Shown in pieces: positions 1 through 64,000 of a stretch of 64,000 nt of DNA. The notes below the pieces were generated by a model that was not told the origin of the DNA, ran no database searches, and saw only the letters and a list, made by a program, of their open reading frames with translations. The stretch comes from Thermomonas sp. (GTDB lineage: Bacteria > Pseudomonadota > Gammaproteobacteria > Xanthomonadales > Xanthomonadaceae): positions 1 to 64,000 of the forward strand of contig NZ_JAHRWW010000019.1 of the NCBI RefSeq assembly GCF_019104945.1. Direction: 5' to 3'. Positions within the stretch are counted from its first letter, which is position 1, and each line of letters begins with the position of its first letter. The translations under genes and the position numbers were made by a program.

Positions 1-2
1 TG

Positions 3-341
3 GTGCTGCACCCGAAGGTGGCCGAGGCCGCCGTGGTGGGTTTCCCGCACGATCTTAAAGGCCAAGGCATCTACGCCTACGTCACCCTCGTGGCGGGTGA
101 GCAGGAAAGCGAAGAGCTGCGCAAAGAGCTAATCACGTGGGTGCGTAAGGAAATTGGCCCGATCGCTACACCGGACTTTTTACAGTGGGCACCCGGCCTA
201 CCAAAAACCCGCAGCGGTAAAATCATGCGCCGCATCCTGCGCAAGATCGCCGAGAACGCGCCGGACCAGCTCGGCGATACCACCACACTGGCCGATCCGT
301 CGGTGGTGGAATCGTTGGTGAATAACCGCCGTCAGGCCTGA
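3..341 (+). CDS. acs: Acetyl-CoA synthetase, C-terminal fragment (5' end outside window)
   Basis: AMP-forming acetyl-CoA synthetase makes acetyl-CoA from acetate, ATP and CoA in the cytoplasm. Only the last 112 codons are present; the frame is open to the left edge, so the gene starts upstream. The fragment is the small mobile C-terminal domain of the ANL family. It includes the A10-type segment [12 protein letters not shown], whose lysine (K in SGK) is the adenylation-step catalytic lysine and the usual site of regulatory acetylation. It ends in TGA, followed by a stem-loop. The call is secure for the family; acetate specificity is inferred from the strong resemblance of this tail to Acs. 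Confidence 0.9.
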
Positions 342-370
342 CCGCACTCGCCCGTGACTGCAGCTAAGGG

Positions 371-389
371 AGTCTCAATCGCTGAGACT
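371..389. terminator. Stem-loop downstream of acs
   Basis: AGTCTCA and TGAGACT form a perfect 7-bp stem around a 5-nt loop, 29 bp after the acs stop. No clear T-run follows on either strand, so this may be a weak or Rho-assisted terminator or part of the 3' UTR. It also lies just beyond the 3' end of the convergent tracrRNA. Confidence 0.35.
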
Positions 390-399
390 GGAAGCGAGT

Positions 400-490
400 A
401 GAAAAGACAAGGGCCGACTAGGCCGGCCCTCAGATTTGGTGCATCTTTCAGCTTGTTGCCGGAAAGAGCGCAATTCCTGATCTACTTCTA
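400..490 (-). ncRNA. Putative type II-C tracrRNA, divergent from cas9
   Basis: Read on the minus strand, 486-455 is an anti-repeat to the 36-nt CRISPR repeat at 3621-3656. There is a 22-bp helix (465-486, including two G-U wobbles), then a 4-nt bulge on the anti-repeat side (461-464), then six more pairs (455-460). The 3' part (454-431) contains CTGAAAGATGCACC, resembling the nexus region of Neisseria-type II-C tracrRNAs, and the RNA ends in a GC-rich hairpin with a T-rich tail (430-402). Order anti-repeat, nexus, terminator is that of a tracrRNA. The 5' end and promoter are not determined; transcription is inferred. Confidence 0.8.
402..430 (-). terminator. Rho-independent terminator of the tracrRNA
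   Basis: On the minus strand AGGGCCG and CGGCCCT pair (7 bp, 7-nt loop; plus coordinates 410-430) and are followed by TGTCTTTT (402-409). This is the expected 3' end of the tracrRNA. Confidence 0.65.
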
Positions 491-538
491 GAATCAAAGC
501 TAGCAGCGGGGAAGTGTTGCGTCAACAGGGAGAGGCGA

Positions 539-1891
539 ATGAAGTTCAAGAAACGCTATCGCTTGGGTTTGGATATTGGCACCAATTCGATCGGCTGGTG
601 CGTGCTGCAGTTGAATGACGATGATTAGCCCGTCGGCATTATTCGCGCGGGGGCGCGGATTTTTTCCGATGGCCGCAGCCCCAAGACGTTGGCATCACTG
701 GCAGCGGATCGCCGCGCCGCACGGCAGATGCGCCGTCGGCATGATCGCGTGCTCAAGCGCATGGCGCGTTTCATGGATGGACTGGTTCGTTTTGGTCTGC
801 TGCCTAATGACGATGGCGAACGGCTCGCACTGTCAGCGCTCGACCCGTACGAGCTACGCCGCAAAGGCTTGGATGAGCCGCTGATCGCCTCCGAGTTAGG
901 GCGCGCACTGTACCACCTCGCCAAGCGGCGCGGCTTCAAGAGCAGTCGGAAGTCGAAGGGTGAAGATGAAAATGAGGCTGGTAAAATTGCGACAGCCATT
1001 ATCAAGACGCGCGAGCAGATCAAGACCGAAGGTTGCCGGACGATGGGCGAGTACCTAGCCAAGCGTCATGCTCAGCGCGAAACCGTGCGTGCGCGCACCA
1101 CGGCAGACGGCAAGGAGTACCTGCTCTACACGCAGCGCGCGATGGTTGCCGAGGAATTCGACGCGCTGTGGGCCGCACAGTCGGCACATCATCCGAATAT
1201 CTGCACGGAAGAAGCACGCGCCTTTTTGCGTGACACGCTGCTGTTCCAGCGGCCCTTGCTACCTGTCCAGCCCGGCCGCTGCATTTTCGAGGTCGAGGAG
1301 TTTCGCGAGCCGCTATGGTCGCCCTTGCAGCAGCAGTTCCGTGTCTTGCAGGAACTGAACAACCTGCGCGTCATCGATGGCTTGGAAGAGCGGGCATTGA
1401 CGCTGGAGGAACGCAATACCTTGCGCGACGCCCTGTATCGCTACGTGAAAGGCGATGGGAATTACTGCTATGACATCTACCGCTTGGATAACGGCAAGTG
1501 GGGTGGTGATGTCGTGGACATCTATACCGCTAACCGCCCCGGCTTCGGTCTTCGTTCCAAAGAGGCATACAAATCCGGCAAGCCGCTGGTGATGCGTTTG
1601 CGTCAAGGGGATATTCTGAAATTGGAGCACGATGGGCGATACAAGTTGATGTGCGTTGCACAATTCTCCGATGGGAAGATCATCATGTCTGAACATAACG
1701 AGGCCAATGCAGATGCTCGCAACAGACTTCGGAAGGAACAGGCCAGGAAGGTACAGGATGGAGATGATGTGCGAGTCGATGAAAGCTTCCAGTATTTACA
1801 AAAATCGCCGGATGGCCTGAGACAACTCGCCGCGCGGTTGGTCGGAGTTGACGTCCTTGGTTACGTTAACGACACAGGCTTCAAGGCGTGA
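539..1891 (+). pseudogene. cas9: Type II-C Cas9 relic: amber codon plus large internal deletion
   Basis: The frame starts at ATG 539 with a GGAGAG ribosome site. It encodes the RuvC-I motif (LGLDIGTNSIGW, catalytic Asp12), then TAG at 626-628 (codon 30). Past the stop the same frame continues with RAGARIF, the arginine-rich bridge helix (RRAARQMRRRHDRVLKR), KRRGFKSSRKSK and REC-lobe sequence. Near 1433-1445 it jumps to C-terminal PAM-interacting-domain sequence (KGDGNYCYDIYRLDNGKW). RuvC-II, HNH and RuvC-III are absent. The remnant is 450 codons, against roughly 1,000-1,100 for II-C Cas9, so about 600 residues are missing. No cleavage activity is possible. A TTG at 689 or an internal ATG could express a nuclease-free REC/PI protein, which is speculative. 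Confidence 0.93.
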
Positions 1892-1935
1892 CCATGCGAT
1901 AACATCCTTTTGGCTAATGCGGTAATCTTTAGGCT

Positions 1936-2226
1936 ATGAAGCCTTCTCAAGCCCTGCAGCAGCACCGTGCCGCGATCCGCCGGGTCGTGGCAGCGCATCG
2001 CGCAACCAGTCCGCGTGTGTTTGGATCGGTGCTGCATGGCGAGGACACCGAGGCTAGTGATCTGGATCTGTTGATCGACCCCACGCCGGGGATCACTCTG
2101 TTCGATATTGGTAGCATCATCCATGAGCTCGAGCAGTTGCTTGGCGTCTCTGTTGACGTATTGACGCCAAAGGCATTGCCGATGCGGTTCCGTGATGAGG
2201 TGCTCGCCGAGGCCGTGCCGGTATGA
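1936..2226 (+). CDS. mntA: MNT-type nucleotidyltransferase antitoxin
   Basis: A 96-residue minimal nucleotidyltransferase. The signature G30-S31 followed by SDLDLL (Asp42, Asp44) is the GSx10DxD active site of the MNT fold. Known MntA antitoxins disarm the partner HEPN toxin by adding AMP units to a tyrosine next to its RNase motif. The next gene (2223) is such a HEPN protein and overlaps by ATGA, so the two are translationally coupled. The pair lies 44 bp after the cas9 relic and just before cas1 on the same strand. All catalytic residues appear present. The function is inferred from family and pairing. Confidence 0.85.
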   Translation: MKPSQALQQHRAAIRRVVAAHRATSPRVFGSVLHGEDTEASDLDLLIDPTPGITLFDIGSIIHELEQLLGVSVDVLTPKALPMRFRDEVLAEAVPV

Positions 2227-2588
2227 AGCATGCCGAACGACGGTTGCGTGATTACCTTGCCGATATTGTGGAGGCGCAGGCGCGTATTTCCGAGTACGTA
2301 CGGACGGTGGACAAGGCGCAGTTCCTGATGAGCCATATCGTGCGGGATGCGGTTGCACGTAACTTCGAAGTTATTGGTGAGGCCAGTTAGCACTTGTTGC
2401 AGCGTTTCCCGGACTTCGCGGCCAACCATCCGGAGTTACCACTCACCAGCGCGTACAAATTGCGCAACGTGGTGGCGCATGGCTATCACGAAGTCGATTA
2501 TGAGATCGTGTGGAACACGATCCAGCAGGACCTTCCTGAACTGGCCCGCTTGGTTCGCACTTGCTTGGAGAGGCTGTCGGAGGGGTAG
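2223..2588 (+). pseudogene. hepT: HEPN-domain toxin (HepT-like) interrupted by an amber codon
   Basis: The frame begins at ATG 2223, overlapping mntA by four bases. It reads 55 residues, hits TAG at 2388-2390 (codon 56) and then continues in frame to 2588. The downstream part holds the Rx4HxY motif (RNVVAHGY, about residues 81-88), with the RNase Arg/His and the tyrosine that MntA partners AMPylate. A one-base change, CAG to TAG, would explain the stop. As read, the product would lack the catalytic motif, so the toxin is probably dead, or made only by readthrough. The downstream 64 codons could begin at an internal TTG (2394), but no ribosome site is evident. Confidence 0.85.
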
Positions 2589-2595
2589 TTTTGGC

Positions 2596-3582
2596 ATGAT
2601 CGGGCGCGTTGTCGAAATTGCAGGGGATTCGCGCTATCTGCATAAAGAGCGCGGGTTTCTTGTGGTGTCGCATCGGGGGGCCGAGCAAGGCCGTGTCCCA
2701 CTGGATGACATTGCGGCACTGATCTGCAACGCGCACGGCTTGGTGTACAGCAACAATTTACTGGTCGCGCTAGTTGAACGCGGTTGTCCCATCGTACTGT
2801 GCGGCAAGAACCACATGCCCGCAGGCATCATCTGCGCAGTGGACAGCCATCATCGCCAAGGAGCGCGGCTGGATGCGCAAGCAGCGGCATCGCTTCCAAC
2901 CAAGAAGCGGCTATGGCAGGAGTTAATTCGCAAGAAGCTCGGAATGCAAGCGGCAACGCTGGGTGCGTATGGGCTACCGGAGCCACCATTGCGCGCATTG
3001 ATCCCAAAAGTGACGTCAGGAGATGCGCGCAATATGGAAGGCGTTGGTGCGCGACGCTATTGGCGGTTGCTGTTCGGCCATCATTTTCGCCGGGAACAAG
3101 ATGGCGAAGGCATCAATGCCATGCTCAACTACGGCTATACCGTGCTGCGTGCTACTGTGGCGCGGCATCTTCTTGCTACAGGGCTTCATCCCGGCATGCC
3201 GCTGCATCATGCCAATGATGCCAATGCGCTGCGTCTAGTGGATGACGTGATGGAGCCGTTCCGACCATTGGTGGATGCGCAAGTCAGGCAGTTGGCCGAT
3301 CTAGGGCGCTATGATGTGGATACACCCAACAAGCGGGAGTTGTCCTTGATGATGGCACGGGGCATTCAAACGGAGGAAGGGCTGAGCCCTGTGTCGGTGG
3401 CAATCGAGCGTCTGTGCGTCTCGCTGGCACAAGTGTTCGAAAAGCAGCGCAAGCATTTAGCGTTGCCGTATGATCGGGCAGAAAGTGTTTCTGCATGGTT
3501 GGGAAATCGGGCTTCATTCGGTAATAGTTGGAGTGACAATGGCGCGGACGAAACGCTACCGCCCATTACCGAAGAAGAGTGA
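2596..3582 (+). CDS. cas1: CRISPR integrase Cas1 (type II-C)
   Basis: Cas1 is the metal-dependent integrase that, with Cas2, inserts new spacers at the leader end of an array. The 328-residue protein is full length for type II Cas1. It has the N-terminal beta domain followed by the alpha-helical catalytic domain. Metal-binding candidates are Glu148 (NMEG), His204/205 (PLHHAND) and Asp217 (DDVMEPFRP). ATG 2596 is chosen because GGAGGGG lies about 10 bp upstream and this is the family start; the open frame extends further upstream without Cas1 similarity. It starts 7 bp after the hepT stop. No cas2 follows: a CRISPR repeat begins 38 bp after the stop. Without Cas2 (and Csn2-independent II-C Cas9) adaptation is unlikely unless supplied in trans. 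Confidence 0.93.
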   Translation: MIGRVVEIAGDSRYLHKERGFLVVSHRGAEQGRVPLDDIAALICNAHGLVYSNNLLVALVERGCPIVLCGKNHMPAGIICAVDSHHRQGARLDAQAAASLPTKKRLWQELIRKKLGMQAATLGAYGLPEPPLRALIPKVTSGDARNMEGVGARRYWRLLFGHHFRREQDGEGINAMLNYGYTVLRATVARHLLATGLHPGMPLHHANDANALRLVDDVMEPFRPLVDAQVRQLADLGRYDVDTPNKRELSLMMARGIQTEEGLSPVSVAIERLCVSLAQVFEKQRKHLALPYDRAESVSAWLGNRASFGNSWSDNGADETLPPITEEE

Positions 3583-3620
3583 CGGCCCAAAGTCACCCAG
3601 CCAGCCTCTAAGTGGGTATC

Positions 3621-3656
3621 GAGATTAGCAGATCAGGAATTGCACTCTGGCAACGC
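3621..3656 (-). CRISPR. Solitary complete CRISPR repeat (36 nt)
   Basis: In crRNA orientation (minus strand) the repeat begins GCGTTGCCAGAGTGCAATTC and ends CTGATCTGCTAATCTC, 36 nt in total. It is recognised because it pairs with the anti-repeat at 455-486 and because its last 27 nt recur exactly at 5017-5043. No second repeat occurs within one spacer length on either side, so the array has been lost, apart from the distant copy. Confidence 0.7.
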
Positions 3657-3690
3657 TTTGATCACCCAATCACTCTGGCGAGTGATCCCG

Positions 3691-3793
3691 AAATAACGAA
3701 CAACAAAACAGGACGAAAGCAAATGCCTCAAAGCTCAGGCAAGAAACTCATGCACTCGGAGTTGACGGGAAGCTCCTTATGGAATTGTTAGGT
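3691..3793 (-). repeat. attC-like recombination site downstream of the relE-type gene
   Basis: On the minus strand the toxin stop is embedded in ACCTAAC, a match to the inverse core RYYYAAC of integron attC sites, followed by AATTCC. About 95 bp further on lies GTTATTT, in the core-site position. The interior has weak hairpin potential (GCCT...AGGC). A GTTATTT boundary is shared with the sites at 4986 and 21048. The interior is not a textbook attC, so this is a moderate-confidence call. Confidence 0.4.
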
Positions 3794-4105
3794 GTGTGGC
3801 TCTTGTCGTCTGAGTGCGCTACGCCTTAGTAAACGCTCTGTCCGCATGACGTGCAGGATAAAAACATGTTGACCATCAAATCTGTAAAAAATTCGGCAGG
3901 GCGGTTCGACGAGTTGCCGATAGCGTGTACGACTGCCGAGTTCTTTGGGGCGGCTGCCACTCTCTGGATGGTCTGCTAATTGGCGAACGCGCAGCATAAT
4001 ACGTTGTACCAACGCGCCAGCGGCAGCGATGTTCTCCAGCGCGATGTAGTCTGCGATAGCTTCAAGATCTGCGATGGCTGGCTCGGTCCAGATTACTTGA
4101 GCCAT
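3788..4105 (-). CDS. RelE/ParE-family toxin
   Basis: A 105-residue protein of the RelE/ParE fold. It begins VIWTEPAIADLEAIADYI, the typical N-terminal helix hairpin, and ends with the conserved RIFYRFDGQHVFILHVMRTER strand-and-turn region. Members either cleave mRNA on the ribosome (RelE) or poison gyrase (ParE); the sequence does not settle which. The start overlaps the antitoxin gene by 13 bp, typical of coupled antitoxin-toxin operons. The stop lies inside an attC-like inverse core, suggesting the pair is an integron gene cassette. No damage is visible. Confidence 0.85.
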   Translation of the reverse strand: MAQVIWTEPAIADLEAIADYIALENIAAAGALVQRIMLRVRQLADHPESGSRPKELGSRTRYRQLVEPPCRIFYRFDGQHVFILHVMRTERLLRRSALRRQEPHT

Positions 4106-4350
4106 TTGGATAGGCGTTTCTCGGCTTGCGTCTGAGTGAGAGTGCGACCTTCTGACACGGCCATCTCCCCACGGGCAATGCCTTCCAGGATGGACATGCG
4201 CTCTTGCTGCAGTTGATAGGTCTCAACGTCAACAAGGTAGGCGCTTGGGAGGCCGTGCTGAGTGATCAGGATCGGCTTCTTGTTGCGCTCAATATCCGCC
4301 AGCAAGTCAGTGGCTTGGCGCTTGAGGGTGGTGACGAGTTCAGTGCGCAT
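4093..4350 (-). CDS. Phd/YefM-family antitoxin
   Basis: An 85-residue antitoxin. The N-terminal half (TTLKRQATDLLADIERNKKPILITQHGLPSAYLVDVETYQ) is the Phd/YefM DNA-binding dimerisation domain; the rest is the toxin-neutralising tail (EKRLSKWLK). It is expected to neutralise the downstream RelE/ParE toxin and repress its own operon. An imperfect inverted repeat lies immediately upstream of the start (4352-4373), as expected for autoregulation. The pair lies between attC-like sites and between two CRISPR repeat copies, so it is probably acquired DNA. Confidence 0.87.
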   Translation of the reverse strand: MRTELVTTLKRQATDLLADIERNKKPILITQHGLPSAYLVDVETYQLQQERMSILEGIARGEMAVSEGRTLTQTQAEKRLSKWLK

Positions 4351-4351
4351 G

Positions 4352-4373
4352 AAGTGACACTACAGTATCACTT
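4352..4373 (-). promoter_or_regulatory. Probable Phd operator/promoter
   Basis: AAGTGACAC and GTATCACTT form an inverted repeat (8 of 9 positions) around a 4-bp centre, directly upstream of the antitoxin ATG. Phd-type antitoxins bind such palindromes to repress their operons. The exact -10/-35 are not assigned. Confidence 0.5.
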
Positions 4374-4403
4374 GCGAAGAGACAACACCCTGCTCCGTGC
4401 GCA

Positions 4404-4458
4404 ATCTAATACTGGGTTAAGCTGACGCGCGTTCGGCTTGAATACGAATGGTTATGTC
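4404..4458 (-). repeat. attC site (59-base element-like) at the 3' end of the DUF6933-like gene
   Basis: Read on the minus strand the segment runs TAACCATTCGTATTCAAGCC, GAACGCGCGTC, AGCTTAACCCAGTATTAGAT. It lines up with the classical attC plan (TAACAATTC, TTCAAGCCGA, central loop, GGCTTAACTC, GTTAGAT). The GCTT/AAGC arms are inverted, with an unpaired base, as is typical of folded attC bottom strands. The core G is changed to A (ATTAGAT), which may reduce activity. The TAA stop of the gene lies in the inverse core, as in real cassettes. Confidence 0.65.
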
Positions 4459-4970
4459 GCAACGCTTTGTAGCAGTGCTGCGGTCACTTCCAGAGGGCTT
4501 TTGAAGCCAAGGCGCTTGGACGGGAGCGAATTGATGTGCATGACGATCTCGCTGATGCTGCAACGAGATAGGCCTCCATCATGCTCAATGAAGGCCGCGT
4601 AGTCCAAAGCGATGTTAGTCAATGATCCGAGCAAAGAGGGGTCATTTGCAGGCGATACGGTGCCAGTGGAATAGTCATGAAGAATGCGATCTAAGACTGC
4701 GCCCGAATAGCCTGCCATTTCTAGGACGAGCAACAGGCCGCGGATGAATGAAGTGAACAATTTCCCGGGGGTGATTCGTTCGCCTTCCGTCATGACAAAG
4801 CTAATAAGTGTGCGCTCACTCATGTAGACGAATACGTTCACGTCATCGACTTTGGTGAGCGTGACATACCAATTGCCAAGAATTGCGCCAGTCGATTCGG
4901 CTGGCATGAGGCTTTCACGTTTCAGCTTGGAACGTGTAGCAACTGCACGAGTGAGTTTTAGTGATGCCAC
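4452..4970 (-). CDS. DUF6933-like cassette-borne protein
   Basis: A 172-residue cytoplasmic protein without signal peptide or membrane segments. The N-terminal region (LGNWYVTLTKVDDVNVFVYMSERTL) resembles DUF6933, a family of unknown function often found in mobile gene cassettes; the match is from memory and only moderate. Start ATG 4970 follows ATGAGGGTCTCGTGGC, so a GAGGG ribosome site is plausible. The stop is inside an attC site and a truncated attC-like segment precedes the start, so the gene has the layout of an integron cassette (one ORF plus its attC). Its base composition looks less GC-rich than the flanking core genes. No function can be given. Confidence 0.55.
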   Translation of the reverse strand: MASLKLTRAVATRSKLKRESLMPAESTGAILGNWYVTLTKVDDVNVFVYMSERTLISFVMTEGERITPGKLFTSFIRGLLLVLEMAGYSGAVLDRILHDYSTGTVSPANDPSLLGSLTNIALDYAAFIEHDGGLSRCSISEIVMHINSLPSKRLGFKSPLEVTAALLQSVAT

Positions 4971-4985
4971 GAGACCCTCATTGCA

Positions 4986-5016
4986 AAATAACGCTGAGTT
5001 GGCTTGAACGAATTGA
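4986..5016 (-). repeat. Truncated attC-like segment fused to a CRISPR repeat
   Basis: On the minus strand CAATTCGTTCAAGCC is followed directly by AACTCAGCGTTATTT. These are the left and right parts of a classical attC with the central hairpin loop missing. The RYYYAAC inverse core is absent; in its place, at 5017, is the end of a 27-nt CRISPR repeat copy. This looks like a recombination or deletion joint. Confidence 0.5.
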
Positions 5017-5043
5017 GAGATTAGCAGATCAGGAATTGCACTC
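5017..5043 (-). CRISPR. Second, 3'-truncated CRISPR repeat copy
   Basis: Identical over 27 nt to plus-strand 3621-3647; the remaining 9 nt of the repeat are degenerate. It is in the same orientation as the complete copy, 1,396 bp away. It may be the degenerate terminal repeat of the former array. No further copies were seen nearby. Confidence 0.6.
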
Positions 5044-5105
5044 AGGCCGGAGCATTAGTGTTGAAGGCAGGGAAGTCACCAGCCGAGAGCTAGCGTGGCT
5101 TTGAA

Positions 5106-5705
5106 CTAACCCAGTAGCGGCTGCACGAGTTGATCCAAACACCGACGCAGTAGCGCCGGGTCGAGGTCGGGTTGGCGTGTTTGGCGCACTTTTAGCCCTT
5201 CAATAACAAGGCGCAGCATGAGCGCCTTGGCTGGTACGTCGGCCTCGGCAATGCCAAGGCCGCCCTGCGTTTGAGGTTTGCGCAACCAGTCTTCGATGCG
5301 TGCTTGTACGGTTTCATCAAAGCGCCGCAGCGCCACGCCGATCACTGGATCACGCGCGGCCTCGGCGGAGATTTCCATAATCAGCCCTGGGTCCATCCAG
5401 AGCCGGTCATCTTCGTGACGGCGGCGGCGCGTGTAGAAATCGTCAAACATGTGCTCGGCCAGCGATTGGTGGCTATGTTTGGGATGGTTGATCTCGTCGG
5501 CGATCTGCTCCAGCTGCAGTTCCACAATGCTGCGGATGATTTGGCTTTTACTTTCGAAATATCGGTAGATCAGCCCCGGGCTCATCTGCGCGGTCTCGGC
5601 AATTTTCGCCATCGACGCACCGTGGAAGCCGCGCTCGGCAAAGCACGTCTGCGCGGCATCCAAAATACGCTTGCGCTGGGCCTGCGCGCGCGACGGATCA
5701 GCCAT
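5106..5705 (-). CDS. TetR-family repressor of the RND operon
   Basis: A 199-residue regulator. The N-terminal helix-turn-helix ([20 protein letters not shown], then [16 protein letters not shown]) is a canonical TetR DNA-binding domain. The C-terminal part is the ligand-sensing dimer domain. It is the last gene of the minus-strand operon adaptor-pump-regulator and overlaps the pump stop by 8 bp, so it is probably translated with it. The likely target is the GAATG-GT-CATTC palindrome at 10118-10129 upstream of the adaptor gene, which would make it a self-limiting repressor released by pump substrates. The ligand is unknown. Confidence 0.88.
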
Positions 5706-8700
5706 GATCGCTCTCTTGCGTCATCGGTGCAGCTCCATGCTGATGGGCGCGCTTGCGGTCAAACAAGCGCACCACCACCAGATAGAACAGCGGAATGAAG
5801 AAAATGCCGAGCGTAGTGCCGACGATCATCCCGCCCAGCACGCCGGTACCGATCGCGATCTGCGCGCCGGAGCCAGCACCAACCGCCTTGGCCATCGGCA
5901 ACACGCCAAGGCCAAACGCCAGCGAGGTCATTACGATCGGGCGCAAGCGATCGCGTACTGCGTGCATGATCGCCTCGATCAGATGCGTGCCTTGATCGTA
6001 ATACTGCTTGGCAAACTCGATGATCAGCACCGCGTTTTTGCTGGTCAGACCCACCGTGGTCAACATCGCCACTTGGAAGTACACGTCGCGCTCCAACCCG
6101 CGCAGCAGGGTGAACAGCACCGCGCCGAGGATGCCCAAGGGGGCCACCATCAATACCGCGGTTGGCACGTTCCAGCTTTCATACAGCGCAGCCAGCGCGA
6201 GGAACACGATCAGCAGCGATAACCCATACAGCAGCACCAACTGGTTGCCAGCCGCGCGCTCTTCGAACGATTGCCCAGTCCATTCCAGACCAATTCCCTT
6301 TGGCAGTTGGGCCACCAGTCGTTCGACTTCGTTCATGGCATCGCCGGAGCTTACGCCGGGGACGGCTTGGCCCTGAATTTCCAGCGAGCCGCTGCCGTTG
6401 TAGCGCTCCAGACGCGGCGAACCGTATTCCCAATGCGCACTGCCGAAGGACGAGAACGGCACCATCTGGCCACTGGCGTTACGCACCGACCAGCGGTTCA
6501 TATCGCCGGGCAGCATGCGGAACGGCGCGTCGGCCTGCAGATAGACGCGCTTGACCCGGCCGCGGTCGATGAAATCATCCACATAGCTGCCGCCCCAAGC
6601 GGTACTCAGGCTGCTATTGATATCGGCAATCGACAGCCCCAACGCCTGCGCTTTGGCATGGTCGATGGTAAGCCGCAGCTGTGGCTGGTCTTCCTGCCCG
6701 TTCGGGCGCACGCCGGTGATCAATTTGCTTTGCTTGGCAAGGCCAAGGAACTGGTTACGCGCGGCCATCATCGCTTCGTGGCCCAGCCCGCCGTTGTCCA
6801 TCAGGTTGAAGGAGAACCCAGCGGTGGAACCTAGACCTTGAATGGCCGGTGGCGACATGGTGAAGGCCATCGCGTCCTTGATCTTCGAGAGCGCGCCCAT
6901 CGCGCGCCCGGCAATTGCCGAGGCGGACTGGTCTTGCGCCGGGCGCTCTTCCCAGTCCTTCAGCTTGACGAAGCCCATGCCGGTGTTTTGGCCGCTGCCG
7001 CCGAAGCTGAAGCCCTGCACGGTGAACACCGATTCGATATTGCCCGCTTCGTTGTCGATGAAGTACTTACCGAGCTTCTCGATCGACGCCTGAGTACGTT
7101 CCGAAGTGGCGCCCACCGGTGCCTGCACGATATTCATCAACACGCCCTGATCTTCTTCCGGAAGGAAGCCGGTGGGGGTGCGCAGGAACATCAATGCAGT
7201 CACCACTCCAAGCGCGAGATAGATCAATATGAAGCGCTTGGGGCGGCCGAGCATGCCGCGCACACCGCGCTGGTAGCGCAGGCTTCCGGCATCAAACTTG
7301 GCATTGAACCAGTCGAGGAAGCGCCCGATGGGGCCGTGACCATGTTCGAGATGGCCGCCCTTGGCCACCGGCTTGAGCATGGTCGCGCACAGCGCCGGGG
7401 TCAGCACAATAGCCACCAGCACCGACAGCGCCATTGCCGTGACAATGGTGGCGGTGAACTGGCGGTAGATCACGCCGGTGGAGCCTCCCATCATGCCCAT
7501 CGGCACGAACACTGCGGCCAGCACCACACCAATACCGATCAGCGCGCCGGTGATTTGATCCATCGACTTCTTCGCCGCTTCCTTCGGTGAAAGCCCTTCC
7601 TCGCTCATCAGGCGTTCGACGTTTTCCACCACCACGATGGCGTCATCCACCAGCAGGCCAATGGCCAAGACGCTGGCGAACATGGTCAGCATATTGATGG
7701 AAAAACCCAGCGCGTACAGCACCGCGAAGGTGCCCAGTAGCACTACTGGCACTGCAATGGTGGGAATAAGTGTGGCGCGGAAATTTCCCAAGAATAGGAA
7801 CATCACCAAGAACACCAGCACCACGGCTTCGATCAAGGTCTGGATCACGCCCTTGATCGATACTTCCACGAACGGGGTGGTATCAAACGGATACACCACC
7901 TCCAGCCCGGCCGGAAAATACGGTTTGATCTTGTCCATCTCCGCGCGCACAGCGGCGGCGGTGTCCAGCGCGTTGGCGCCAGTGGCCAGCATCACTGCCA
8001 TGCCGCTGGCGGGCTTGCCGTTGTAACGCGAAGTGGTGCCGTAGCTGTCGGCGCCCAGCTCAACCCGGGCCACGTCGCCAAGGCGCAGTGACGCGCCATC
8101 GGCTTGGGTGCGCAGCAGGATGTTGCGGAACTGCTCTGGCGTCTGCAGCCGGTCCTGCGCGTTGATGGTGGCGTTGAGCTGCTGGCCTTTGACCGCCGGC
8201 GCGCCACCGAGCTGACCCACCGCCACCTGCGCGTTCTGCGCTTTCAGTGCGGCGGTGATATCGGCGATCGACAGGTCGTAGGTCTTGAGCTTGTCCGGGT
8301 CCAGCCAGATCCGCATGGCGTACTTGGTGCCAAACAGCTGGGTGCTGCCCACGCCGGGCACGCGCGCGATGCGGTCGCTGATCGAGCTGGCGATGTAATC
8401 ACCAATGTCTTGCTCGTTCATGCGGCCGTCGCTGGAAATGAACGCCGTCACCATCAAGAAGCCGCTGCGTGCTTTGTTGACCCGCACACCCTGCTGCTGC
8501 ACCGATTGCGGCAGCAGCGCCATTGCGGTCTGCAGCTTGTTTTGCACCTGCACCTGCGCGGTGTCTGGGTCAGTGCCACTTTTGAAACTGAGGCTGACGC
8601 TGGCTTGGCCGTCGGACTGGCTGCTGGCCGACATGTACTGCAGGCCGTCTAGCCCTTGCATCGCCTGTTCGATGATCTGGGTCACCGAGTTTTCCACCAC

Positions 8701-8865
8701 CTGCGCCGATGCGCCCGGATAACTAGCGTTGATGCTGACCTGTGGCGGCGCGATGTCGGGGTAGCGTTCCACCGGTAAGTTGCGAATGGAGAGGATGCCC
8801 GCGAGCATCAAGATGATTGCAATCACCCACGCAAAAATGGGGCGGTCGATAAAGAAACGTGCCAT
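5698..8865 (-). CDS. RND efflux pump inner-membrane subunit (HAE1, AcrB/MexB-like)
   Basis: A 1,055-residue hydrophobic/amphiphilic exporter, the usual length for HAE1 pumps. It opens [24 protein letters not shown] (TM1), has two large periplasmic loops, and contains the TM4 proton-relay motif [17 protein letters not shown] with the Asp pair. It has the GF.P.EDQG motif (GFLPEEDQG) and a TM10-12 block ending [13 protein letters not shown]. It couples proton influx to drug export from the periplasm and inner-membrane leaflet. The adaptor gene starts upstream with a 15-bp gap. No outer-membrane channel gene is present, so a shared TolC/OprM-type protein encoded elsewhere is needed. Substrate cannot be predicted. 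Confidence 0.95.
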
Positions 8866-8880
8866 CGCTTGTGCTCCTGC

Positions 8881-10047
8881 TTAGCGTGCCGCCACGGATT
8901 TAGAGGCCGTGGGCGCACTGGCTTCAGTCACCTTCACCGGCGCACCGGGGGCGATCTTCTGCAGGCCTTCCACGATGAGTTTGTCGCCCGCTGCAAGGCC
9001 AGAGTCCACCAGCCATTTATTGCCAATGGCGCGATTCACCACCACCTGCCGCTGCTCCACTTTGCCGTCGCTGCCCACAACCATCGCGGTGGCATTGCCC
9101 TTGGGGTCGCGGGTGATGCCCTGCTGCGGAGCGAGAATGGCGTCTTTGCGCTGGGCGTTGGCGAGGGTGGCGCGCACGAACATGCCCGGCAGCAGCAGCT
9201 GGTCGGGGTTCGGCACGATCACCCGTAGCGCGACTGCGCCCGTGGCCGGGTCCACCGTGGCTTCGGCAAAGCTGAGCTTGCCTTGCTGCGGGTAACGGCT
9301 ACCGTCTTCTAATAGCAGATCCACCGGCACCGCGTCGCTGCCTTGCAGGTTACCCGCAGCGATCTCGCGACGCAGCTGCAGCAGCTCGGTGCTGGACTGA
9401 CTGATGGCCACATACATCGGGTCGAGATTTTGAATGACCGCCAGCGGCGCGGCCTGGCTGGCGGTGACCAGTGCGCCCCGGGTGACGCTGGAGCGGCCGA
9501 TGCGGCCGGAAATCGGTGCGGTGACGCGGGTGAAGCCCAGCGGCACGTTGGCGCTTTGCAGCCCGGCTTGGGCGGCACGCAACCCCGCCTCGGCCTGGCG
9601 CAGCGCGGCCTGTGCGTTGTCGTTGTCTTGCCCGCTAATCATCTGCGTTTTGGCGAGTTCGGCGGCGCGTTTGGCGCTCTTCTGCGCGTTGACCAGCTCC
9701 GCCTGAGCGCGTGCCACCGAAGCGCTGGCGCTGTTGGCATCGGCGCGGTAAGCGGTTTGGTCGAGCTGGTACAGCGGCTGCCCGGCCTTGACGCTGCCGC
9801 CTTCGGTGAACAGCAGGCGCTCCACGATTCCGCCCGCCTGCGGCCGTACCTCGGCCACTTGTGAGGCTTCGGCGCGGCCGGTGAGCTCACGGGTCAACGT
9901 CACCGATTCGGGTTTCAGCGTCACCACCGACACCTCCGCCATGGGCGGCGCGCCCTGCGCGGCGGGCTTGTTGCCACAGGCGGTTAAAGCAAGCAGGGAA
10001 GCACTAAGGGCAAGCGGCAGCGCAGCGCGCAGGAAAGGGCGGGACAT
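8881..10047 (-). CDS. RND efflux periplasmic adaptor lipoprotein (AcrA/MexA-like)
   Basis: A 388-residue membrane-fusion protein that links the RND pump to an outer-membrane channel. ATG 10047 is chosen because it gives a clean lipoprotein signal (RPFLRAALPLALSASLLALTAC, lipobox LTAC). The 46 codons of open frame upstream do not look like a leader. Next come the barrel/lipoyl half-motif (GRAEASQVAEVRPQAGGIVE), an alpha-helical hairpin rich in Ala/Gln, the second lipoyl half (GRIGRSSVTRGALV) and the beta-barrel domain (DPATGAVALRVIVPNPDQLLLPGM). It is the first gene of the operon; the TetR-type palindrome 71 bp upstream fits its promoter. Confidence 0.93.
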   Translation of the reverse strand: MSRPFLRAALPLALSASLLALTACGNKPAAQGAPPMAEVSVVTLKPESVTLTRELTGRAEASQVAEVRPQAGGIVERLLFTEGGSVKAGQPLYQLDQTAYRADANSASASVARAQAELVNAQKSAKRAAELAKTQMISGQDNDNAQAALRQAEAGLRAAQAGLQSANVPLGFTRVTAPISGRIGRSSVTRGALVTASQAAPLAVIQNLDPMYVAISQSSTELLQLRREIAAGNLQGSDAVPVDLLLEDGSRYPQQGKLSFAEATVDPATGAVALRVIVPNPDQLLLPGMFVRATLANAQRKDAILAPQQGITRDPKGNATAMVVGSDGKVEQRQVVVNRAIGNKWLVDSGLAAGDKLIVEGLQKIAPGAPVKVTEASAPTASKSVAAR

Positions 10048-10117
10048 GGGGCCTCGACATCGACAAGTATGGAGTCTAAGGCCGCCTATGATCCACGCAC
10101 CCTCTGTAATAGAGAGT

Positions 10118-10129
10118 GAATGGTCATTC
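10118..10129. promoter_or_regulatory. TetR-type operator for the RND operon
   Basis: GAATG-GT-CATTC is a palindrome with 5-bp arms in the 95-bp gap upstream of the adaptor gene. TGAATGGTCATTC-like sites are widely used by TetR regulators of efflux operons, and a TetR gene is the third gene of this operon. No other clear palindrome is in the gap. Confidence 0.6.
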
Positions 10130-10142
10130 TCTTTTTGTGAGG

Positions 10143-10922
10143 CTAAAACCCGTAGCGGGTAAATCCTCCGTCCACCGCGAGGCACTGCCCGGTGATATAG
10201 CTGGCTGCGGGCAGGCAGAGGAAAGCCACGGCGGCGGCCACTTCTTCGGGCTCGCCCACGCGCCCCAGCGGGGTGCGTAGCAGCACTTCGTCTAAATAGT
10301 CAGGGTTGGCGAGCTTGGCACTGGTGCGGCGGGTGCGGATATACCAAGGGGCCACCGCGTTCACGCGGATGCCGTCTTCGGCCCATTCCACCGCTAAATT
10401 GGTGGTCATCTGGTGCAGCGCCGCCTTGCTCATGCCGTAGGGCGCGCCGGTACGCACATGGGTCAGGCCCGACACGCTGCCCACGTTCACAATACTGGAG
10501 GCGGCGTGCTTGGCCAGCAGGGGGTAGGCGAGGCGGCAGAGCTCAAACGCGGAAAACACATTGGTCTCAAAAATCTCCCGCCACTGGTCTTCGCCGTAGT
10601 CCACGGCGGGGCGGGTGAGGTTGCCACCGGCGTTATTGACGAGAATATGCAGCCCGCCAAGGTCGGTGGCCCAGTCGATGATTTCCGCGCGCTGTTCTTC
10701 GTCGCTGACATCGGCAGCCAGCGCCAGTACAGCATCTTCCGGGCCGGGGAAGCTGTCTTCAAGCTCGGCCCGCGCGGCTTCCAGCGCTTCCGGATCGCGT
10801 GCCACCATCAGCACCTGCGCGCCGAGGCCTAAAAGTTCACGGCAGATGGCAAAGCCAATGCCAGCGCTTGCGCCAGTGACCAGCGCGCGCTGTCCGGCAA
10901 GGCTCCAGCGGGGGGAATGCAT
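10143..10922 (-). CDS. SDR-family NAD(P)-dependent oxidoreductase (tropinone-reductase-like)
   Basis: A 259-residue classical short-chain dehydrogenase. It has the cofactor motif [13 protein letters not shown], the catalytic Ser (VGSVSG) and Y-x3-K (YGMSK). The C-terminus ([30 protein letters not shown]) is typical. ATG 10922 begins just before the Rossmann fold; the upstream open frame has no similarity. It lies 25 bp downstream of sppA on the same strand and may be cotranscribed. The substrate is unknown; tropinone reductase-like annotation reflects overall similarity only. Confidence 0.9.
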
Positions 10923-10947
10923 AGGCAACTCCAAAAGCCAGTAACGC

Positions 10948-12840
10948 TTACATTGGTTCGCAGAAGCAATAGGCCAAAGCCTTGACGCGGGCTTTGCCGC
11001 GCTGCTCCAACGCGTCTTGCGCAAAGCGCAGTGGCGCGCTGTCGTGGATGCGGCGTGCAAGCAGCAGCTCGCCCATGCCGCTGGCGTTGAGCAGCTTCGC
11101 GCCTGCGTTGCTTTGCATCATGTCCATGAACATTTGCGAGAGCGGCACCACGGAGTCTTCCACATAAGTGGTTTGCCAGCTGTCCGGCTTGCCTAGTTTG
11201 GCGCGTGCGGCGGCATCGGCCACGGCATCACTTAAACCGCCGAAGGCATCTACCAAGCCGCGTTCTTGCGCCTGTGCACCGCTCCATACGCGGCCCTGCG
11301 CCACGCTGTCAATTTGGTCGATGGTTTTACCGCGCGCTTTGGCCACCTTGCCGGTGAAGTCGCGGTAGCCCTTGTCGATGACCGATTGCACCGTGGTGGC
11401 CACGCCCGGGTCCAGCGGCCGGGTGATGTCGAATGCGCCCGCATACTTCGCGGTGGCCACACCGTCGGTTTTGACGCCAAGTTTGTTGAGGGTGCGGTCG
11501 ATGGTGGGGAACAGGCCGAAGATGCCAATCGAGCCGGTAATCGTGGACGGGTCGGCATAGATGCGGTCGGCGTTCATGCTGATCCAGTAGCCGCCGGACG
11601 CGGCGACATCGCCCATCGACACCACCACCGGCTTACCGGCTTTCTTCAGAGCGTCCACTTCGCGGCGGATGAGTTCTGAAGCAAATACTTCGCCACCCGG
11701 TGAGTTCACCCGTAGCACCACGGCTTTGACGTTGTCGTCGTCGCGGGTCTGCCGCAGCAGTGCCGAGGTAGAGTCGCCGCCTACTTTGCCTGCGGGCTGC
11801 TTACCACCGGCGATTTCGCCTTGCGCCACGACAACGGCCACCTGCGGGCGCGTATCGGCCTTCGGTAGGGCGCCGTCGATGTGCTGCAGGTACGTGTCCA
11901 GAGATACTTGGCGGTAACCGCCTTCGGCGTCTTCGTCGGCCACACCACGCTTGGTGAGCAGCGCGTCCACTTCATCGCTAGTCTTCAGGCCTGTGACCAA
12001 TTTTTGATCCAGCGCCAGTTGGGCAAGATCGCCCTTGGCCGCCGCGACTTCTTCAGGAAGATTGTTGGCGTAGGTTTCAAGTGTGGCCGGTGCAATACCG
12101 CGCGCCTTGCCAATATCGGCAAGCAGGCGCTGCCAAATATCGCCCATCCAAAATAGATCGGCTTCTTTGGACGCGGGAGACGCGGCATCGAGAAGATACG
12201 GTTCGGCGGCCGATTTGTACTGGCCCACTTTGAACAGATGCATGTCCACGCCGAGCTTGTCTTGCAACGCCTCGCGGTAGTACTGGCGGTACGAGGCAAG
12301 GCCGTCGATCATCACGCCGCCTTGCGACATCGGATCAATAAAAATGTCGTTGGCCTGTGCGGCCAGCAAGTATTGCCCTTGGCTGAAGCCGTCGCCGTAG
12401 GCCACGATCTCTTTGCCTGCGGCGCGAACACTGGCCAGTGCAGCGGCTACATCGCGCAGCGAAGCAAAGCCAGAGGGCTGAAGTTCGTCGAGATACACCG
12501 CAACGCGTTCGATGCGCTTATCAGTGCGCGCGGCATCGAGGGCGCGCAGAGCATCGCGCAGGCGCACTTCGCGGCAGTCGCTGCTGTGGGTGGCGCGGGC
12601 CACGCTGCGGCTAAACGCGTCGCAGCTGTACTGATCCACCAACTGCCCTTCCGGCGCAAACACCAGCGTGGTGCGGCTACTCAGCGGGGCCAGTTTGCCG
12701 CTACCAAACAGGCCCACCAAGAGAATGACCAACACAAACAAGAACAGCAGGTTGAACACCAGCCTGCGGGTGAAATTGAGCGCGCCCCAAGTGCCAACGA
12801 TCAAACGGGCAATAGGGCCGCGGCGACGCGGTTCATTCAT
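10948..12840 (-). CDS. sppA: Signal peptide peptidase SppA, 67K type
   Basis: SppA degrades signal peptides left in the inner membrane after secretion. The 630-residue length matches the tandem-domain (67K) enterobacterial form. One N-terminal transmembrane segment ([20 protein letters not shown]) precedes two S49 domains. The catalytic Lys is in the N-terminal domain ([11 protein letters not shown]) and the Ser in the C-terminal domain ([10 protein letters not shown]), as in the E. coli tetramer. [20 protein letters not shown] is the substrate-binding strand. The start ATG gives a short basic cytoplasmic leader. The SDR gene follows. Confidence 0.95.
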
Positions 12841-12915
12841 GAGAAACAGCTCCGAGAAAAGAGGCCGCGGTCTGCGCGGCTAGCCTGCCCATGCTAGCTG
12901 AGTCTTAGGCCGGAT

Positions 12916-14313
12916 TCATGCGGTATCGGTCATGGCGATAGTGCGATTTTGCAATGACGGCGTGTTCGCGCACAATCGCGCGCTGCTGCGCAGAAAGCGC
13001 CGGCCCAGCAAAATCGCCGCCACAAACAACCCAGCGGTGAGCCCCAGCCACATACCGCGTGGCCCCCAGCCCAGCCACAGGCCAAGGCCAGCGCCTACCG
13101 GCATGCCGATGCCCCAATACGAGAAGGCCGCAATGACCATGGGGACGCGGGTGTCTTGCAGACCGCGCAACGCGCCCGCCGAAATAACCTGCACGCCATC
13201 GGGGAACTGGAACAGCGCGGCGTATAACAACAAACTGCCGCCCAGCGCGATTACTGCTGGGTCAGCGCTGTAGAGCGCAGCAATCGCGTTGTGGCCCAGC
13301 AGCATCAGCAGTGCAGAGAACGCTTGGGTGGCCATCGCAAGGGCAAGGCCCGCAAACGCGGCGCTGCGCACGGCGCTGTAATCGTGCCGCCCCAGCGCAT
13401 GCCCCACGCGCACGGTGGTGGCTTCGGCAATGCCAAATGGCAGCATGAAGCACATCGTGGCCACGTTCAGGGCCACTTGGTGCGCGGCCACTTGCACTTC
13501 ACCTAGGCGGCCGATCAGCAGTGCGGTCGCAGCAAACAGGCCGCCTTCCATCGTCACCATGACGCCAATCGGCAGGCCGGTGGAAAGCAGTTGGCGCTGC
13601 GTGGGCCATTGCGGCCACTGCCAGTGAGAAAAGAGTTCGAGATCGGCAAAGCGGCGGCTTTTCGCCAGATACAGCGCAAACCCCAGCGCCTGCAACCAGA
13701 ACATCAGGCTGGTGGCAAGGCCAATGCCGGCTGCGCCCATTTCTGGCAGGCCCAAGAGCCCATTGGTGAAGATATAGGCCAGCGGCGCCAGCACGCACAG
13801 CCCGCCGAAACCCAGCAGCATGGTCGGCAGCGACCAGTGCAGACCGTCGCTGAGATAGCGCATGCACAGGTACAGCGCGAACGCCGGTACGCCCCAGCGC
13901 ACGCCGTGCAAGAAGCCGACTACGCCAGGCACGATATCGGGGGCGATGCCCATCGGGACAAGTAGGCTAGGTACTAGCGAAAGTAGGCCCAGCAAGACCA
14001 ACCCAAGCGCCAGCGCCAACCACAGTGATTGCCGGAACAGTGGGCCGATTTCGTGGCGCTTACCCGCGCCATCAAGCTGCGATACCGCCGGTGGCAGCGC
14101 CATCAGCGTGCCCATCGGGGCCAGCATCGGCAGCCAAAACAGCGCCGCGCCCACCGACACAGCGGCAAGCGTGGCCGTGCCGTGGTGACCGGCCACCATC
14201 GCATCTACCAGCCCCACTAAGCCGTGTGACAAATGGCCGGCCGCAAGCGGCGCCGCCAGACGCAGGGTGCGTCCAGCCTCGTGGAGGAAGGGATGGCGAG
14301 ATGGGCTATTCAT
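12916..14313 (-). CDS. MATE-family multidrug efflux transporter (NorM-like)
   Basis: A 465-residue protein with about 12 predicted transmembrane helices in two MatE repeats. The opening helix (APLAAGHLSHGLVGLVDAMVAGH) and the motif after the mid-loop (GLPIGVMVTMEGGLFAATALLIGRLGEVQVAAHQVALN) are characteristic of NorM-type sodium- or proton-coupled exporters of cationic drugs. It is one of two efflux systems within 10 kb. The gene lies 75 bp upstream of sppA and may be in its own unit. The coupling ion cannot be decided from sequence inspection. Confidence 0.93.
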   Translation of the reverse strand: MNSPSRHPFLHEAGRTLRLAAPLAAGHLSHGLVGLVDAMVAGHHGTATLAAVSVGAALFWLPMLAPMGTLMALPPAVSQLDGAGKRHEIGPLFRQSLWLALALGLVLLGLLSLVPSLLVPMGIAPDIVPGVVGFLHGVRWGVPAFALYLCMRYLSDGLHWSLPTMLLGFGGLCVLAPLAYIFTNGLLGLPEMGAAGIGLATSLMFWLQALGFALYLAKSRRFADLELFSHWQWPQWPTQRQLLSTGLPIGVMVTMEGGLFAATALLIGRLGEVQVAAHQVALNVATMCFMLPFGIAEATTVRVGHALGRHDYSAVRSAAFAGLALAMATQAFSALLMLLGHNAIAALYSADPAVIALGGSLLLYAALFQFPDGVQVISAGALRGLQDTRVPMVIAAFSYWGIGMPVGAGLGLWLGWGPRGMWLGLTAGLFVAAILLGRRFLRSSARLCANTPSLQNRTIAMTDTA

Positions 14314-14388
14314 GGCAGAAGAGGCGCGAACAAATCAGCGCGAAGCAGGCCATCTTAGCGGGCGCTAAATGAACATAGTAAGACGCGT

Positions 14389-15723
14389 TCAGCGCTGTAG
14401 CCGTGCCTGCAACCATGCGGCGCGCTGCGCGGGGTGCTGCGCCAATAGGCGGGTACGGAACTGAGCGCGCGCTTCCGGGGGGGTCGTTTGTGCTAACCGC
14501 GCAAGCGTTTCCAGCTCGTCTGGCGAGAGACTACGCAAAAGCTGTAGCAAGGCGTTGCGTTCTGCTGGCGCAATATAAGTGAATAGTGCAGCGATGCGCG
14601 GCCATGCACGCCCCAGTTGCGGGCCAAGATGCCAGCCGCGATGCGCGTCAAACGGGAGCTGCGCGTAGCGCTGCAGCAGCGCCTGTCGCTGAGCATCAGT
14701 GAGCGCAGCAAAACGGGTGGCCTCGTCGCACAGCTGCTGGCGTTCGGAATCACTGAGCTGCTGCCACTGCGCCCATGCGTCGCGTAGCTGGATGCGCTGC
14801 ACTGGCGGTGCAGGCCAAGCGGGCAGGGCGGGGGGCCATGGCGTAGTTCTGGCGGCAGCCTCTACGCCAGCAGCGGGCTGCGCGGGGTCACCTGCCTCAA
14901 CGCTGAGCCACGCCAGTAGCGGTAGTTGCAGCGCAAGACGCAATTCCTGCGGCGCAACGAGCATGGCGCGGTCTGGATCAAGTGTCGCGTCATTCGGATC
15001 AAACCGCGCCTTCGGGTTCGTCTCAGGGAGCGGCTGTTGTTCGAAATTAGGAAACCAGCTGTCCTGCAGCCGATGCTGGCGCTGGGTATTAATGAAAAAT
15101 GTCGCCAAAAATGCGGCGGCCAAGAGCCCCAGCGCCAGCCAAAGCCAGCGCAGTGAACGCGCTTGCGGGTGGGGCGGCGCGGTTCGGCGCGGCGGTTCGG
15201 CGGTATTGGCACTTACGGCGGGCGCTGTCGTGGGGGCGTCTGGCAGCTTGTCGAGCGCGCGCTGCGCGGCGGCGCTCCATGCGCGCCAAACGTCTAAATC
15301 GGGTTGGCCCAATGCACTTTTTGGCAGCGCCTCGCGGATACGCTGCTGGTAGTGGGCAACATCAATCCCTAGCGCACCGGCCGCGTCGGCTTCCTGCAGC
15401 GCCGCCACAAGATGCAGCAGCACGGCGGCGCGCTGCGTGGGAGGTAGGCGCGTAACCCCCGGCAGGGGGCTGTGTGAACCGGCTTCCTGCCGCCCCATCG
15501 CTGGGGTAGAGAGGAGCAGCCGCCAAAACTGCAGTGGCCACTGCGGGATCGGCCATTTGTCGGCATCTTGCGTAAACACCCGCACGGCTACTACGACGGC
15601 CTTATGGGCCGATTCCATGTCGCCGGTTTGGATGCTGGCGAGCAGTTGGGCGCGGCGCTCCACTCCGCGTAAGAAGGCGGAAATCGCTGCCGACTGGGGA
15701 GGCGGAGAGGCGGTTTGAGTCAT
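14389..15723 (-). CDS. DUF3106-containing single-pass membrane protein
   Basis: A protein of about 444 residues with a cytoplasmic N-terminal half and one membrane span (LWLALGLLAAAFLATFFI). The C-terminal domain carries Gln/Leu-rich repeats (WQQLSDSERQQL, FAALTDAQRQALLQRYAQL) of DUF3106, a family of unknown function. Such repeats suggest a helical, possibly CpxP/Spy-like periplasmic domain, which is inference. ATG 15723 is preferred as the first residues after it look protein-like; ATG 15747 is an alternative, and neither has a strong ribosome site. It is the last minus-strand gene before the 820-bp DnaA-box region. Confidence 0.75.
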   Translation of the reverse strand: MTQTASPPPQSAAISAFLRGVERRAQLLASIQTGDMESAHKAVVVAVRVFTQDADKWPIPQWPLQFWRLLLSTPAMGRQEAGSHSPLPGVTRLPPTQRAAVLLHLVAALQEADAAGALGIDVAHYQQRIREALPKSALGQPDLDVWRAWSAAAQRALDKLPDAPTTAPAVSANTAEPPRRTAPPHPQARSLRWLWLALGLLAAAFLATFFINTQRQHRLQDSWFPNFEQQPLPETNPKARFDPNDATLDPDRAMLVAPQELRLALQLPLLAWLSVEAGDPAQPAAGVEAAARTTPWPPALPAWPAPPVQRIQLRDAWAQWQQLSDSERQQLCDEATRFAALTDAQRQALLQRYAQLPFDAHRGWHLGPQLGRAWPRIAALFTYIAPAERNALLQLLRSLSPDELETLARLAQTTPPEARAQFRTRLLAQHPAQRAAWLQARLQR

Positions 15724-15879
15724 GGCAGGCGCTTGATCACGCGTCATCTTAACGCGTGATGCGGCGATTGGCCTTTGCAAAAACGGGTGGGGAGGTCGGA
15801 AAAAAATTGTGAAAAATGGCTTGACGGCGCGGGCAACTTCGGCTCCGCAAACTGTGACGCGGGTTGTGGGTAATTTCGG

Positions 15880-16459
15880 TTGTTCACAGCCTGCATAAAA
15901 CGGCTGGTGGATGCTGCGCCGCATAAAAAACCCCGTCTGTGAATCTTTGTTCCACAGATATGTATTTGATTAAAAAGGATAAAATACATATGGCGAAAAA
16001 ATCACCAGCATTGCTGGAGTGAGAGATTTCGCCCGTTTGCATGGGCTGTTCGCGGCTCATACACAGACTTATCCACAGGGCGTGTGAATAAGTTATTTTT
16101 CCTTTCTGCCCCGTAACTTAGCGGCATTTCGTGAATATCTTTGCAAAAGTGTTGGGTAAGCGAGGTAGGTCGGCTTCATAATCGCGCTTGACGAACCCCG
16201 CTTTTGCCGCTCCCGTATGGAAACACAGGCGAGCGGCGTGGTTTAGTTGTGCACAGCGGCATCTGAGCGTCTGTCAAGCTCGGGTGTGGTCTTTTAGAGC
16301 GTGGATAATTCGGCTGCTCAAAATGTAAGTGATTGAATTTATTAACCATGACAACGATGGCCATTTTTTCGCCAAAGTGTCGAAGTGTGTGCTAGTACGC
16401 TGTTTTATTCTGTTCATCTTCCACTGATGCACAGAGTTATGCACAGGTTGTGTGGATAA
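15880..16459. other. Cluster of DnaA boxes in an 820-bp gene-free region: candidate oriC or DnaA-binding locus
   Basis: The gap 15748-16568 holds no credible gene. Perfect TTATNCACA boxes lie at 16069-16077 (+), 16083-16091 (-), 16437-16445 (+) and 16451-16459 (-), in two convergent pairs, both with a 14-bp offset. One-mismatch boxes lie at 15880-15888, 16247-16255, 16300-16308 and 16425-16433. AT-rich stretches are at 15955-15990 and 16320-16370. Every gene from 5106 to 15723 is on the minus strand and the genes immediately to the right are on plus, as expected for leading-strand bias away from an origin. dnaA, dnaN, rpmH and gidA are not nearby, so a secondary DnaA-binding locus (datA/DARS-like) remains possible. 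Confidence 0.6.
15959..15990. repeat. AT-rich 9-bp inverted repeat in the DnaA-box region
   Basis: TATGTATTT and AAATACATA are exact reverse complements around a 14-bp A-rich spacer. It may be part of an unwinding element or an operator; no gene start is adjacent. Confidence 0.5.
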
Positions 16460-16568
16460 GCCTTGAACTGTTGCAATAACAACTACTTGCCGGATTTTTA
16501 GTGAAAATCGCTCAATGTGTGCGCGCAAGATCCGCAAGAAGTTTGGGTGGCACCGTTAGACTGCATCC

Positions 16569-18761
<2,193 letters not shown>

Positions 18762-18797
18762 GCGACAATAAGCCCCCCAAATTTATTTTCAAGCCTC

Positions 18798-19739
18798 GTG
18801 ACCAACCAACTCGAACAGCTCCGCCAGCACTCCGTCGTGGTCGCCGATACCGGCGATATCGAGGCCATTGCCCGCTTCCAGCCGCAAGACGCCACCACCA
18901 ACCCGTCGCTGCTACTGAAGGCCGCTGCACTCCCAGCCTATGCCGAGCATATCGAGGCCGCAGTGGCTGCAGCCAGTGGCAATGACAAGGTGAGCGATGC
19001 CGGTGACCGTCTCGCGGTGGCTATCGGTGGCGAAATTTTGAAGCTGATTCCGGGCCGCATCTCCACCGAAGTGGATGCGCGGCTGAGCTTCGATACCGAA
19101 GCCACGATTGCAAAAGCGCGCAAGCTGGTGGGCCTGTATGCCGAGGCCGGAATCGGTACCGACCGGCTGTTGATCAAAATTGCCTCCACCTGGGAAGGCA
19201 TCCGCGCCGCCGAAGTGCTGGAACGCGAGGGCATTCACTGCAACCTGACCCTGCTGTTCTCGTTCGCCCAGGCTGTGGCCTGCGCCGAGGTCGGCGTGTA
19301 CCTGATCTCGCCCTTCGTCGGCCGCATCCTCGACTGGCATCTGGCCAATGGCATGGCCAAGCCCGCTAGCGCGCAGGACGACCCCGGCGTGCAGTCGGTG
19401 AGCCGCATTTGGAATTACTACAAGCAGCACGGCTACCAAACCGTGGTGATGGGCGCGAGCTTCCGCAATACCGGTGAAGTGCTGGCGCTGGCTGGCTGCG
19501 ACCGCCTGACCATCTCGCCCGAGTTACTGGGCGAATTGGCGCAAACCGAAGCACCGTTGGTGCGTGCGCTGAATGATGATGGGGCGCGCAGCGAGCGCCC
19601 GACCGCACTCAGTGAAGCCGCGTTCCGCTGGCAGCACAACGAAGACGCGATGGCGACAGAAAAACTCGCCGACGGCATTCGCAAATTTGCAGTGGACCAA
19701 GGCAAGCTGGAAGCCTTGTTGGCGGCGAAGTTGGGTTGA
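18798..19739 (+). CDS. tal: Transaldolase
   Basis: Class I transaldolase of the pentose phosphate pathway, transferring dihydroxyacetone units from sedoheptulose 7-phosphate to glyceraldehyde 3-phosphate. At 313 residues it matches the TalB group. It has VVADTGD and [11 protein letters not shown] at the N-terminus. The Schiff-base lysine is in [11 protein letters not shown] (about residue 127), and [30 protein letters not shown] follows. The only reasonable start is GTG 18798, without a strong ribosome site. The next gene begins 4 bp after the stop. Confidence 0.95.
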
Positions 19740-19743
19740 TGCA

Positions 19744-20373
19744 ATGAGTATCGGAAGCGAGTGGGTGCAAGCCTTGTTGCTCGCTTTCGACTTGCTGGGC
19801 ACCTTCGTGTTCGCACTCAGCGGTGGCCTGTTGGCGGTGCGCAAACGGCTGGATCTGTTCGGTGTACTGGTGCTGTCCTGTGCGGCCGCGGTGTCTGGCG
19901 GTATTGTGCGCGACGTTTTGATTGGCGCGCATCCACCCGCTTCGTTGGCCGACTGGCGCTATCTGGTCACAGCGATGCTGGCGGGGCTCGCCACCTTCCG
20001 CTGGCACGCGCACATCGAGCGCCTGCGCAACCCAGTGCAATTATTCGACGCCGCCGGGCTGGCCCTGTTCGCCGTACTGGGCACCGGCAAGGCATTGGCA
20101 TTTGGTCTTTCCCCCTTCGCCGCGATGCTGTTGGGCATGGTGACAGGCATCGGCGGCGGTATCGCCCGCGACGTACTGGTGGCGCGCATCCCGGTGGTGC
20201 TGCAGGCCGAACTCTATGCCGTGGCCGCGCTCGTGGGCGGCGCTATCGTAGCGCTGGCGGCCATATTCAACCTGCCGCAACACCCGGCCATGGTGCTGGG
20301 CGCACTGGCCTGTTTTGGCCTGCGTTACTTCGCCCTGCGCCGCGGCTGGAGACTGCCGGTGGCAGGGGGATGA
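19744..20373 (+). CDS. Trimeric intracellular cation channel family protein (UPF0126)
   Basis: A 209-residue membrane protein with about seven hydrophobic segments arranged as two UPF0126 repeats. Each repeat carries the hallmark glycine/arginine motif (GGIVRDVLIGAHPP and GGGIARDVLVARIP). Bacterial TRIC homologues form trimeric, potassium-permeable channels; E. coli relatives (YadS, YicG) are linked to small-molecule uptake. ATG 19744 lies 4 bp after the tal stop, so the gene is probably cotranscribed with tal; the longer upstream frame is out of phase with tal and rejected. Confidence 0.88.
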   Translation: MSIGSEWVQALLLAFDLLGTFVFALSGGLLAVRKRLDLFGVLVLSCAAAVSGGIVRDVLIGAHPPASLADWRYLVTAMLAGLATFRWHAHIERLRNPVQLFDAAGLALFAVLGTGKALAFGLSPFAAMLLGMVTGIGGGIARDVLVARIPVVLQAELYAVAALVGGAIVALAAIFNLPQHPAMVLGALACFGLRYFALRRGWRLPVAGG

Positions 20374-20405
20374 GTCATCAGGGGGCTTAATTTACTAAGG
20401 TTGTT

Positions 20406-20422
20406 GTTGCGTAGTGCGCAAC
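20406..20422. promoter_or_regulatory. Probable HigA operator upstream of higBA
   Basis: GTTGCG and CGCAAC form an inverted repeat around 5 bp, 16 bp before the higB start, followed by a possible -10 (GATACA). HigA-type antitoxins bind such sites. The flanking GTTGTT repeats are also noted. Confidence 0.45.
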
Positions 20423-20438
20423 ATGATACAGTCACACC

Positions 20439-20717
20439 ATGATCAAGTCCTTCCGGCATAAGGGCCTTCGCCGTTTGTTTGAGACAGGAAGCGCATCCGG
20501 CGTTCAAGCAAATCACGCCAAGCGCCTTCGCCTTCAACTCTCTGCACTCGACACGGCTCACGTCGTTGAAGACTTGGACATCCCAGGATTCAGGCTTCAT
20601 CCGCTCAAAGGAGCAATGAAGGGACGCTGGTCAATCACCGTGAACGGGAATTGGCGCGTCACATTCGAGTTCAAGGATGGAAACGCATACGTGCTGGACT
20701 ATGAGGACTACCACTAA
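20439..20717 (+). CDS. higB: HigB-type mRNA interferase toxin
   Basis: A 92-residue RelE-superfamily toxin: MIKSFRHKGLRRLFETGS at the start and GRWSITVNGNWRVTFEFKDGNAYVLDYEDYH at the end are the HigB hallmarks, including the conserved Arg and Tyr/Asp-His tail. HigB cleaves translated mRNA on the ribosome. As in all higBA systems, the toxin gene precedes the antitoxin; the stop TAA overlaps the higA ATG by one base. The gene is intact. Confidence 0.92.
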   Translation: MIKSFRHKGLRRLFETGSASGVQANHAKRLRLQLSALDTAHVVEDLDIPGFRLHPLKGAMKGRWSITVNGNWRVTFEFKDGNAYVLDYEDYH

Positions 20718-21010
20718 TGAGCATGCACAATCCGCCGCACCCCGGTGAGTTCATCTCCGGCATCTACCTTGAACCCAACAACATCAGCGGGCGTGAGCTC
20801 GCGGACAAGCTTGGCGTTGCCGCTTCCACGCTAAGCCGTGTTCTTAATGGATCCAGTCGCGTCACTCCTGAGATGGCCTTGCGTCTTTCCAAGGCAATCG
20901 GACGCAGCCCAGAGAGTTGGCTCGCCATGCAGGACGCTCACGACTTGTGGGTTGCACGCCAGCACGTTGACTTGCAAGGAGTGAGCAAACTCAGGTTAGC
21001 AGTGGCCTGA
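20717..21010 (+). CDS. higA: HigA-family antitoxin with XRE helix-turn-helix
   Basis: A 97-residue antitoxin beginning NPPHPGEFISGIYLEPNNISGRELADKLGV, the standard HigA/VapI opening, with an XRE helix-turn-helix (STLSRVLNGSSRVTPEMALRLSKAIG) and the SPESWLAMQDAHDLW motif. It neutralises HigB and represses the operon. A GC-rich hairpin with an attC-like GCGTTATTT boundary follows the stop, so the pair may have arrived as a gene cassette between tal-linked genes and the convergent NYN gene. Confidence 0.92.
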   Translation: MSMHNPPHPGEFISGIYLEPNNISGRELADKLGVAASTLSRVLNGSSRVTPEMALRLSKAIGRSPESWLAMQDAHDLWVARQHVDLQGVSKLRLAVA

Positions 21011-21012
21011 TA

Positions 21013-21054
21013 GCTTAGGTTGGCGCCGCCTCGCGGCGTCAGGTAGCGTTATTT
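21013..21054 (+). repeat. attC-like hairpin after higA (weak)
   Basis: GGCGCCGC and GCGGCGTC pair with one G-T wobble around CTC, and the segment ends GCGTTATTT, the same boundary as the attC-like sites at 3691 and 4986. The outer arms do not pair convincingly, so it could be a simple stem-loop. Confidence 0.3.
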
Positions 21055-21828
21055 TTGATGTGTAGATGTCTGGATGGGGTGGTTCACTTTTTTGGCAGCC
21101 GCTTTAGTTGGCTTGGCTTTAACATAAACAATCTTGCCCAATTTCTTTATTTCGAATGCTTCAGTGGCTTCAACCAAACTGCTCAGATTGGGGTAGCCGT
21201 AATTCCGGGCATCGAAGGATCCGCGATTAGCGATGTAGCTGCCGACCATGCCAAGGGGCGACCATCCGTCATCTGCTTTTGCTGTTTCAACGACGCTGCG
21301 CAAAAGGTTGAGAAGTGCAGTGTCTTGTCGTAGTTGGATGGAAGTCTTTGGGAGCAGTACAACCGCGGCCTCGTCAGGCTTACCGTTTTCAGAAAGCATT
21401 GGCTCATCTAAGTACAGAAAAGTTGAGCACGCGTTTGTGAATGGTTTAGGAGCTTGGTGGGCTCCGAAACCAAAAACGCGCATATTCTGCGCACGCAAGC
21501 GCATCACGAGCGGTGTAAAGTCAGCGTCGCTAGATACAATGGCGAATGCGTCGAACTGCCCGCTATGCAGTAAATCCATAGCATCGACCACGATTGCCAT
21601 ATCCGATGCATTTTTTCCTTTGCTGTATGCAAATTGTTGAATGGGCTGAATAGCGTTTGGGTGAAGGGCTTCCTCCCACTTCTGAAGATTGCTGCTTTTC
21701 CAATTACCGTAAGCTCGTCGAACGTTGGCAATGCCATGCCGCGAAAGTTCGCTTAACACAACTTCGATTTTTGTTGCTGGGGCATTATCGGCATCAATGA
21801 GCAACGCTATGCGCATTACAGAATCCAT
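21049..21828 (-). CDS. NYN-domain putative RNase with OST-HTH/LOTUS domain
   Basis: A 259-residue protein of the LabA/MARF1-like PIN superfamily. The N-terminal NYN domain shows the acidic motifs LLIDADNAP (Asp12, Asp14), SDMAIVVDAMDLL and VSSDADFTPLVMRLRAQN, the expected metal-binding set of a nuclease. The C-terminal region (LLNLLRSVVETAKADDGWSPLGMVGSYIANR) fits an OST-HTH/LOTUS RNA-binding domain, followed by a Lys-rich tail. Such proteins are probably RNases, with targets unknown. It is convergent with higBA, and its stop overlaps the attC-like boundary, hinting at past rearrangement at its 3' end. Its base composition is clearly lower in GC than rpoH next door. Confidence 0.85.
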   Translation of the reverse strand: MDSVMRIALLIDADNAPATKIEVVLSELSRHGIANVRRAYGNWKSSNLQKWEEALHPNAIQPIQQFAYSKGKNASDMAIVVDAMDLLHSGQFDAFAIVSSDADFTPLVMRLRAQNMRVFGFGAHQAPKPFTNACSTFLYLDEPMLSENGKPDEAAVVLLPKTSIQLRQDTALLNLLRSVVETAKADDGWSPLGMVGSYIANRGSFDARNYGYPNLSSLVEATEAFEIKKLGKIVYVKAKPTKAAAKKVNHPIQTSTHQK

Positions 21829-21879
21829 TTGTAATTTCCGAGCAGTTTTGAGAGCAGCCTAGCAGACTAAAACAAAAAC

Positions 21880-21899
21880 AGCCCGGATCGCTCCGGGCT
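21880..21899 (-). terminator. Terminator of rpoH
   Basis: AGCCCGGA and TCCGGGCT form an 8-bp stem with a TCGC loop; on the minus strand it is followed by TGTTTTTGTTTT. It lies 29 bp after the rpoH stop. Confidence 0.8.
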
Positions 21900-21928
21900 G
21901 TGTAGGGTCGCATCGTTGCGCTCGTGGC

Positions 21929-22795
21929 TTACGCCGCAAACAGCGCCTTCATTTTCTTCAGTGCGCCCGCTTCGATTTGGCGGATGCGTTCGGCGGAAAC
22001 GCCGTATTCGTCGGCCAATTCTTGCAAGGTGACTTTGCTGTCTTCATCCAGCCAGCGGCGGCGGATGATGTCGCGCGAGCGGGCGTCCAGCTTGGCTAGG
22101 CCTTCGCGTAATACGTCCAGTTGGTCTGCTTCGCTATCGGCAGATTCGTAGTTGGCAGCGGGGTCGGCATCGTGGGCGACGAGGTAGCTGACCGGGGCAG
22201 GGGGGGCGTGGTCGTCGTCGCCATCATCCGGCGCGTCGAAGCCGATATCGCGGCCGGATAGACGCGCTTCCATCTCCAGCACTTCGCGCTCGGAGACGTT
22301 GAGGTCTTTTGCCACGGCACTCACTTCAGCGGCATTCATCCAACCTAGGCGGGTTTTGCTTTTACGTAGGTTGAAGAACAGCTTGCGCTGCGCCTTGGTG
22401 GTGGCGACCTTGACGATGCGCCAGTTCTTGATGATGAAGTCGTGCATTTCGGCACGAATCCAGTGCACCGCAAAGCTCACCAAACGCACACCGACGCTGG
22501 GGTCAAAACGCTTGACCGCTTTCATCAGGCCGATATTGCCTTCTTGGATCAAATCACCCAATTGCAGGCCGTAGCCGCTATAGCCGCGTGCCACATGCAC
22601 CACAAAGCGCAGGTGCGAAATGATCAGCTCTTGCGCGGCGGCGATGTCGTTTTCTTCGTGCAGACGCACGGCGAGCGCGTGCTCTTCTTCCGCCGTAAGC
22701 ACGGGGATCTGGTGCACGCCGCTGATGTACGCCTCCAGCGAACCCAGCGCGCTGGGGATCGGTAGATTATTGGCAACAAGCGCGGTTGACGTCAT
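21929..22795 (-). CDS. rpoH: RNA polymerase sigma-32 (heat-shock) factor
   Basis: Sigma-32 directs transcription of heat-shock genes. The 288-residue protein has region 2 ([47 protein letters not shown], then [19 protein letters not shown]), the RpoH box ([14 protein letters not shown]) and region 4 ([21 protein letters not shown]). ATG 22795 is preferred to ATG 22810 because GAGGGAA sits about 7 bp before it. It is not next to ftsEX as in enterobacteria; ftsEX is 9 kb away. An 18-bp palindrome lies about 75 bp upstream. The acidic insertion [13 protein letters not shown] between regions 3 and 4 is longer than in E. coli. Confidence 0.95.
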
Positions 22796-22867
22796 TGTAA
22801 TTTCCCTCATACGCGTGATTCTAGCAGTTGCAAGGTTTGACTGCTAACGATGGAAAGAGTTCCTTTT

Positions 22868-22885
22868 TGTTCCATTCATGGAACA
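22868..22885. promoter_or_regulatory. 18-bp palindrome upstream of rpoH
   Basis: TGTTCCAT-TC-ATGGAACA has perfect 8-bp arms. It lies between the ung stop and the rpoH start, in the only space where an rpoH promoter can be. With a 2-bp centre it is more like a protein-binding operator than a terminator. The binding protein is unknown. Confidence 0.5.
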
Positions 22886-22942
22886 ATCCCCTCCGCCTAG
22901 CTAAGTAAGCGCGCATCCCCGTCAATAGACTGTGAGGGCGAT

Positions 22943-23638
22943 TTAGGGCGAATCCAAGTGCTGCGGCAACGACCAATCAATGGGGCGTTGCCCCGTGCGA
23001 ACGAGATACTGGTTGGCCGCAGAAAAATGCTTGCAGCCTAAAAAACCACGGTGCGCCGACAGCGGCGAGGGGTGCGGGGCTTTCAGTACGCGATGGCGCG
23101 AGGTGTCGATCACCGCACCCTTTTTCTGCGCGTAGCTGCCCCACAGCAAAAACACCAAGCCTTCGCGTTCGCGGTTGAGCACATCCACGACGTGGTCGGT
23201 AAAGCCTTCCCAACCCTTGCCTTGATGGCTGCCGGGCTTACCGTCTTCCACCGTCAAAACGCTGTTGAGCAGCAGTACGCCCTGCTGCGCCCAGGGCATG
23301 AGATAGCCATGGGTGGGGCGAATAAACCCCGTATCGGCTTCCAATTCTTTGTAGATATTGAGCAGCGAAGGCGGCACCGCCACGCCGGGCCGCACCGAGA
23401 AGCACAGCCCGTGTGCTTGACCGGGGCCGTGGTAGGGGTCTTGGCCGAGGATCACCAGCTTCACCGCGTTGAACGGCGTGGCATTGAATGCGGCGAAGAT
23501 ATCTTTGCCCGGTGGGTAGATCGCCGCGCCAGCCGCTTTGCGTTGGCGCAAAAATGCAGACAGATGCTGCATGTCCTCGCGTTCAAACCAATCGCCAATG
23601 CGCGCTTTCCAGCTGGGCTCCAATTGCAGCGCTGCCAT
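22943..23638 (-). CDS. ung: Uracil-DNA glycosylase
   Basis: Family 1 UDG, which removes uracil from DNA to start base-excision repair. The 231-residue protein has the catalytic water-activating motif [14 protein letters not shown] and the DNA-intercalating motif [41 protein letters not shown] lies in between. ATG 23638 overlaps the stop of the small membrane protein gene (ATGA), which fixes the start and shows coupling. The upstream frame to 23734 is rejected. Confidence 0.95.
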
Positions 23639-23820
23639 CAGATCACGCCGCGTTTTTTCTCGAACAGGAAATACGCCACGCCCAGTGCCGCGCCGATGCC
23701 CAGCGAGAGCGGCCAGCCCAGCGGGCTGAGCCATTTCACAAGGCCAGCCAAGATCAAGCCAAGGATGACGAACTGCGAATAACGCCAGCGGCTTTCACGA
23801 AAGCTCTTCATCTCGGTCAT
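23638..23820 (-). CDS. Small two-span membrane protein upstream of ung
   Basis: A 60-residue protein with two hydrophobic segments ([19 protein letters not shown] and [18 protein letters not shown]) and a basic C-terminus (EKKRGVI). It is real because it sits tightly between ubiE (gap of a few bases) and ung (4-bp overlap) on the same strand. No family function is known to me. Confidence 0.7.
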
Positions 23821-23824
23821 GGCT

Positions 23825-24586
23825 TTAGACCTTGTAGCCGGTGTGGATGGCGACGATGCCTGCGCTCATATTGCGGAAGCTGCAGCGCGCAAGGCCGGCG
23901 GCTTCCATCATCGCCTGCAGTTCGCGCTGCGGTGGATGCTTGCGAATGGATTCGGCAAGGTACTGGTAGCTTTCGGCATCGCCTGCAAACAACTTGCCTA
24001 ACTTAGGCAGCACTTTGAACGAATGGAAGTCGTAGATCGGCTTGAACCAGTCGGGCTGCACTTCCGAGAACTCCAGCACCCGCACCTGCCCACCGGGGCG
24101 CAGTACGCGCGCGATCTCGCGCAGCGCGGCGTCTTTGTCGGTGACGTTGCGCAGGCCGAAGGCCATGGTCACCAGATCGAAGCTGGCATCCGGGAACGGC
24201 AGCGACTGCGCATTGCACTGCACGTAGTCGAAGCCGCGGACGTTGCCGCGGTTGGTCATACGGTCGCGGCCCACGCGCAGCATGTCGCCATTGATGTCAC
24301 CTAATACCAATGTGCCTGCGTCGCCCACGCGGTCTTTGAGTAGCGCGGCGATATCGCCAGTGCCGCCGGCCAGATCCAGCACGCGGTCGCCCTTGCGCAC
24401 TTGACAGGTGGCCACGAAGAAGCGCTTCCACAGCCGGTGGACGCCCAGCGACATGGCGTCGTTCATCAAGTCGTACTTGCCCGCCACCGAAGAAAAGACC
24501 TCCGCCACCAGCTTTTGTTTTTCAGCGGTGGGAACGTCACGGTAGCCGAAGTGGGTGGTGCCAGAGTCGTCATGTGCGGTTGTCAT
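23825..24586 (-). CDS. ubiE: Demethylmenaquinone/2-methoxy-6-polyprenylbenzoquinol methyltransferase
   Basis: SAM-dependent C-methyltransferase of ubiquinone (and menaquinone) synthesis. The 253-residue protein contains the FGYRDVP N-terminus, [23 protein letters not shown] (UbiE signature 1), the SAM-binding [10 protein letters not shown], and signature 2 ([17 protein letters not shown]). It is first in a minus-strand set ubiE / small membrane protein / ung. It is divergent from the epimerase-like gene, sharing a 67-bp promoter region. Confidence 0.96.
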
Positions 24587-24653
24587 GCGGGGATTATCGC
24601 ATTCAACGGCGCATGGCGATCAAAATGCAGAAGACGCATGCGACACTGTAGGC

Positions 24654-25481
24654 ATGCACGCAACCACCATCACCGTATTCGACACCCCTTGTATCCGCCT
24701 TGAAGCAGAAGGTGCCAGCGCGTTGGTGGCGCTGCACGGTGCGCACGTTTTATCGTGGGTACCCGTGGACGGCCGTGAGCGTTTGTTTCTTAGCGAGCGC
24801 AGTCGTTTTACCGAAGGCGCTTCCATTCGTGGCGGCATTCCGGTGATCTTTCCGCAGTTTTCCGAGCGCGGGGCGTTTCGGCGTCATGGGTTTGCACGGC
24901 TGCGGCCGTGGCGCTTCGTGGGTGTGGAAGCGACGCAGGCGGTGTTCGAGATCAGCACGACGTCAGAAGATCGCGATTGGCCGTTTGCCAGCCTGATCCA
25001 ATTACGCATTGCGCTTACGGCGACCCAGCTCGCGGTGACGCTTGTGGTTAAAAACAGCGGCACGGTGCCGTTTCACTTTACTGCCGCATTGCATACCTAT
25101 CTGGCCGTCTCCGATAGCCGCAATGCGCAGCTAGAGGGCCTGCAAGGATGCGATTACGAAGACAGCGCCAATGGCGGCACCTTGCACCGGCAGAGTGATT
25201 ACACGGTGATGTTTGAAGGTGAGACCGATCGCATCTACAGCGATGTGGTGGCACCCCTCGTGCTCACCGACGGTGCACACACACTTGAGATAAGCCAAGA
25301 AGGGTTCGGTGATGCCGTGGTCTGGAACCCCGGTGAGCGTTTGGCCGCAGGTATCGGTGATTTGGCCCCCGGCGACTGGCAACGCTTTATTTGCGTTGAA
25401 GCAGGGCAGGTGTTGCAGCCGGTGGTGCTTACTCTGGGTGAAACTTGGTGCGGTGTGCAGTGGCTAAACAGCGGGGTTTAG
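24654..25481 (+). CDS. yeaD: D-hexose-6-phosphate mutarotase / aldose 1-epimerase-like
   Basis: A 275-residue beta-sandwich epimerase of the YeaD group, which interconverts alpha and beta glucose 6-phosphate. The typical elements are LHGAHVLSWVP, RGGIPVIFPQFSERG, RHGFAR, and the catalytic His in FTAALHTYLAV. The acidic residue is in DAVVWNP. ATG 24654 is selected because the open frame to its left has no similarity and overlaps the divergent promoter. Its stop overlaps the convergent toxin gene's stop by a few bases. Confidence 0.85.
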   Translation: MHATTITVFDTPCIRLEAEGASALVALHGAHVLSWVPVDGRERLFLSERSRFTEGASIRGGIPVIFPQFSERGAFRRHGFARLRPWRFVGVEATQAVFEISTTSEDRDWPFASLIQLRIALTATQLAVTLVVKNSGTVPFHFTAALHTYLAVSDSRNAQLEGLQGCDYEDSANGGTLHRQSDYTVMFEGETDRIYSDVVAPLVLTDGAHTLEISQEGFGDAVVWNPGERLAAGIGDLAPGDWQRFICVEAGQVLQPVVLTLGETWCGVQWLNSGV

Positions 25482-25774
25482 TAGTAGTCCTCTTCGCTCT
25501 GGTGGCGCACAGCGAGGATGGTGACGGTGTCTTTAGATGTAATTTCAAAGAGCAAGACATAGCCTGCGTGACCAAATGGCACTAAGAGCTCGCGCAGTAA
25601 TGGGTGATCGCTATCCGCTCGACGGCAGCTCATTGGGAAGTCGGCGAGCAAGGTGTAAGCCTTTTCAATAGATTCACGCGCACGAAGCGCCGCAGAAAAG
25701 TCATGCTCGGCAAGAAATACAACTAAGCGCTCGAGATCATCTTGTGCGTTCCCAGAAATTTGGACGCGATACAT
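25478..25774 (-). CDS. ParE/RelE-family toxin
   Basis: A 98-residue RelE/ParE superfamily protein: MYRVQISGNAQDDLERLVVFLAEHDFSAALRARESIEKA, then CRRADSDHPLLRELLVPFGHAGYVLLFEI and LAVRHQSEEDYY, the usual ParE-like C-terminus. It follows the antitoxin directly (stop and start abut). It converges on yeaD, with the stop codons overlapping. Gyrase poisoning or RNA cleavage cannot be told apart here. Confidence 0.87.
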   Translation of the reverse strand: MYRVQISGNAQDDLERLVVFLAEHDFSAALRARESIEKAYTLLADFPMSCRRADSDHPLLRELLVPFGHAGYVLLFEITSKDTVTILAVRHQSEEDYY

Positions 25775-26053
25775 TTAGGTGCGATGCTTCGTGCGAGTCT
25801 GATGCGATGCAAGAATGGCATCCAAACGGCCAAGTGATTCTTCTGCCGTGTAATACATTCCCGTTCGCTTCGTATCTTCAAGTGAGGCAAGTCCGCGTTT
25901 GATGAACTCATCGCGCAGCTGGCGGCTGCGCACCTGCTGGCGAACCGCAGCCTCAATAAATCCGGAAAGTGTTTCGCCGTTTTGCAGCAAATCCTCGGCC
26001 GCTTCACGCAGGGCTGGCTCAACGCGCAACGAGGGAAGGGTGGCGGTTTTCAT
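25775..26053 (-). CDS. Antitoxin of the YlcI/YnfO-type ribbon-helix-helix family
   Basis: A 92-residue protein. KTATLPSLRVEPALREAAEDLLQNGETLSGFIEAAVRQQVRSRQ is a ribbon-helix-helix dimerisation/DNA-binding domain; the remaining polar tail would neutralise the toxin. Immediately upstream is a 32-bp palindrome (26063-26094), a very likely autoregulatory operator. The toxin gene starts at the next base after its stop. Confidence 0.85.
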   Translation of the reverse strand: MKTATLPSLRVEPALREAAEDLLQNGETLSGFIEAAVRQQVRSRQLRDEFIKRGLASLEDTKRTGMYYTAEESLGRLDAILASHQTRTKHRT

Positions 26054-26062
26054 GATGACGCC

Positions 26063-26094
26063 TCAAGATGCATTGCAACTGCAATGCATCTTGA
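26063..26094 (-). promoter_or_regulatory. Perfect 15-bp-arm palindrome: toxin-antitoxin operator
   Basis: TCAAGATGCATTGCA-AC-TGCAATGCATCTTGA sits 9 bp upstream of the antitoxin start. Repeated TGCA half-sites within it fit cooperative binding of RHH dimers. As RNA it would also form a strong hairpin in the 5' leader. Confidence 0.65.
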
Positions 26095-26121
26095 GCGCTT
26101 GCCGCAAAAGCTGCAAGTGCA

Positions 26122-26206
26122 GCGCTTACTTCCGCATCGAACTGAAGAACTCGTCGTTGGACTTGGTGTTCTTCATCTTGTCGAGCAGGAACTCCATCGA
26201 CGCGAT
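26122..26206 (-). pseudogene. Duplicated 3' end of rho (85 bp)
   Basis: Matches the 3' end of the intact rho gene at 27200-27284 in 84 of 85 positions, including the last 27 codons ([19 protein letters not shown] and the tail), the stop and 4 bp beyond. It has no upstream coding part. The two copies are direct repeats bracketing about 1 kb that holds only the TonB-like gene. Confidence 0.9.
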
Positions 26207-26299
26207 CACGTTCAAATGCTGGCAGGGGAGCCAGCGTTTGGGCTAGTCAAAAATTACGCTAGGCTATAGGTCTTATCAATGGATTATGGGGAGAAGGGA

Positions 26300-27133
26300 A
26301 TGCTCAAGATTTTCGTGCCACTACTCGCGCTGTTGTTAGCCCTGCCGACGTCTGCGCAAACCGCGCGGGCCGCACGAAAACAGGCGGAATCAAGTGTGCG
26401 CGTCACCGGAAATGTGGTGATTGGCACAGACGGTACGGTGCAAGAGCAAGCGCTAGAGACGCCGCTATCGCCCAAGCTGCAGGAGTTTGTTACGCAGGCG
26501 ATTCAGCAATGGCGCTTTGAGCCGGTGAAGGTCGAAGGTGCAGTGGTGCGGGCGAAGGTGCCTATGTCGTTGCGGTTGGTTGCGCATCAAGCAGAGGATG
26601 GAAGTTTCAGTGTGCGCATCGTCGGCACGCACTTTGGTGCCGACTCGCCAGAAGGCCGCCCGAAACTGATTCCAAAAAACCCGCCCAAGTTTCCGGTCAA
26701 CCTGATGCGTGCAGGCATTGGTGGGAAGGTGTTTTTGGTGGTGCAGGTTGGTGCAGATGGCAATGTGCGAAATGTGGATGCCGAGCAGGTCAATTTGTAC
26801 GTGGCGGGCACGGAGCAGCAGATGCAGATCGTGCGCAAGCAGTTGGCCGATGCGTCAATTAGCGCAGCGCGGAAATGGAAGTTCACGCCACCAACGGAGG
26901 GGCCGGATGTGGGCAAAGAGAGTTGGCTGGCGCGCGTGCCGGTGTCATTCACAATGGGCAATGGTCGTTTGAAAGCGGGGCAATGGGAAACCTATATCCC
27001 CGGCCCTAGAAATGTGAATATCCCTTGGGCACAAGAAAAATTAAAGACCGCCGGAAGCCCGGATGCGTTGCCGAATAGCGGAGTGTTCTCGCTGGAGCAG
27101 GATGTCAAATTGCTGACGCCGCCAACGGCGTAA
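26300..27133 (+). CDS. Secreted TonB C-terminal-domain-like protein
   Basis: A 277-residue exported protein: MLKIFVPLLALLLALPTSAQ is a cleavable signal peptide. ATG 26300 is preferred over ATG 26279 because GGGGAGAAGGG precedes it. Two segments resemble TonB carboxy-terminal domains, each with the characteristic W/K-F-x-P turn (QQWRFEPVKVEG near residue 75 and ARKWKFTPPTEG near residue 200). The N-terminal membrane anchor and Pro-rich region of real TonB are missing, so energy transduction is doubtful. It lies between the duplicated rho 3' end and a bidirectional terminator, suggesting insertion next to rho. Confidence 0.7.
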   Translation: MLKIFVPLLALLLALPTSAQTARAARKQAESSVRVTGNVVIGTDGTVQEQALETPLSPKLQEFVTQAIQQWRFEPVKVEGAVVRAKVPMSLRLVAHQAEDGSFSVRIVGTHFGADSPEGRPKLIPKNPPKFPVNLMRAGIGGKVFLVVQVGADGNVRNVDAEQVNLYVAGTEQQMQIVRKQLADASISAARKWKFTPPTEGPDVGKESWLARVPVSFTMGNGRLKAGQWETYIPGPRNVNIPWAQEKLKTAGSPDALPNSGVFSLEQDVKLLTPPTA

Positions 27134-27150
27134 TTGGTTCATTGAGATAC

Positions 27151-27180
27151 AAAACGCCCCACAGTGATGCGGGGCGTTTT
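27151..27180. terminator. Bidirectional terminator between the TonB-like gene and rho
   Basis: AAAACGCCCC and GGGGCGTTTT are perfect 10-bp arms around a 10-nt loop; A-runs become T-runs on either strand. It serves both convergent genes. Confidence 0.88.
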
Positions 27181-27203
27181 GTGTGCAGCGGAGTGATGCG
27201 CGC

Positions 27204-28931
27204 TTACTTCCGCATCGAACTGAAGAACTCGTCGTTGGACTTGGTGTTCTTCATCTTGTCGAGCAGGAACTCCATCGCCGCGATTTCGTCCATCGGGTGC
27301 AGCAGCTTGCGCAGGATCCAGATCTTCTGCAGCAGGTCGGGCTCGATCAGCAGGTCTTCGCGGCGGGTGCCGGACAGGTTCACGCCGATCGCCGGGTAGA
27401 CGCGCTTCTCGGTGATGCGGCGGTCCAGGTGCACTTCCGAGTTGCCGGTGCCCTTGAACTCTTCGTAGATCACCTTGTCCATCGCGCTGCCGGTATCCAC
27501 CAGCGCCGTCGCAATAATGGTGAGGCTACCGCCTTCTTCCACGTTGCGCGCCGCACCGAAGAAGCGCTTCGGCCGGTGCATGGCATTGCTGTCCACGCCG
27601 CCGGTCAGCACCTTGCCGGAGCTGGGCAGGACGTTGTTGTAGGCGCGGGCGAGGCGGGTGATCGAGTCGAGCAGGATCACCACGTCCTTCTTGTGCTCGA
27701 CCAGGCGCTTGGCGCGCTCGATCACCATTTCCGCGACCTGCACGTGGCGCGCGGCCGGTTCGTCGAAGGTGGAGGAGATGACCTCGCCGCGCACGGTGCG
27801 CTGCATTTCGGTCACTTCCTCCGGACGCTCGTCGATCAGCAGCACGATCAGGTGCACGTCGGGGTGGTTGTAGGTGATGGCGCTGGCGATCTGCTGCATC
27901 ATCATGGTCTTGCCGGCCTTCGGCGGGCTGACGATCAGGGCGCGCTGGCCCTTGCCCTGCGGAGCCATCAGGTCGAGGATGCGGCCGGTGATGTCTTCCG
28001 ACGAACCATCGCCACGCTCCAGCTTGAAGCGCTTGCGCGGGAACAGCGGGGTGAGGTTCTCGAACAGGGTCTTGTTCTTCGACGCTTCGATCGGCTCACC
28101 GTTGATGGTGTCAACGATGTTCAGTGCAAAGTAGCGCTCGCCATCCTTGGGCCAGCGGATGCGGCCGGAGACGTGGTCGCCGGTGCGCAGGTTGAAGCGG
28201 CGGATCTGCGAAGGCGAGATATAAGTGTCATCCGGGCCGGCCAGGTAGCTGGCCTCGGCCGCGCGCAGGAAGCCGAAGCCGTCGGGCAGGATTTCCAGCA
28301 CGCCGTCGGCCTGCACGCCTTCGCCGTGGCGGGCCAAAATCTTCAAGATGGCGAAGATGATGTCCTGCTTGCGCGCGCGCGCCACGCCTTCGGTGATCTG
28401 CAGCTGCTCGGCGATGTCGAGCAGGCGCGGGGCCGGCATTTTTTTCAAGTCCGACAGGGTGTACACCGGGAAACCTTCCGGCACCTGCGGGTGCGGGCGC
28501 GGTACGAAAGGTTCGTTGCCGCCTTCGTCGGACATGCCGCCGTCGCGATAGCGCTCACGTTGGCGGTCGCGACGGTTTTTGAAGCGCTCGCGGCGGCTTT
28601 GGCGGTGGTTGTTGTCGCGGTTATAAGGCTCGCCGTTGGCGTTGTCGCTGCCGTTATTGCCTTCTTGCGCAGCATCGCTGGCGCTTGCAGAAGCTTCCGA
28701 TGAAGTGGGTTGCACAGACACGGCGGCTGGCGCTTCCACCACTGGCGGCGCTGCACTAGGCGCAGGCGCGGCTGGTGCAGAGACGGCAACGGGCGCTGCA
28801 GCAGGAGCGGGTGCAGCGGCTTCCGGCAGGGCGATTTCGGTTTGTTCGGGCTTACGCGGCTTGGCCACGCGGGGTTTGCGCACGCGCTTCTCGGCGACTT
28901 CGCCGGTGGCGTCGATGGTGGTATCGGACAA
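27204..28931 (-). CDS. rho: Transcription termination factor Rho
   Basis: Hexameric RNA helicase that ends untranslated transcripts. The C-terminal 420 residues are canonical. They comprise the Rho N-terminal helix bundle ([17 protein letters not shown]), the cold-shock RNA-binding fold ([23 protein letters not shown]), Walker A ([12 protein letters not shown]), Walker B ([16 protein letters not shown]) and the Q/R loop ([13 protein letters not shown]). A 150-residue N-terminal extension, rich in Ala/Pro then Arg/Asn, is typical of xanthomonads. No ATG fits; TTG 28931 is chosen, with GCGAGGA 8 bp upstream and the MSDTT start expected for the family. Total 575 residues. trxA lies upstream on the same strand. 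Confidence 0.94.
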
Positions 28932-28943
28932 GAGAAAAATCCT

Positions 28944-28974
28944 CGCTTGCGTTGCAAGCGCCTGCAGCTGCAGG
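28944..28974 (-). promoter_or_regulatory. Two tandem palindromes in the rho leader
   Basis: CGCTTGC-GTT-GCAAGCG (28944-28960) and CCTGCAGCTGCAGG (28961-28974) lie immediately upstream of the rho start; the first overlaps the ribosome site. In RNA they would form adjacent hairpins that could mask initiation at the TTG codon. This is consistent with, but does not prove, leader-based control. Confidence 0.5.
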
Positions 28975-29128
28975 CGGGTAGGGAATTGGGAAATCTTCGT
29001 AATGAGAAGAGGGGGTTCGAGCCGTGGCACGCCCGATAGAGCGGCAAATCAGCGCCGAACAATGCCAACGCTAGCATTAGCGCGGCAGGCTGCGCAAGTG
29101 GCGGGGCGGTGAAGCCCGCGCCAAGCCT

Positions 29129-29147
29129 CCCCGGCCTTGCGCCGGGG
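29129..29147. terminator. Stem-loop between trxA and rho
   Basis: CCCCGGC and GCCGGGG pair around CTTGC 20 bp after the trxA stop. There is no T-run after it in the trxA direction, so it may be a processing or weak pausing signal. Confidence 0.3.
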
Positions 29148-29166
29148 TGACAGAAAAACCGGAATT

Positions 29167-29493
29167 TTAGAGAGCTTTATCCAGCATCTGCGCCAGCTGG
29201 GACTTGCCCACTGCACCGATCTGGGTGCCCTGCACTTGGCCGTTCTTGAATACCAGCAGCATGGGGATGCTGCGCACGTGGTACTTCAGCGCGGTCTGCT
29301 GGTTTTGATCCACGTCCACCTTCACCACCTTGGCTTTGCCGGCATATTCGGTGGCGAGCTGATCTAGCGCCGGGGCGATCATCTTGCACGGCCCGCACCA
29401 TGGGGCCCAGAAATCTACCAGCACCGGCTGGTTGGACTGCAGAACGTGCTGGTCGAAATCAGCGTCGGTGGCGTGAATGACAGATTCGCTCAT
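29167..29493 (-). CDS. trxA: Thioredoxin
   Basis: Small cytoplasmic disulfide reductase, also a processivity factor for some phage polymerases. The 108-residue protein has the WCGPCK active site in [16 protein letters not shown], the cis-proline in RSIPMLLVF and the terminal helix. ATG 29493 follows GGAGACTTTTAAG. It is divergent from rhlB with 210 bp between; rho follows downstream, as in E. coli where rhlB, trxA and rho are also neighbours. Confidence 0.97.
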
Positions 29494-29703
29494 CTTAAAA
29501 GTCTCCAAAAGCTGCAAAGGCGCGGAAAGCCGCGCATGAATGGTAAACTGGGGGGATCTGCCCTGTATTTCAAGGCAATGTGCCGGGAACGACCAGCCCC
29601 GGAACCCTCCCGGCAGTCTGCGCGGCTGCCCCCCATTCAGACAAGAGGCGCAGTGCAACGCGATGTTTCATTCGCGCTGACGGTCGCGCCGAAGGCAGCC
29701 AAA

Positions 29704-31350
29704 ATGTCAGATAAGCCGTTGACAGATCTTACTTTTTCTTCGTTTGCACTCGCTCCTGAGCTCGTTGCCGGGTTAGAAGGTGCGGGCTTCACCCGCTGTA
29801 CCCCCATTCAGGCCATGACCTTGCCGGTGGCCTTGCCCGGCGGCGATGTCGCAGGCCAGGCACAGACCGGTACCGGCAAAACGCTGGCGTTCTTGGTGGC
29901 GGTTATCAATCGCCTGCTCACCCGTCCGGCGCTGGCCGAACGTAAGCCCGAGGACCCGCGCGCGCTGATCCTGGCCCCCACCCGCGAGCTGGCGATCCAG
30001 ATCCACAAGGACGCGATGAAGTTCGCCTCCGACCTAGGCCTGAAGTTTGCGCTGGTGTATGGCGGCGTGGACTACGACAAGCAGCGCGAGCTGTTGCAAA
30101 AAGGCGCCGACGTCATCATCGCTACCCCCGGCCGCCTGATCGACTACGTCAAGCAGCACAAAGTGGTGAGCCTGCACGCCTGCGAAATGTGCGTGCTGGA
30201 CGAGGCCGACCGCATGTTCGACCTCGGCTTCATCAAAGACATCCGCTTCCTGCTGCGGCGCATGCCCGAGCGCGGCACCCGTCAGACCCTGCTGTTCTCG
30301 GCCACGCTCAGCCATCGCGTGCTGGAGCTGGCCTACGAGCACATGAACGAGCCGCAAAAGCTCGTGGTGGAAACCGAACACGTTACGGCCGACCGCGTGC
30401 GGCAGAAGCTGTATTACCCCGCCGACGAAGAAAAACTGCCCCTGCTGCTGGGTCTGCTGTCGCGTAGCGAAGGCGCGCGCACCATGGTCTTCGTCAATAC
30501 CAAGGCGTTTGTGGAGCGAGTGGCACGGGCGCTGGAGAAAGCGGGCTATCGCGTTGGCGTGCTATCGGGCGACGTGCCGCAGAAAAAGCGTGAGTCGCTG
30601 TTGAAGAAGTTTCAGGCTGGGCAATTAGAAATTCTGGTGGCCACCGACGTGGCCGCGCGCGGCCTGCATATCGATGGCATCAAGTACGTTTACAACTACG
30701 ACCTGCCGTTTGATGCCGAGGACTATGTGCACCGCATCGGCCGCACCGCGCGGCTAGGTGAAGAGGGTGATGCGATCAGCTTCGCCTGCGAGCGCTATGC
30801 GATGAGCCTGCCCGACATCGAGGCTTATATCGAGCAAAAGATCCCGTCTGAGCCGGTGACGCAGGAGCTTCTCACTGCACTGCCGCGCCCCGAACGGCCG
30901 AAGCCGGTGGACACTGGCGATGACGACAGCATTGGCGAGATCTACAAGGAAGTGCGCGAAGCACGCGCTGCGGAGGATGAAAAACGTGGCGGTGGACGCA
31001 GTCGCAGCGGTGGGCGGCAAGCTGGCCCGCGTGGCGAAGGACGCAGCGGTGAGCGCCGTGGCCCGCGTCCGCCGCGCAAGCCGCGCCCAGAGGGGGCCGA
31101 TGCCAGCGCCCATGCCGATACAAAATCGGCGCACACACAAACCGCATCGGCTGAAGGCGAGCGCCCCGAGCGCAAGCGCCGTCGCCGCGGTCGCCCGGTA
31201 GAGGGCGGTGAGACGCAGCAAACGGCACCAACAACACCGCAGTTCGTGCCTGCCAAGGCGGTGGGCAAGGGCGAATCGCCATCGCTGCTGCAGCGCATCG
31301 GCCGTGGCCTGCGCGCACTGGTGTGGCGCGGCCGCACCGGGCCGCACTGA
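29704..31350 (+). CDS. rhlB: ATP-dependent RNA helicase RhlB (DEAD-box)
   Basis: Degradosome-type DEAD-box helicase that unwinds structured RNA for RNase E/PNPase. It has the Q motif ([13 protein letters not shown]), [33 protein letters not shown], and the C-terminal RecA domain ending [10 protein letters not shown]. The 548-residue length exceeds E. coli RhlB (421) because of a 150-residue basic tail rich in Arg, Gly and Lys, likely an extra RNA-binding region and typical of this family in xanthomonads. ATG 29704 is chosen at the start of similarity; the 86-codon upstream frame crosses the divergent promoter region. Confidence 0.95.
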
Positions 31351-31421
31351 GTTTCACGCTGAATTCTGCTGGCTCTATGAGTGGCCACGGGGGATACTGA
31401 TGCTTCGTTCCCCCGCCAAGC

Positions 31422-32117
31422 ATGCGCATGCCGACTCTTCGCTTCGATAACGTCAGTAAGCAATACCCTGGAGGGCGGGTCGCGCTCGATGGCGTGAGCT
31501 TTGCTATCGATGCGGGCGAAATGCTGTTTGTCACCGGCCATTCGGGTGCGGGGAAAAGCACCATACTGAAGTTGATTCAGCTCGCCGAGCGCCCCAGCCG
31601 TGGCGCGGTGCTGTTTGCCGACCGTAATTTGGCGACGGTGCGCGGTGGACGCATCGCCGGGCATCGCCGCGACGTGGGTGTGGTGTATCAAAATCACCAG
31701 CTACTTACCGACCGCAGTGTGGCCGACAACGTGGGCCTGCCGCTGCTGCTGCGCGGAATGAAGCGCGCAGAAATAGGTAAGCGGGTGCGTTCGGTATTGT
31801 CGAAGTTAGGGCTTGAAGCGCGGGCAAATGCGCTGCCAACGCAGCTTTCGGCAGGCGAGCAGCAGCGCGTGGGAATCGCGCGCGCGGTGGTGGCCGAGCC
31901 GAAGCTGCTGATTGCCGATGAGCCCACCGGAAACTTGGACCCCACGCTATCGGCAGAGATCATGGCACTGTTCGCTTCGTTGCCGGAACGCGGCACCAGC
32001 GTGTTGATTGCTAGCCACGACCTTGGCTTGGTGAAGCGCATGCGCAAGCGCGTATTGGTGCTCGACCACGGGCAGTTGCTCGACGATATTTCACCGGAGG
32101 ATTTGGCCGATGAATGA
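31422..32117 (+). CDS. ftsE: Cell-division ATP-binding protein FtsE
   Basis: ABC-type ATPase that, with FtsX, controls septal peptidoglycan hydrolases. The 231-residue protein has Walker A (GHSGAGKST), the signature LSAGEQQR, Walker B (LLIADEP) and the switch His (ASHD). ATG 31422 or 31428 could be the start; neither has a strong ribosome site. It overlaps ftsX by 8 bp. In enterobacteria ftsY precedes and rpoH follows; here neither does. Confidence 0.94.
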   Translation: MRMPTLRFDNVSKQYPGGRVALDGVSFAIDAGEMLFVTGHSGAGKSTILKLIQLAERPSRGAVLFADRNLATVRGGRIAGHRRDVGVVYQNHQLLTDRSVADNVGLPLLLRGMKRAEIGKRVRSVLSKLGLEARANALPTQLSAGEQQRVGIARAVVAEPKLLIADEPTGNLDPTLSAEIMALFASLPERGTSVLIASHDLGLVKRMRKRVLVLDHGQLLDDISPEDLADE

Positions 32118-33051
32118 GCGCAAGGACACAGCTCATGCTGGCCCTGTCGGCGCTTGGGTAGCGCACCACGGCTACAGCGTTGTTGCGAGCTTGGGCCGCC
32201 TGCTGCGTCGCCCCGGTGCTACCTTGCTGACCGTCGGTGTCATGGCGCTAGCCTTGGCATTGCCACTGGGGTTGTGGGTGCTGCTGCAAAACCTGCAGCC
32301 ACTCGCAGGACAGGTGCAAAGCTCGCGTGAGGTTGCGCTGTTTTTGAATCCCGATGTGGACAGCGCACGTGCGCAGGCGATAGAAAAAACGCTGAGTGCA
32401 CGTGAGGACGTGCAAAGCGTCGAACTGGTGACGCCCGAACAGGCATTGACCCAGATGCGGCAGCGCGATGACCTCGCCGCTGCGATCGACGCATTGGGCG
32501 CTGACACCGCGCAGGCCGCGTTGCCGAATGTGCTGCGTTTGGTGCCCAAAGGCGATGAACAAGCGCTGGTGACTGCAGTGCAAGCTCTGCCGGAAGTGGC
32601 GCAGGTGCAGTACGACGCGCGTTGGCGGCAGCGCCTGCACGCATGGCTGCAATTGGGGCAACGTCTGGCGCAAGTGTTGATGCTCACACTTGGGCTGGGC
32701 GCGCTTTTGGTGGTGGGCAATACCGTGCGGCTGGACGTGCTGTCGCGGCGCGAAGAAATCGACGTGTTGCAATTGCTGGGCGCCAGCGACGGCTTCGTGC
32801 GTCGCCCCTTTCTGTATCTTGGTGCGTGGTACGGCGTGCTGGCAGGCGGCATTGCGTTGGGCGTCTTGGCGCTGGTACGGCTGGCGCTACAAGCGCCGCT
32901 GGCCACCCTCGCTGAGCGCTATGGAAGCACCTTTGCGCTACACGGCCTGCCGCCTGCGCAGGCCTTTGCCGTTGTAGTAGGTGCGGGGCTGCTGGGATGG
33001 CTAGGCGCAAGCTTGGTAACCGGGCATCATCTGCGCAAGCTGCGCCCATAG
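32110..33051 (+). CDS. ftsX: Cell-division protein FtsX
   Basis: Membrane partner of FtsE. The 313-residue protein has four membrane spans: one after a short cytoplasmic N-terminus (LLTVGVMALALALPLGLWVLL), then a periplasmic domain (SREVALFLNPDVDSARAQAIEKTLSAREDVQSVELVTPEQAL), and three C-terminal spans. NTVRLDVLSRREEIDVLQLLGAS is the conserved loop contacting FtsE. Translation is coupled to ftsE by overlap. The periplasmic domain recruits EnvC-type activators in relatives. Confidence 0.93.
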   Translation: MNERKDTAHAGPVGAWVAHHGYSVVASLGRLLRRPGATLLTVGVMALALALPLGLWVLLQNLQPLAGQVQSSREVALFLNPDVDSARAQAIEKTLSAREDVQSVELVTPEQALTQMRQRDDLAAAIDALGADTAQAALPNVLRLVPKGDEQALVTAVQALPEVAQVQYDARWRQRLHAWLQLGQRLAQVLMLTLGLGALLVVGNTVRLDVLSRREEIDVLQLLGASDGFVRRPFLYLGAWYGVLAGGIALGVLALVRLALQAPLATLAERYGSTFALHGLPPAQAFAVVVGAGLLGWLGASLVTGHHLRKLRP

Positions 33052-33061
33052 GAGGGGTGAG

Positions 33062-33892
33062 ATGGCCGATAAACACGATCTTCGCCATGTGGTCAGCGAC
33101 GCCCCGCGGGTGATGGTGGCCGATGGCAGCAAACTGGTGCGCAAACTCATTGGCGACACCTTGAAAAAAGAGCTGCCCGATGCGGAAATCATTGGCTGTG
33201 GTGATATTGCCGAAGCGCGCTTAGCCTTGGCAGAAGGTGCGGTGGATTTGGTCACCACGGCGCTGGTGCTGCCCGATGGCGACGGCCTCACCCTTGCGCG
33301 CAGCGTGCGCGAGGCGGCTGGGCAAAGCTACGTGCCGGTGATTGTAATTTCTGGCAGTGCGCAAGAAGCACTTGAGGCGCGCGCCTTCAGTGAAGACATC
33401 ACCGATTACTTCGATAAGTCATTAGGGCAGGCGGCGCTCGCGGCGTTCATTCGTGGCTATGTGCATCCCGCGCCGATCGAGGGCGCGCGCGTGCTGTATG
33501 TGGAAGACAGTAAAGTGGTGGCAGTGGCCACCAAGCGCATGCTGGAACGCCACGGCATGCAGGTGCAACACTTCTTGACCGCCGAAGATGGGCTGGAGCA
33601 TCTGCACAAATTCTTTGGCCGCGACGATGGCGACGTGGGCGCAGATTTGGTGCTCAGTGACGTGTATCTGAAAGGTGCGCTCAGCGGACAAGACCTGCTC
33701 AACCAGTTGCGCGGAGTGTTTGGTTACGGCAAGCGCCGTTTGCCGATGGTGATGATGACTGGTGACGATAATCGCGACAACCAAGCGCGCCTGCTGCGTG
33801 AAGGGGCGAATGATCTGGTACTCAAGCCCATTGAAGAGCGTTTACTGGTCACCAAGATTTTGTTTCAGTTACGCCTTTCAAAAATGGGCTGA
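33062..33892 (+). CDS. Two-receiver response regulator with a degenerate first receiver
   Basis: A 276-residue cytoplasmic protein made of two REC domains and no output domain. In the first (about 1-130) the phosphoacceptor position in DLVTTALVLPDGDG is Ala, not Asp, so it cannot be phosphorylated there. The second (about 140-276) keeps the acidic pair (VEDS), the phosphoacceptor (LVLSDVYLKG), Thr (MMTGDD) and Lys (LKPI). AGGAGGGG just before ATG 33062 is a strong ribosome site. The gene follows ftsX by 10 bp, so it probably belongs to the ftsEX operon. Its partner kinase and role are unknown. Confidence 0.85.
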   Translation: MADKHDLRHVVSDAPRVMVADGSKLVRKLIGDTLKKELPDAEIIGCGDIAEARLALAEGAVDLVTTALVLPDGDGLTLARSVREAAGQSYVPVIVISGSAQEALEARAFSEDITDYFDKSLGQAALAAFIRGYVHPAPIEGARVLYVEDSKVVAVATKRMLERHGMQVQHFLTAEDGLEHLHKFFGRDDGDVGADLVLSDVYLKGALSGQDLLNQLRGVFGYGKRRLPMVMMTGDDNRDNQARLLREGANDLVLKPIEERLLVTKILFQLRLSKMG

Positions 33893-33944
33893 ATGGGGCG
33901 CTGGGCGTTAAACTCGACACTTTCCGTCGTTAGGTTGATGTCTC

Positions 33945-35903
33945 ATGCGCCACCTGCTTTTGTCTGTTTCCATTGCCGCCGCGCTTGGCGTGGGCCTTGT
34001 CGGCTGCCAGGGTAGCCAAGCTCCAGAAGCCGCTCAGTCGGCCGCCGCTGCGCCTGCGGCCAGCGCGGAGAAGATCGTGGATGAACATTCCTATGCACAG
34101 CCCGAAAAGGTGCGCACTACCGATATCGCGCTGGATCTGGCGGTCAATTTCGATCAAAAAACCATTAGCGGCACCGCGACCTACAGCTTGGATTGGGTTG
34201 ATCAAAAAGCGACCCAACTGGTATTGGATACCCGCGATCTCACCATCAATAAGGCCGAAGGCGAAACCGCCGATGGCAAGTGGGAGCCCTTAAAGTTCGC
34301 CCTGTCGGATAAAGACAAGGTGCTGGGCAGCGCGCTGACCATCGAAACACCCAATCGCCCAGCCAAAGTGCGGGTGACCTATGTCACCTCGCCGGAGGCT
34401 TCAGGCCTGCAGTGGCTCGCCCCGGCGATGACCGAAGGCGGCAAACAGCCGTTTATGTTCAGCCAGTCGCAGCAGATCCATGCGCGTTCGTGGGTGCCGC
34501 TGCAAGACACGCCGCAGGTGCGTTTCACCTATAGCGCGCACGTCACCGCGCCGAAAGACGCCATGGTGCTGATGAGCGCCGATAACGATCCAAAGGCGGC
34601 GCGCGATGGTGACTACAGCTTCAAGATGCCGCAAAAAATCCCTTCGTATTTGATGGCGATTGCGGCCGGCGATTTGGTGTTCAAACCCATTTCCGAACGC
34701 AGCGGCGTGTGGGCTGAACCGGCGATGGTGGATAAGGCCGAAGCCGAATTCGATGACACCGAAAAAATGATCGACACCGCAGAAAAGCTGTACGGCCCGT
34801 ACCGCTGGGGTCGCTATGACCTCTTGGTGCTGCCGCCGTCCTTCCCTTATGGCGGTATGGAAAACCCACGCCTCACCTTCGCCACCCCCACCGTGATCGT
34901 GGGCGACAAATCGCTGGTCTCGCTGGTGGCGCACGAGCTGGCGCATAGCTGGTCGGGCAACTTGGTGACGTTCGCCACCGACAAAGACAGCTGGCTCAAC
35001 GAAGGCACCACCACCTACGTGCAAAGCCGCATCACCGAAGCCCTGTACGGCCGCGATATGGCCGATATGGAAGAGGTGATCGACCGTGATGAGCTTAAAT
35101 CTGAGTTCAAGCAGATCGACCCTGCATTGCAGCGCCTATCGCTCAAGCCCGGCACGCTAGCCAACCCCGACGACCAGTCGAGCGCGACGGTGTATGTGAA
35201 AGGGGCGTGGTTCCTGCAGTTTTTGGAGAAAAAATTTGGCCGTGATGTGTTCGATCCGTGGCTGAAGAGCTATTTCGATCACTTCGCCTTCCAAAGCATC
35301 ACCACGAACCAGTTTCGCGACTATCTAAAAGCGAATTTGATCGACAAACATCCGGGCGTGGTGTCGATGAAGGAGGTCGATCAGTGGTTGTATGAACCTG
35401 GGATTCCGGCCGGTGCGCCGCAGGTATTGTCGGGTAAGTTCAGCACGGTGAATGCGGCGCGTATCGCTTGGCAGGGCAGCGCCAAACTGCCGGATAAGAG
35501 CATTACCGATGTGTGGAGCACGCAGGAATGGGTGCACTTCATCGAAGGCATGCCGGAAACACTCAAGCCCGAACAACTGGCGCAGTTGGATGCCGCTTAT
35601 CACTTCACTGGCACGCCCAATGGCGAGATCGCGATGCGCTGGTATCCCTTGGCCGAACGCAGTGGCTATGCCGCGGCGCGTGAGGATATGGGTAAGTTCT
35701 TGGAGCGAGTGGGCCGACGCAAGTTGATCCTGCCGATCTACAAAGCATTGGTCGCAACACCGGACGGCTTGGCGTTTGCGGAAGCCGTGTTTGCCAAGGC
35801 TAAACCGGGCAGTCACCCGATTACCGCAGGTTCGGTTGAGGGCATCTTGGCGGAAGCCAAGGCGAAAGCACCTGCCGCAGCCCCAGCGCCGGCGGCGAAC
35901 TAA
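33945..35903 (+). CDS. M1-family metallopeptidase lipoprotein (aminopeptidase)
   Basis: A 652-residue exported zinc aminopeptidase related to leukotriene-A4 hydrolase. The signal ends in a lipobox (GVGLVGC), so it is membrane-anchored in the periplasm. The exopeptidase motif is YGGMENP (about residue 303). The zinc site is HELAHSW (about 330) plus the downstream Glu in WLNEGTTTYVQ. The C-terminal helical domain carries HEAT-like repeats, ending in an Ala/Pro-rich tail. It probably degrades imported or cell-wall-derived peptides. The next lipoprotein gene starts 9 bp later. Confidence 0.93.
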   Translation: MRHLLLSVSIAAALGVGLVGCQGSQAPEAAQSAAAAPAASAEKIVDEHSYAQPEKVRTTDIALDLAVNFDQKTISGTATYSLDWVDQKATQLVLDTRDLTINKAEGETADGKWEPLKFALSDKDKVLGSALTIETPNRPAKVRVTYVTSPEASGLQWLAPAMTEGGKQPFMFSQSQQIHARSWVPLQDTPQVRFTYSAHVTAPKDAMVLMSADNDPKAARDGDYSFKMPQKIPSYLMAIAAGDLVFKPISERSGVWAEPAMVDKAEAEFDDTEKMIDTAEKLYGPYRWGRYDLLVLPPSFPYGGMENPRLTFATPTVIVGDKSLVSLVAHELAHSWSGNLVTFATDKDSWLNEGTTTYVQSRITEALYGRDMADMEEVIDRDELKSEFKQIDPALQRLSLKPGTLANPDDQSSATVYVKGAWFLQFLEKKFGRDVFDPWLKSYFDHFAFQSITTNQFRDYLKANLIDKHPGVVSMKEVDQWLYEPGIPAGAPQVLSGKFSTVNAARIAWQGSAKLPDKSITDVWSTQEWVHFIEGMPETLKPEQLAQLDAAYHFTGTPNGEIAMRWYPLAERSGYAAAREDMGKFLERVGRRKLILPIYKALVATPDGLAFAEAVFAKAKPGSHPITAGSVEGILAEAKAKAPAAAPAPAAN

Positions 35904-35912
35904 GAGGCGGTT

Positions 35913-36635
35913 ATGCACAAACACATCGCCTTCGCTGTCGCCATTGGTCTCACGCTCGTAGCCTGCAAAGGCGAAGACCCCGAAGCTGCCGCGCGCGCGG
36001 CAGCGGCGCCGGTGGCGGCGCAAGAGCAGGCGGCGGAGGCGATGGAAAAGCAGTTCGATGCAGCGGTAGCGGCGAGCAACTGGCGTCTGGCCAAGGGCTA
36101 TGGCGATGTGCTGCAAATGGATCACCCCGGTACGACCGCCGCCGACCGGGTGAAAGGTAAGCTCGCCGACGTGCAGGCCAAGGCCGCCGCCGAAGGCGAG
36201 CAGCAGCGGTTAGAGGCGCTATGGTCGTATGGCGACGTACCTGCGCCGGGTGGGCGTCAGTTATCGGCGTCGATCTATGCAGAAAAAGAAGTGGCTGTGG
36301 ATGGCAGTGGTGAAAAGCCGGTGCAGCTGATTTTTCGCGATCATCCCGAATGGGGGCGCAGTAGCTACCTGGTGCTCAAGGCTGGGGATTTCGATTGCTA
36401 TAAAGGCTGCAAGCTGAAGGTCACGCTGGATGGTAAAACCTATACGCTGCCCGGAACACGGCCCAAGACCGATGAGGCCATTGCCATGTTTATCGATGAC
36501 CATAAGCAGTTATGGAAATTGGCCAAAACCGGCAAGCAGCTCACTATTGAATTCCCCACCAAACAAGTGGGCAAGCGCAGTGCTACGTTTGAAGTGGGTG
36601 GGCTAAAGCCTGCGCATTTGCCAAAGTGGAATTGA
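35913..36635 (+). CDS. Lipoprotein of unknown function
   Basis: A 240-residue predicted lipoprotein (signal HIAFAVAIGLTLVAC, lipobox LVAC). An Ala/Glu-rich helical stretch follows (about 25-90). The C-terminal domain is beta-rich (residues 95-240) with a single cysteine pair (DCYKGCKLKV) that may form a disulfide. I do not recognise the family. It follows the M1 peptidase gene by 9 bp and was probably cotranscribed with it. A nested palindromic element lies after the stop. Confidence 0.75.
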   Translation: MHKHIAFAVAIGLTLVACKGEDPEAAARAAAAPVAAQEQAAEAMEKQFDAAVAASNWRLAKGYGDVLQMDHPGTTAADRVKGKLADVQAKAAAEGEQQRLEALWSYGDVPAPGGRQLSASIYAEKEVAVDGSGEKPVQLIFRDHPEWGRSSYLVLKAGDFDCYKGCKLKVTLDGKTYTLPGTRPKTDEAIAMFIDDHKQLWKLAKTGKQLTIEFPTKQVGKRSATFEVGGLKPAHLPKWN

Positions 36636-36668
36636 TCGTTGTGACATAAGGCGTAGCTGCCCGGCGAT

Positions 36669-36783
36669 GTTTGGCGCTCCCGCTGCCAAGGGTAGCGCCG
36701 CTCGGGCTTCGCTTCCGGCTACGAATCGCGGCCGCGCGCCATCCATGGCGCGCTCGCTACCCTTGGCAGCGTGAACGCCAAAC
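36669..36783. repeat. 115-bp nested palindromic element
   Basis: The 29-nt ends (36669-36697 and 36755-36783) are inverted copies differing only in 4 central bases; the inner 17 nt (CGCTGCCAAGGGTAGCG and its complement) are perfect. Inside is a second palindrome, GCGCGCCAT-CC-ATGGCGCGC (36734-36753). It lies between convergent genes. It could be a REP/MITE-type mobile repeat or an elaborate terminator; no transposase is present. Confidence 0.75.
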
Positions 36784-36809
36784 CCAAATTTCAGGTGCGT
36801 GATATCGAG

Positions 36810-37745
36810 CTATGCCAGCGCGTAACCAAACTGCTGGCGGAACTGTTCGGAGAACTCTTCGTAATCGAAACGCTGGTTCTGGGTGCCGGGGTGTTCCACT
36901 TTGAGCGCGCCCATCAAGTTACCCATGCGGCCGATGGTCATCCAGTCGTAGCCCTTTTCGATACCGAAAATCAGCCCGGCGCGGAAGGCATCGCCGCAGC
37001 CGGTGGGGTCGGTGATGCGGCGCTCGTGCGCCGGTGGCACTTTGTGTAGCTGGCCGTCGGCGTGAATTTCCGCACCCTTCGGGCCGCGTGTCACGATGTA
37101 GGCCTTGACCTTACTGGCAATGTCTTCGGCACTCCAGCCGGTGCGTTCTTGCAGCAGGTTGGATTCGTAATCGTTGACGCACACATAGTTGGCCTGTTCG
37201 ATAAAAGCGCGCAATTCCTCGCCATTGAACAGCGGCATGGCTTGGCCGGGATCGAAGATGAAGGGAATACCCGCTTCCGAAAACTCTTTCGCGTTCTGGA
37301 TCATGCCCTCGTAGCCGTCTGGGCTGACGATGCCGATGGTCACGCCCGGCACGTCTTTAACGTGGTTTTCATACGAACGCATCATCGCGCCCGGATGGAA
37401 GGCGGTGATCTGGTTATTGTCGTGATCGGTGGTGATAAACGCCTGCGGGGTGAACAGCTCGTCGATGGCTTTGACGTGATTCAGCGTGATCCCCTGCTCC
37501 TCAAACCACTCCCGGTACGGGCCAAAATCGGCGCCGACGGTGGCCATCGGGATCGGATCGCCGCCCAGCAACTTGAGGTTATAGGCGATGTTTCCAGCGC
37601 AGCCACCGAATTCGCGACGCATCCGCGGCACCAAGAAGGACACATTCAGAATATGCACCTTGTCCGGCAGGATGTGGTTCTTGAACTGGTCGGGGAACAC
37701 CATGATGGTGTCATAGGCCAAAGAACCGCAGATTAGGGCAGCCAT
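36810..37745 (-). CDS. PfkB-family carbohydrate/nucleoside kinase (adenosine kinase-like)
   Basis: A 311-residue ribokinase-fold enzyme. It has the N-terminal glycine motif FGGCAGNIAYNLKLLGGDP and the C-terminal anion-hole/catalytic motif DPTGCGDAFRAGL with the general-base Asp. The substrate lid contains DNNQITAFHPGAM. Overall it resembles the adenosine-kinase-like members of the family. ATG 37745 starts the beta strand MAALICGSLAYDTIM; the upstream frame runs into the divergent mreB promoter. The physiological sugar or nucleoside is not certain. Confidence 0.85.
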   Translation of the reverse strand: MAALICGSLAYDTIMVFPDQFKNHILPDKVHILNVSFLVPRMRREFGGCAGNIAYNLKLLGGDPIPMATVGADFGPYREWFEEQGITLNHVKAIDELFTPQAFITTDHDNNQITAFHPGAMMRSYENHVKDVPGVTIGIVSPDGYEGMIQNAKEFSEAGIPFIFDPGQAMPLFNGEELRAFIEQANYVCVNDYESNLLQERTGWSAEDIASKVKAYIVTRGPKGAEIHADGQLHKVPPAHERRITDPTGCGDAFRAGLIFGIEKGYDWMTIGRMGNLMGALKVEHPGTQNQRFDYEEFSEQFRQQFGYALA

Positions 37746-37783
37746 CGAAGTCTCAACTGAGCAAACAATAAGACTGCTAATGA

Positions 37784-38962
<1,179 letters not shown>

Positions 38963-38984
38963 GCTGCTGCACTGACCTTGCCCC

Positions 38985-39842
38985 GTGTCTTCTTTAGCAG
39001 GACCTTCCGCCCCCCGGCCCGGTGAAATTGCCGGGGTGCTGCGGCTGTTGGCATTTTTGCTGGCCGCCGCCGCGCTGATGGTCTTGGACTATCGCGGTGG
39101 CTGGCTGCGCGCCATTCGCATGCAAACAGAAATGCTGGTGCAACCGCTGTGGCACGTGGCAGGGCTTCCTGCACGGGTGGGCGTAACGCTGCGTGAAAGC
39201 GCGGTGAGCCGTGGCCAGCTGATCGACGATAACGCCAAGCTACGGCAAACATTGCTGCTGACCGAAGCGCGCAACGCCCGGTTGCGCACCGTGGCGGCTG
39301 AAAACACGCGCTTGCGCGGGCTGCTCGACAGCGCCGAGCGCGGCCGCTTAGACGTGCAGTTGGCGGGGGTGATTGATATTGATCTGGCCTCTAATCGGCA
39401 GCGTCTCGTGCTTGATGCGGGCCGCAGCAGCGGCGTGCGTGTGGGCCAGCCGGTGATCGATGCCGGTGGGCTGATGGGGCAGGTGATTTCCATCACCCCG
39501 AACACGGCCACGGTACTGCTGCTTACCGACCCCGACCACGCTGTGCCGGTGATGGTGGCGCGCAGCGGCGTGCGGCTGATGGTGTATGGCACCGGGCGCA
39601 CAGATGCCTTACTGCTTACCGATATTCCACTTTCGGCGGATGTGCGCGAAGGGGATGAATTGTTGACTTCAGGGCTGGGCGGGCGTTTCCCGCCAGGCTT
39701 TGCGGTGGGGCGCGTGGGCGCGTTGCGCGCCGATGATAGCCGGGCTTTTCTTGAAGCCGACGTCAAGCCCGCAGCGCAGCTCGATCGTGGGCGCGACGTG
39801 TTGCTGCTGCGCGGCTACGCGCCCGCCAAGGTGACGCCATGA
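38985..39842 (+). CDS. mreC: Rod-shape-determining protein MreC
   Basis: Bitopic inner-membrane protein that links MreB to PBP2 and activates it. The 285-residue protein has one membrane span (VLRLLAFLLAAAALMVLDYRGG), a coiled coil (about 75-110: LIDDNAKLRQTLLLTEARNARLRTV) and the beta-barrel MreC domain (GQPVIDAGGLMGQVISITPNTATVLLLTDPDHAVPV). The start is GTG 38985; no ATG fits. It ends overlapping mreD by ATGA. Confidence 0.93.
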   Translation: MSSLAGPSAPRPGEIAGVLRLLAFLLAAAALMVLDYRGGWLRAIRMQTEMLVQPLWHVAGLPARVGVTLRESAVSRGQLIDDNAKLRQTLLLTEARNARLRTVAAENTRLRGLLDSAERGRLDVQLAGVIDIDLASNRQRLVLDAGRSSGVRVGQPVIDAGGLMGQVISITPNTATVLLLTDPDHAVPVMVARSGVRLMVYGTGRTDALLLTDIPLSADVREGDELLTSGLGGRFPPGFAVGRVGALRADDSRAFLEADVKPAAQLDRGRDVLLLRGYAPAKVTP

Positions 39843-40318
39843 GTCGGCAGCGCAATGCATGGGCACTGCCCATTACCCTGCTGATTGCGCTGCTGCTGGG
39901 GCTTGTGTCGCTGCCCGGCCCGTTGCAGGCGCTGCGGCCTTACTGGCTGGGGCTGGTGCTGGCGTATTGGCTGCTGGAAACACCAGAGCAAGTGGGGCTG
40001 GGTGTGGCGTTCGGGCTGGGGCTGTTGGCCGACCTCGTATTTGGCACCCTGCTTGGTGAGCAAGCGCTGCGGCTGGTGGTCTTGGCTTTTATTCTTGATC
40101 GCTTCCGCGCGCGGCTACGGTTTTTCCCGGTGTCTCAACAGGCGCTGACCATTGGCGTGCTCTTGCTCAATGACCGCGTGATCAGCGCCGCGTTGCGGCT
40201 GATCTCGGGCGCGCCGCCACTGCCACCGCTGGCATGGTTAGCGCCGCTACTTGGGCTGCTGCTGTGGCCGCCGCTGCACCTGTTGCTCGACACGCTGCGG
40301 CTGCGGCGTAAGGGTTAG
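39839..40318 (+). CDS. mreD: Rod-shape-determining protein MreD
   Basis: A 159-residue polytopic membrane protein with five to six hydrophobic segments, matching MreD in size, hydropathy and position between mreC and mrdA. It includes LGVAFGLGLLADLVFGTLLGEQALRL, the best-conserved MreD region. Translation is coupled to mreC (4-bp overlap). It is a component of the elongasome. Confidence 0.9.
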   Translation: MSRQRNAWALPITLLIALLLGLVSLPGPLQALRPYWLGLVLAYWLLETPEQVGLGVAFGLGLLADLVFGTLLGEQALRLVVLAFILDRFRARLRFFPVSQQALTIGVLLLNDRVISAALRLISGAPPLPPLAWLAPLLGLLLWPPLHLLLDTLRLRRKG

Positions 40319-40321
40319 GCG

Positions 40322-42280
40322 ATGGCTCGGCGCAATCGCGTCATTCGTAACCACGGCGCGGAAGTGTCGCTGTTTCGTATGCGCGCGTTGGTAGGGTTTT
40401 TGGCCGCGTTTGTGGGGATTGGCATTCTGGCAGGCTGGTATTTTTGGCTGCAGGTGGCCCAGCACGATCTGTATGCGGCGCGCTCAGAAAGCAACCGTCT
40501 GCGGCTGGTGCCCGTGGCCCCGGCACGCGGCCTGATTTATGACCGCAAAGGCAGAATCTTGGCGGATAACGTCGCCGCGTGGCGGCTCGATGCGGTTCCA
40601 GAGCGCGCAGGTGATGGCGTGGCTCTGTTGGCAAAATTGCAGAGCATCATCGCGATGGATGCCGAACAGCAGGAGCGCTTTCTGCGGGAATACAAAGCCA
40701 GCCGCCCGTTCAAACCGGTCACCGTGCGCCTGCGCATCAGTGATGATGAAGCGGCGAAATTCGCGGTGAACCGCTGGCAGTTTCCGGGCGTTGAACTGGT
40801 GCCTTATCTGGGGCGCGTGTACCCCTATGGCGCGCTGTTTGCGCACGTCATCGGCTATGTGGGGCGTGTTGATCAAAAAGACCTCGCCCTACTCGGCGAC
40901 ACTGGCGGCGCTTACACCCATATCGGCAAAACCGGGCTAGAGCGTTATTACGACGAACAGCTGCGCGGACGCCCCGGTTACCGGCGTTTGGAAACGAACG
41001 TCGCCGGACGCACCGTGCGCACGCTGGGCACGGTGCCTGCCACGCCCGGGCAAGATTTACGCCTGTCGATCGACGCCGATCTGCAGCAGGCCATGACCGA
41101 CGCCTTCGGCGAACTCGAAGGCTCCGCTGTGGCGGTAGATCCGCGCACGGGTGAGATATTGGCCATGGTCAGCCTGCCCAGCTTTGACGCCAATCTTTTT
41201 GTGAATGGCATCAGCCACGCCGATTTCAAAGCACTTAACGACAACCCATCACGGCCCCAATTCAACCGCGTGGTGCTTGGCGGTGTGGCGCCGGGTTCAA
41301 CGGTGAAACCGCTGCTGGGGCTGGCGGGGTTAGACAGTGGCTTGCGGCGCCCGGAAGATAAAATTCTGTCCACCGGCATGTTCTACCTACCGGGGCAGCG
41401 CCGGGGCTATGGCGATTCGCACCGTGGTGGCCACGGCTGGACCGACCTGCGTAAATCGATCTACGCCTCGGTGAATACCTACTACTACAAGCTCGCGCTG
41501 GATATGGGCATCGCTCGTATCGATGAGTACATGGATCACTACGGCTTCGGTAAGGTTACCGGCGTGGATCTGGCGGGCGAAATCAGCGGCATCTTGCCGT
41601 CGCCCGCGTGGAAGGCGAAGAACGCGCCGAAGCAGGGCAAGTGGTATCCCGGTGATACGGTGATTACTGGCATCGGCCAAGGCTTTTGGAAGGTCACGCC
41701 GCTGCAGCTGGCGCAGGCCACGGGTGGGCTTGCTAGTGGCTGGCTGCGTGCGCCGCATTTGGTGAAAGATATGCGCGCCGATTTTGATGCGCCTTGGCAG
41801 GCGGTGCCACTTAAAGCACCCGTACAGATGAGCCCTAGCCCCGCCCATTTGCAGGCGGTGCGCGAAGGCATGGTAGGCACTGTGCACGGTGCAGGTACGG
41901 CTACCAATATCCGCGCGGGCCTTACCTATACCATCGCCGGGAAAACCGGCACCGCGCAGGTGGTGAGTCGTCGTGGCACGGCGGCGTTGAACCCGAAAAG
42001 CCTGCCGATGCACCTGCGCCATCGCGCGCTGTTTATCGCGTTTGCCCCCGCCGAAGCGCCCACGATTGCTATCGCGGTGGCGGTAGAAGGTGGCGGTTAC
42101 GGGGCCTCGACCGCCGCGCCGATCGTGCGCCGCGTGTTCGATGCGTGGCTCCTTGGCAAAAAAGCGACGCCGGTGCGCCTTGAAGACGTGCCATCGCCGC
42201 TATTCGCGCCCCCCGATTTTTCAAATGTGCGCGGCACACCTGTGGCGCAGCCTGTTGCGGTAGAGGAGCCCGTTCAATGA
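40322..42280 (+). CDS. mrdA: Penicillin-binding protein 2 (peptidoglycan DD-transpeptidase)
   Basis: Class B PBP that cross-links lateral-wall peptidoglycan, paired with RodA. At 652 residues it has one N-terminal membrane anchor (LVGFLAAFVGIGILAGWYFW) and the dimerisation domain. The transpeptidase active sites are S-T-V-K in APGSTVKP (Ser near residue 323), SVN (YASVNTYYYKL) and KTGT (IAGKTGTAQ). The gene starts 3 bp after mreD and overlaps rodA by ATGA. It is a beta-lactam (mecillinam) target. Confidence 0.95.
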   Translation: MARRNRVIRNHGAEVSLFRMRALVGFLAAFVGIGILAGWYFWLQVAQHDLYAARSESNRLRLVPVAPARGLIYDRKGRILADNVAAWRLDAVPERAGDGVALLAKLQSIIAMDAEQQERFLREYKASRPFKPVTVRLRISDDEAAKFAVNRWQFPGVELVPYLGRVYPYGALFAHVIGYVGRVDQKDLALLGDTGGAYTHIGKTGLERYYDEQLRGRPGYRRLETNVAGRTVRTLGTVPATPGQDLRLSIDADLQQAMTDAFGELEGSAVAVDPRTGEILAMVSLPSFDANLFVNGISHADFKALNDNPSRPQFNRVVLGGVAPGSTVKPLLGLAGLDSGLRRPEDKILSTGMFYLPGQRRGYGDSHRGGHGWTDLRKSIYASVNTYYYKLALDMGIARIDEYMDHYGFGKVTGVDLAGEISGILPSPAWKAKNAPKQGKWYPGDTVITGIGQGFWKVTPLQLAQATGGLASGWLRAPHLVKDMRADFDAPWQAVPLKAPVQMSPSPAHLQAVREGMVGTVHGAGTATNIRAGLTYTIAGKTGTAQVVSRRGTAALNPKSLPMHLRHRALFIAFAPAEAPTIAIAVAVEGGGYGASTAAPIVRRVFDAWLLGKKATPVRLEDVPSPLFAPPDFSNVRGTPVAQPVAVEEPVQ

Positions 42281-43404
42281 AAGCACTGCTGGCCCTATTG
42301 CTGGATATGCTGCAGCGCTTCGTGCGCAGCTTGGACGCCCCGTTGATGATGGCGCTGATGGTGCTGATGGCTGCAGGGCTGGTGACCCAGTACAGCGCAG
42401 GCAACGAATCCATGCGCGGCGTGATGATGCAGGGCGCCTACTTTGGCGTGGGCTGCGGCGCGTTGTGGGTGGTGTCGCGGGTGCCGGTGCAGCTACTCAA
42501 GCAGGCAACGCCCGCGTTGTTTTTGCTGTCACTCATCCCAATGGTGCTGGTGCTGTTTATCGGCGGCGGCAAATACGGCAACCACTGGATCAAACTTGGC
42601 TTTATCAATGTGCAGCCCGCCGAACTGTGCAAGCTCAGCCTGCCGATGATGTTGGCATGGCATTTTGATCGAAAGCCCATGCCGCCGCAGTTCATGACGC
42701 TGGTTAAAGGGCTTGCGATTATCGCGCTGCCGGTGGGTTTGACCCTGCTGCAACACGACTTAGGCACGGCCATTTTGGTGCTGGCCACTGGCGTGTTCGT
42801 GCTGTTTCTTGCGGGAACATCGTGGTGGCTCTGGGGCGCGGCCACGCTGGTGGCAGGGGCTGGGTTTAGTTTGGCGAAATTTGCGCCGATCGCATGGTTC
42901 AGTTTTTTGCGCCCGTACCAGCAAGACCGCATTTTGACCTTCCGCAACCCTGAAAACGACCCGATGGGTGCGGGTTGGAACATTCTGCAGTCGCAAATCG
43001 CCATTGGTGGCGGTGGCATCACCGGCAAAGGCTGGGGCCAAGGCACTCAGTCGCATTTGAACTACCTGCCCGAGCACACCACCGACTTTGCCTTCTCGGT
43101 GTTGGCCGAAGACTTCGGCTGGGTTGGGGTGGTGCTGGTGCTGGCGCTGTATTTATTCATCGTGGGGCGCTGCCTGTGGATCGCCGCAGAATCGCGCGAT
43201 GGTTATGTGCGCTTACTGGCGGGGGCGATTGGCCTTTCGCTATTTGTGTACGTGCTGGTGAACGGTGGCATGATTTCTGGCCTGCTCCCAGTGGTGGGTG
43301 TGCCGATGCCCTTGCTGAGCTACGGCGGCACCTCGGCGGTGACCATTTTGCTGGGGTTTGGTGTGGTGATGGCGCTGAAAGCGCACCGCCCGGTAAACCG
43401 TTAA
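42277..43404 (+). CDS. rodA: SEDS peptidoglycan glycosyltransferase RodA
   Basis: Polymerises lipid II for side-wall growth with PBP2. The 375-residue, roughly ten-span protein shows the SEDS signatures. These are ILQSQIAIGGGGITGKGWGQGTQSHLNYLPEHTTDFAFSVLAEDFGW, with the catalytic Asp in the TTDF segment, and GMISGLLPVVGVPMPLLSYGGTS near the C-terminus. It overlaps mrdA by four bases. Confidence 0.96.
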   Translation: MKALLALLLDMLQRFVRSLDAPLMMALMVLMAAGLVTQYSAGNESMRGVMMQGAYFGVGCGALWVVSRVPVQLLKQATPALFLLSLIPMVLVLFIGGGKYGNHWIKLGFINVQPAELCKLSLPMMLAWHFDRKPMPPQFMTLVKGLAIIALPVGLTLLQHDLGTAILVLATGVFVLFLAGTSWWLWGAATLVAGAGFSLAKFAPIAWFSFLRPYQQDRILTFRNPENDPMGAGWNILQSQIAIGGGGITGKGWGQGTQSHLNYLPEHTTDFAFSVLAEDFGWVGVVLVLALYLFIVGRCLWIAAESRDGYVRLLAGAIGLSLFVYVLVNGGMISGLLPVVGVPMPLLSYGGTSAVTILLGFGVVMALKAHRPVNR

Positions 43405-43467
43405 TTCGATACCAAAGCTGAATGGGTAACGGTCGCGTTGCTTGCACTGCGTGCTACCCTCTTGCGG

Positions 43468-44571
43468 ATGATTCGACGCACACTGCCCTGTCTCACCGCG
43501 CTTGCGCTTGCCGCTTGTGCCGTGCCTCCGCCGAAATCCATGCCTATCGCTGCGCCTGCGCATCCGGTAGCCGAGGAGGAGGCTTCGCTACATCTGCGTG
43601 ACTTCAGCGCCGCGCGCGCCGAGTTCGTGCGCAGCACGGCGGCACGCTTCAACATCCCTGCCGCGCAAATTGAAGCAACGCTCGCTACCGCCAAGATTCG
43701 CGAACCCATCATTAAGGCGATGTCACGGCCGGCCGAAGCCAAGCCGTGGCGCGACTACCGTCCCATCTTCATCCAGCCGGGGCGCATTTCCGGTGGGCAA
43801 GCGTTTCTTGAGCAAAACCGCACCACGCTGCAGCAGGCGGAAGACCGCTATGGCGTTCCCAAAGAAATCGTGACAGCGATCTTGGGGGTGGAAACCAGCT
43901 ACGGCGGCAATAAAGGGAGCTGGCCGGTGATCGACGCGTTGTACACGCTGGCGTTTGCCTACCCGCGCAGCGGCGACCCAACGCGGGTGGCTTACGAAGA
44001 CAAACGTGAGGCCTTTTTCCGCGATGAATTGGCGCAGCTGTTCGCACTGGGCAAGGAAGAAGGCTTCGACATTACAAGCTTGAAAGGCAGCTATGCCGGG
44101 GCGATGGGTTGGGGCCAATTCATGCCATCGAGCTACCGCCAGTATGCGGTGGACGGCGATGGTGATGGCAAGCGCGATCTCTTCAATAATTTGAACGACG
44201 TGATCCCGTCTGTGGCCAACTACTTTGCACAGAAGGGCAGTTGGCAGCGCGGTGGGCCGGTGATGGTGCGTGCCACGCGCGACGCCGCTGCGGCAGACTT
44301 CAGCAACCCCGGCAATAGCGTCACCCTCGATCAGAGCCTGTTGGACTTGAGCAAGCTTGGCTACCGCGCCGGTGGCACTGTGCAAGCGGGGCAAGATCCA
44401 AAGGCCAAACAGACCACGCTGATTACGCTGGAAGGCGCGGCCGGGCCCGAATACTGGATCGTTTATAACAATTTCAAAGCAATCACCACCTATAACATCT
44501 CGCGCCTGTATGCGACGGCTGTGTATCAGTTGGCCGAATCCATTGCAGGGCGAGAAGGAGGGGCAGGATGA
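43468..44571 (+). CDS. mltB: Membrane-bound lytic murein transglycosylase B
   Basis: Cuts the glycan strand with formation of anhydromuramic ends. ATG 43468 gives a lipoprotein signal (TLPCLTALALAACAV, lipobox LAAC). The 367-residue protein has the SLT family 3 fold, with catalytic Glu142 in ILGVETSYGG. KGSYAGAMGWGQFMPSSYRQYAVDGDGDGKRDL is its most conserved block. It ends overlapping rlpA by ATGA. Its location beside elongasome genes matches hydrolase/synthase coordination. Confidence 0.94.
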   Translation: MIRRTLPCLTALALAACAVPPPKSMPIAAPAHPVAEEEASLHLRDFSAARAEFVRSTAARFNIPAAQIEATLATAKIREPIIKAMSRPAEAKPWRDYRPIFIQPGRISGGQAFLEQNRTTLQQAEDRYGVPKEIVTAILGVETSYGGNKGSWPVIDALYTLAFAYPRSGDPTRVAYEDKREAFFRDELAQLFALGKEEGFDITSLKGSYAGAMGWGQFMPSSYRQYAVDGDGDGKRDLFNNLNDVIPSVANYFAQKGSWQRGGPVMVRATRDAAAADFSNPGNSVTLDQSLLDLSKLGYRAGGTVQAGQDPKAKQTTLITLEGAAGPEYWIVYNNFKAITTYNISRLYATAVYQLAESIAGREGGAG

Positions 44572-45680
44572 AGCTACGCGTATTGCTACCCGCCGCACTG
44601 CCATTAGCATTGGCCGCATGTGCAACAACTGGAACGAAATCTCCGTCGGCGCATGTGGGGCATGCCCCCGCGCCAGCACCGACGACGGCGGCGGCCCCAC
44701 ACAAGCCCAAAACATCGCCCTACGCGCCCGCCCAAGAAGACCTGAGCAAACGCGGTGATTACGTGGCCGGTGGTTTGTTCCGCCCCGGCGTGCCGGACAG
44801 CGTGCCAAGCGATATTCCCGATGTGGACGCCATTCCCGAGCCGGATGTGCGCGATGAGCCGCGCGCTAAAACCGGCAACCGCGATTACACCGTGCTGGGC
44901 AAAAAATACAGGGTGCTCGACGACCACGAAGGCTATGTTGAAGAAGGCATGGCCTCGTACTACGGCAATAAATTCCACGGCCGCCGCACATCGAGCCAAG
45001 AGGTGTACGACATGTACGCCTTTACCGGTGCGCACAAAACCCTGCCGCTGCCCAGCTTTGCGCGGGTCACCAATTTAGAAAACGGCAAGACCATCGTGGT
45101 TAGAATCAACGATCGCGGCCCGTTTCATCCGGGGCGTGTGATCGACCTGAGCTACTCGGCGGCGGTGAAATTGGGCTACCGCGAAAAAGGCAGCGCACGG
45201 GTGCGGGTGGAAGCCCTGCAGCCGGAGGATGGCGAACAGGTGGCTGCGGCTAAGTCTGCAGCCACCAAGACATCCATGGATCAGTTGGTTGCAAAGCTTC
45301 CCGCTGCGCCTAGAGTGACCACGGCAGATGGATTTGATGCGTGGATGCAGTCGCAGCAAATTCGCGTTGCAACGGGTAAACCAAAAACTGCAAACAACGA
45401 AACCGTTGCAGCGCCAGCGGTCGTTGCGGAATCTTCGCAACCAGCGGCAGGCCGCGTCACGCTACAGGTGGCAAGTTTTAGCAATCAAGAAAATGCCGAG
45501 CACGCACTGTCGCGGCTGCGCGGCGCTGCGATTGCCAATGCCCAGTTGCAGGACAAAGAATTAGGCGGCCGCAAAGTGTGGCGGCTGCGTATCGGCCCCG
45601 TCGATGAGTCGGTGTCTGCGGAACTTGCGGCGCGCGTTGTAGGTCTTGGCTTTGGCCCGCCACAACGCGTGCACGACTAA
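44568..45680 (+). CDS. rlpA: Septal ring lytic transglycosylase RlpA with SPOR domain
   Basis: A 370-residue outer-membrane lipoprotein (lipobox LAAC in PLALAACATTG). The double-psi beta-barrel domain contains EEGMASYYGNKFHGRRTSSQEVYDMYAFTGAHKTLPLPSFARVTN and RINDRGPFHPGRVIDLSYSAA, with the Asp/Arg catalytic surface. A spacer of about 70 residues leads to a C-terminal SPOR domain (VTLQVASFSNQENAEHALSRL) that binds glycan stripped of stem peptides. It is translationally coupled to mltB. Confidence 0.94.
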   Translation: MKLRVLLPAALPLALAACATTGTKSPSAHVGHAPAPAPTTAAAPHKPKTSPYAPAQEDLSKRGDYVAGGLFRPGVPDSVPSDIPDVDAIPEPDVRDEPRAKTGNRDYTVLGKKYRVLDDHEGYVEEGMASYYGNKFHGRRTSSQEVYDMYAFTGAHKTLPLPSFARVTNLENGKTIVVRINDRGPFHPGRVIDLSYSAAVKLGYREKGSARVRVEALQPEDGEQVAAAKSAATKTSMDQLVAKLPAAPRVTTADGFDAWMQSQQIRVATGKPKTANNETVAAPAVVAESSQPAAGRVTLQVASFSNQENAEHALSRLRGAAIANAQLQDKELGGRKVWRLRIGPVDESVSAELAARVVGLGFGPPQRVHD

Positions 45681-45738
45681 CTTAAAATACAACATTAAAT
45701 TTGCGCCGCGCCTGCGCGCGCCATAAGGAGTTTGCTTG

Positions 45739-46941
45739 ATGCGTTCTTTGCTTGGGGTTGCCGTTATTTCTGCTGGGCTTGTGGTGGCTGCCGCGGGTTC
45801 ATTTGCCCAGACGCCTGCACCGGTCAAGCCAGTAGCACTTAGCGATAACCTACCGATCCCCGATGCACCTGCACCCAAGGTCAGCAAAGCGTGGTTGGTG
45901 ATGGATTACGCCACCGGCCAAGTGCTGGCGGGTGAAAACGTGGATACACCGGTGGATCCGGCCAGCATCACCAAGGTAATGACGAGCTATGTCATTGCCG
46001 CAGAAATGGCCGCGGGCAAGGTGAAGGCCACCGACCCGGTGATGATGAGCGAAAACGCTTGGCGTACCGGCGGCGCTGGCACCGATGGCAGCTATAGCGG
46101 GTTTGAAGTCAATAAGACCGCGCCGCTAGAACAAATGGAAAAAGGCATGGTGGTGCAGTCGGGTAACGACGCCGCCATTGCACTGGCGGAGCACGTCGCA
46201 GGCAGCAGCGAGGCGTTCGCTCAGCTGATGAATGCCTATGCGAAAAAAATTGGGATGAAGAACTCCCACTTCGCCAACCCCACCGGCTTGACCGCCGAAG
46301 GCCATATGACCACCGCGCACGATCTTGCGCGGCTTGGCCAAGCGATGATCCGCGACTTCCCGGAAGCCTACGCCTACAACAAAATCAAAGAATTTACCGT
46401 TGGCCCCATCACCCAGCCCAACCGCAACCTGCTGCTGTGGCGCGACGCCTCGGTGGACGGCATCAAAACGGGGCATACCGCTGCGGCTGGGTATTGCCTG
46501 CTGGCTTCGGCCAAGCGTGGTGACCAGCGTCTCATCAGCGTGGTGATGGGCGATACCAGCGAAAACCAGCGTGCGGTCGATTCTCTCGCGCTGTTGAACT
46601 GGGGGTTCCGTTTCTACGACACGCATCGACTCTACGAAGCCGGTAAATCGCTGGCCACCGCCAAAGTGTGGAAGGGTGACGAAAACAGCGTGCAAGTAGG
46701 TGTGGCGCAGCCGCTGCTGGTGTCGCTGCCGCGCGGCAAATACGACCAACTCAAAGCCACCATGGATCTGCCGAAGTCCTTAACCGCACCGATTGCCAAG
46801 GGCCAGCGCATTGGTGTGGTGAAAGTCACCCTCGATGGCAAGCAAGTGGCGCAAGCACCGCTGGTGGCGGTGACGGCGGTGGAGGAGGGCGGCTTCTTCA
46901 AGCGCCTGTGGCATGAACTGCTGATGTGGTGGAACAATTGA
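45739..46941 (+). CDS. dacC: D-alanyl-D-alanine carboxypeptidase (PBP5/6 type)
   Basis: Low-molecular-weight PBP that trims the terminal D-Ala of stem peptides. The 400-residue protein begins with a signal peptide (RSLLGVAVISAGLVVAAAGSFAQ). It has S76-I-T-K79 (PASITKVM), SGN (VQSGNDAA) and KTG (GIKTGHT). The C-terminal beta domain is followed by an amphipathic membrane anchor (FFKRLWHELLMWW). ATG 45739 is preferred to the TTG just before it because AAGGAG lies 8 bp upstream. The symbol follows xanthomonad usage; dacA is equally possible. Confidence 0.93.
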   Translation: MRSLLGVAVISAGLVVAAAGSFAQTPAPVKPVALSDNLPIPDAPAPKVSKAWLVMDYATGQVLAGENVDTPVDPASITKVMTSYVIAAEMAAGKVKATDPVMMSENAWRTGGAGTDGSYSGFEVNKTAPLEQMEKGMVVQSGNDAAIALAEHVAGSSEAFAQLMNAYAKKIGMKNSHFANPTGLTAEGHMTTAHDLARLGQAMIRDFPEAYAYNKIKEFTVGPITQPNRNLLLWRDASVDGIKTGHTAAAGYCLLASAKRGDQRLISVVMGDTSENQRAVDSLALLNWGFRFYDTHRLYEAGKSLATAKVWKGDENSVQVGVAQPLLVSLPRGKYDQLKATMDLPKSLTAPIAKGQRIGVVKVTLDGKQVAQAPLVAVTAVEEGGFFKRLWHELLMWWNN

Positions 46942-47219
46942 ACACGATCCATTCCGATAACCCGGATCACGGTTTCCAGTTTCCCGGCACCTTCGAGCTG
47001 TCGGCAATGGGATCGGCCGATCAGCATCTGGAAACCGACCTTCCGCAGCACCTGCTCGCGGAGGGCATTGACGTCGTGCATGAATCGGTGACGTGGCGGC
47101 ATTCGTCCAGCGGCAAGTACGTATCCGTGCGGATTCAATTTCGCGCCAAATCACGGGAAGAATACGACCGCGCACACCAAGCCCTGCGCGACCACCCGGA
47201 AGTGAAGTGGACGCTGTAA
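46938..47219 (+). CDS. ybeD: YbeD/DUF493 family protein
   Basis: A 93-residue ACT-like small protein that in many proteobacteria sits between dacA and lipB, as it does here. [19 protein letters not shown] at the start and HPEVKWTL at the end match the family. No ATG is available: TTG 46938 overlapping the dacC stop (TTGA) is proposed; GTG at 46926 or 46929 are alternatives. The biochemical role is unknown; a link with lipoate metabolism is suggested only by neighbourhood. Confidence 0.85.
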
Positions 47220-47884
47220 AAACCGCGTGTTCCCTTGAAGACAAACCGCAGCAGCACCGTGAAGGTGTGCTGCGTGATCTTGGCCATGCGCCTTACACGC
47301 CGGTATGGCATGCCATGCAAGCGTTTACCGATGATCGCGATGAACACACGCTAGACGAGCTATGGCTGGTAGAGCACGCGCCGGTGTTCACCCTGGGCCA
47401 AGCGGGCAAACCCGAGCACGTGCTGATGCCGGGCGATATCCCGGTGGTCCATGTTGATCGCGGCGGGCAAGTGACCTACCACGGCCCCGGCCAACTGGTG
47501 GCCTATCCGCTGCTGGATTTGAAGCGGCTCAAAATCGGCGTGCGTGACTACGTCTGCAAAATTGAGCAGGCAGTCATCGATACTTTGGACGAATGGAATA
47601 TCGGTGCGGCGCGTAAAGAGGGTGCGCCGGGGGTTTATGTCAATGGCGCGAAAATCGCCTCGCTAGGCATCCGCGTGCGGCGCGGCCGCTGCTTCCACGG
47701 CCTTGCCTTCAATATCACCAATGAATGCTTGCCGCCGTTTGCGCGGATCAACCCCTGCGGCTATGCCGGGCTGAAGGTGGTGGCGCTGGCCGATCTCGGT
47801 GGGCCAACCTCCATCGACGCGGTGAAGCCTGTACTGATCGAGCAATTAGAGCGCCAGCTGCAGCAGCATTTCCGGGTTTTTTAG
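47207..47884 (+). CDS. lipB: Lipoyl(octanoyl) transferase LipB
   Basis: Transfers octanoyl groups from ACP to lipoyl domains. The 225-residue protein has [21 protein letters not shown], the catalytic lysine in [12 protein letters not shown] and the acyl-accepting cysteine in the NPCGYAGL region. GTG 47207, inside the end of ybeD, is chosen because it gives the family length; no ATG is suitable. lipA does not follow, unlike in many relatives. Confidence 0.93.
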
Positions 47885-47927
47885 CATTACGCGTATACCT
47901 AGCTGAGAACAAGGCTGGGGTGGCGTT

Positions 47928-48962
47928 ATGTCAAAATGGATTCAGTGGCAACGTAGCGCGTGGCTGCTTTTGGGCGGTGTGCTGCTTGCTTCCTGCTCGG
48001 CAATTGGGCGCCAAGAGCCGAAAGTATTTGATGGTCAGTTTAGCGCTAGCGGAAAGCACTACGCCTACATCTACATGAGCGTGTTTGTGTTTTCATACCA
48101 GCGTACGGGTGGGCGAAGCGTCAGCAACGGGGTTGCTACCTACTATTTACAATTGATCGATACCCAAGCAGGGCAAAAACTGCTGGATAAGCCGATAAAA
48201 CTGAAGTTCAGTGGGTGCCGTTACCCAAGAATCGGGGCAGTGAATGACACGCATGTGGCGCTGCTGTGTAGCAACGGAAAAGGGAAATCAACGCCTCCCA
48301 TGCTGGTGTCGATGAGTGCAACGCCAGAGGTGCTCAGTAGCGAGCAGCTAAGTGAGCGCAACCCTGCGCTGGCAGGCGCGCTCAATGCTCAGAACTTTTA
48401 TAGAAATGCGGCTAAGCCCGATGCGATGGTGTTTGAAGGCAGTGATGGGCGCAAATATCAGCTTGACCCAAACACCGGCGTTGCAACGTTTGTTACAGGA
48501 AAATTTGATGTAAAAAGCACAATTTCCATCCAACAAAAACAAGGCCGGTTGCCGGAAGGCTTGAGTGAGCAGGGCGATGGGCGGCGTTACATCACCCAAG
48601 GCTATGGCGATCAAGCGCCGCGCTCGCAGGATGATTTTCTCGACCCCGCGTTTCTAAAGGTGGTATGGGATGAACAAGACGATTCTCAGAGCGCCACACT
48701 GATCAAAGACGGTATTTTGGTGCTGGCCAAAACAAGTAAGGATAGCGGGCAGTACAAGCAGTTGTCGCTGGTAGATATAAAAACCCTGCGCACCCGTTGG
48801 ACAATACCATTGCCGCAGCGGAAGGGTGATTGGGCTGGGCGTTTTGATGAAGAGCAGTTTGCCCTGCGCGATGGAAACCTACAGGTAGCCAATGCGTCGC
48901 AGCTGCTCGACATCAATCTGGATAACGGGAAAATTATTCGCGATATCAATTTGGTGGAGTGA
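47928..48962 (+). CDS. Lipoprotein of unknown function
   Basis: A 344-residue predicted lipoprotein: a basic N-terminus, hydrophobic core WLLLGGVLLASC and lipobox LASC. The rest is polar and beta-rich, with short repeated strand-turn units (SATLIKDGILVLAKTS, FALRDGNLQVANASQLLDINLDNGKIIRDI) reminiscent of a propeller. I do not recognise a family. Codon use is less GC-biased than the neighbouring lipB, suggesting weaker selection or acquisition. It converges with trmL 19 bp downstream. Confidence 0.7.
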   Translation: MSKWIQWQRSAWLLLGGVLLASCSAIGRQEPKVFDGQFSASGKHYAYIYMSVFVFSYQRTGGRSVSNGVATYYLQLIDTQAGQKLLDKPIKLKFSGCRYPRIGAVNDTHVALLCSNGKGKSTPPMLVSMSATPEVLSSEQLSERNPALAGALNAQNFYRNAAKPDAMVFEGSDGRKYQLDPNTGVATFVTGKFDVKSTISIQQKQGRLPEGLSEQGDGRRYITQGYGDQAPRSQDDFLDPAFLKVVWDEQDDSQSATLIKDGILVLAKTSKDSGQYKQLSLVDIKTLRTRWTIPLPQRKGDWAGRFDEEQFALRDGNLQVANASQLLDINLDNGKIIRDINLVE

Positions 48963-48981
48963 GCTTTACGCAGGTGGTGCG

Positions 48982-49536
48982 CTAAGCGCCGCCCGCAAAC
49001 CCCGCCTGCCGCCACGCCTCAAACACCATCACCGCCACGGTGTTGGAGAGGTTGATGCTGCGATTGTCTGGGCGCATCGGTAGACGCAGGCGCTGCTCTT
49101 CAGGGATGCGCGCAAACACCTCGGCGGGCAGGCCTGCGGTTTCGCTGCCAAATAAAAACGTATCGCCACTGCGGTAGACAGGGGTGTCGTAGCGCACGCG
49201 GCCGCGGGTGGAGAGCGCAAACACACGCGGCGCAGCGCCTTCGGTGGCGGTAATGGCGGCAAGCGCAGCGTCGAGGCTGTCGTGCACCTGCATCGCAGCG
49301 TATTCGTGGTAATCCAGCCCAGCGCGGCGGAGGTGTTTATCGTCAATCTCAAAACCCAGCGGCCGCACCAGATGCAGCTGCGCACCGGTATTGGCGCACA
49401 ACCGGATTACATTGCCGGTGTTGGGGGGGATTTCAGGCTGATAAAGGATAACGTGGATGCTGAAGAGGGGGGCGGAAGTGTCCACAGGTGTGTCGTGTTC
49501 TAGCGTTGCAATAACGGTCGGCATATTCGAACACAT
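48982..49536 (-). CDS. trmL: tRNA (cytidine/uridine(34)-2'-O)-methyltransferase
   Basis: SpoU-family knotted methyltransferase that 2'-O-methylates the wobble base of certain tRNA-Leu. The 184-residue protein begins with about 28 extra residues, then the trefoil-knot elements. HVILYQPEIPPNTGNVIRLCANTG, LFGSETAGLP and LPMRPDNRSINLSNTVAVMVFEAWRQ are the three SpoU motifs. ATG 49536 or 49524 may be used; the core family start would be near the sequence FSIHVILYQP. Confidence 0.93.
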   Translation of the reverse strand: MCSNMPTVIATLEHDTPVDTSAPLFSIHVILYQPEIPPNTGNVIRLCANTGAQLHLVRPLGFEIDDKHLRRAGLDYHEYAAMQVHDSLDAALAAITATEGAAPRVFALSTRGRVRYDTPVYRSGDTFLFGSETAGLPAEVFARIPEEQRLRLPMRPDNRSINLSNTVAVMVFEAWRQAGFAGGA

Positions 49537-49590
49537 CTACTCTTGCTGCAGCGAGTGTCATGATTCACTTGGACTTTGAATTGCGGAACA

Positions 49591-49710
49591 ATGAGCCTAG
49601 TAAAATCCAAACAACGCGTCGCCGACCACTGGGAAATCTTCACCCCGGTCAAAACATTTCCCCCAATGACGGTGGCCGAGCTGACTACGATGGAAAGGAA
49701 AAGCCCATGA
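49591..49710 (+). pseudogene. Truncated N-terminus of a restriction-modification DNA methyltransferase
   Basis: ATG 49591 opens a 39-codon frame starting MSLVKSKQRVADHWEIFTP. These 19 residues closely resemble the start of type I/II restriction-modification methylases (KQRVADHGEVFTP). The rest of the frame (VKTFPPMTVAELTT) is unrelated and ends at TGA 49708, overlapping the next gene's start. The SAM-binding domains are absent, so only the beginning of the gene is left. The assignment rests on memory of the N-terminal motif. Confidence 0.45.
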
Positions 49711-50552
49711 CCGATACGAAGGGCAAAATCAAGCTTTTCGAATCGCAACAGGTCCGCGCCGAATGGGATGCGGACAAGGAAAAATGGTGGTTCGTCATCG
49801 TGGATGTGGTGGCTGTCCTGACGGACAGCGTGGATGCACCCGCCTACTGGCGCAAGCTGAAGCAACGCCTGAAGGCGGAAGGCAATGAAACCGTGACAAG
49901 TTGTCACGGTTTGAAGCTGCGCGCAGCAGACGGCAAGTTGCGGCAGACCGATGTCGCCGACACTGCGCAAATTCTGCGGCTGATCCAGTCCATCCCCAGC
50001 AAACGCGCCGAACCCTTCAAGTTGTGGCTGGCGCAGGTAGGCAGCGAGCGCCTGGACGAAACCGTGGATCCGGAGCAGTCCATCGACCGCGCCATCCAGA
50101 ACTACCGGCGCTTGGGTTACAGCGAACATTGGATCAACCAGCGCATCAAGTCCATCGAAGTGCGCAAGGCACTGACCGACGAGTGGGACAAGTCCGGCGT
50201 TCAGAAGGGGCAGGAGTACGCCGCGTTGACTGACTTGATGAGCAAGACTTGGGCGGGCATGACCACCCGGCAGTACAAGCAGCACAAAGGGCTGAAGCAG
50301 GAAAACCTGCGCGACAACATGACCAACACCGAGCTGGTGTTGAACATGCTGGCCGAGGTGGCGGCCACCGACATTTCACTGGTGCGCAACCCGCAAGGTT
50401 TCGACGCCAGTGCCGAAGTTGCCAAGGAAGGCGCCAAAACCGCCAAAGCCGCCCGCCAGCAGTTGGAAAAAAGCACAGGAAAGCCCGTGGTGAGTCGCTT
50501 GAGCGCCAAACAACTGGGAACGCGCCAGCTCCCGGGAAGGAAAAAGTCATAA
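49707..50552 (+). CDS. Bro-N domain protein (phage antirepressor/DinD-like)
   Basis: A 281-residue protein. The N-terminal Bro-N domain (KIKLFESQQVRAEWDADKEKWWFVIVDVVAVLTDS, then AYWRKLKQRLKAEGNE) is a DNA-binding module of phage antirepressors and baculovirus BRO proteins. The C-terminal part (GMTTRQYKQHKGLKQENLRDNMTNTELVLNMLAEVAATDIS) resembles the DinD/BRO-associated domain, followed by a basic end. ATG 49707 has GGAAAGGAAAAG upstream. It sits directly after the methyltransferase remnant, so it is likely accessory DNA from a defence or prophage locus. Function unknown. Confidence 0.8.
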   Translation: MTDTKGKIKLFESQQVRAEWDADKEKWWFVIVDVVAVLTDSVDAPAYWRKLKQRLKAEGNETVTSCHGLKLRAADGKLRQTDVADTAQILRLIQSIPSKRAEPFKLWLAQVGSERLDETVDPEQSIDRAIQNYRRLGYSEHWINQRIKSIEVRKALTDEWDKSGVQKGQEYAALTDLMSKTWAGMTTRQYKQHKGLKQENLRDNMTNTELVLNMLAEVAATDISLVRNPQGFDASAEVAKEGAKTAKAARQQLEKSTGKPVVSRLSAKQLGTRQLPGRKKS

Positions 50553-50704
50553 GCAGCGATTTCGGCCAAGCCGGCTTCCGCTTGCGCGGGAAAATATGAA
50601 TAGGCGTGTCGGCACGGGGTGACAAATGCCCTAGTGCGTCACCCATTGATAGGGTCTATCATTGGCAGTTCACGTTTCGTTGTGTCAACTGACAAGGAGT
50701 TCTT

Positions 50705-53533
50705 ATGACCGTTGCTCGTCCCGCCGCGCTCGCGCTGGCGCTTGCTACTGCACTGTCCATGGGCACGTTTGCCCCCACGGCGCAGGCGGCAAATGTGCCC
50801 AGCGTGGATATCCCGTATGAAACCTTCACCCTTCCCAATGGCCTGCGCGTGGTGGTGCACACCGACCGCAAAGCCCCCATCGTGGCGGTGAACGTGTGGT
50901 ATCACGTGGGCAGCAAGGACGAACCGGCCGGGCGTACCGGCTTTGCGCATTTGTTCGAACACCTGATGTTCAACGGCAGCGAAAACGCGCCGGGTGAATT
51001 CTTCGCTCCGTTCAAGGAAATTGGCGCCACCAACCAGAACGGCACCACCAATTCCGACCGCACCAATTATTTCGAAAACGTGCCCACCACCGCGCTCGAC
51101 ACCGCGCTGTGGATGGAGTCCGACCGCATGGGCCACTTGCTCGGTGCGATCGACCAAAAGACGCTGGATGAGCAGCGCGGCGTGGTGCAAAACGAGAAGC
51201 GTCAAGGTGAAAACCAGCCCTACGGCCAGGTGTGGGATGAGCTGGGCAAGGTTATGTATCCGGCCGGTCACCCGTACCACCACAGCACCATCGGTTCGAT
51301 GAACGACCTCAACGCCGCCTCGCTGGACGACGTGAAAACTTGGTTCAAGACCTGGTACGGCCCCAACAACGCGGTGCTGGTGCTGGCCGGTGATATTGAT
51401 CTGGCCACGGCCAAAGAAAAGGTGGCGAAGTATTTCGGCGATATTCCGGCCAGCCCCACCATGGCGCAGCCGAAGGTGGACGTGGCCGCGCACACCAGCA
51501 ATACCCGCAGCGAGATGACCGACACCGTGCCGCAGTCGCGTATTTATCGCCTGTGGAACGTGGCCGAATATGGCCAGCCGGATCTCGATCGCCTGCAGCT
51601 GTTCGCGCAGGTGCTGGGTGGCGGCAAGTCGTCGCGCCTCGATAAGCGCCTTGTGCATCAAGACAAGCTGGTGGACAACGTCAGCGTGGGCGTCAGTGGT
51701 TCGCAGCTCAGCAGCAATTTCATCATTACCGCTGCGATTAAGCAGGGCGTGGACGTGGCTAAGGTAGAAGCCGCGATTGATGAAGAACTCGCCAAATTGC
51801 TGAAAGACGGCCCCAGTACCGATGAACTGGCGCGCGCGAAGACCGGCATCAACGCCGGGTTTGTGCGTGGCGTGGAGCGCATTGGCGGCTTCGGCGGCAA
51901 AGCCGACGCACTGGCTGAGTGCGCGGTGTTCGTGGGCAACCCCGGTTGCTTCCGTGACAGTTTGAAGGTGTTGGCAGAGGCGACGGCAGATTCTGTACGC
52001 GCCACGGGCAATACTTGGCTGGGCGCTGGCAAGGGTAGCCACACCTTGGTGGTAAACCCGGGTGCGCGCGTGGCCTTGGCGGAAGATCCGTCGGTGAAGC
52101 CCGCACCGTTCACCCTGCCGAAGGCCGACGCCAAATACACCACCACCGCCAGCACGGTGGACCGCAAGACCGGCGTGCCGATGCCTACCTCGTTCCCGAA
52201 CCTCGTCTTCCCCAACCAACAGCACGCGACGCTGAGCAATGGCACCAAGGTGGTGCTGGCCGAGCGTCACGATATTCCGGTGGTGCAGATGAGCTATGAA
52301 TTCCGTGGCGGCGCCTCGGCCAGCAAGCCGGGTATGGCCAATTTCGCCATGAGCCTGCTCGATGAAGGTGCGGGCGACCTTGATGCATTGGCCTTTGCTG
52401 ATAAGGCCGAATCGCTGGGCGCGCAGCTGGGTGCAGGGGCTAGCCAAGACAGCAGCAGCGTGTATTTGTCGGCACTGAAGCAAAACCTAGCGCCATCGGT
52501 GGCGCTGTATGCCGACATGCTGCGCAAGCCGCGTTTTGAGCAGGCCGATATTGAGCGCGTGCGCGGCCAGACCATCGCCGGCATTAAGCAGCAGAAGGCC
52601 AACCCGAATGCCGCGATTGGCCGCATCTTGCCGGGTCTGGTGTATGGCGCAAGCCACCCCTACGCCAACCCCAGCAATGGCACCGAGGCAACGGTAGCCA
52701 GCTTCACTCAAGCCGATATCAAGAACTGGCATGGCACTGCCCTGCGCCCACAGGACGCTACGTTGGTGGTTGTTGGTGACACCACACTGAAGGACATCCT
52801 GCCACTGCTGGAAAAGAACTTTGGCAGCTGGAAGGTGAACGCCAAGGCCGATACCGCGGCGGCCATTCCGCAGGTTGCGGCGCAGTCAAAAGCACGCGTG
52901 TTCTTGATGGATCAGCCGGGCGCCGTGCAGGCCACGATCGTGGCGTCCAAGCTACTGCCCTCCAGCAAGGACCCGAAGACTGTCGAATACGACATGGCCA
53001 ATATGGTGATCGGTGGTGACTTCACCGCACGCCTCAATATGAACCTGCGTGAAGACAAGCACTGGTCGTATGGCGCCCGTACCGGTGCCGGTAGTGCGCT
53101 GGGGCAGCGCCTGTGGAACGCCTTTGCGCCGGTGCAGATCGACAAAACCGGCGAGTCGGCCGCAGAAGTGCAGCGCGAAATCAGCGACTACGCCAGCGGT
53201 AAGCGTCCGGCCAGCGCAGAAGAAGTGGCGGGCATGAAGAAAGTGCTCACCTTGACCCTGCCCGGAGCCTATGAAACCGCGTCGGCGGTGATGAACACCA
53301 TCGCCAGCAACGTGCTGTATGGCCGTCCGGACAACTATGTGCTGGCCCGCAAGGCCGAGATCGAAGCGATGACCCCGGCGCAAGTCAATGCCGCGGCGAA
53401 GGCGCTGGATGCCTCCAACCTCACCTGGTTGGTGGTGGGGGATCTGTCCAAGACCGAAGCGCCGGTGCGTGCGTTGAACCTTGGGGAGGTCACCATCATC
53501 AATGCCGACGGCCAGCCGGTTGAGAAGAAGTAA
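50705..53533 (+). CDS. M16-family (pitrilysin) zinc protease, periplasmic
   Basis: A 942-residue exported insulinase-like protease. It has a signal peptide to about residue 29 (ALSMGTFAPTAQAA). The first M16 half contains the inverted zinc motif H82-L-F-E85-H86 (GFAHLFEHLMFNGS) and the distal Glu region (RGVVQNEKRQGENQPYG). The second half (from about residue 495) repeats the fold without a zinc site (GGASASKPGMANFAMSLLDEG), as in other two-domain M16 proteins. AAGGAG precedes ATG 50705. A strong terminator follows. Likely role: digestion of small peptides in the periplasm. Confidence 0.94.
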   Translation: MTVARPAALALALATALSMGTFAPTAQAANVPSVDIPYETFTLPNGLRVVVHTDRKAPIVAVNVWYHVGSKDEPAGRTGFAHLFEHLMFNGSENAPGEFFAPFKEIGATNQNGTTNSDRTNYFENVPTTALDTALWMESDRMGHLLGAIDQKTLDEQRGVVQNEKRQGENQPYGQVWDELGKVMYPAGHPYHHSTIGSMNDLNAASLDDVKTWFKTWYGPNNAVLVLAGDIDLATAKEKVAKYFGDIPASPTMAQPKVDVAAHTSNTRSEMTDTVPQSRIYRLWNVAEYGQPDLDRLQLFAQVLGGGKSSRLDKRLVHQDKLVDNVSVGVSGSQLSSNFIITAAIKQGVDVAKVEAAIDEELAKLLKDGPSTDELARAKTGINAGFVRGVERIGGFGGKADALAECAVFVGNPGCFRDSLKVLAEATADSVRATGNTWLGAGKGSHTLVVNPGARVALAEDPSVKPAPFTLPKADAKYTTTASTVDRKTGVPMPTSFPNLVFPNQQHATLSNGTKVVLAERHDIPVVQMSYEFRGGASASKPGMANFAMSLLDEGAGDLDALAFADKAESLGAQLGAGASQDSSSVYLSALKQNLAPSVALYADMLRKPRFEQADIERVRGQTIAGIKQQKANPNAAIGRILPGLVYGASHPYANPSNGTEATVASFTQADIKNWHGTALRPQDATLVVVGDTTLKDILPLLEKNFGSWKVNAKADTAAAIPQVAAQSKARVFLMDQPGAVQATIVASKLLPSSKDPKTVEYDMANMVIGGDFTARLNMNLREDKHWSYGARTGAGSALGQRLWNAFAPVQIDKTGESAAEVQREISDYASGKRPASAEEVAGMKKVLTLTLPGAYETASAVMNTIASNVLYGRPDNYVLARKAEIEAMTPAQVNAAAKALDASNLTWLVVGDLSKTEAPVRALNLGEVTIINADGQPVEKK

Positions 53534-53550
53534 TTTGTCTTGATGTGGTG

Positions 53551-53590
53551 AATTCAGGCGCGCCGGGGCACAATCCGGCGCGCCTGAATT
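53551..53590 (+). terminator. Strong Rho-independent terminator after the M16 protease gene
   Basis: AATTCAGGCGCGCCGG and its exact complement (16-bp arms, 8-nt loop) are followed by a run of T (53589-53595). Confidence 0.92.
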
Positions 53591-53625
53591 TTTTTAGAAA
53601 CATACGTTTTGTTGGGAGAGAGTGC

Positions 53626-53940
53626 ATGCGTTTACTGATTGCGTCCTGCGTGGCCGTCTTGGTGGTGGGGCTTCCGGCCTGCACCTTCGTCAAAATGGCG
53701 CCGGGTGCGAAGCAAGTCAAAGTCCTGGCGGCCGCGCCGACAAACTGCGAAAAACGCGGTGAAGTGGAAGTGTCGATTACCCATAAAGTGGGCTTTTACG
53801 AACGCAACGATGCGCGTGTACGCGATGAGCTGGAAACACTGGCACGCAATGAAGCCCCCGGCCTGAGCGCGAACCGCATCAGCCCAATGGGGGAGCCGAA
53901 AGAGGGCGCGCAGCGTTGGGCGATGTGGCGTTGCCAATAG
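53626..53940 (+). CDS. DUF4156-domain lipoprotein
   Basis: A 104-residue lipoprotein: RLLIASCVAVLVVGLPAC gives lipobox LPAC. It then shows the DUF4156 features (VKVLAAAPTNCEKRGEVEV, RNDARVRDELETLARNEA, ANRISPMGEP, and the C-terminal WAMWRCQ). The two cysteines in the mature part probably pair. GGGAGAGAG precedes ATG 53626, fixing the start. Related proteins (RcsF-like in topology) are of unknown function. Confidence 0.8.
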   Translation: MRLLIASCVAVLVVGLPACTFVKMAPGAKQVKVLAAAPTNCEKRGEVEVSITHKVGFYERNDARVRDELETLARNEAPGLSANRISPMGEPKEGAQRWAMWRCQ

Positions 53941-54074
53941 TGGTTTGGGGCGTGAAAGAGGAGGCTAAAACCGGGATTTTGCCGCAAAAACGCCCATTCA
54001 TCTGCGAATAACAGCGTAACGCGCTATCCTTAGCAGTTCCGGCACCCGTTTGGTGCCTGTCTGAGTACGCCCCC

Positions 54075-55091
54075 ATGTTGTTCCAACGAGTTGCCATTGC
54101 CGGTCTTGCGCATATCGATGCGCCGCGTCGCCTGTCTTCGGAAGAAATCAATGCGCGCCTGCGGCCCACGTTGGAGCGTCTTGGCATCCGCGCGGACGTG
54201 CTTGGCGATATCGCGGGTGTACACGAGCGCCGCCTGTGGGACGACAACGTGCAGGCCTCCGACGCCGCAACACTTGCGGGTGTCAAGGCGCTGGCCGATG
54301 CGGGCATCGACCCGAACAAAGTGGGCCTGCTGGTAAATACCTCGGTGAGCCGCGACTATTTAGAGCCGTCCACCGCGTCGATCGTGTCGGGCAATCTCGG
54401 CCTGCCAGATACCTGCCAAAATTTTGATATTGCCAATGCCTGCCTTGCCTTTATCAACGGCATGGACATCGCTAGCCGCATGATCGAGCGTGGTGAGATT
54501 GAATACGCATTGGTGGTGGACGGTGAAACCGCCAATATGGCCTATGAAAAAACGCTGGAGCGCATGCTGCGCGACGACGTCACCGAAGACGACTTCCGCC
54601 GCGAAATGGCCACACTGACTCTGGGCTCGGGTGCCGCCGCGATGGTGTTGGCGCGCGCTGAACTGGCCCCCGGTGCACCGCGCTACAAGGGCGGTGTAAC
54701 GCGGGCGGCCACCGAGTGGAATAAGCTCTGCCGTGGCAACCTCGACGGCATGATCACCGACACCCGCATGCTGCTGATCGAGGGCGTGAAACTTGCCAGC
54801 AAGACCTTTGAAGTGGCTAAGCAGAAGCTGGGTTGGGTCACCTCGGAGCTTGATGAGTTCGTGATCCACCAAGTCAGCAAAGTGCACACCGCTGCTTTCA
54901 CCAAGGCCATGGGCATCGACCCGCGCAAGGTGATGACGATCTTTGGTGAGCACGGCAATATCGGCCCTGCGAGCGTGCCGATTGTGCTCTCCAAATTGCG
55001 CGAAATGGGCCGCTTGAAGAAGGGCAGCCGCGTGGCGCTGCTGGGTATCGGCTCGGGCCTGAACTGCTCGATGGCCGAGGTAGAGTGGTAA
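54075..55091 (+). CDS. oleA: OleA thiolase (long-chain olefin / beta-keto acid synthesis)
   Basis: Condenses two fatty acyl-CoAs head to head into a beta-keto acid, the first step to long-chain olefins. The 338-residue protein is close to X. campestris OleA. Catalytic Cys123 (IANACLAFINGM) and Glu97 (SRDYLEPSTAS) are 26 apart, as are C143/E117 in the Xanthomonas numbering. The His (FVIHQVSK) and Asn (GEHGNIGPAS) complete the active site. oleB, oleC and oleD are not adjacent; the neighbours are a lipoprotein and a convergent queG. FabH function is less likely given these residues. Confidence 0.93.
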   Translation: MLFQRVAIAGLAHIDAPRRLSSEEINARLRPTLERLGIRADVLGDIAGVHERRLWDDNVQASDAATLAGVKALADAGIDPNKVGLLVNTSVSRDYLEPSTASIVSGNLGLPDTCQNFDIANACLAFINGMDIASRMIERGEIEYALVVDGETANMAYEKTLERMLRDDVTEDDFRREMATLTLGSGAAAMVLARAELAPGAPRYKGGVTRAATEWNKLCRGNLDGMITDTRMLLIEGVKLASKTFEVAKQKLGWVTSELDEFVIHQVSKVHTAAFTKAMGIDPRKVMTIFGEHGNIGPASVPIVLSKLREMGRLKKGSRVALLGIGSGLNCSMAEVEW

Positions 55092-55100
55092 CCGTTTAAT

Positions 55101-56186
55101 TTAGCGGCGTTTGCCCTGCTGCTGCGCGAGTGCCCACTGCACATGTTCGCGCACGATGGCGGATGGGTCGTTGATGCGGGTGTTTAAGGCTTCGATGACG
55201 GCTGGGGAGTAGGCGGCATTGCCCAGCGCAATGGCGATATTCCGCAGCCAGCTTTCATAGCCCGCGCGACGCACCGACATGCCTTCGGTTTTACTCAGAT
55301 AAGTCTCTTCGTCCCAAGCAAACAGATCGGCCAGTTGCGGGCCTTCTAGCCCGTTGCGCGGGGCGAAGTCGGCTTCCATGGTGATCTGCGCGTATTTATT
55401 CCACGGGCATACCAACTGGCAGTCGTCACAGCCGAAGATGCGGTTACCCATCAATGGGCGCAGCTCCAGATCAATGCTGCCTTTATGCTCGATAGTGAGA
55501 TAGGCAATACAGCGGCGTGCGTCGAGTTTGTACGGGGCCACAATCGCGCCAGTGGGGCAGGCGGTGATGCAGCGCGTGCAGGTGCCGCAGTGGTCGCTGA
55601 CGGGCGCGTCGATGGGCAGTGGTAGGTCGGTCAGAATCTCGCCGAGAAAAAAATACGAACCTGCGCCGCGCGACATGGTGAGCGTGTGTTTGCCGCGCCA
55701 GCCGAGCCCGGCCTTTTGCGCCAGCGGTTTTTCCATAATCGGTGCGGAGTCACAAAATGCGCGATAGCCAAATGGCCCGATCACAGATTGAATGTGGTCG
55801 GCAAATTTTTGCAGACGCTTGCGCATCACCTTGTGGTAATCACGGCCCAGCGCATAGCGCGAGATATAGCCTTTCTGGTCATCATGAATCACGTCCCACG
55901 CTTGTTTGATATTGGCTTGGGCGAAATTCATGCTCACGCAAATGGCGCGAATGGCGCCAGGGTGCAGGGTGTCTGGGTGGGTACGCATATGCGCGCGCTC
56001 TTCCAGCCACTGCATGCTGCCGTGATGACCCGCATCTAGATATTCATGCAGGCCCACTTCGGCCTCACTCAAATCGAGGTCGGTAATGCCGAGATCTTCA
56101 AACCCAAAATCACTGGCCCAGCGCTTGATGTCTGCGGCCAGCGCCGCGTAATCCAGAAGGGGCTGCTGCTCTTGCATACGGGCCAT
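55101..56186 (-). CDS. queG: Epoxyqueuosine reductase
   Basis: Cobalamin-dependent iron-sulfur enzyme for the last step of queuosine synthesis in tRNA. The 361-residue protein has the DUF1730 N-terminal half (cobalamin binding, YISRYALGRDYHKVMRKRL). It carries two 4Fe-4S motifs (CGTCTRCITACP and CDDCQLVCPWN) and a C-terminal HEAT-like helical region. ATG 56186 or 56177 may be the start. It is convergent with oleA (9-bp gap) and 32 bp downstream of the aldehyde dehydrogenase gene. Confidence 0.95.
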   Translation of the reverse strand: MARMQEQQPLLDYAALAADIKRWASDFGFEDLGITDLDLSEAEVGLHEYLDAGHHGSMQWLEERAHMRTHPDTLHPGAIRAICVSMNFAQANIKQAWDVIHDDQKGYISRYALGRDYHKVMRKRLQKFADHIQSVIGPFGYRAFCDSAPIMEKPLAQKAGLGWRGKHTLTMSRGAGSYFFLGEILTDLPLPIDAPVSDHCGTCTRCITACPTGAIVAPYKLDARRCIAYLTIEHKGSIDLELRPLMGNRIFGCDDCQLVCPWNKYAQITMEADFAPRNGLEGPQLADLFAWDEETYLSKTEGMSVRRAGYESWLRNIAIALGNAAYSPAVIEALNTRINDPSAIVREHVQWALAQQQGKRR

Positions 56187-56218
56187 TTTACGTGGCCCGC
56201 GTGCAGGCAGTGAATTTA

Positions 56219-57631
56219 TTAGCGAATAATGATGTCAAGCAACCATTTGGCCTTGCTGTACGGCGGTTTCAAAAAGTCACCGCCAGTGCGCTTGGCCTGC
56301 CAGAACACCGGCAGCAGTTTGCTGAGCGTGTCGAAGCCAATTTGGCTGTGATAGGCGCCCATGCCGCTGGCACCGACGCCGCCGAATGGCAGGTTGTTGA
56401 TTGCGTTGTGAAACAGTGTGTCGTTGACGGACACGCCACCGGCGATGGTCTCGTGCAGAATTTTTTCAATCGTCGCGCTGTGATAGCTAAACGGATACAG
56501 CGCCAAAGGTCGATCATGGCTGTTGATATAGGCGATGGCTTCGTCCAATGATTGATACGACTTCACCGGCAGCAATGGGCCAAAAATTTCATCCTGCATG
56601 ATCTTGGCATCGTCGCCGGGTTCAAGCACCACCGTGGGCGGTAGCAGGCGCTGCTGGGCATTGGTGCTACCCGCGAGCGTGACCACCTGCAGGCCGCGCT
56701 GCTGGGCATCGTCTAAATAACTTTGCAGGCGATCGAATTGCCCCTGGTTGACCACGCGGGTGTAATCGTCAAGGTTGGAGAAATCGTTGCCGTAACGGGC
56801 GTGTACTTCGCTGCGTAGTGCCTCAATAAACGCATCGCGTTTGCTCGCCGGTACCAGCACGTAATCGGGGGCGATGCAGGTCTGCCCGCAGTTGAACCAT
56901 TTGCCAGTTGCAATACGCGCGGCGGCTTTTTCAACGGGGTAATCGTCGCAAATGAGCACCGGCGATTTTCCGCCCAACTCCAGCGTGACTGGGGTGAGGT
57001 TGGGAGCAGCGGCGGCCATGACCTTGCGGCCTACGGCGGTGGAGCCGGTAAAAATGAGATGGTCGAACGGCAGCGCGGAGAACGCCGCGCCGACTTCAGG
57101 GCCGCCAGTAGCCACCGCCACACGGTTTGTGGGGAAGACTTCGGCGAGTAGGTCGCGCAGGAACACACTGGTGCGCGGGGTGTGTTCCGATGGTTTCAGA
57201 TACACGTGGTTACCCGCAGCAATGGCGGTAGCGAGTGGAATCAATGCGAGATTCACCGGGTAGTTCCACGGCGCAATAATCCCCACCACGCCCAGCGGCA
57301 CTGGGCGGATCTGTGCGCGGCCGGGCATGAAGCGCCAGCCCACGCCCACGTTGCGGGGTTTCATCCAGCGCCGCAGGTGTTTGATGAGGTGGTCGATTTC
57401 GTTGAGGGTGGCCATGCCGTCGGCGATGCGGCTTTCGTCCAGCGAACGGTGGTCGAAGTCGGCGGCAATGGTGCGCGCCATTTCGTCCAAACGCCGTTTG
57501 AGCACGTCGCGTAAGCGTTGTAAGTCGCTGCGGCGCTGCGCGTAACTCGGCTTATTCGCCTGCCATGCGCTGCGCAGGCGGTCGAGGGTGGGACGAAGGT
57601 CGGCGGGTAAGGTATCGGCGGTCATGTCCAT
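56219..57631 (-). CDS. calB: Coniferyl aldehyde dehydrogenase
   Basis: NAD(P)-dependent aldehyde dehydrogenase of about 470 residues, close to CalB-type enzymes that oxidise coniferyl and related aromatic aldehydes. It has APWNYPVNL, the catalytic Glu in TLELGGKSP, the catalytic Cys in KWFNCGQTCIAPDY, and DEIFGPLLPV. A C-terminal hydrophobic tail (KAKWLLDIIIR) is typical of the ALDH3-related group. ATG 57631 begins MDMTADTLP; 57625 is an alternative. The long upstream frame overlaps the divergent carbonic anhydrase gene and is rejected. Specificity is inferred. Confidence 0.88.
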   Translation of the reverse strand: MDMTADTLPADLRPTLDRLRSAWQANKPSYAQRRSDLQRLRDVLKRRLDEMARTIAADFDHRSLDESRIADGMATLNEIDHLIKHLRRWMKPRNVGVGWRFMPGRAQIRPVPLGVVGIIAPWNYPVNLALIPLATAIAAGNHVYLKPSEHTPRTSVFLRDLLAEVFPTNRVAVATGGPEVGAAFSALPFDHLIFTGSTAVGRKVMAAAAPNLTPVTLELGGKSPVLICDDYPVEKAAARIATGKWFNCGQTCIAPDYVLVPASKRDAFIEALRSEVHARYGNDFSNLDDYTRVVNQGQFDRLQSYLDDAQQRGLQVVTLAGSTNAQQRLLPPTVVLEPGDDAKIMQDEIFGPLLPVKSYQSLDEAIAYINSHDRPLALYPFSYHSATIEKILHETIAGGVSVNDTLFHNAINNLPFGGVGASGMGAYHSQIGFDTLSKLLPVFWQAKRTGGDFLKPPYSKAKWLLDIIIR

Positions 57632-57670
57632 ACGCCGCAGTGTAGTACGTCTGGCGGTAGAATCTAGTGC

Positions 57671-58207
57671 ATGAATATTCGACCTTATCGCAACGTGCGC
57701 CCCACGCTGGGCCAACGCAACTATATCGATCCTCTGTCTGCCGTCATCGGCGATGTGGTGCTGGGGGATGATGTCTCGGTGTGGCCGCTCACGGTGATTC
57801 GCGGCGACGTCAATTTCATCCGTATTGGTGACCGCACCAATATCCAAGACGGCACTGTGATCCATGTCAGCCACGACGGCCCGCATGCCAAGCTGGGCGG
57901 GTTTGCCACGCGCATCGGCAGCGATGTCACCATTGGCCATAAGGCGATCATCCACGCCTGCACCATTGAAGACGCCGTGCTGATTGGCATGGGCGCGATC
58001 ATCCTCGACGGCGCTGTGGTGAAGAAGCACGGCTTTGTGGGCGCGGGTGCGGTGGTTTCGCCGGGCAAGGTGGTGGGCGAAGGCGAGCTTTGGGTGGGTA
58101 ACCCAGCGAAAAAGCTGCGCGATCTTTCGGCAGCGGAAATTGAGGGGCTGTATTACAGCGCCAAGCACTATGTGCGGCTGAAGGATGAATACCTCAGCGG
58201 CGCGTAG
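57671..58207 (+). CDS. Gamma-carbonic anhydrase family hexapeptide-repeat protein
   Basis: A 178-residue left-handed beta-helix protein. Hexapeptide repeats run from about residue 20 to 140 (IGDVVLGDDVSVWPLTVIRGDVNFIRIGDRTNIQDGTVIHVSHDG). Three metal-binding histidines are in VIHVSHDG and TIGHKAIIHACTI. The closest group is YrdA/PaaY-like, whose in vivo activity is often unproven. It is convergent with aroE (3-bp gap), an arrangement also seen as yrdA-aroE linkage in other gammaproteobacteria. Confidence 0.9.
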   Translation: MNIRPYRNVRPTLGQRNYIDPLSAVIGDVVLGDDVSVWPLTVIRGDVNFIRIGDRTNIQDGTVIHVSHDGPHAKLGGFATRIGSDVTIGHKAIIHACTIEDAVLIGMGAIILDGAVVKKHGFVGAGAVVSPGKVVGEGELWVGNPAKKLRDLSAAEIEGLYYSAKHYVRLKDEYLSGA

Positions 58208-58210
58208 TGC

Positions 58211-59044
58211 TTAGTCGGCGGTAAACAGCGCGGCGGAGCGCGCGGCCAGCTCGGCGTACACCGCGTCGGTTTCAGGCCGCACGCCGTGCCACAGGCGGAA
58301 GCTTTCGGCGGCTTGTTCTACCAACATGCCAAGGCCGTCCACGGTTTTGTGGCAACGTGCGGCACGCGCCCACGCAAGGAAGCCGACAGCGGCTTCGCCA
58401 TAGCTGAGGTCTACTGCATCGCTGCGCGGTGCGGCCAAGGCCATGGGCAGCTCCAGTAGTTGGCCGCTGCGGCTGGCGGAGGTGGCATTGATGAGTAGGT
58501 CGAAGCCACCCAAGGTAGGCAGCGAATCCCAGTTGCGTGCGTGCACGCGGCCCGGCTCACCCATGGCGTCCATCAGCGCGTCGGCGCGCGCGGGGGTGCG
58601 GTTCACCACGACCATTTCACGAATACCCGCATCTAGAAGCGCGGGGGCGACGCCGCGTGCAGCACCACCCGCACCCAGCAGCAACACGCGGCGCTGGCGC
58701 AGGTCGAGGCCATGGCGCTCGGTGAGGTCGCGGACCAGGCCAAGACCATCGGTATTGTCGCCGCGCCAGTTATCGCCATCGCGGATTAAGGTGTTGACGG
58801 CACCGGCGCGTTGCGCGCGCGCGCTGAGGCTGTTGCCGCACAGGGCGAAGGCGTTTTCCTTCAGGGGCAGGGTGACGTTCGCGCCGTCCACACCGCTTTC
58901 GGCAAGCAGGCTTGGAAAGCTGTCTGGGTCAGCTTCGATGGCCGTGTACTTCATCGCGATGCCTGTTTGTTTGGCAAACGCGGTGTGGATATGGGGGGAC
59001 TGCGAATGCGAGATTGGGCTTCCAAAAACGGCGTAGTGCTTCAT
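58211..59044 (-). CDS. aroE: Shikimate dehydrogenase
   Basis: NADPH-dependent reduction of 3-dehydroshikimate in the chorismate pathway. The 277-residue protein has the substrate motif SPISHSQSP (Ser14, Ser16), catalytic Lys62 ([11 protein letters not shown]) and Asp99 (GDNTDG). It also has the cofactor loop GAGGAARG and NRTPAR, typical of the NADPH-using AroE. ATG 59044 has GGAGGGA upstream; the five extra codons to 59059 are rejected. It is 18 bp downstream of hemB. Confidence 0.95.
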
Positions 59045-59062
59045 GCGCAGTCCCTCCAAAAT

Positions 59063-60061
<999 letters not shown>

Positions 60062-60082
60062 TTACGCCCGTGCGCGTGATTT

Positions 60083-60325
60083 TTAGAGGATGCCGCCGCC
60101 CAGCAAGAGGCGAATAGTGCCGATGCCGATGGCAAAGCCGTTGAGAATCAAGCCAATGATGCCGGTGATGCGGCCTTTATTGGTGGCAATCGCAATGATC
60201 GAGAGGATCAGCCCCACAACCGCAAACGGGATCATGAACCAGTTGCCCCAGCCCAGCAGGGGAATGAGGGCGACGATCATCCACAGCAGGGCCAAGATGC
60301 CCCAAATCAGGCTAACAATTCCCAT
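60083..60325 (-). CDS. Small glycine-rich membrane protein
   Basis: An 80-residue protein with three hydrophobic segments (VSLIWGILALLWMIVALIPLL, WFMIPFAVVGLILSIIAIA, ITGIIGLILNGFAIGIGTIRLLL). It resembles the DUF4190-like small membrane proteins. ATG 60325 is taken because the protein becomes hydrophobic there; the 20 preceding codons look like leader. It lies 30 bp before hemB on the same strand. Function unknown. Confidence 0.65.
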   Translation of the reverse strand: MGIVSLIWGILALLWMIVALIPLLGWGNWFMIPFAVVGLILSIIAIATNKGRITGIIGLILNGFAIGIGTIRLLLGGGIL

Positions 60326-60386
60326 AGTGCGCAGCGTCCTTAGCGGGTGAAGTTGCACATTGCCTTGTGGCGAGAGGGGATGCAAG

Positions 60387-61391
60387 TCAGACGTGGCAGC
60401 CGTCGATTTCTACCAGCAGCTCGCGGCGGCAGACATGGCCATGTAACACAATGCGCGGCACACCCGGCAGGCGCTGCGCAAGTAGTGCGTCTACCTGCGG
60501 CATGGCGGCAGCGTCGCGCACATACACCTTGAGGGGCGTGCGTTGGCCGAGTGCGGGCGAGAGCGCGGGGCGCTGCGTGCGCGCGCTACTGATGAGCGTT
60601 TGCAGGTTGGTGAGCACTTCATCGAGTTGGGCTTCGAGCTGGTGATCGTGCTGCGATGCATGGCCCACTACTGCGGCGGTGCCGGAGAGCAGCAGCGGCA
60701 TATTGCTGGAGGCGGGGAGTAGTGCACGCGCAAACCCCGGCGCCTGCGGGCCGTATTGGCGCGGGTAGCGCCACGCCTGCACTTGGCGCGGGTTTTCTAG
60801 CGGTGTCCCCGGAGTAGTGGCGGCGAGCCAATACAGCTGAAAGCGGCCGCTGCGTTGGGCGTGGCCGATGGCGGTGGCGGCCGGCAGTTCGTGGGGGTGC
60901 TGAGCGCGGCCAATGCCACGTGCGCGGCCCACACAAAAGCGCCGATAGCGTTCGGCATCACCCTCACCTTCGGTGATCGCGTCGAGGTAGTTCCAAATGC
61001 GCAGCGGGCGCGCATAGAGGCTTTCTGATAGCCACGCTTCAAACCGTGCGTACGCCTCAGCTGCAACGGTTTCAATATCGCCTGTATCGGCAAGTTCCAA
61101 GGCGCAGAACTGCAGCCCGCTACCGTGACTGAAGGCGATGCCATCGCGCTGGCCATGCTGCACATGATCGTTGACCCGCCAAACTTCGAGTGGCGCGGCC
61201 GTGAGTGGGGTAAGTGTAACTTGCACGTGCCGCGTATCATCGACCCGCGCCGCTTCGTGGCCGAAGCTAAATGCGGCCAGTAGTTGGGGGTCTTGCAGCA
61301 CGTCCGCAAGTGGCGCGTCGCGGTAGTCGATGCACAGTGCGGAAAGCGCGGCGGTGGGGGTGGAAGCGGGCGCAAACATTGGCCTAATCAT
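60387..61391 (-). CDS. xanB2: XanB2-like chorismatase (hydroxybenzoate synthase)
   Basis: A 334-residue protein of the FkbO/Hyg5/XanB2 chorismatase family with a Rid-like C-terminal half. XanB2 of Xanthomonas converts chorismate to 3- and 4-hydroxybenzoate, precursors of xanthomonadin pigment and ubiquinone. Recognisable parts are RIWNYLDAITEGEGDAERYRRFCVGRARG, LPAATAIGHAQ, PRQVQAWRYPRQYGPQAPGFARA and the C-terminal PRIVLHGHVCRRELLVEIDG. ATG 61391 or 61379 could be the start. It heads a minus-strand run with hemB and aroE. Other xanthomonadin genes are not in the window. Confidence 0.8.
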   Translation of the reverse strand: MIRPMFAPASTPTAALSALCIDYRDAPLADVLQDPQLLAAFSFGHEAARVDDTRHVQVTLTPLTAAPLEVWRVNDHVQHGQRDGIAFSHGSGLQFCALELADTGDIETVAAEAYARFEAWLSESLYARPLRIWNYLDAITEGEGDAERYRRFCVGRARGIGRAQHPHELPAATAIGHAQRSGRFQLYWLAATTPGTPLENPRQVQAWRYPRQYGPQAPGFARALLPASSNMPLLLSGTAAVVGHASQHDHQLEAQLDEVLTNLQTLISSARTQRPALSPALGQRTPLKVYVRDAAAMPQVDALLAQRLPGVPRIVLHGHVCRRELLVEIDGCHV

Positions 61392-61458
61392 ACCAAGACG
61401 TCCGGGAATTAGCCCCGCTTGCGTACACTTCTAACAGGATGAGGCCAAGGAATCTGCA

Positions 61459-62142
61459 ATGAACTGGATGCTGTGTGGCGTGTTGTTATGGGTATCGGGG
61501 AGCGTGTTTGCCACCGAGCTACCCGTACAGACAAAGACAATTACCGAAAAGTCAGCCAGTGTGACGATTGATGTGGGCTATCCACAAACTCAGCAGCCCA
61601 CGATTGATGCGGCACTTGCCGCCTGGGTCAAGCAGCAAGTCGATTCTTTCAAAGACGGCAGTGGCGACCCCGATGAGGCCAGGTGGTCGCTGGATATCGA
61701 GTACAACATCGCGCGAAACGATCGGCAGATGTTCTCGGTACTGTTCACTGTGGGCGAATACACCGGCGGCGCGCACGGCAATATCGGGTTTAAGACGTTT
61801 AATTTTCTATTGCCGAACGGGCAGCCGCTCGACATTGAGCAAGTCATTGATGGGCGCAAAGGATTGGAGCGCTTGAGCGCATTGACCGTTGCTGAGCTCA
61901 AGCAAAGATTGCTGGCCGATGGCGGGAGTGATACGAAATGGATCGAAACCGGCGCGGGGCCAGAATGGAGCAACTTCGATGCGTTTATTCTGCTTTCCGA
62001 TACGTTGCTGATTCAGTTTGCCCCCTACCAAGTAGCGTCTTATGCCGATGGCCCGCAGGACGTGGAAATTCCGCTAACTGCACTGAAAGGGGCGCTGCGC
62101 TCCAATCTCGGTGCGTGGGCGCAGCAGCTAGACGTTAACTAA
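61459..62142 (+). CDS. Secreted DUF3298/RsiV-like protein
   Basis: A 227-residue exported protein (signal peptide WMLCGVLLWVSGSVFA). After a short N-terminal domain (TKTITEKSASVTIDVGYPQ) comes the DUF4163/DUF3298 pair. It contains VGEYTGGAHGNIGFKTFNFLLPNGQPLDIEQV and, near the end, FAPYQVASYADGPQDVEIPLTAL, the family's best-conserved blocks. These domains occur in RsiV anti-sigma factors and PdaC; the role here is unknown. It is divergent from xanB2 with 67 bp between. Confidence 0.85.
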   Translation: MNWMLCGVLLWVSGSVFATELPVQTKTITEKSASVTIDVGYPQTQQPTIDAALAAWVKQQVDSFKDGSGDPDEARWSLDIEYNIARNDRQMFSVLFTVGEYTGGAHGNIGFKTFNFLLPNGQPLDIEQVIDGRKGLERLSALTVAELKQRLLADGGSDTKWIETGAGPEWSNFDAFILLSDTLLIQFAPYQVASYADGPQDVEIPLTALKGALRSNLGAWAQQLDVN

Positions 62143-62218
62143 CGGCACGGGCATAACACCGCGTGGCGCGTTACGATCGGCAGATTGTGCGCAGGGCACG
62201 AGGACGAATGAGGATGCA

Positions 62219-64000
62219 ATGGCAAGGAATACGAATGCAGCCTGGCTGCTGGGGGCGTTGCTGGTGAGTGGCGGTGCGATGGCGCAGGGGGTGACGACGG
62301 CTGATTACGCGCGCGCGGCGTCGATGCTGGCCGACCGCACCATGCCGCTGGTGGACCATTCGGTAAGCGGCGCACAGTGGCTGCGCGACGGCAGTTTGGT
62401 GTATCGCGAAAGCACCGCGGGTAAAACCCAAGTGTTGCGCTTTGATCCCGCCACGGGCAAAACGCGACCAGCCTTCAAAACGCAGGCGCTGGCGGATGCA
62501 ATGAACCTTGCCGCTGGCGGCAAGGGCAAGCCGGTGCAGGCCGATAAGCTGCCGCCGCTGCAGGTCTCGCAAAATGCAGATGGCAGCCTTCTGTTGACCA
62601 GTTTTTTCGGCGGCAATGCGTTCCGCTGCACCGATAGTGGCTGTGGCGCCGTCACCCATGCCAAGAGTGGCCCAGAGCCCGGTGCGGCCTCGCCCGATGG
62701 CAAGCAAGAAGCCTTCGTGCGCGACTGGAATCTATGGCTGCGCGATGTGGCGAGTGGCAAAGAAACCCAGCTTACCTTCGACGGTAAAACCGACTACGGC
62801 TACGCCACCGATAACGCCGGTTGGAAGCACACCGACAACGCGATTGTGCTGTGGTCGCCGGATGGTAAAAAAATCGCCACGTTTCAGCAGGACCAGCGCA
62901 AGACCAGCACCATGACAATGGTCGGTACCAATGTGGGCGCACCCAAGGTTGAACAGTGGAAATACCCGTTTGCGGGCGATAAAGACGTGACCGTGATCGA
63001 GCGTGTCATTGTGGATCTTTCCGGCAGCAAGCCGCAGTTGATTCGCCTGCAGATGCCCGCCGACCAACACCGTTCCACCTGCAGCGATGACATCGTCTGC
63101 AGCAAGGGTTGGGAAGACGTGCAATGGGCGAAAGACGGTAAAACACTGGCCTTTGTCAGCACCGATCGCGGCCACAAATCAGCCACGTTACGCATCGCCG
63201 ATGCCACTACCGGAAAGGTGCGCGATGTGTTCACTGAAACCGTGGCCACGCAGTACCAAAGCGCGCCAACGCTGAGCTCGGTGCTGTGGCGCTATCTGCC
63301 CGAGAGCAAGGAGTTCCTGTGGTTTAGCCAGAAGAGCAACTGGGGCCATTTGTACTTGCATGATCTCACCACCGGAAAGGAAAAGCGTCAGATCACCCAT
63401 GGTGATTGGAACGTCACCAAGCTGGAGCGTATGGACCTTGCTGGCCGCACGCTGTGGATCAGTGGTGTGGGGCGTGAAACCGGGCGCGATCCGTATTTTG
63501 CGCATTTCTACAAAGTGGGCATGGATGGCGGCGACGTGCAGCTATTGACGCCGGAAAACGCCAACCATGCGGTCTCTGTGTCTGAAGACGGCAAGTATTT
63601 CGTCGATACCTATTCCACAATTGCTACCGCACCAGTAACCGTAGTGCGCAGCGCGGAGGGTAAAGAGGTAGCGGCGGTTGCGAAGGCCGACTTGTCGCGC
63701 CTAAAAGCCGCAGGCTGGGTGGCGCCAGAGTCGTTCACGGTGAAGGGGCGCGACGGCCAGACCGATATCTACGGTCAGATGTTCAAGCCGTCCAACTTCG
63801 ACGCCAAGAAGAAGTACCCGATCATCACCTATATCTATCCCGGCCCGCAGGTGGGCTCGGTGCGCAGCCGCAGTTTCACCCCAGCGCACGGCGACCATCA
63901 AGCCTTGGCTGAGTTGGGGTTCATCGTGATTGCGGTGGATGGTATGGGTACGCCGCTGCGCAGCAAGGCGTTTCAAGACGCCTATTACGGCAATATGACC
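62219..64000 (+). CDS. Dipeptidyl peptidase IV-like S9 peptidase (3' end outside window)
   Basis: The open frame from ATG 62219 runs 594 codons to the window edge. A signal peptide (AAWLLGALLVSGGAMAQ) indicates the periplasm or secretion. Next is a DPP-IV-type beta-propeller, with the family motif VLWSPDGKKIATFQQDQRK and paired cysteines (CTDSGC, CSDDIVC). The alpha/beta-hydrolase domain begins near residue 525 (YPIITYIYPGPQVGSVRSR and FIVIAVDGMGTPLRSKAFQD). The catalytic Ser-Asp-His lie beyond the window. It should remove N-terminal X-Pro dipeptides. Other ATGs at 62208 and 62214 are out of frame. Confidence 0.93.
   Translation, partial: MARNTNAAWLLGALLVSGGAMAQGVTTADYARAASMLADRTMPLVDHSVSGAQWLRDGSLVYRESTAGKTQVLRFDPATGKTRPAFKTQALADAMNLAAGGKGKPVQADKLPPLQVSQNADGSLLLTSFFGGNAFRCTDSGCGAVTHAKSGPEPGAASPDGKQEAFVRDWNLWLRDVASGKETQLTFDGKTDYGYATDNAGWKHTDNAIVLWSPDGKKIATFQQDQRKTSTMTMVGTNVGAPKVEQWKYPFAGDKDVTVIERVIVDLSGSKPQLIRLQMPADQHRSTCSDDIVCSKGWEDVQWAKDGKTLAFVSTDRGHKSATLRIADATTGKVRDVFTETVATQYQSAPTLSSVLWRYLPESKEFLWFSQKSNWGHLYLHDLTTGKEKRQITHGDWNVTKLERMDLAGRTLWISGVGRETGRDPYFAHFYKVGMDGGDVQLLTPENANHAVSVSEDGKYFVDTYSTIATAPVTVVRSAEGKEVAAVAKADLSRLKAAGWVAPESFTVKGRDGQTDIYGQMFKPSNFDAKKKYPIITYIYPGPQVGSVRSRSFTPAHGDHQALAELGFIVIAVDGMGTPLRSKAFQDAYYGNMT

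Follow-up and report, generated by a model that had tools for sequence, protein, structure and literature searches.

The window analysed here (the whole 64,000-nucleotide stretch of Thermomonas sp. DNA) begins at the first base of its contig; positions 1-341 belong to the 3' end of an acetate-CoA ligase-like gene, and a subtype II-C-like CRISPR locus follows (Table 1). Between the cas9 and cas1 genes of this locus are the genes of a minimal nucleotidyltransferase and a HEPN ribonuclease, mntA and hepT. All four are on the plus strand, with 44 bp from the cas9 stop to mntA and 7 bp from hepT to the cas1 start, coordinates that confirm the placement and spacing given for the pair in the first-pass annotation of the window.

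Table 1. Features of the CRISPR locus and of the gene pair inserted in it (window positions)
Feature	Position	Strand	Remarks
Likely tracrRNA region	408-486	-	Upstream of cas9; anti-repeat 465-486, terminator-like hairpin 432-408
cas9 remnant	539-1891	+	Nonsense codon 626-628; in-frame deletion near 1435-1445; stop 1889-1891
mntA, minimal nucleotidyltransferase (AMPylating antitoxin)	1936-2226	+	96 aa, open; PF01909, PADLOC PDC-S09, GSX10DXD
hepT, HEPN ribonuclease toxin	2223-2588	+	Amber-split at 2388-2390; PF01934 on both pieces; RX4HXY in C-terminal piece
cas1 (type II)	2596-3582	+	Open; ATG 2596; TIGR03639 218.2 bits, cut-off 120
cas2 N-terminal remnant	3539-3620	+	By-eye comparison with the cas2-like ORF of G036
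CRISPR repeat remnant	3621-3651	-	97% identity over 31 nt to the copy at 5017-5047
Second CRISPR repeat remnant	5017-5047	-	phd-parE pair and DUF6933 gene between both repeats

As a CRISPR system the locus is dead, with decayed cas9 and cas2 genes and an array of which two repeats remain. Such decay was part of the first-pass annotation, and the comparison both bore it out and extended it to the nonsense codon in cas9 (626-628), a deletion of ~590 codons in the same gene, and a truncated cas2. The cas9 piece at 689-1888 matched TIGR01865 with 180.6 bits (cut-off 100), and the window pieces align to residues 1-29, 31-301, and 878-1029 of the open Cas9 of a related locus, in genome G036, the comparison from which the size of the in-frame deletion was obtained. 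By their motif strings, RuvC-II (505), HNH (589), and RuvC-III (732, all in G036 numbering) lay in the stretch removed by this deletion; with the HNH, RuvC-II, and RuvC-III region absent and a nonsense codon present, a functional Cas9 with RuvC and HNH is no longer encoded. The open cas1 is the sole match to the type II Cas1 model in the window's own genome. The truncated cas2, compared by eye with the cas2-like ORF of G036, ends in a CRISPR repeat. In another relative, G184 (L023, 4280-4945), cas1 is cut to its first codons and passes straight into the CRISPR array, a lesion like that of the window cas2, as both are deletions ending in CRISPR repeats.

With subtype II-C, the locus shares Cas9 and a type II Cas1 (TIGR01865 and TIGR03639 both above cut-off), a tracr-like anti-repeat, and repeats resembling those of related loci (G270, G184, G036, and G240), and csn2 or cas4 was absent among the ten frames scanned. 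It departs from the subtype in the extra genes between cas9 and cas1, which together with the truncation of cas2 break the cas9-cas1-cas2 order without a fourth gene, and in the decay of cas9, cas2, and the array. The anti-repeat forms an inverted-repeat match of 22-28 nt to both CRISPR repeats, and the terminator-like stem has 11 pairs on the minus strand; terminator-like sites in 350-3700 numbered 7, compared with 3.4 in shuffled sequences. No Rfam match was obtained in window positions 1-8000 at E values up to 1.

The remains of the array hold a second toxin-antitoxin (TA) pair, phd-parE, which with the DUF6933 gene lies on the minus strand between the two repeats (3650-5017). An element at 3636-3800, starting directly after the first repeat, is common to other genera of the family (G169, G055, G194, and G172), with 85-94% identity over 49-55 bp, further likeness beyond that by eye, and a GTTAGGY-like core at its end. 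It resembles an integron attC-type site and may account for the entry of the phd-parE segment into the array.

The identity of the pair between cas9 and cas1 was assessed with several family models. MntA matched PF01909 (E 4.6e-8; 33.8 bits, cut-off 21) and the PADLOC family PDC-S09 (E 7.5e-31), and the two pieces of HepT, searched apart, both matched PF01934 (E 2.4e-6 and 7.4e-14; 27.7 and 51.9 bits, cut-off 23.5). That the toxin is broken by an amber codon, as the first-pass annotation claimed, was also seen here, a TAG splitting hepT at 2388-2390. The NCBIfam equivalog cut-offs (60 each) were missed, with 30.9 bits for MntA (NF047752) and 31.5 bits for the C-terminal piece of HepT (NF047751); the latter score is lowered because HepT was scored as two pieces, and the N-terminal piece gave nothing with NF047751. 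According to the account of Yao et al. (2020, PMC7641770), HepT is an RNase that MntA silences by adding AMPs to the tyrosine of RX4HXY, and both this motif and the GSX10DXD motif of MntA are tied to function. In common with this type VII system, the window pair has the two motifs, the antitoxin gene in first position, a 4-bp overlap of the genes, and relatives on both chromosomes and plasmids. It differs from it in lying between cas9 and cas1, in missing the NCBIfam equivalog cut-offs, and in its toxin frame, which the amber codon interrupts.

A scan covering 84,980 species genomes confirmed 166 relatives of MntA, spread over many proteobacterial families, and the 80 nearest were kept. In 57 of these, an ORF of 80-170 aa stands close behind mntA, with a 4-bp overlap in 51 cases, and RX4HXY was present in the downstream ORF of 53 of the 80. 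Among the remaining relatives, those inspected included some with hepT pieces containing stops or a frame change and some with no match or a contig end. Because other relatives of MntA have a broken hepT, the combination of a dead hepT with an open mntA is not peculiar to the window; it was observed, with an internal stop in hepT, in L036, L092, and L103, loci without detected Cas1. MntA was further found on 1,474 of 72,556 plasmid records (967 predicted conjugative), at 60-80% identity in 16 records and below 60% in 1,458, while 50,697 phage records gave no match at E 1e-5.

The position of the pair among cas genes could mean that it takes part in the immune response, as a back-up suicide arm co-regulated with the cas genes and bringing about abortive infection when Cas9 fails. 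We regard this as improbable. The MntA family is included in PADLOC under the PDC-S09 match given above, where the label PDC presumably denotes a candidate defence family. The frames of the locus, however, showed no sensor domain in the Pfam scan, and a profile search for Cas1 in the flanking DNA of the 80 nearest MntA loci (at most 8 kb, shorter where a contig ended) was negative throughout. A search of the same 80 loci by tblastn with the window proteins found neither Cas9 nor Cas1. The precedent for such a role comes from types I and III, in which HEPN effectors are described as CRISPR accessories (Anantharaman et al. 2013, PMC3710099).

In the immediate surroundings of the pair, no promoter of its own was predicted: there were 0 sigma-70-like sites in 350-3700, compared with 1.7 in shuffles, in a weak test whose consensus may not suit the organism. 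Nor did a conserved box emerge upstream of mntA from 81 stretches of 50 bases, compared unaligned, in which one position exceeded 55%. No transposase or integrase reading frame was seen between the window cas9 and cas1. A 7-bp direct repeat, TTTTGGC (1908-1914 and 2589-2595), brackets mntA-hepT; it is only suggestive, and either a target-site duplication or coincidence could account for it.

To place this arrangement among type II loci, ~1,440 genomes were surveyed in overlapping sets, yielding 77 distinct type II cas1 loci, with those found repeatedly across searches counted once. The type II Cas1 model was searched in 395 genomes of the family, 369 of the class, and 398 of the phylum; the window Cas1 was searched in 25 genomes of the genus, 233 of a second family of the order, 119 relatives of G036, 11 of the genus of G240, 40 of the family of G631, and two single genomes. 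In the family set, nine genomes had Cas1 matches above the cut-off, and those below it were dropped, being taken as other CRISPR types. The comparison of cas genes in the first DNA search used only G036 and G184 besides the window. Gaps were measured to a cas1 start extrapolated from the tblastn match rather than to an annotated start, and an upstream frame was called cas9 by its length (at least 230 aa; at least 70 for L152, whose short frame lies at a contig end). An iterated profile confirmed 73 of the 75 upstream frames as Cas9-like, the exceptions being L152 and L163, and one of the loci, L165, has a stop in cas1.

In 73 of the 77 loci, a long frame ends -31 to +62 bp from the cas1 start, and 71 of these 73 frames are Cas9-like by the iterated profile, which upholds the first-pass statement that cas1 normally follows cas9 directly. 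In two loci (L159/L195 and L164/L196), cas9 is head to head with cas1 and was not counted as abutting. Two named plasmid loci, outside the 77, also abut, one of them with cas9 annotated as two pieces. Genes were present in the junction in only two of the 77: the window, with a gap of 704 bp, and G036, with 764 bp. The first-pass annotation had proposed that a pair confined to this isolate would be a chance insertion. Among the loci surveyed, the cas9-mntA-hepT-cas1 order was indeed found only in the window, yet the closely related G036 has its cas9-cas1 slot filled by another TA-like module, which argues against plain chance.

In G036, the cas9, cas1, and cas2-like ORFs are open and three array repeats were observed. 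The gap between its cas9 and cas1 contains, on the same strand, a zeta-toxin-like kinase, matching PF06414 (33.8 bits, cut-off 22.3) and PF13671, and a 57-aa ORF that overlaps the kinase by 4 bp; the combination is that of a zeta-toxin kinase with a small partner gene. The 57-aa ORF matched no Pfam family. On plasmid pSYSG, a related kinase is followed by a 59-aa ORF with the same 4-bp overlap, and the 57-aa and 59-aa partners align with a score of 55 (best of 500 shuffles, 40). The G036 pair is a TA-like module unrelated to mntA-hepT, with the small ORF as its putative antitoxin. Its zeta-like kinase has matches on 443 plasmid records. The pSYSG region (L224, 1194-2189) joins a nucleotidyltransferase-family gene, the zeta-like kinase, and the 59-aa gene, thereby mixing an MNT-like gene with a zeta module; the G036 gap has no room for a nucleotidyltransferase-family gene of this kind. 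A scan of viral contigs with the G036 Cas1 gave 15 candidate stretches, none of which was confirmed.

The relationships of the two occupied loci were examined in a Cas1 tree of 28 loci, those above chosen bit limits. The window and G036 grouped together at 92/79, below the tool's 95/80 mark for firm support; the grouping of both with G240 received 100/99, and that of nine loci, including six further close relatives, 99/99. By plain identity, G240, whose junction is empty, and G036 are equally near to the window (67.6% over 302 and 66.5% over 328, respectively). The junction is empty in the close relatives G240, G270, G1356, G1167, G1285, G1153, and G408, as well as in G184. Because these other close relatives show an empty junction, both modules are best read as insertions. 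Most simply, the empty junction would be the ancestral state, and the modules would have come by two separate insertions or by one insertion followed by a swap.

An origin of the arrangement in the assembly, a chimeric contig having joined mntA-hepT to cas genes, must be considered for a draft genome of 56 contigs with a contig start ~1.9 kb from the pair. This explanation is very improbable: the cas9 C-terminus and the cas1 start on either side of the insert are both correct, with the insert exactly between them, and the junction of the related G036 locus, from a different genome, is occupied as well.

We favor, with a probability of roughly 65%, the reading that a mobile mntA-hepT was inserted, co-oriented, at the cas9-cas1 junction of a II-C-like operon, the junction being permissive and the module a selfish passenger. 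The mobile pair would have landed between the cas9 stop and the cas1 start, where no gene is broken, and the junction in the operon of this sublineage would tolerate insertions, a slot of which mobile modules made use. The pair would be read together with cas1 from the operon. When intact, as can be extrapolated from the family, MntA would add AMPs to the tyrosine of the HepT RX4HXY motif and so silence the RNase; in the window, such silencing would belong to the past, because hepT is cut before the active-site motif. If the module stabilized the cas genes at all, it would have done so passively, as a by-product, and this did not save the window copy. Two TA-like modules in related loci, at one site and both co-oriented, are nevertheless more than a random passenger predicts. 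The chance that the second occupied locus would be one of the two nearest among the other 76 is 2/76 (a single case, and not a robust test), a coincidence that leaves room for selection.

Selection could have acted through addiction. If losing the segment exposes cells to the toxin, the TA module would stabilize the cas genes, and in the window the toxin would have died first or together with cas9, with decay following. A guard role of mntA-hepT is possible on the gene arrangement: the pair shares the strand of cas9 and cas1 with tight spacing, and G036 combines open cas9, cas1, and cas2-like frames with its own TA-like module at the equivalent position. The states of module and cas9 also go together, both open in G036 and both broken in the window, although this co-occurrence has n=2 and the order of the lesions cannot be told from it. 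Moreover, 75 of the 77 type II loci are without such a module in the junction, and a protein antitoxin would be expected to protect only its own segment. Addiction as the explanation of the insert is, on balance, unlikely.

A guard of a known kind is CreTA, an RNA toxin-antitoxin described as guarding a I-B locus (PMC12737573). The proposed guard would have in common with it the role of an addiction keeping the cas genes, but the CreTA antitoxin is a crRNA-like RNA that needs Cas6 and Cascade (PMC12737573), and no crRNA-like antitoxin adjoining the toxin was found in window positions 1851-2650 or in the G036 gap. The best repeat-like match differed from the repeat core at 6 of 19 positions in the former (mean 7.4 and minimum 4 over 200 shuffles) and at 9 of 24 in the latter (shuffle mean 10.2, minimum 7); the search counted only mismatches to the repeat core, and the known repeat and anti-repeat score 0 and 2. 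Neither module having a CreTA-like repeat nearby, any guarding would have to be that of an ordinary cis addiction module. Somewhat less probable still than addiction is the broader proposal that the cas9-cas1 junction serves, within a single II-C sublineage, as a docking site for interchangeable TA modules (mntA-hepT in one member, the zeta kinase with its small partner in the sister), which the operon carries and which keep the cas genes from loss. If true, no earlier guard of this sort in a type II operon, and none built from exchangeable protein modules, would be on record in the literature searched.

The insertion of a mobile passenger remains the preferred reading, and its setting has partial precedents. 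TA pairs inside type I cas loci and CreTA, a TA able to guard a CRISPR locus, have already been reported. A HEPN-MNT pair is said to lie near a I-D locus in Aphanizomenon, in work attributed to Songailiene in 2020. In the collection of Zhang and Ye (2013, PMC3936711), TA pairs within cas loci are mostly on the cas strand and occur only in type I; the window shares with them a TA pair within or near cas genes and differs in being of type II. ABC-HEPN genes are described as sporadic in the CRISPR-Cas neighborhoods of Neisseria and Kingella (Anantharaman et al. 2013, PMC3710099), and PcrIIC1 is entered in the 2025 classification as accessory to certain II-C loci (PMC12669027). In open-licence literature, none of the titles and abstract beginnings among the matches listed mentioned TA genes placed within or between the cas genes of type II systems, which is weak evidence. 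A type II slot occupied by different protein TA modules in related lineages would offer a natural test of whether addiction stabilizes CRISPR loci, because empty, occupied-and-open, and occupied-and-dead junctions all exist in related bacteria. At a greater distance from the cas genes, a TA pair of the MazF type was observed ~2 kb beyond cas2 in the type II locus carried by the Limnohabitans plasmid pTEGF4 (L231, 7332-7875).
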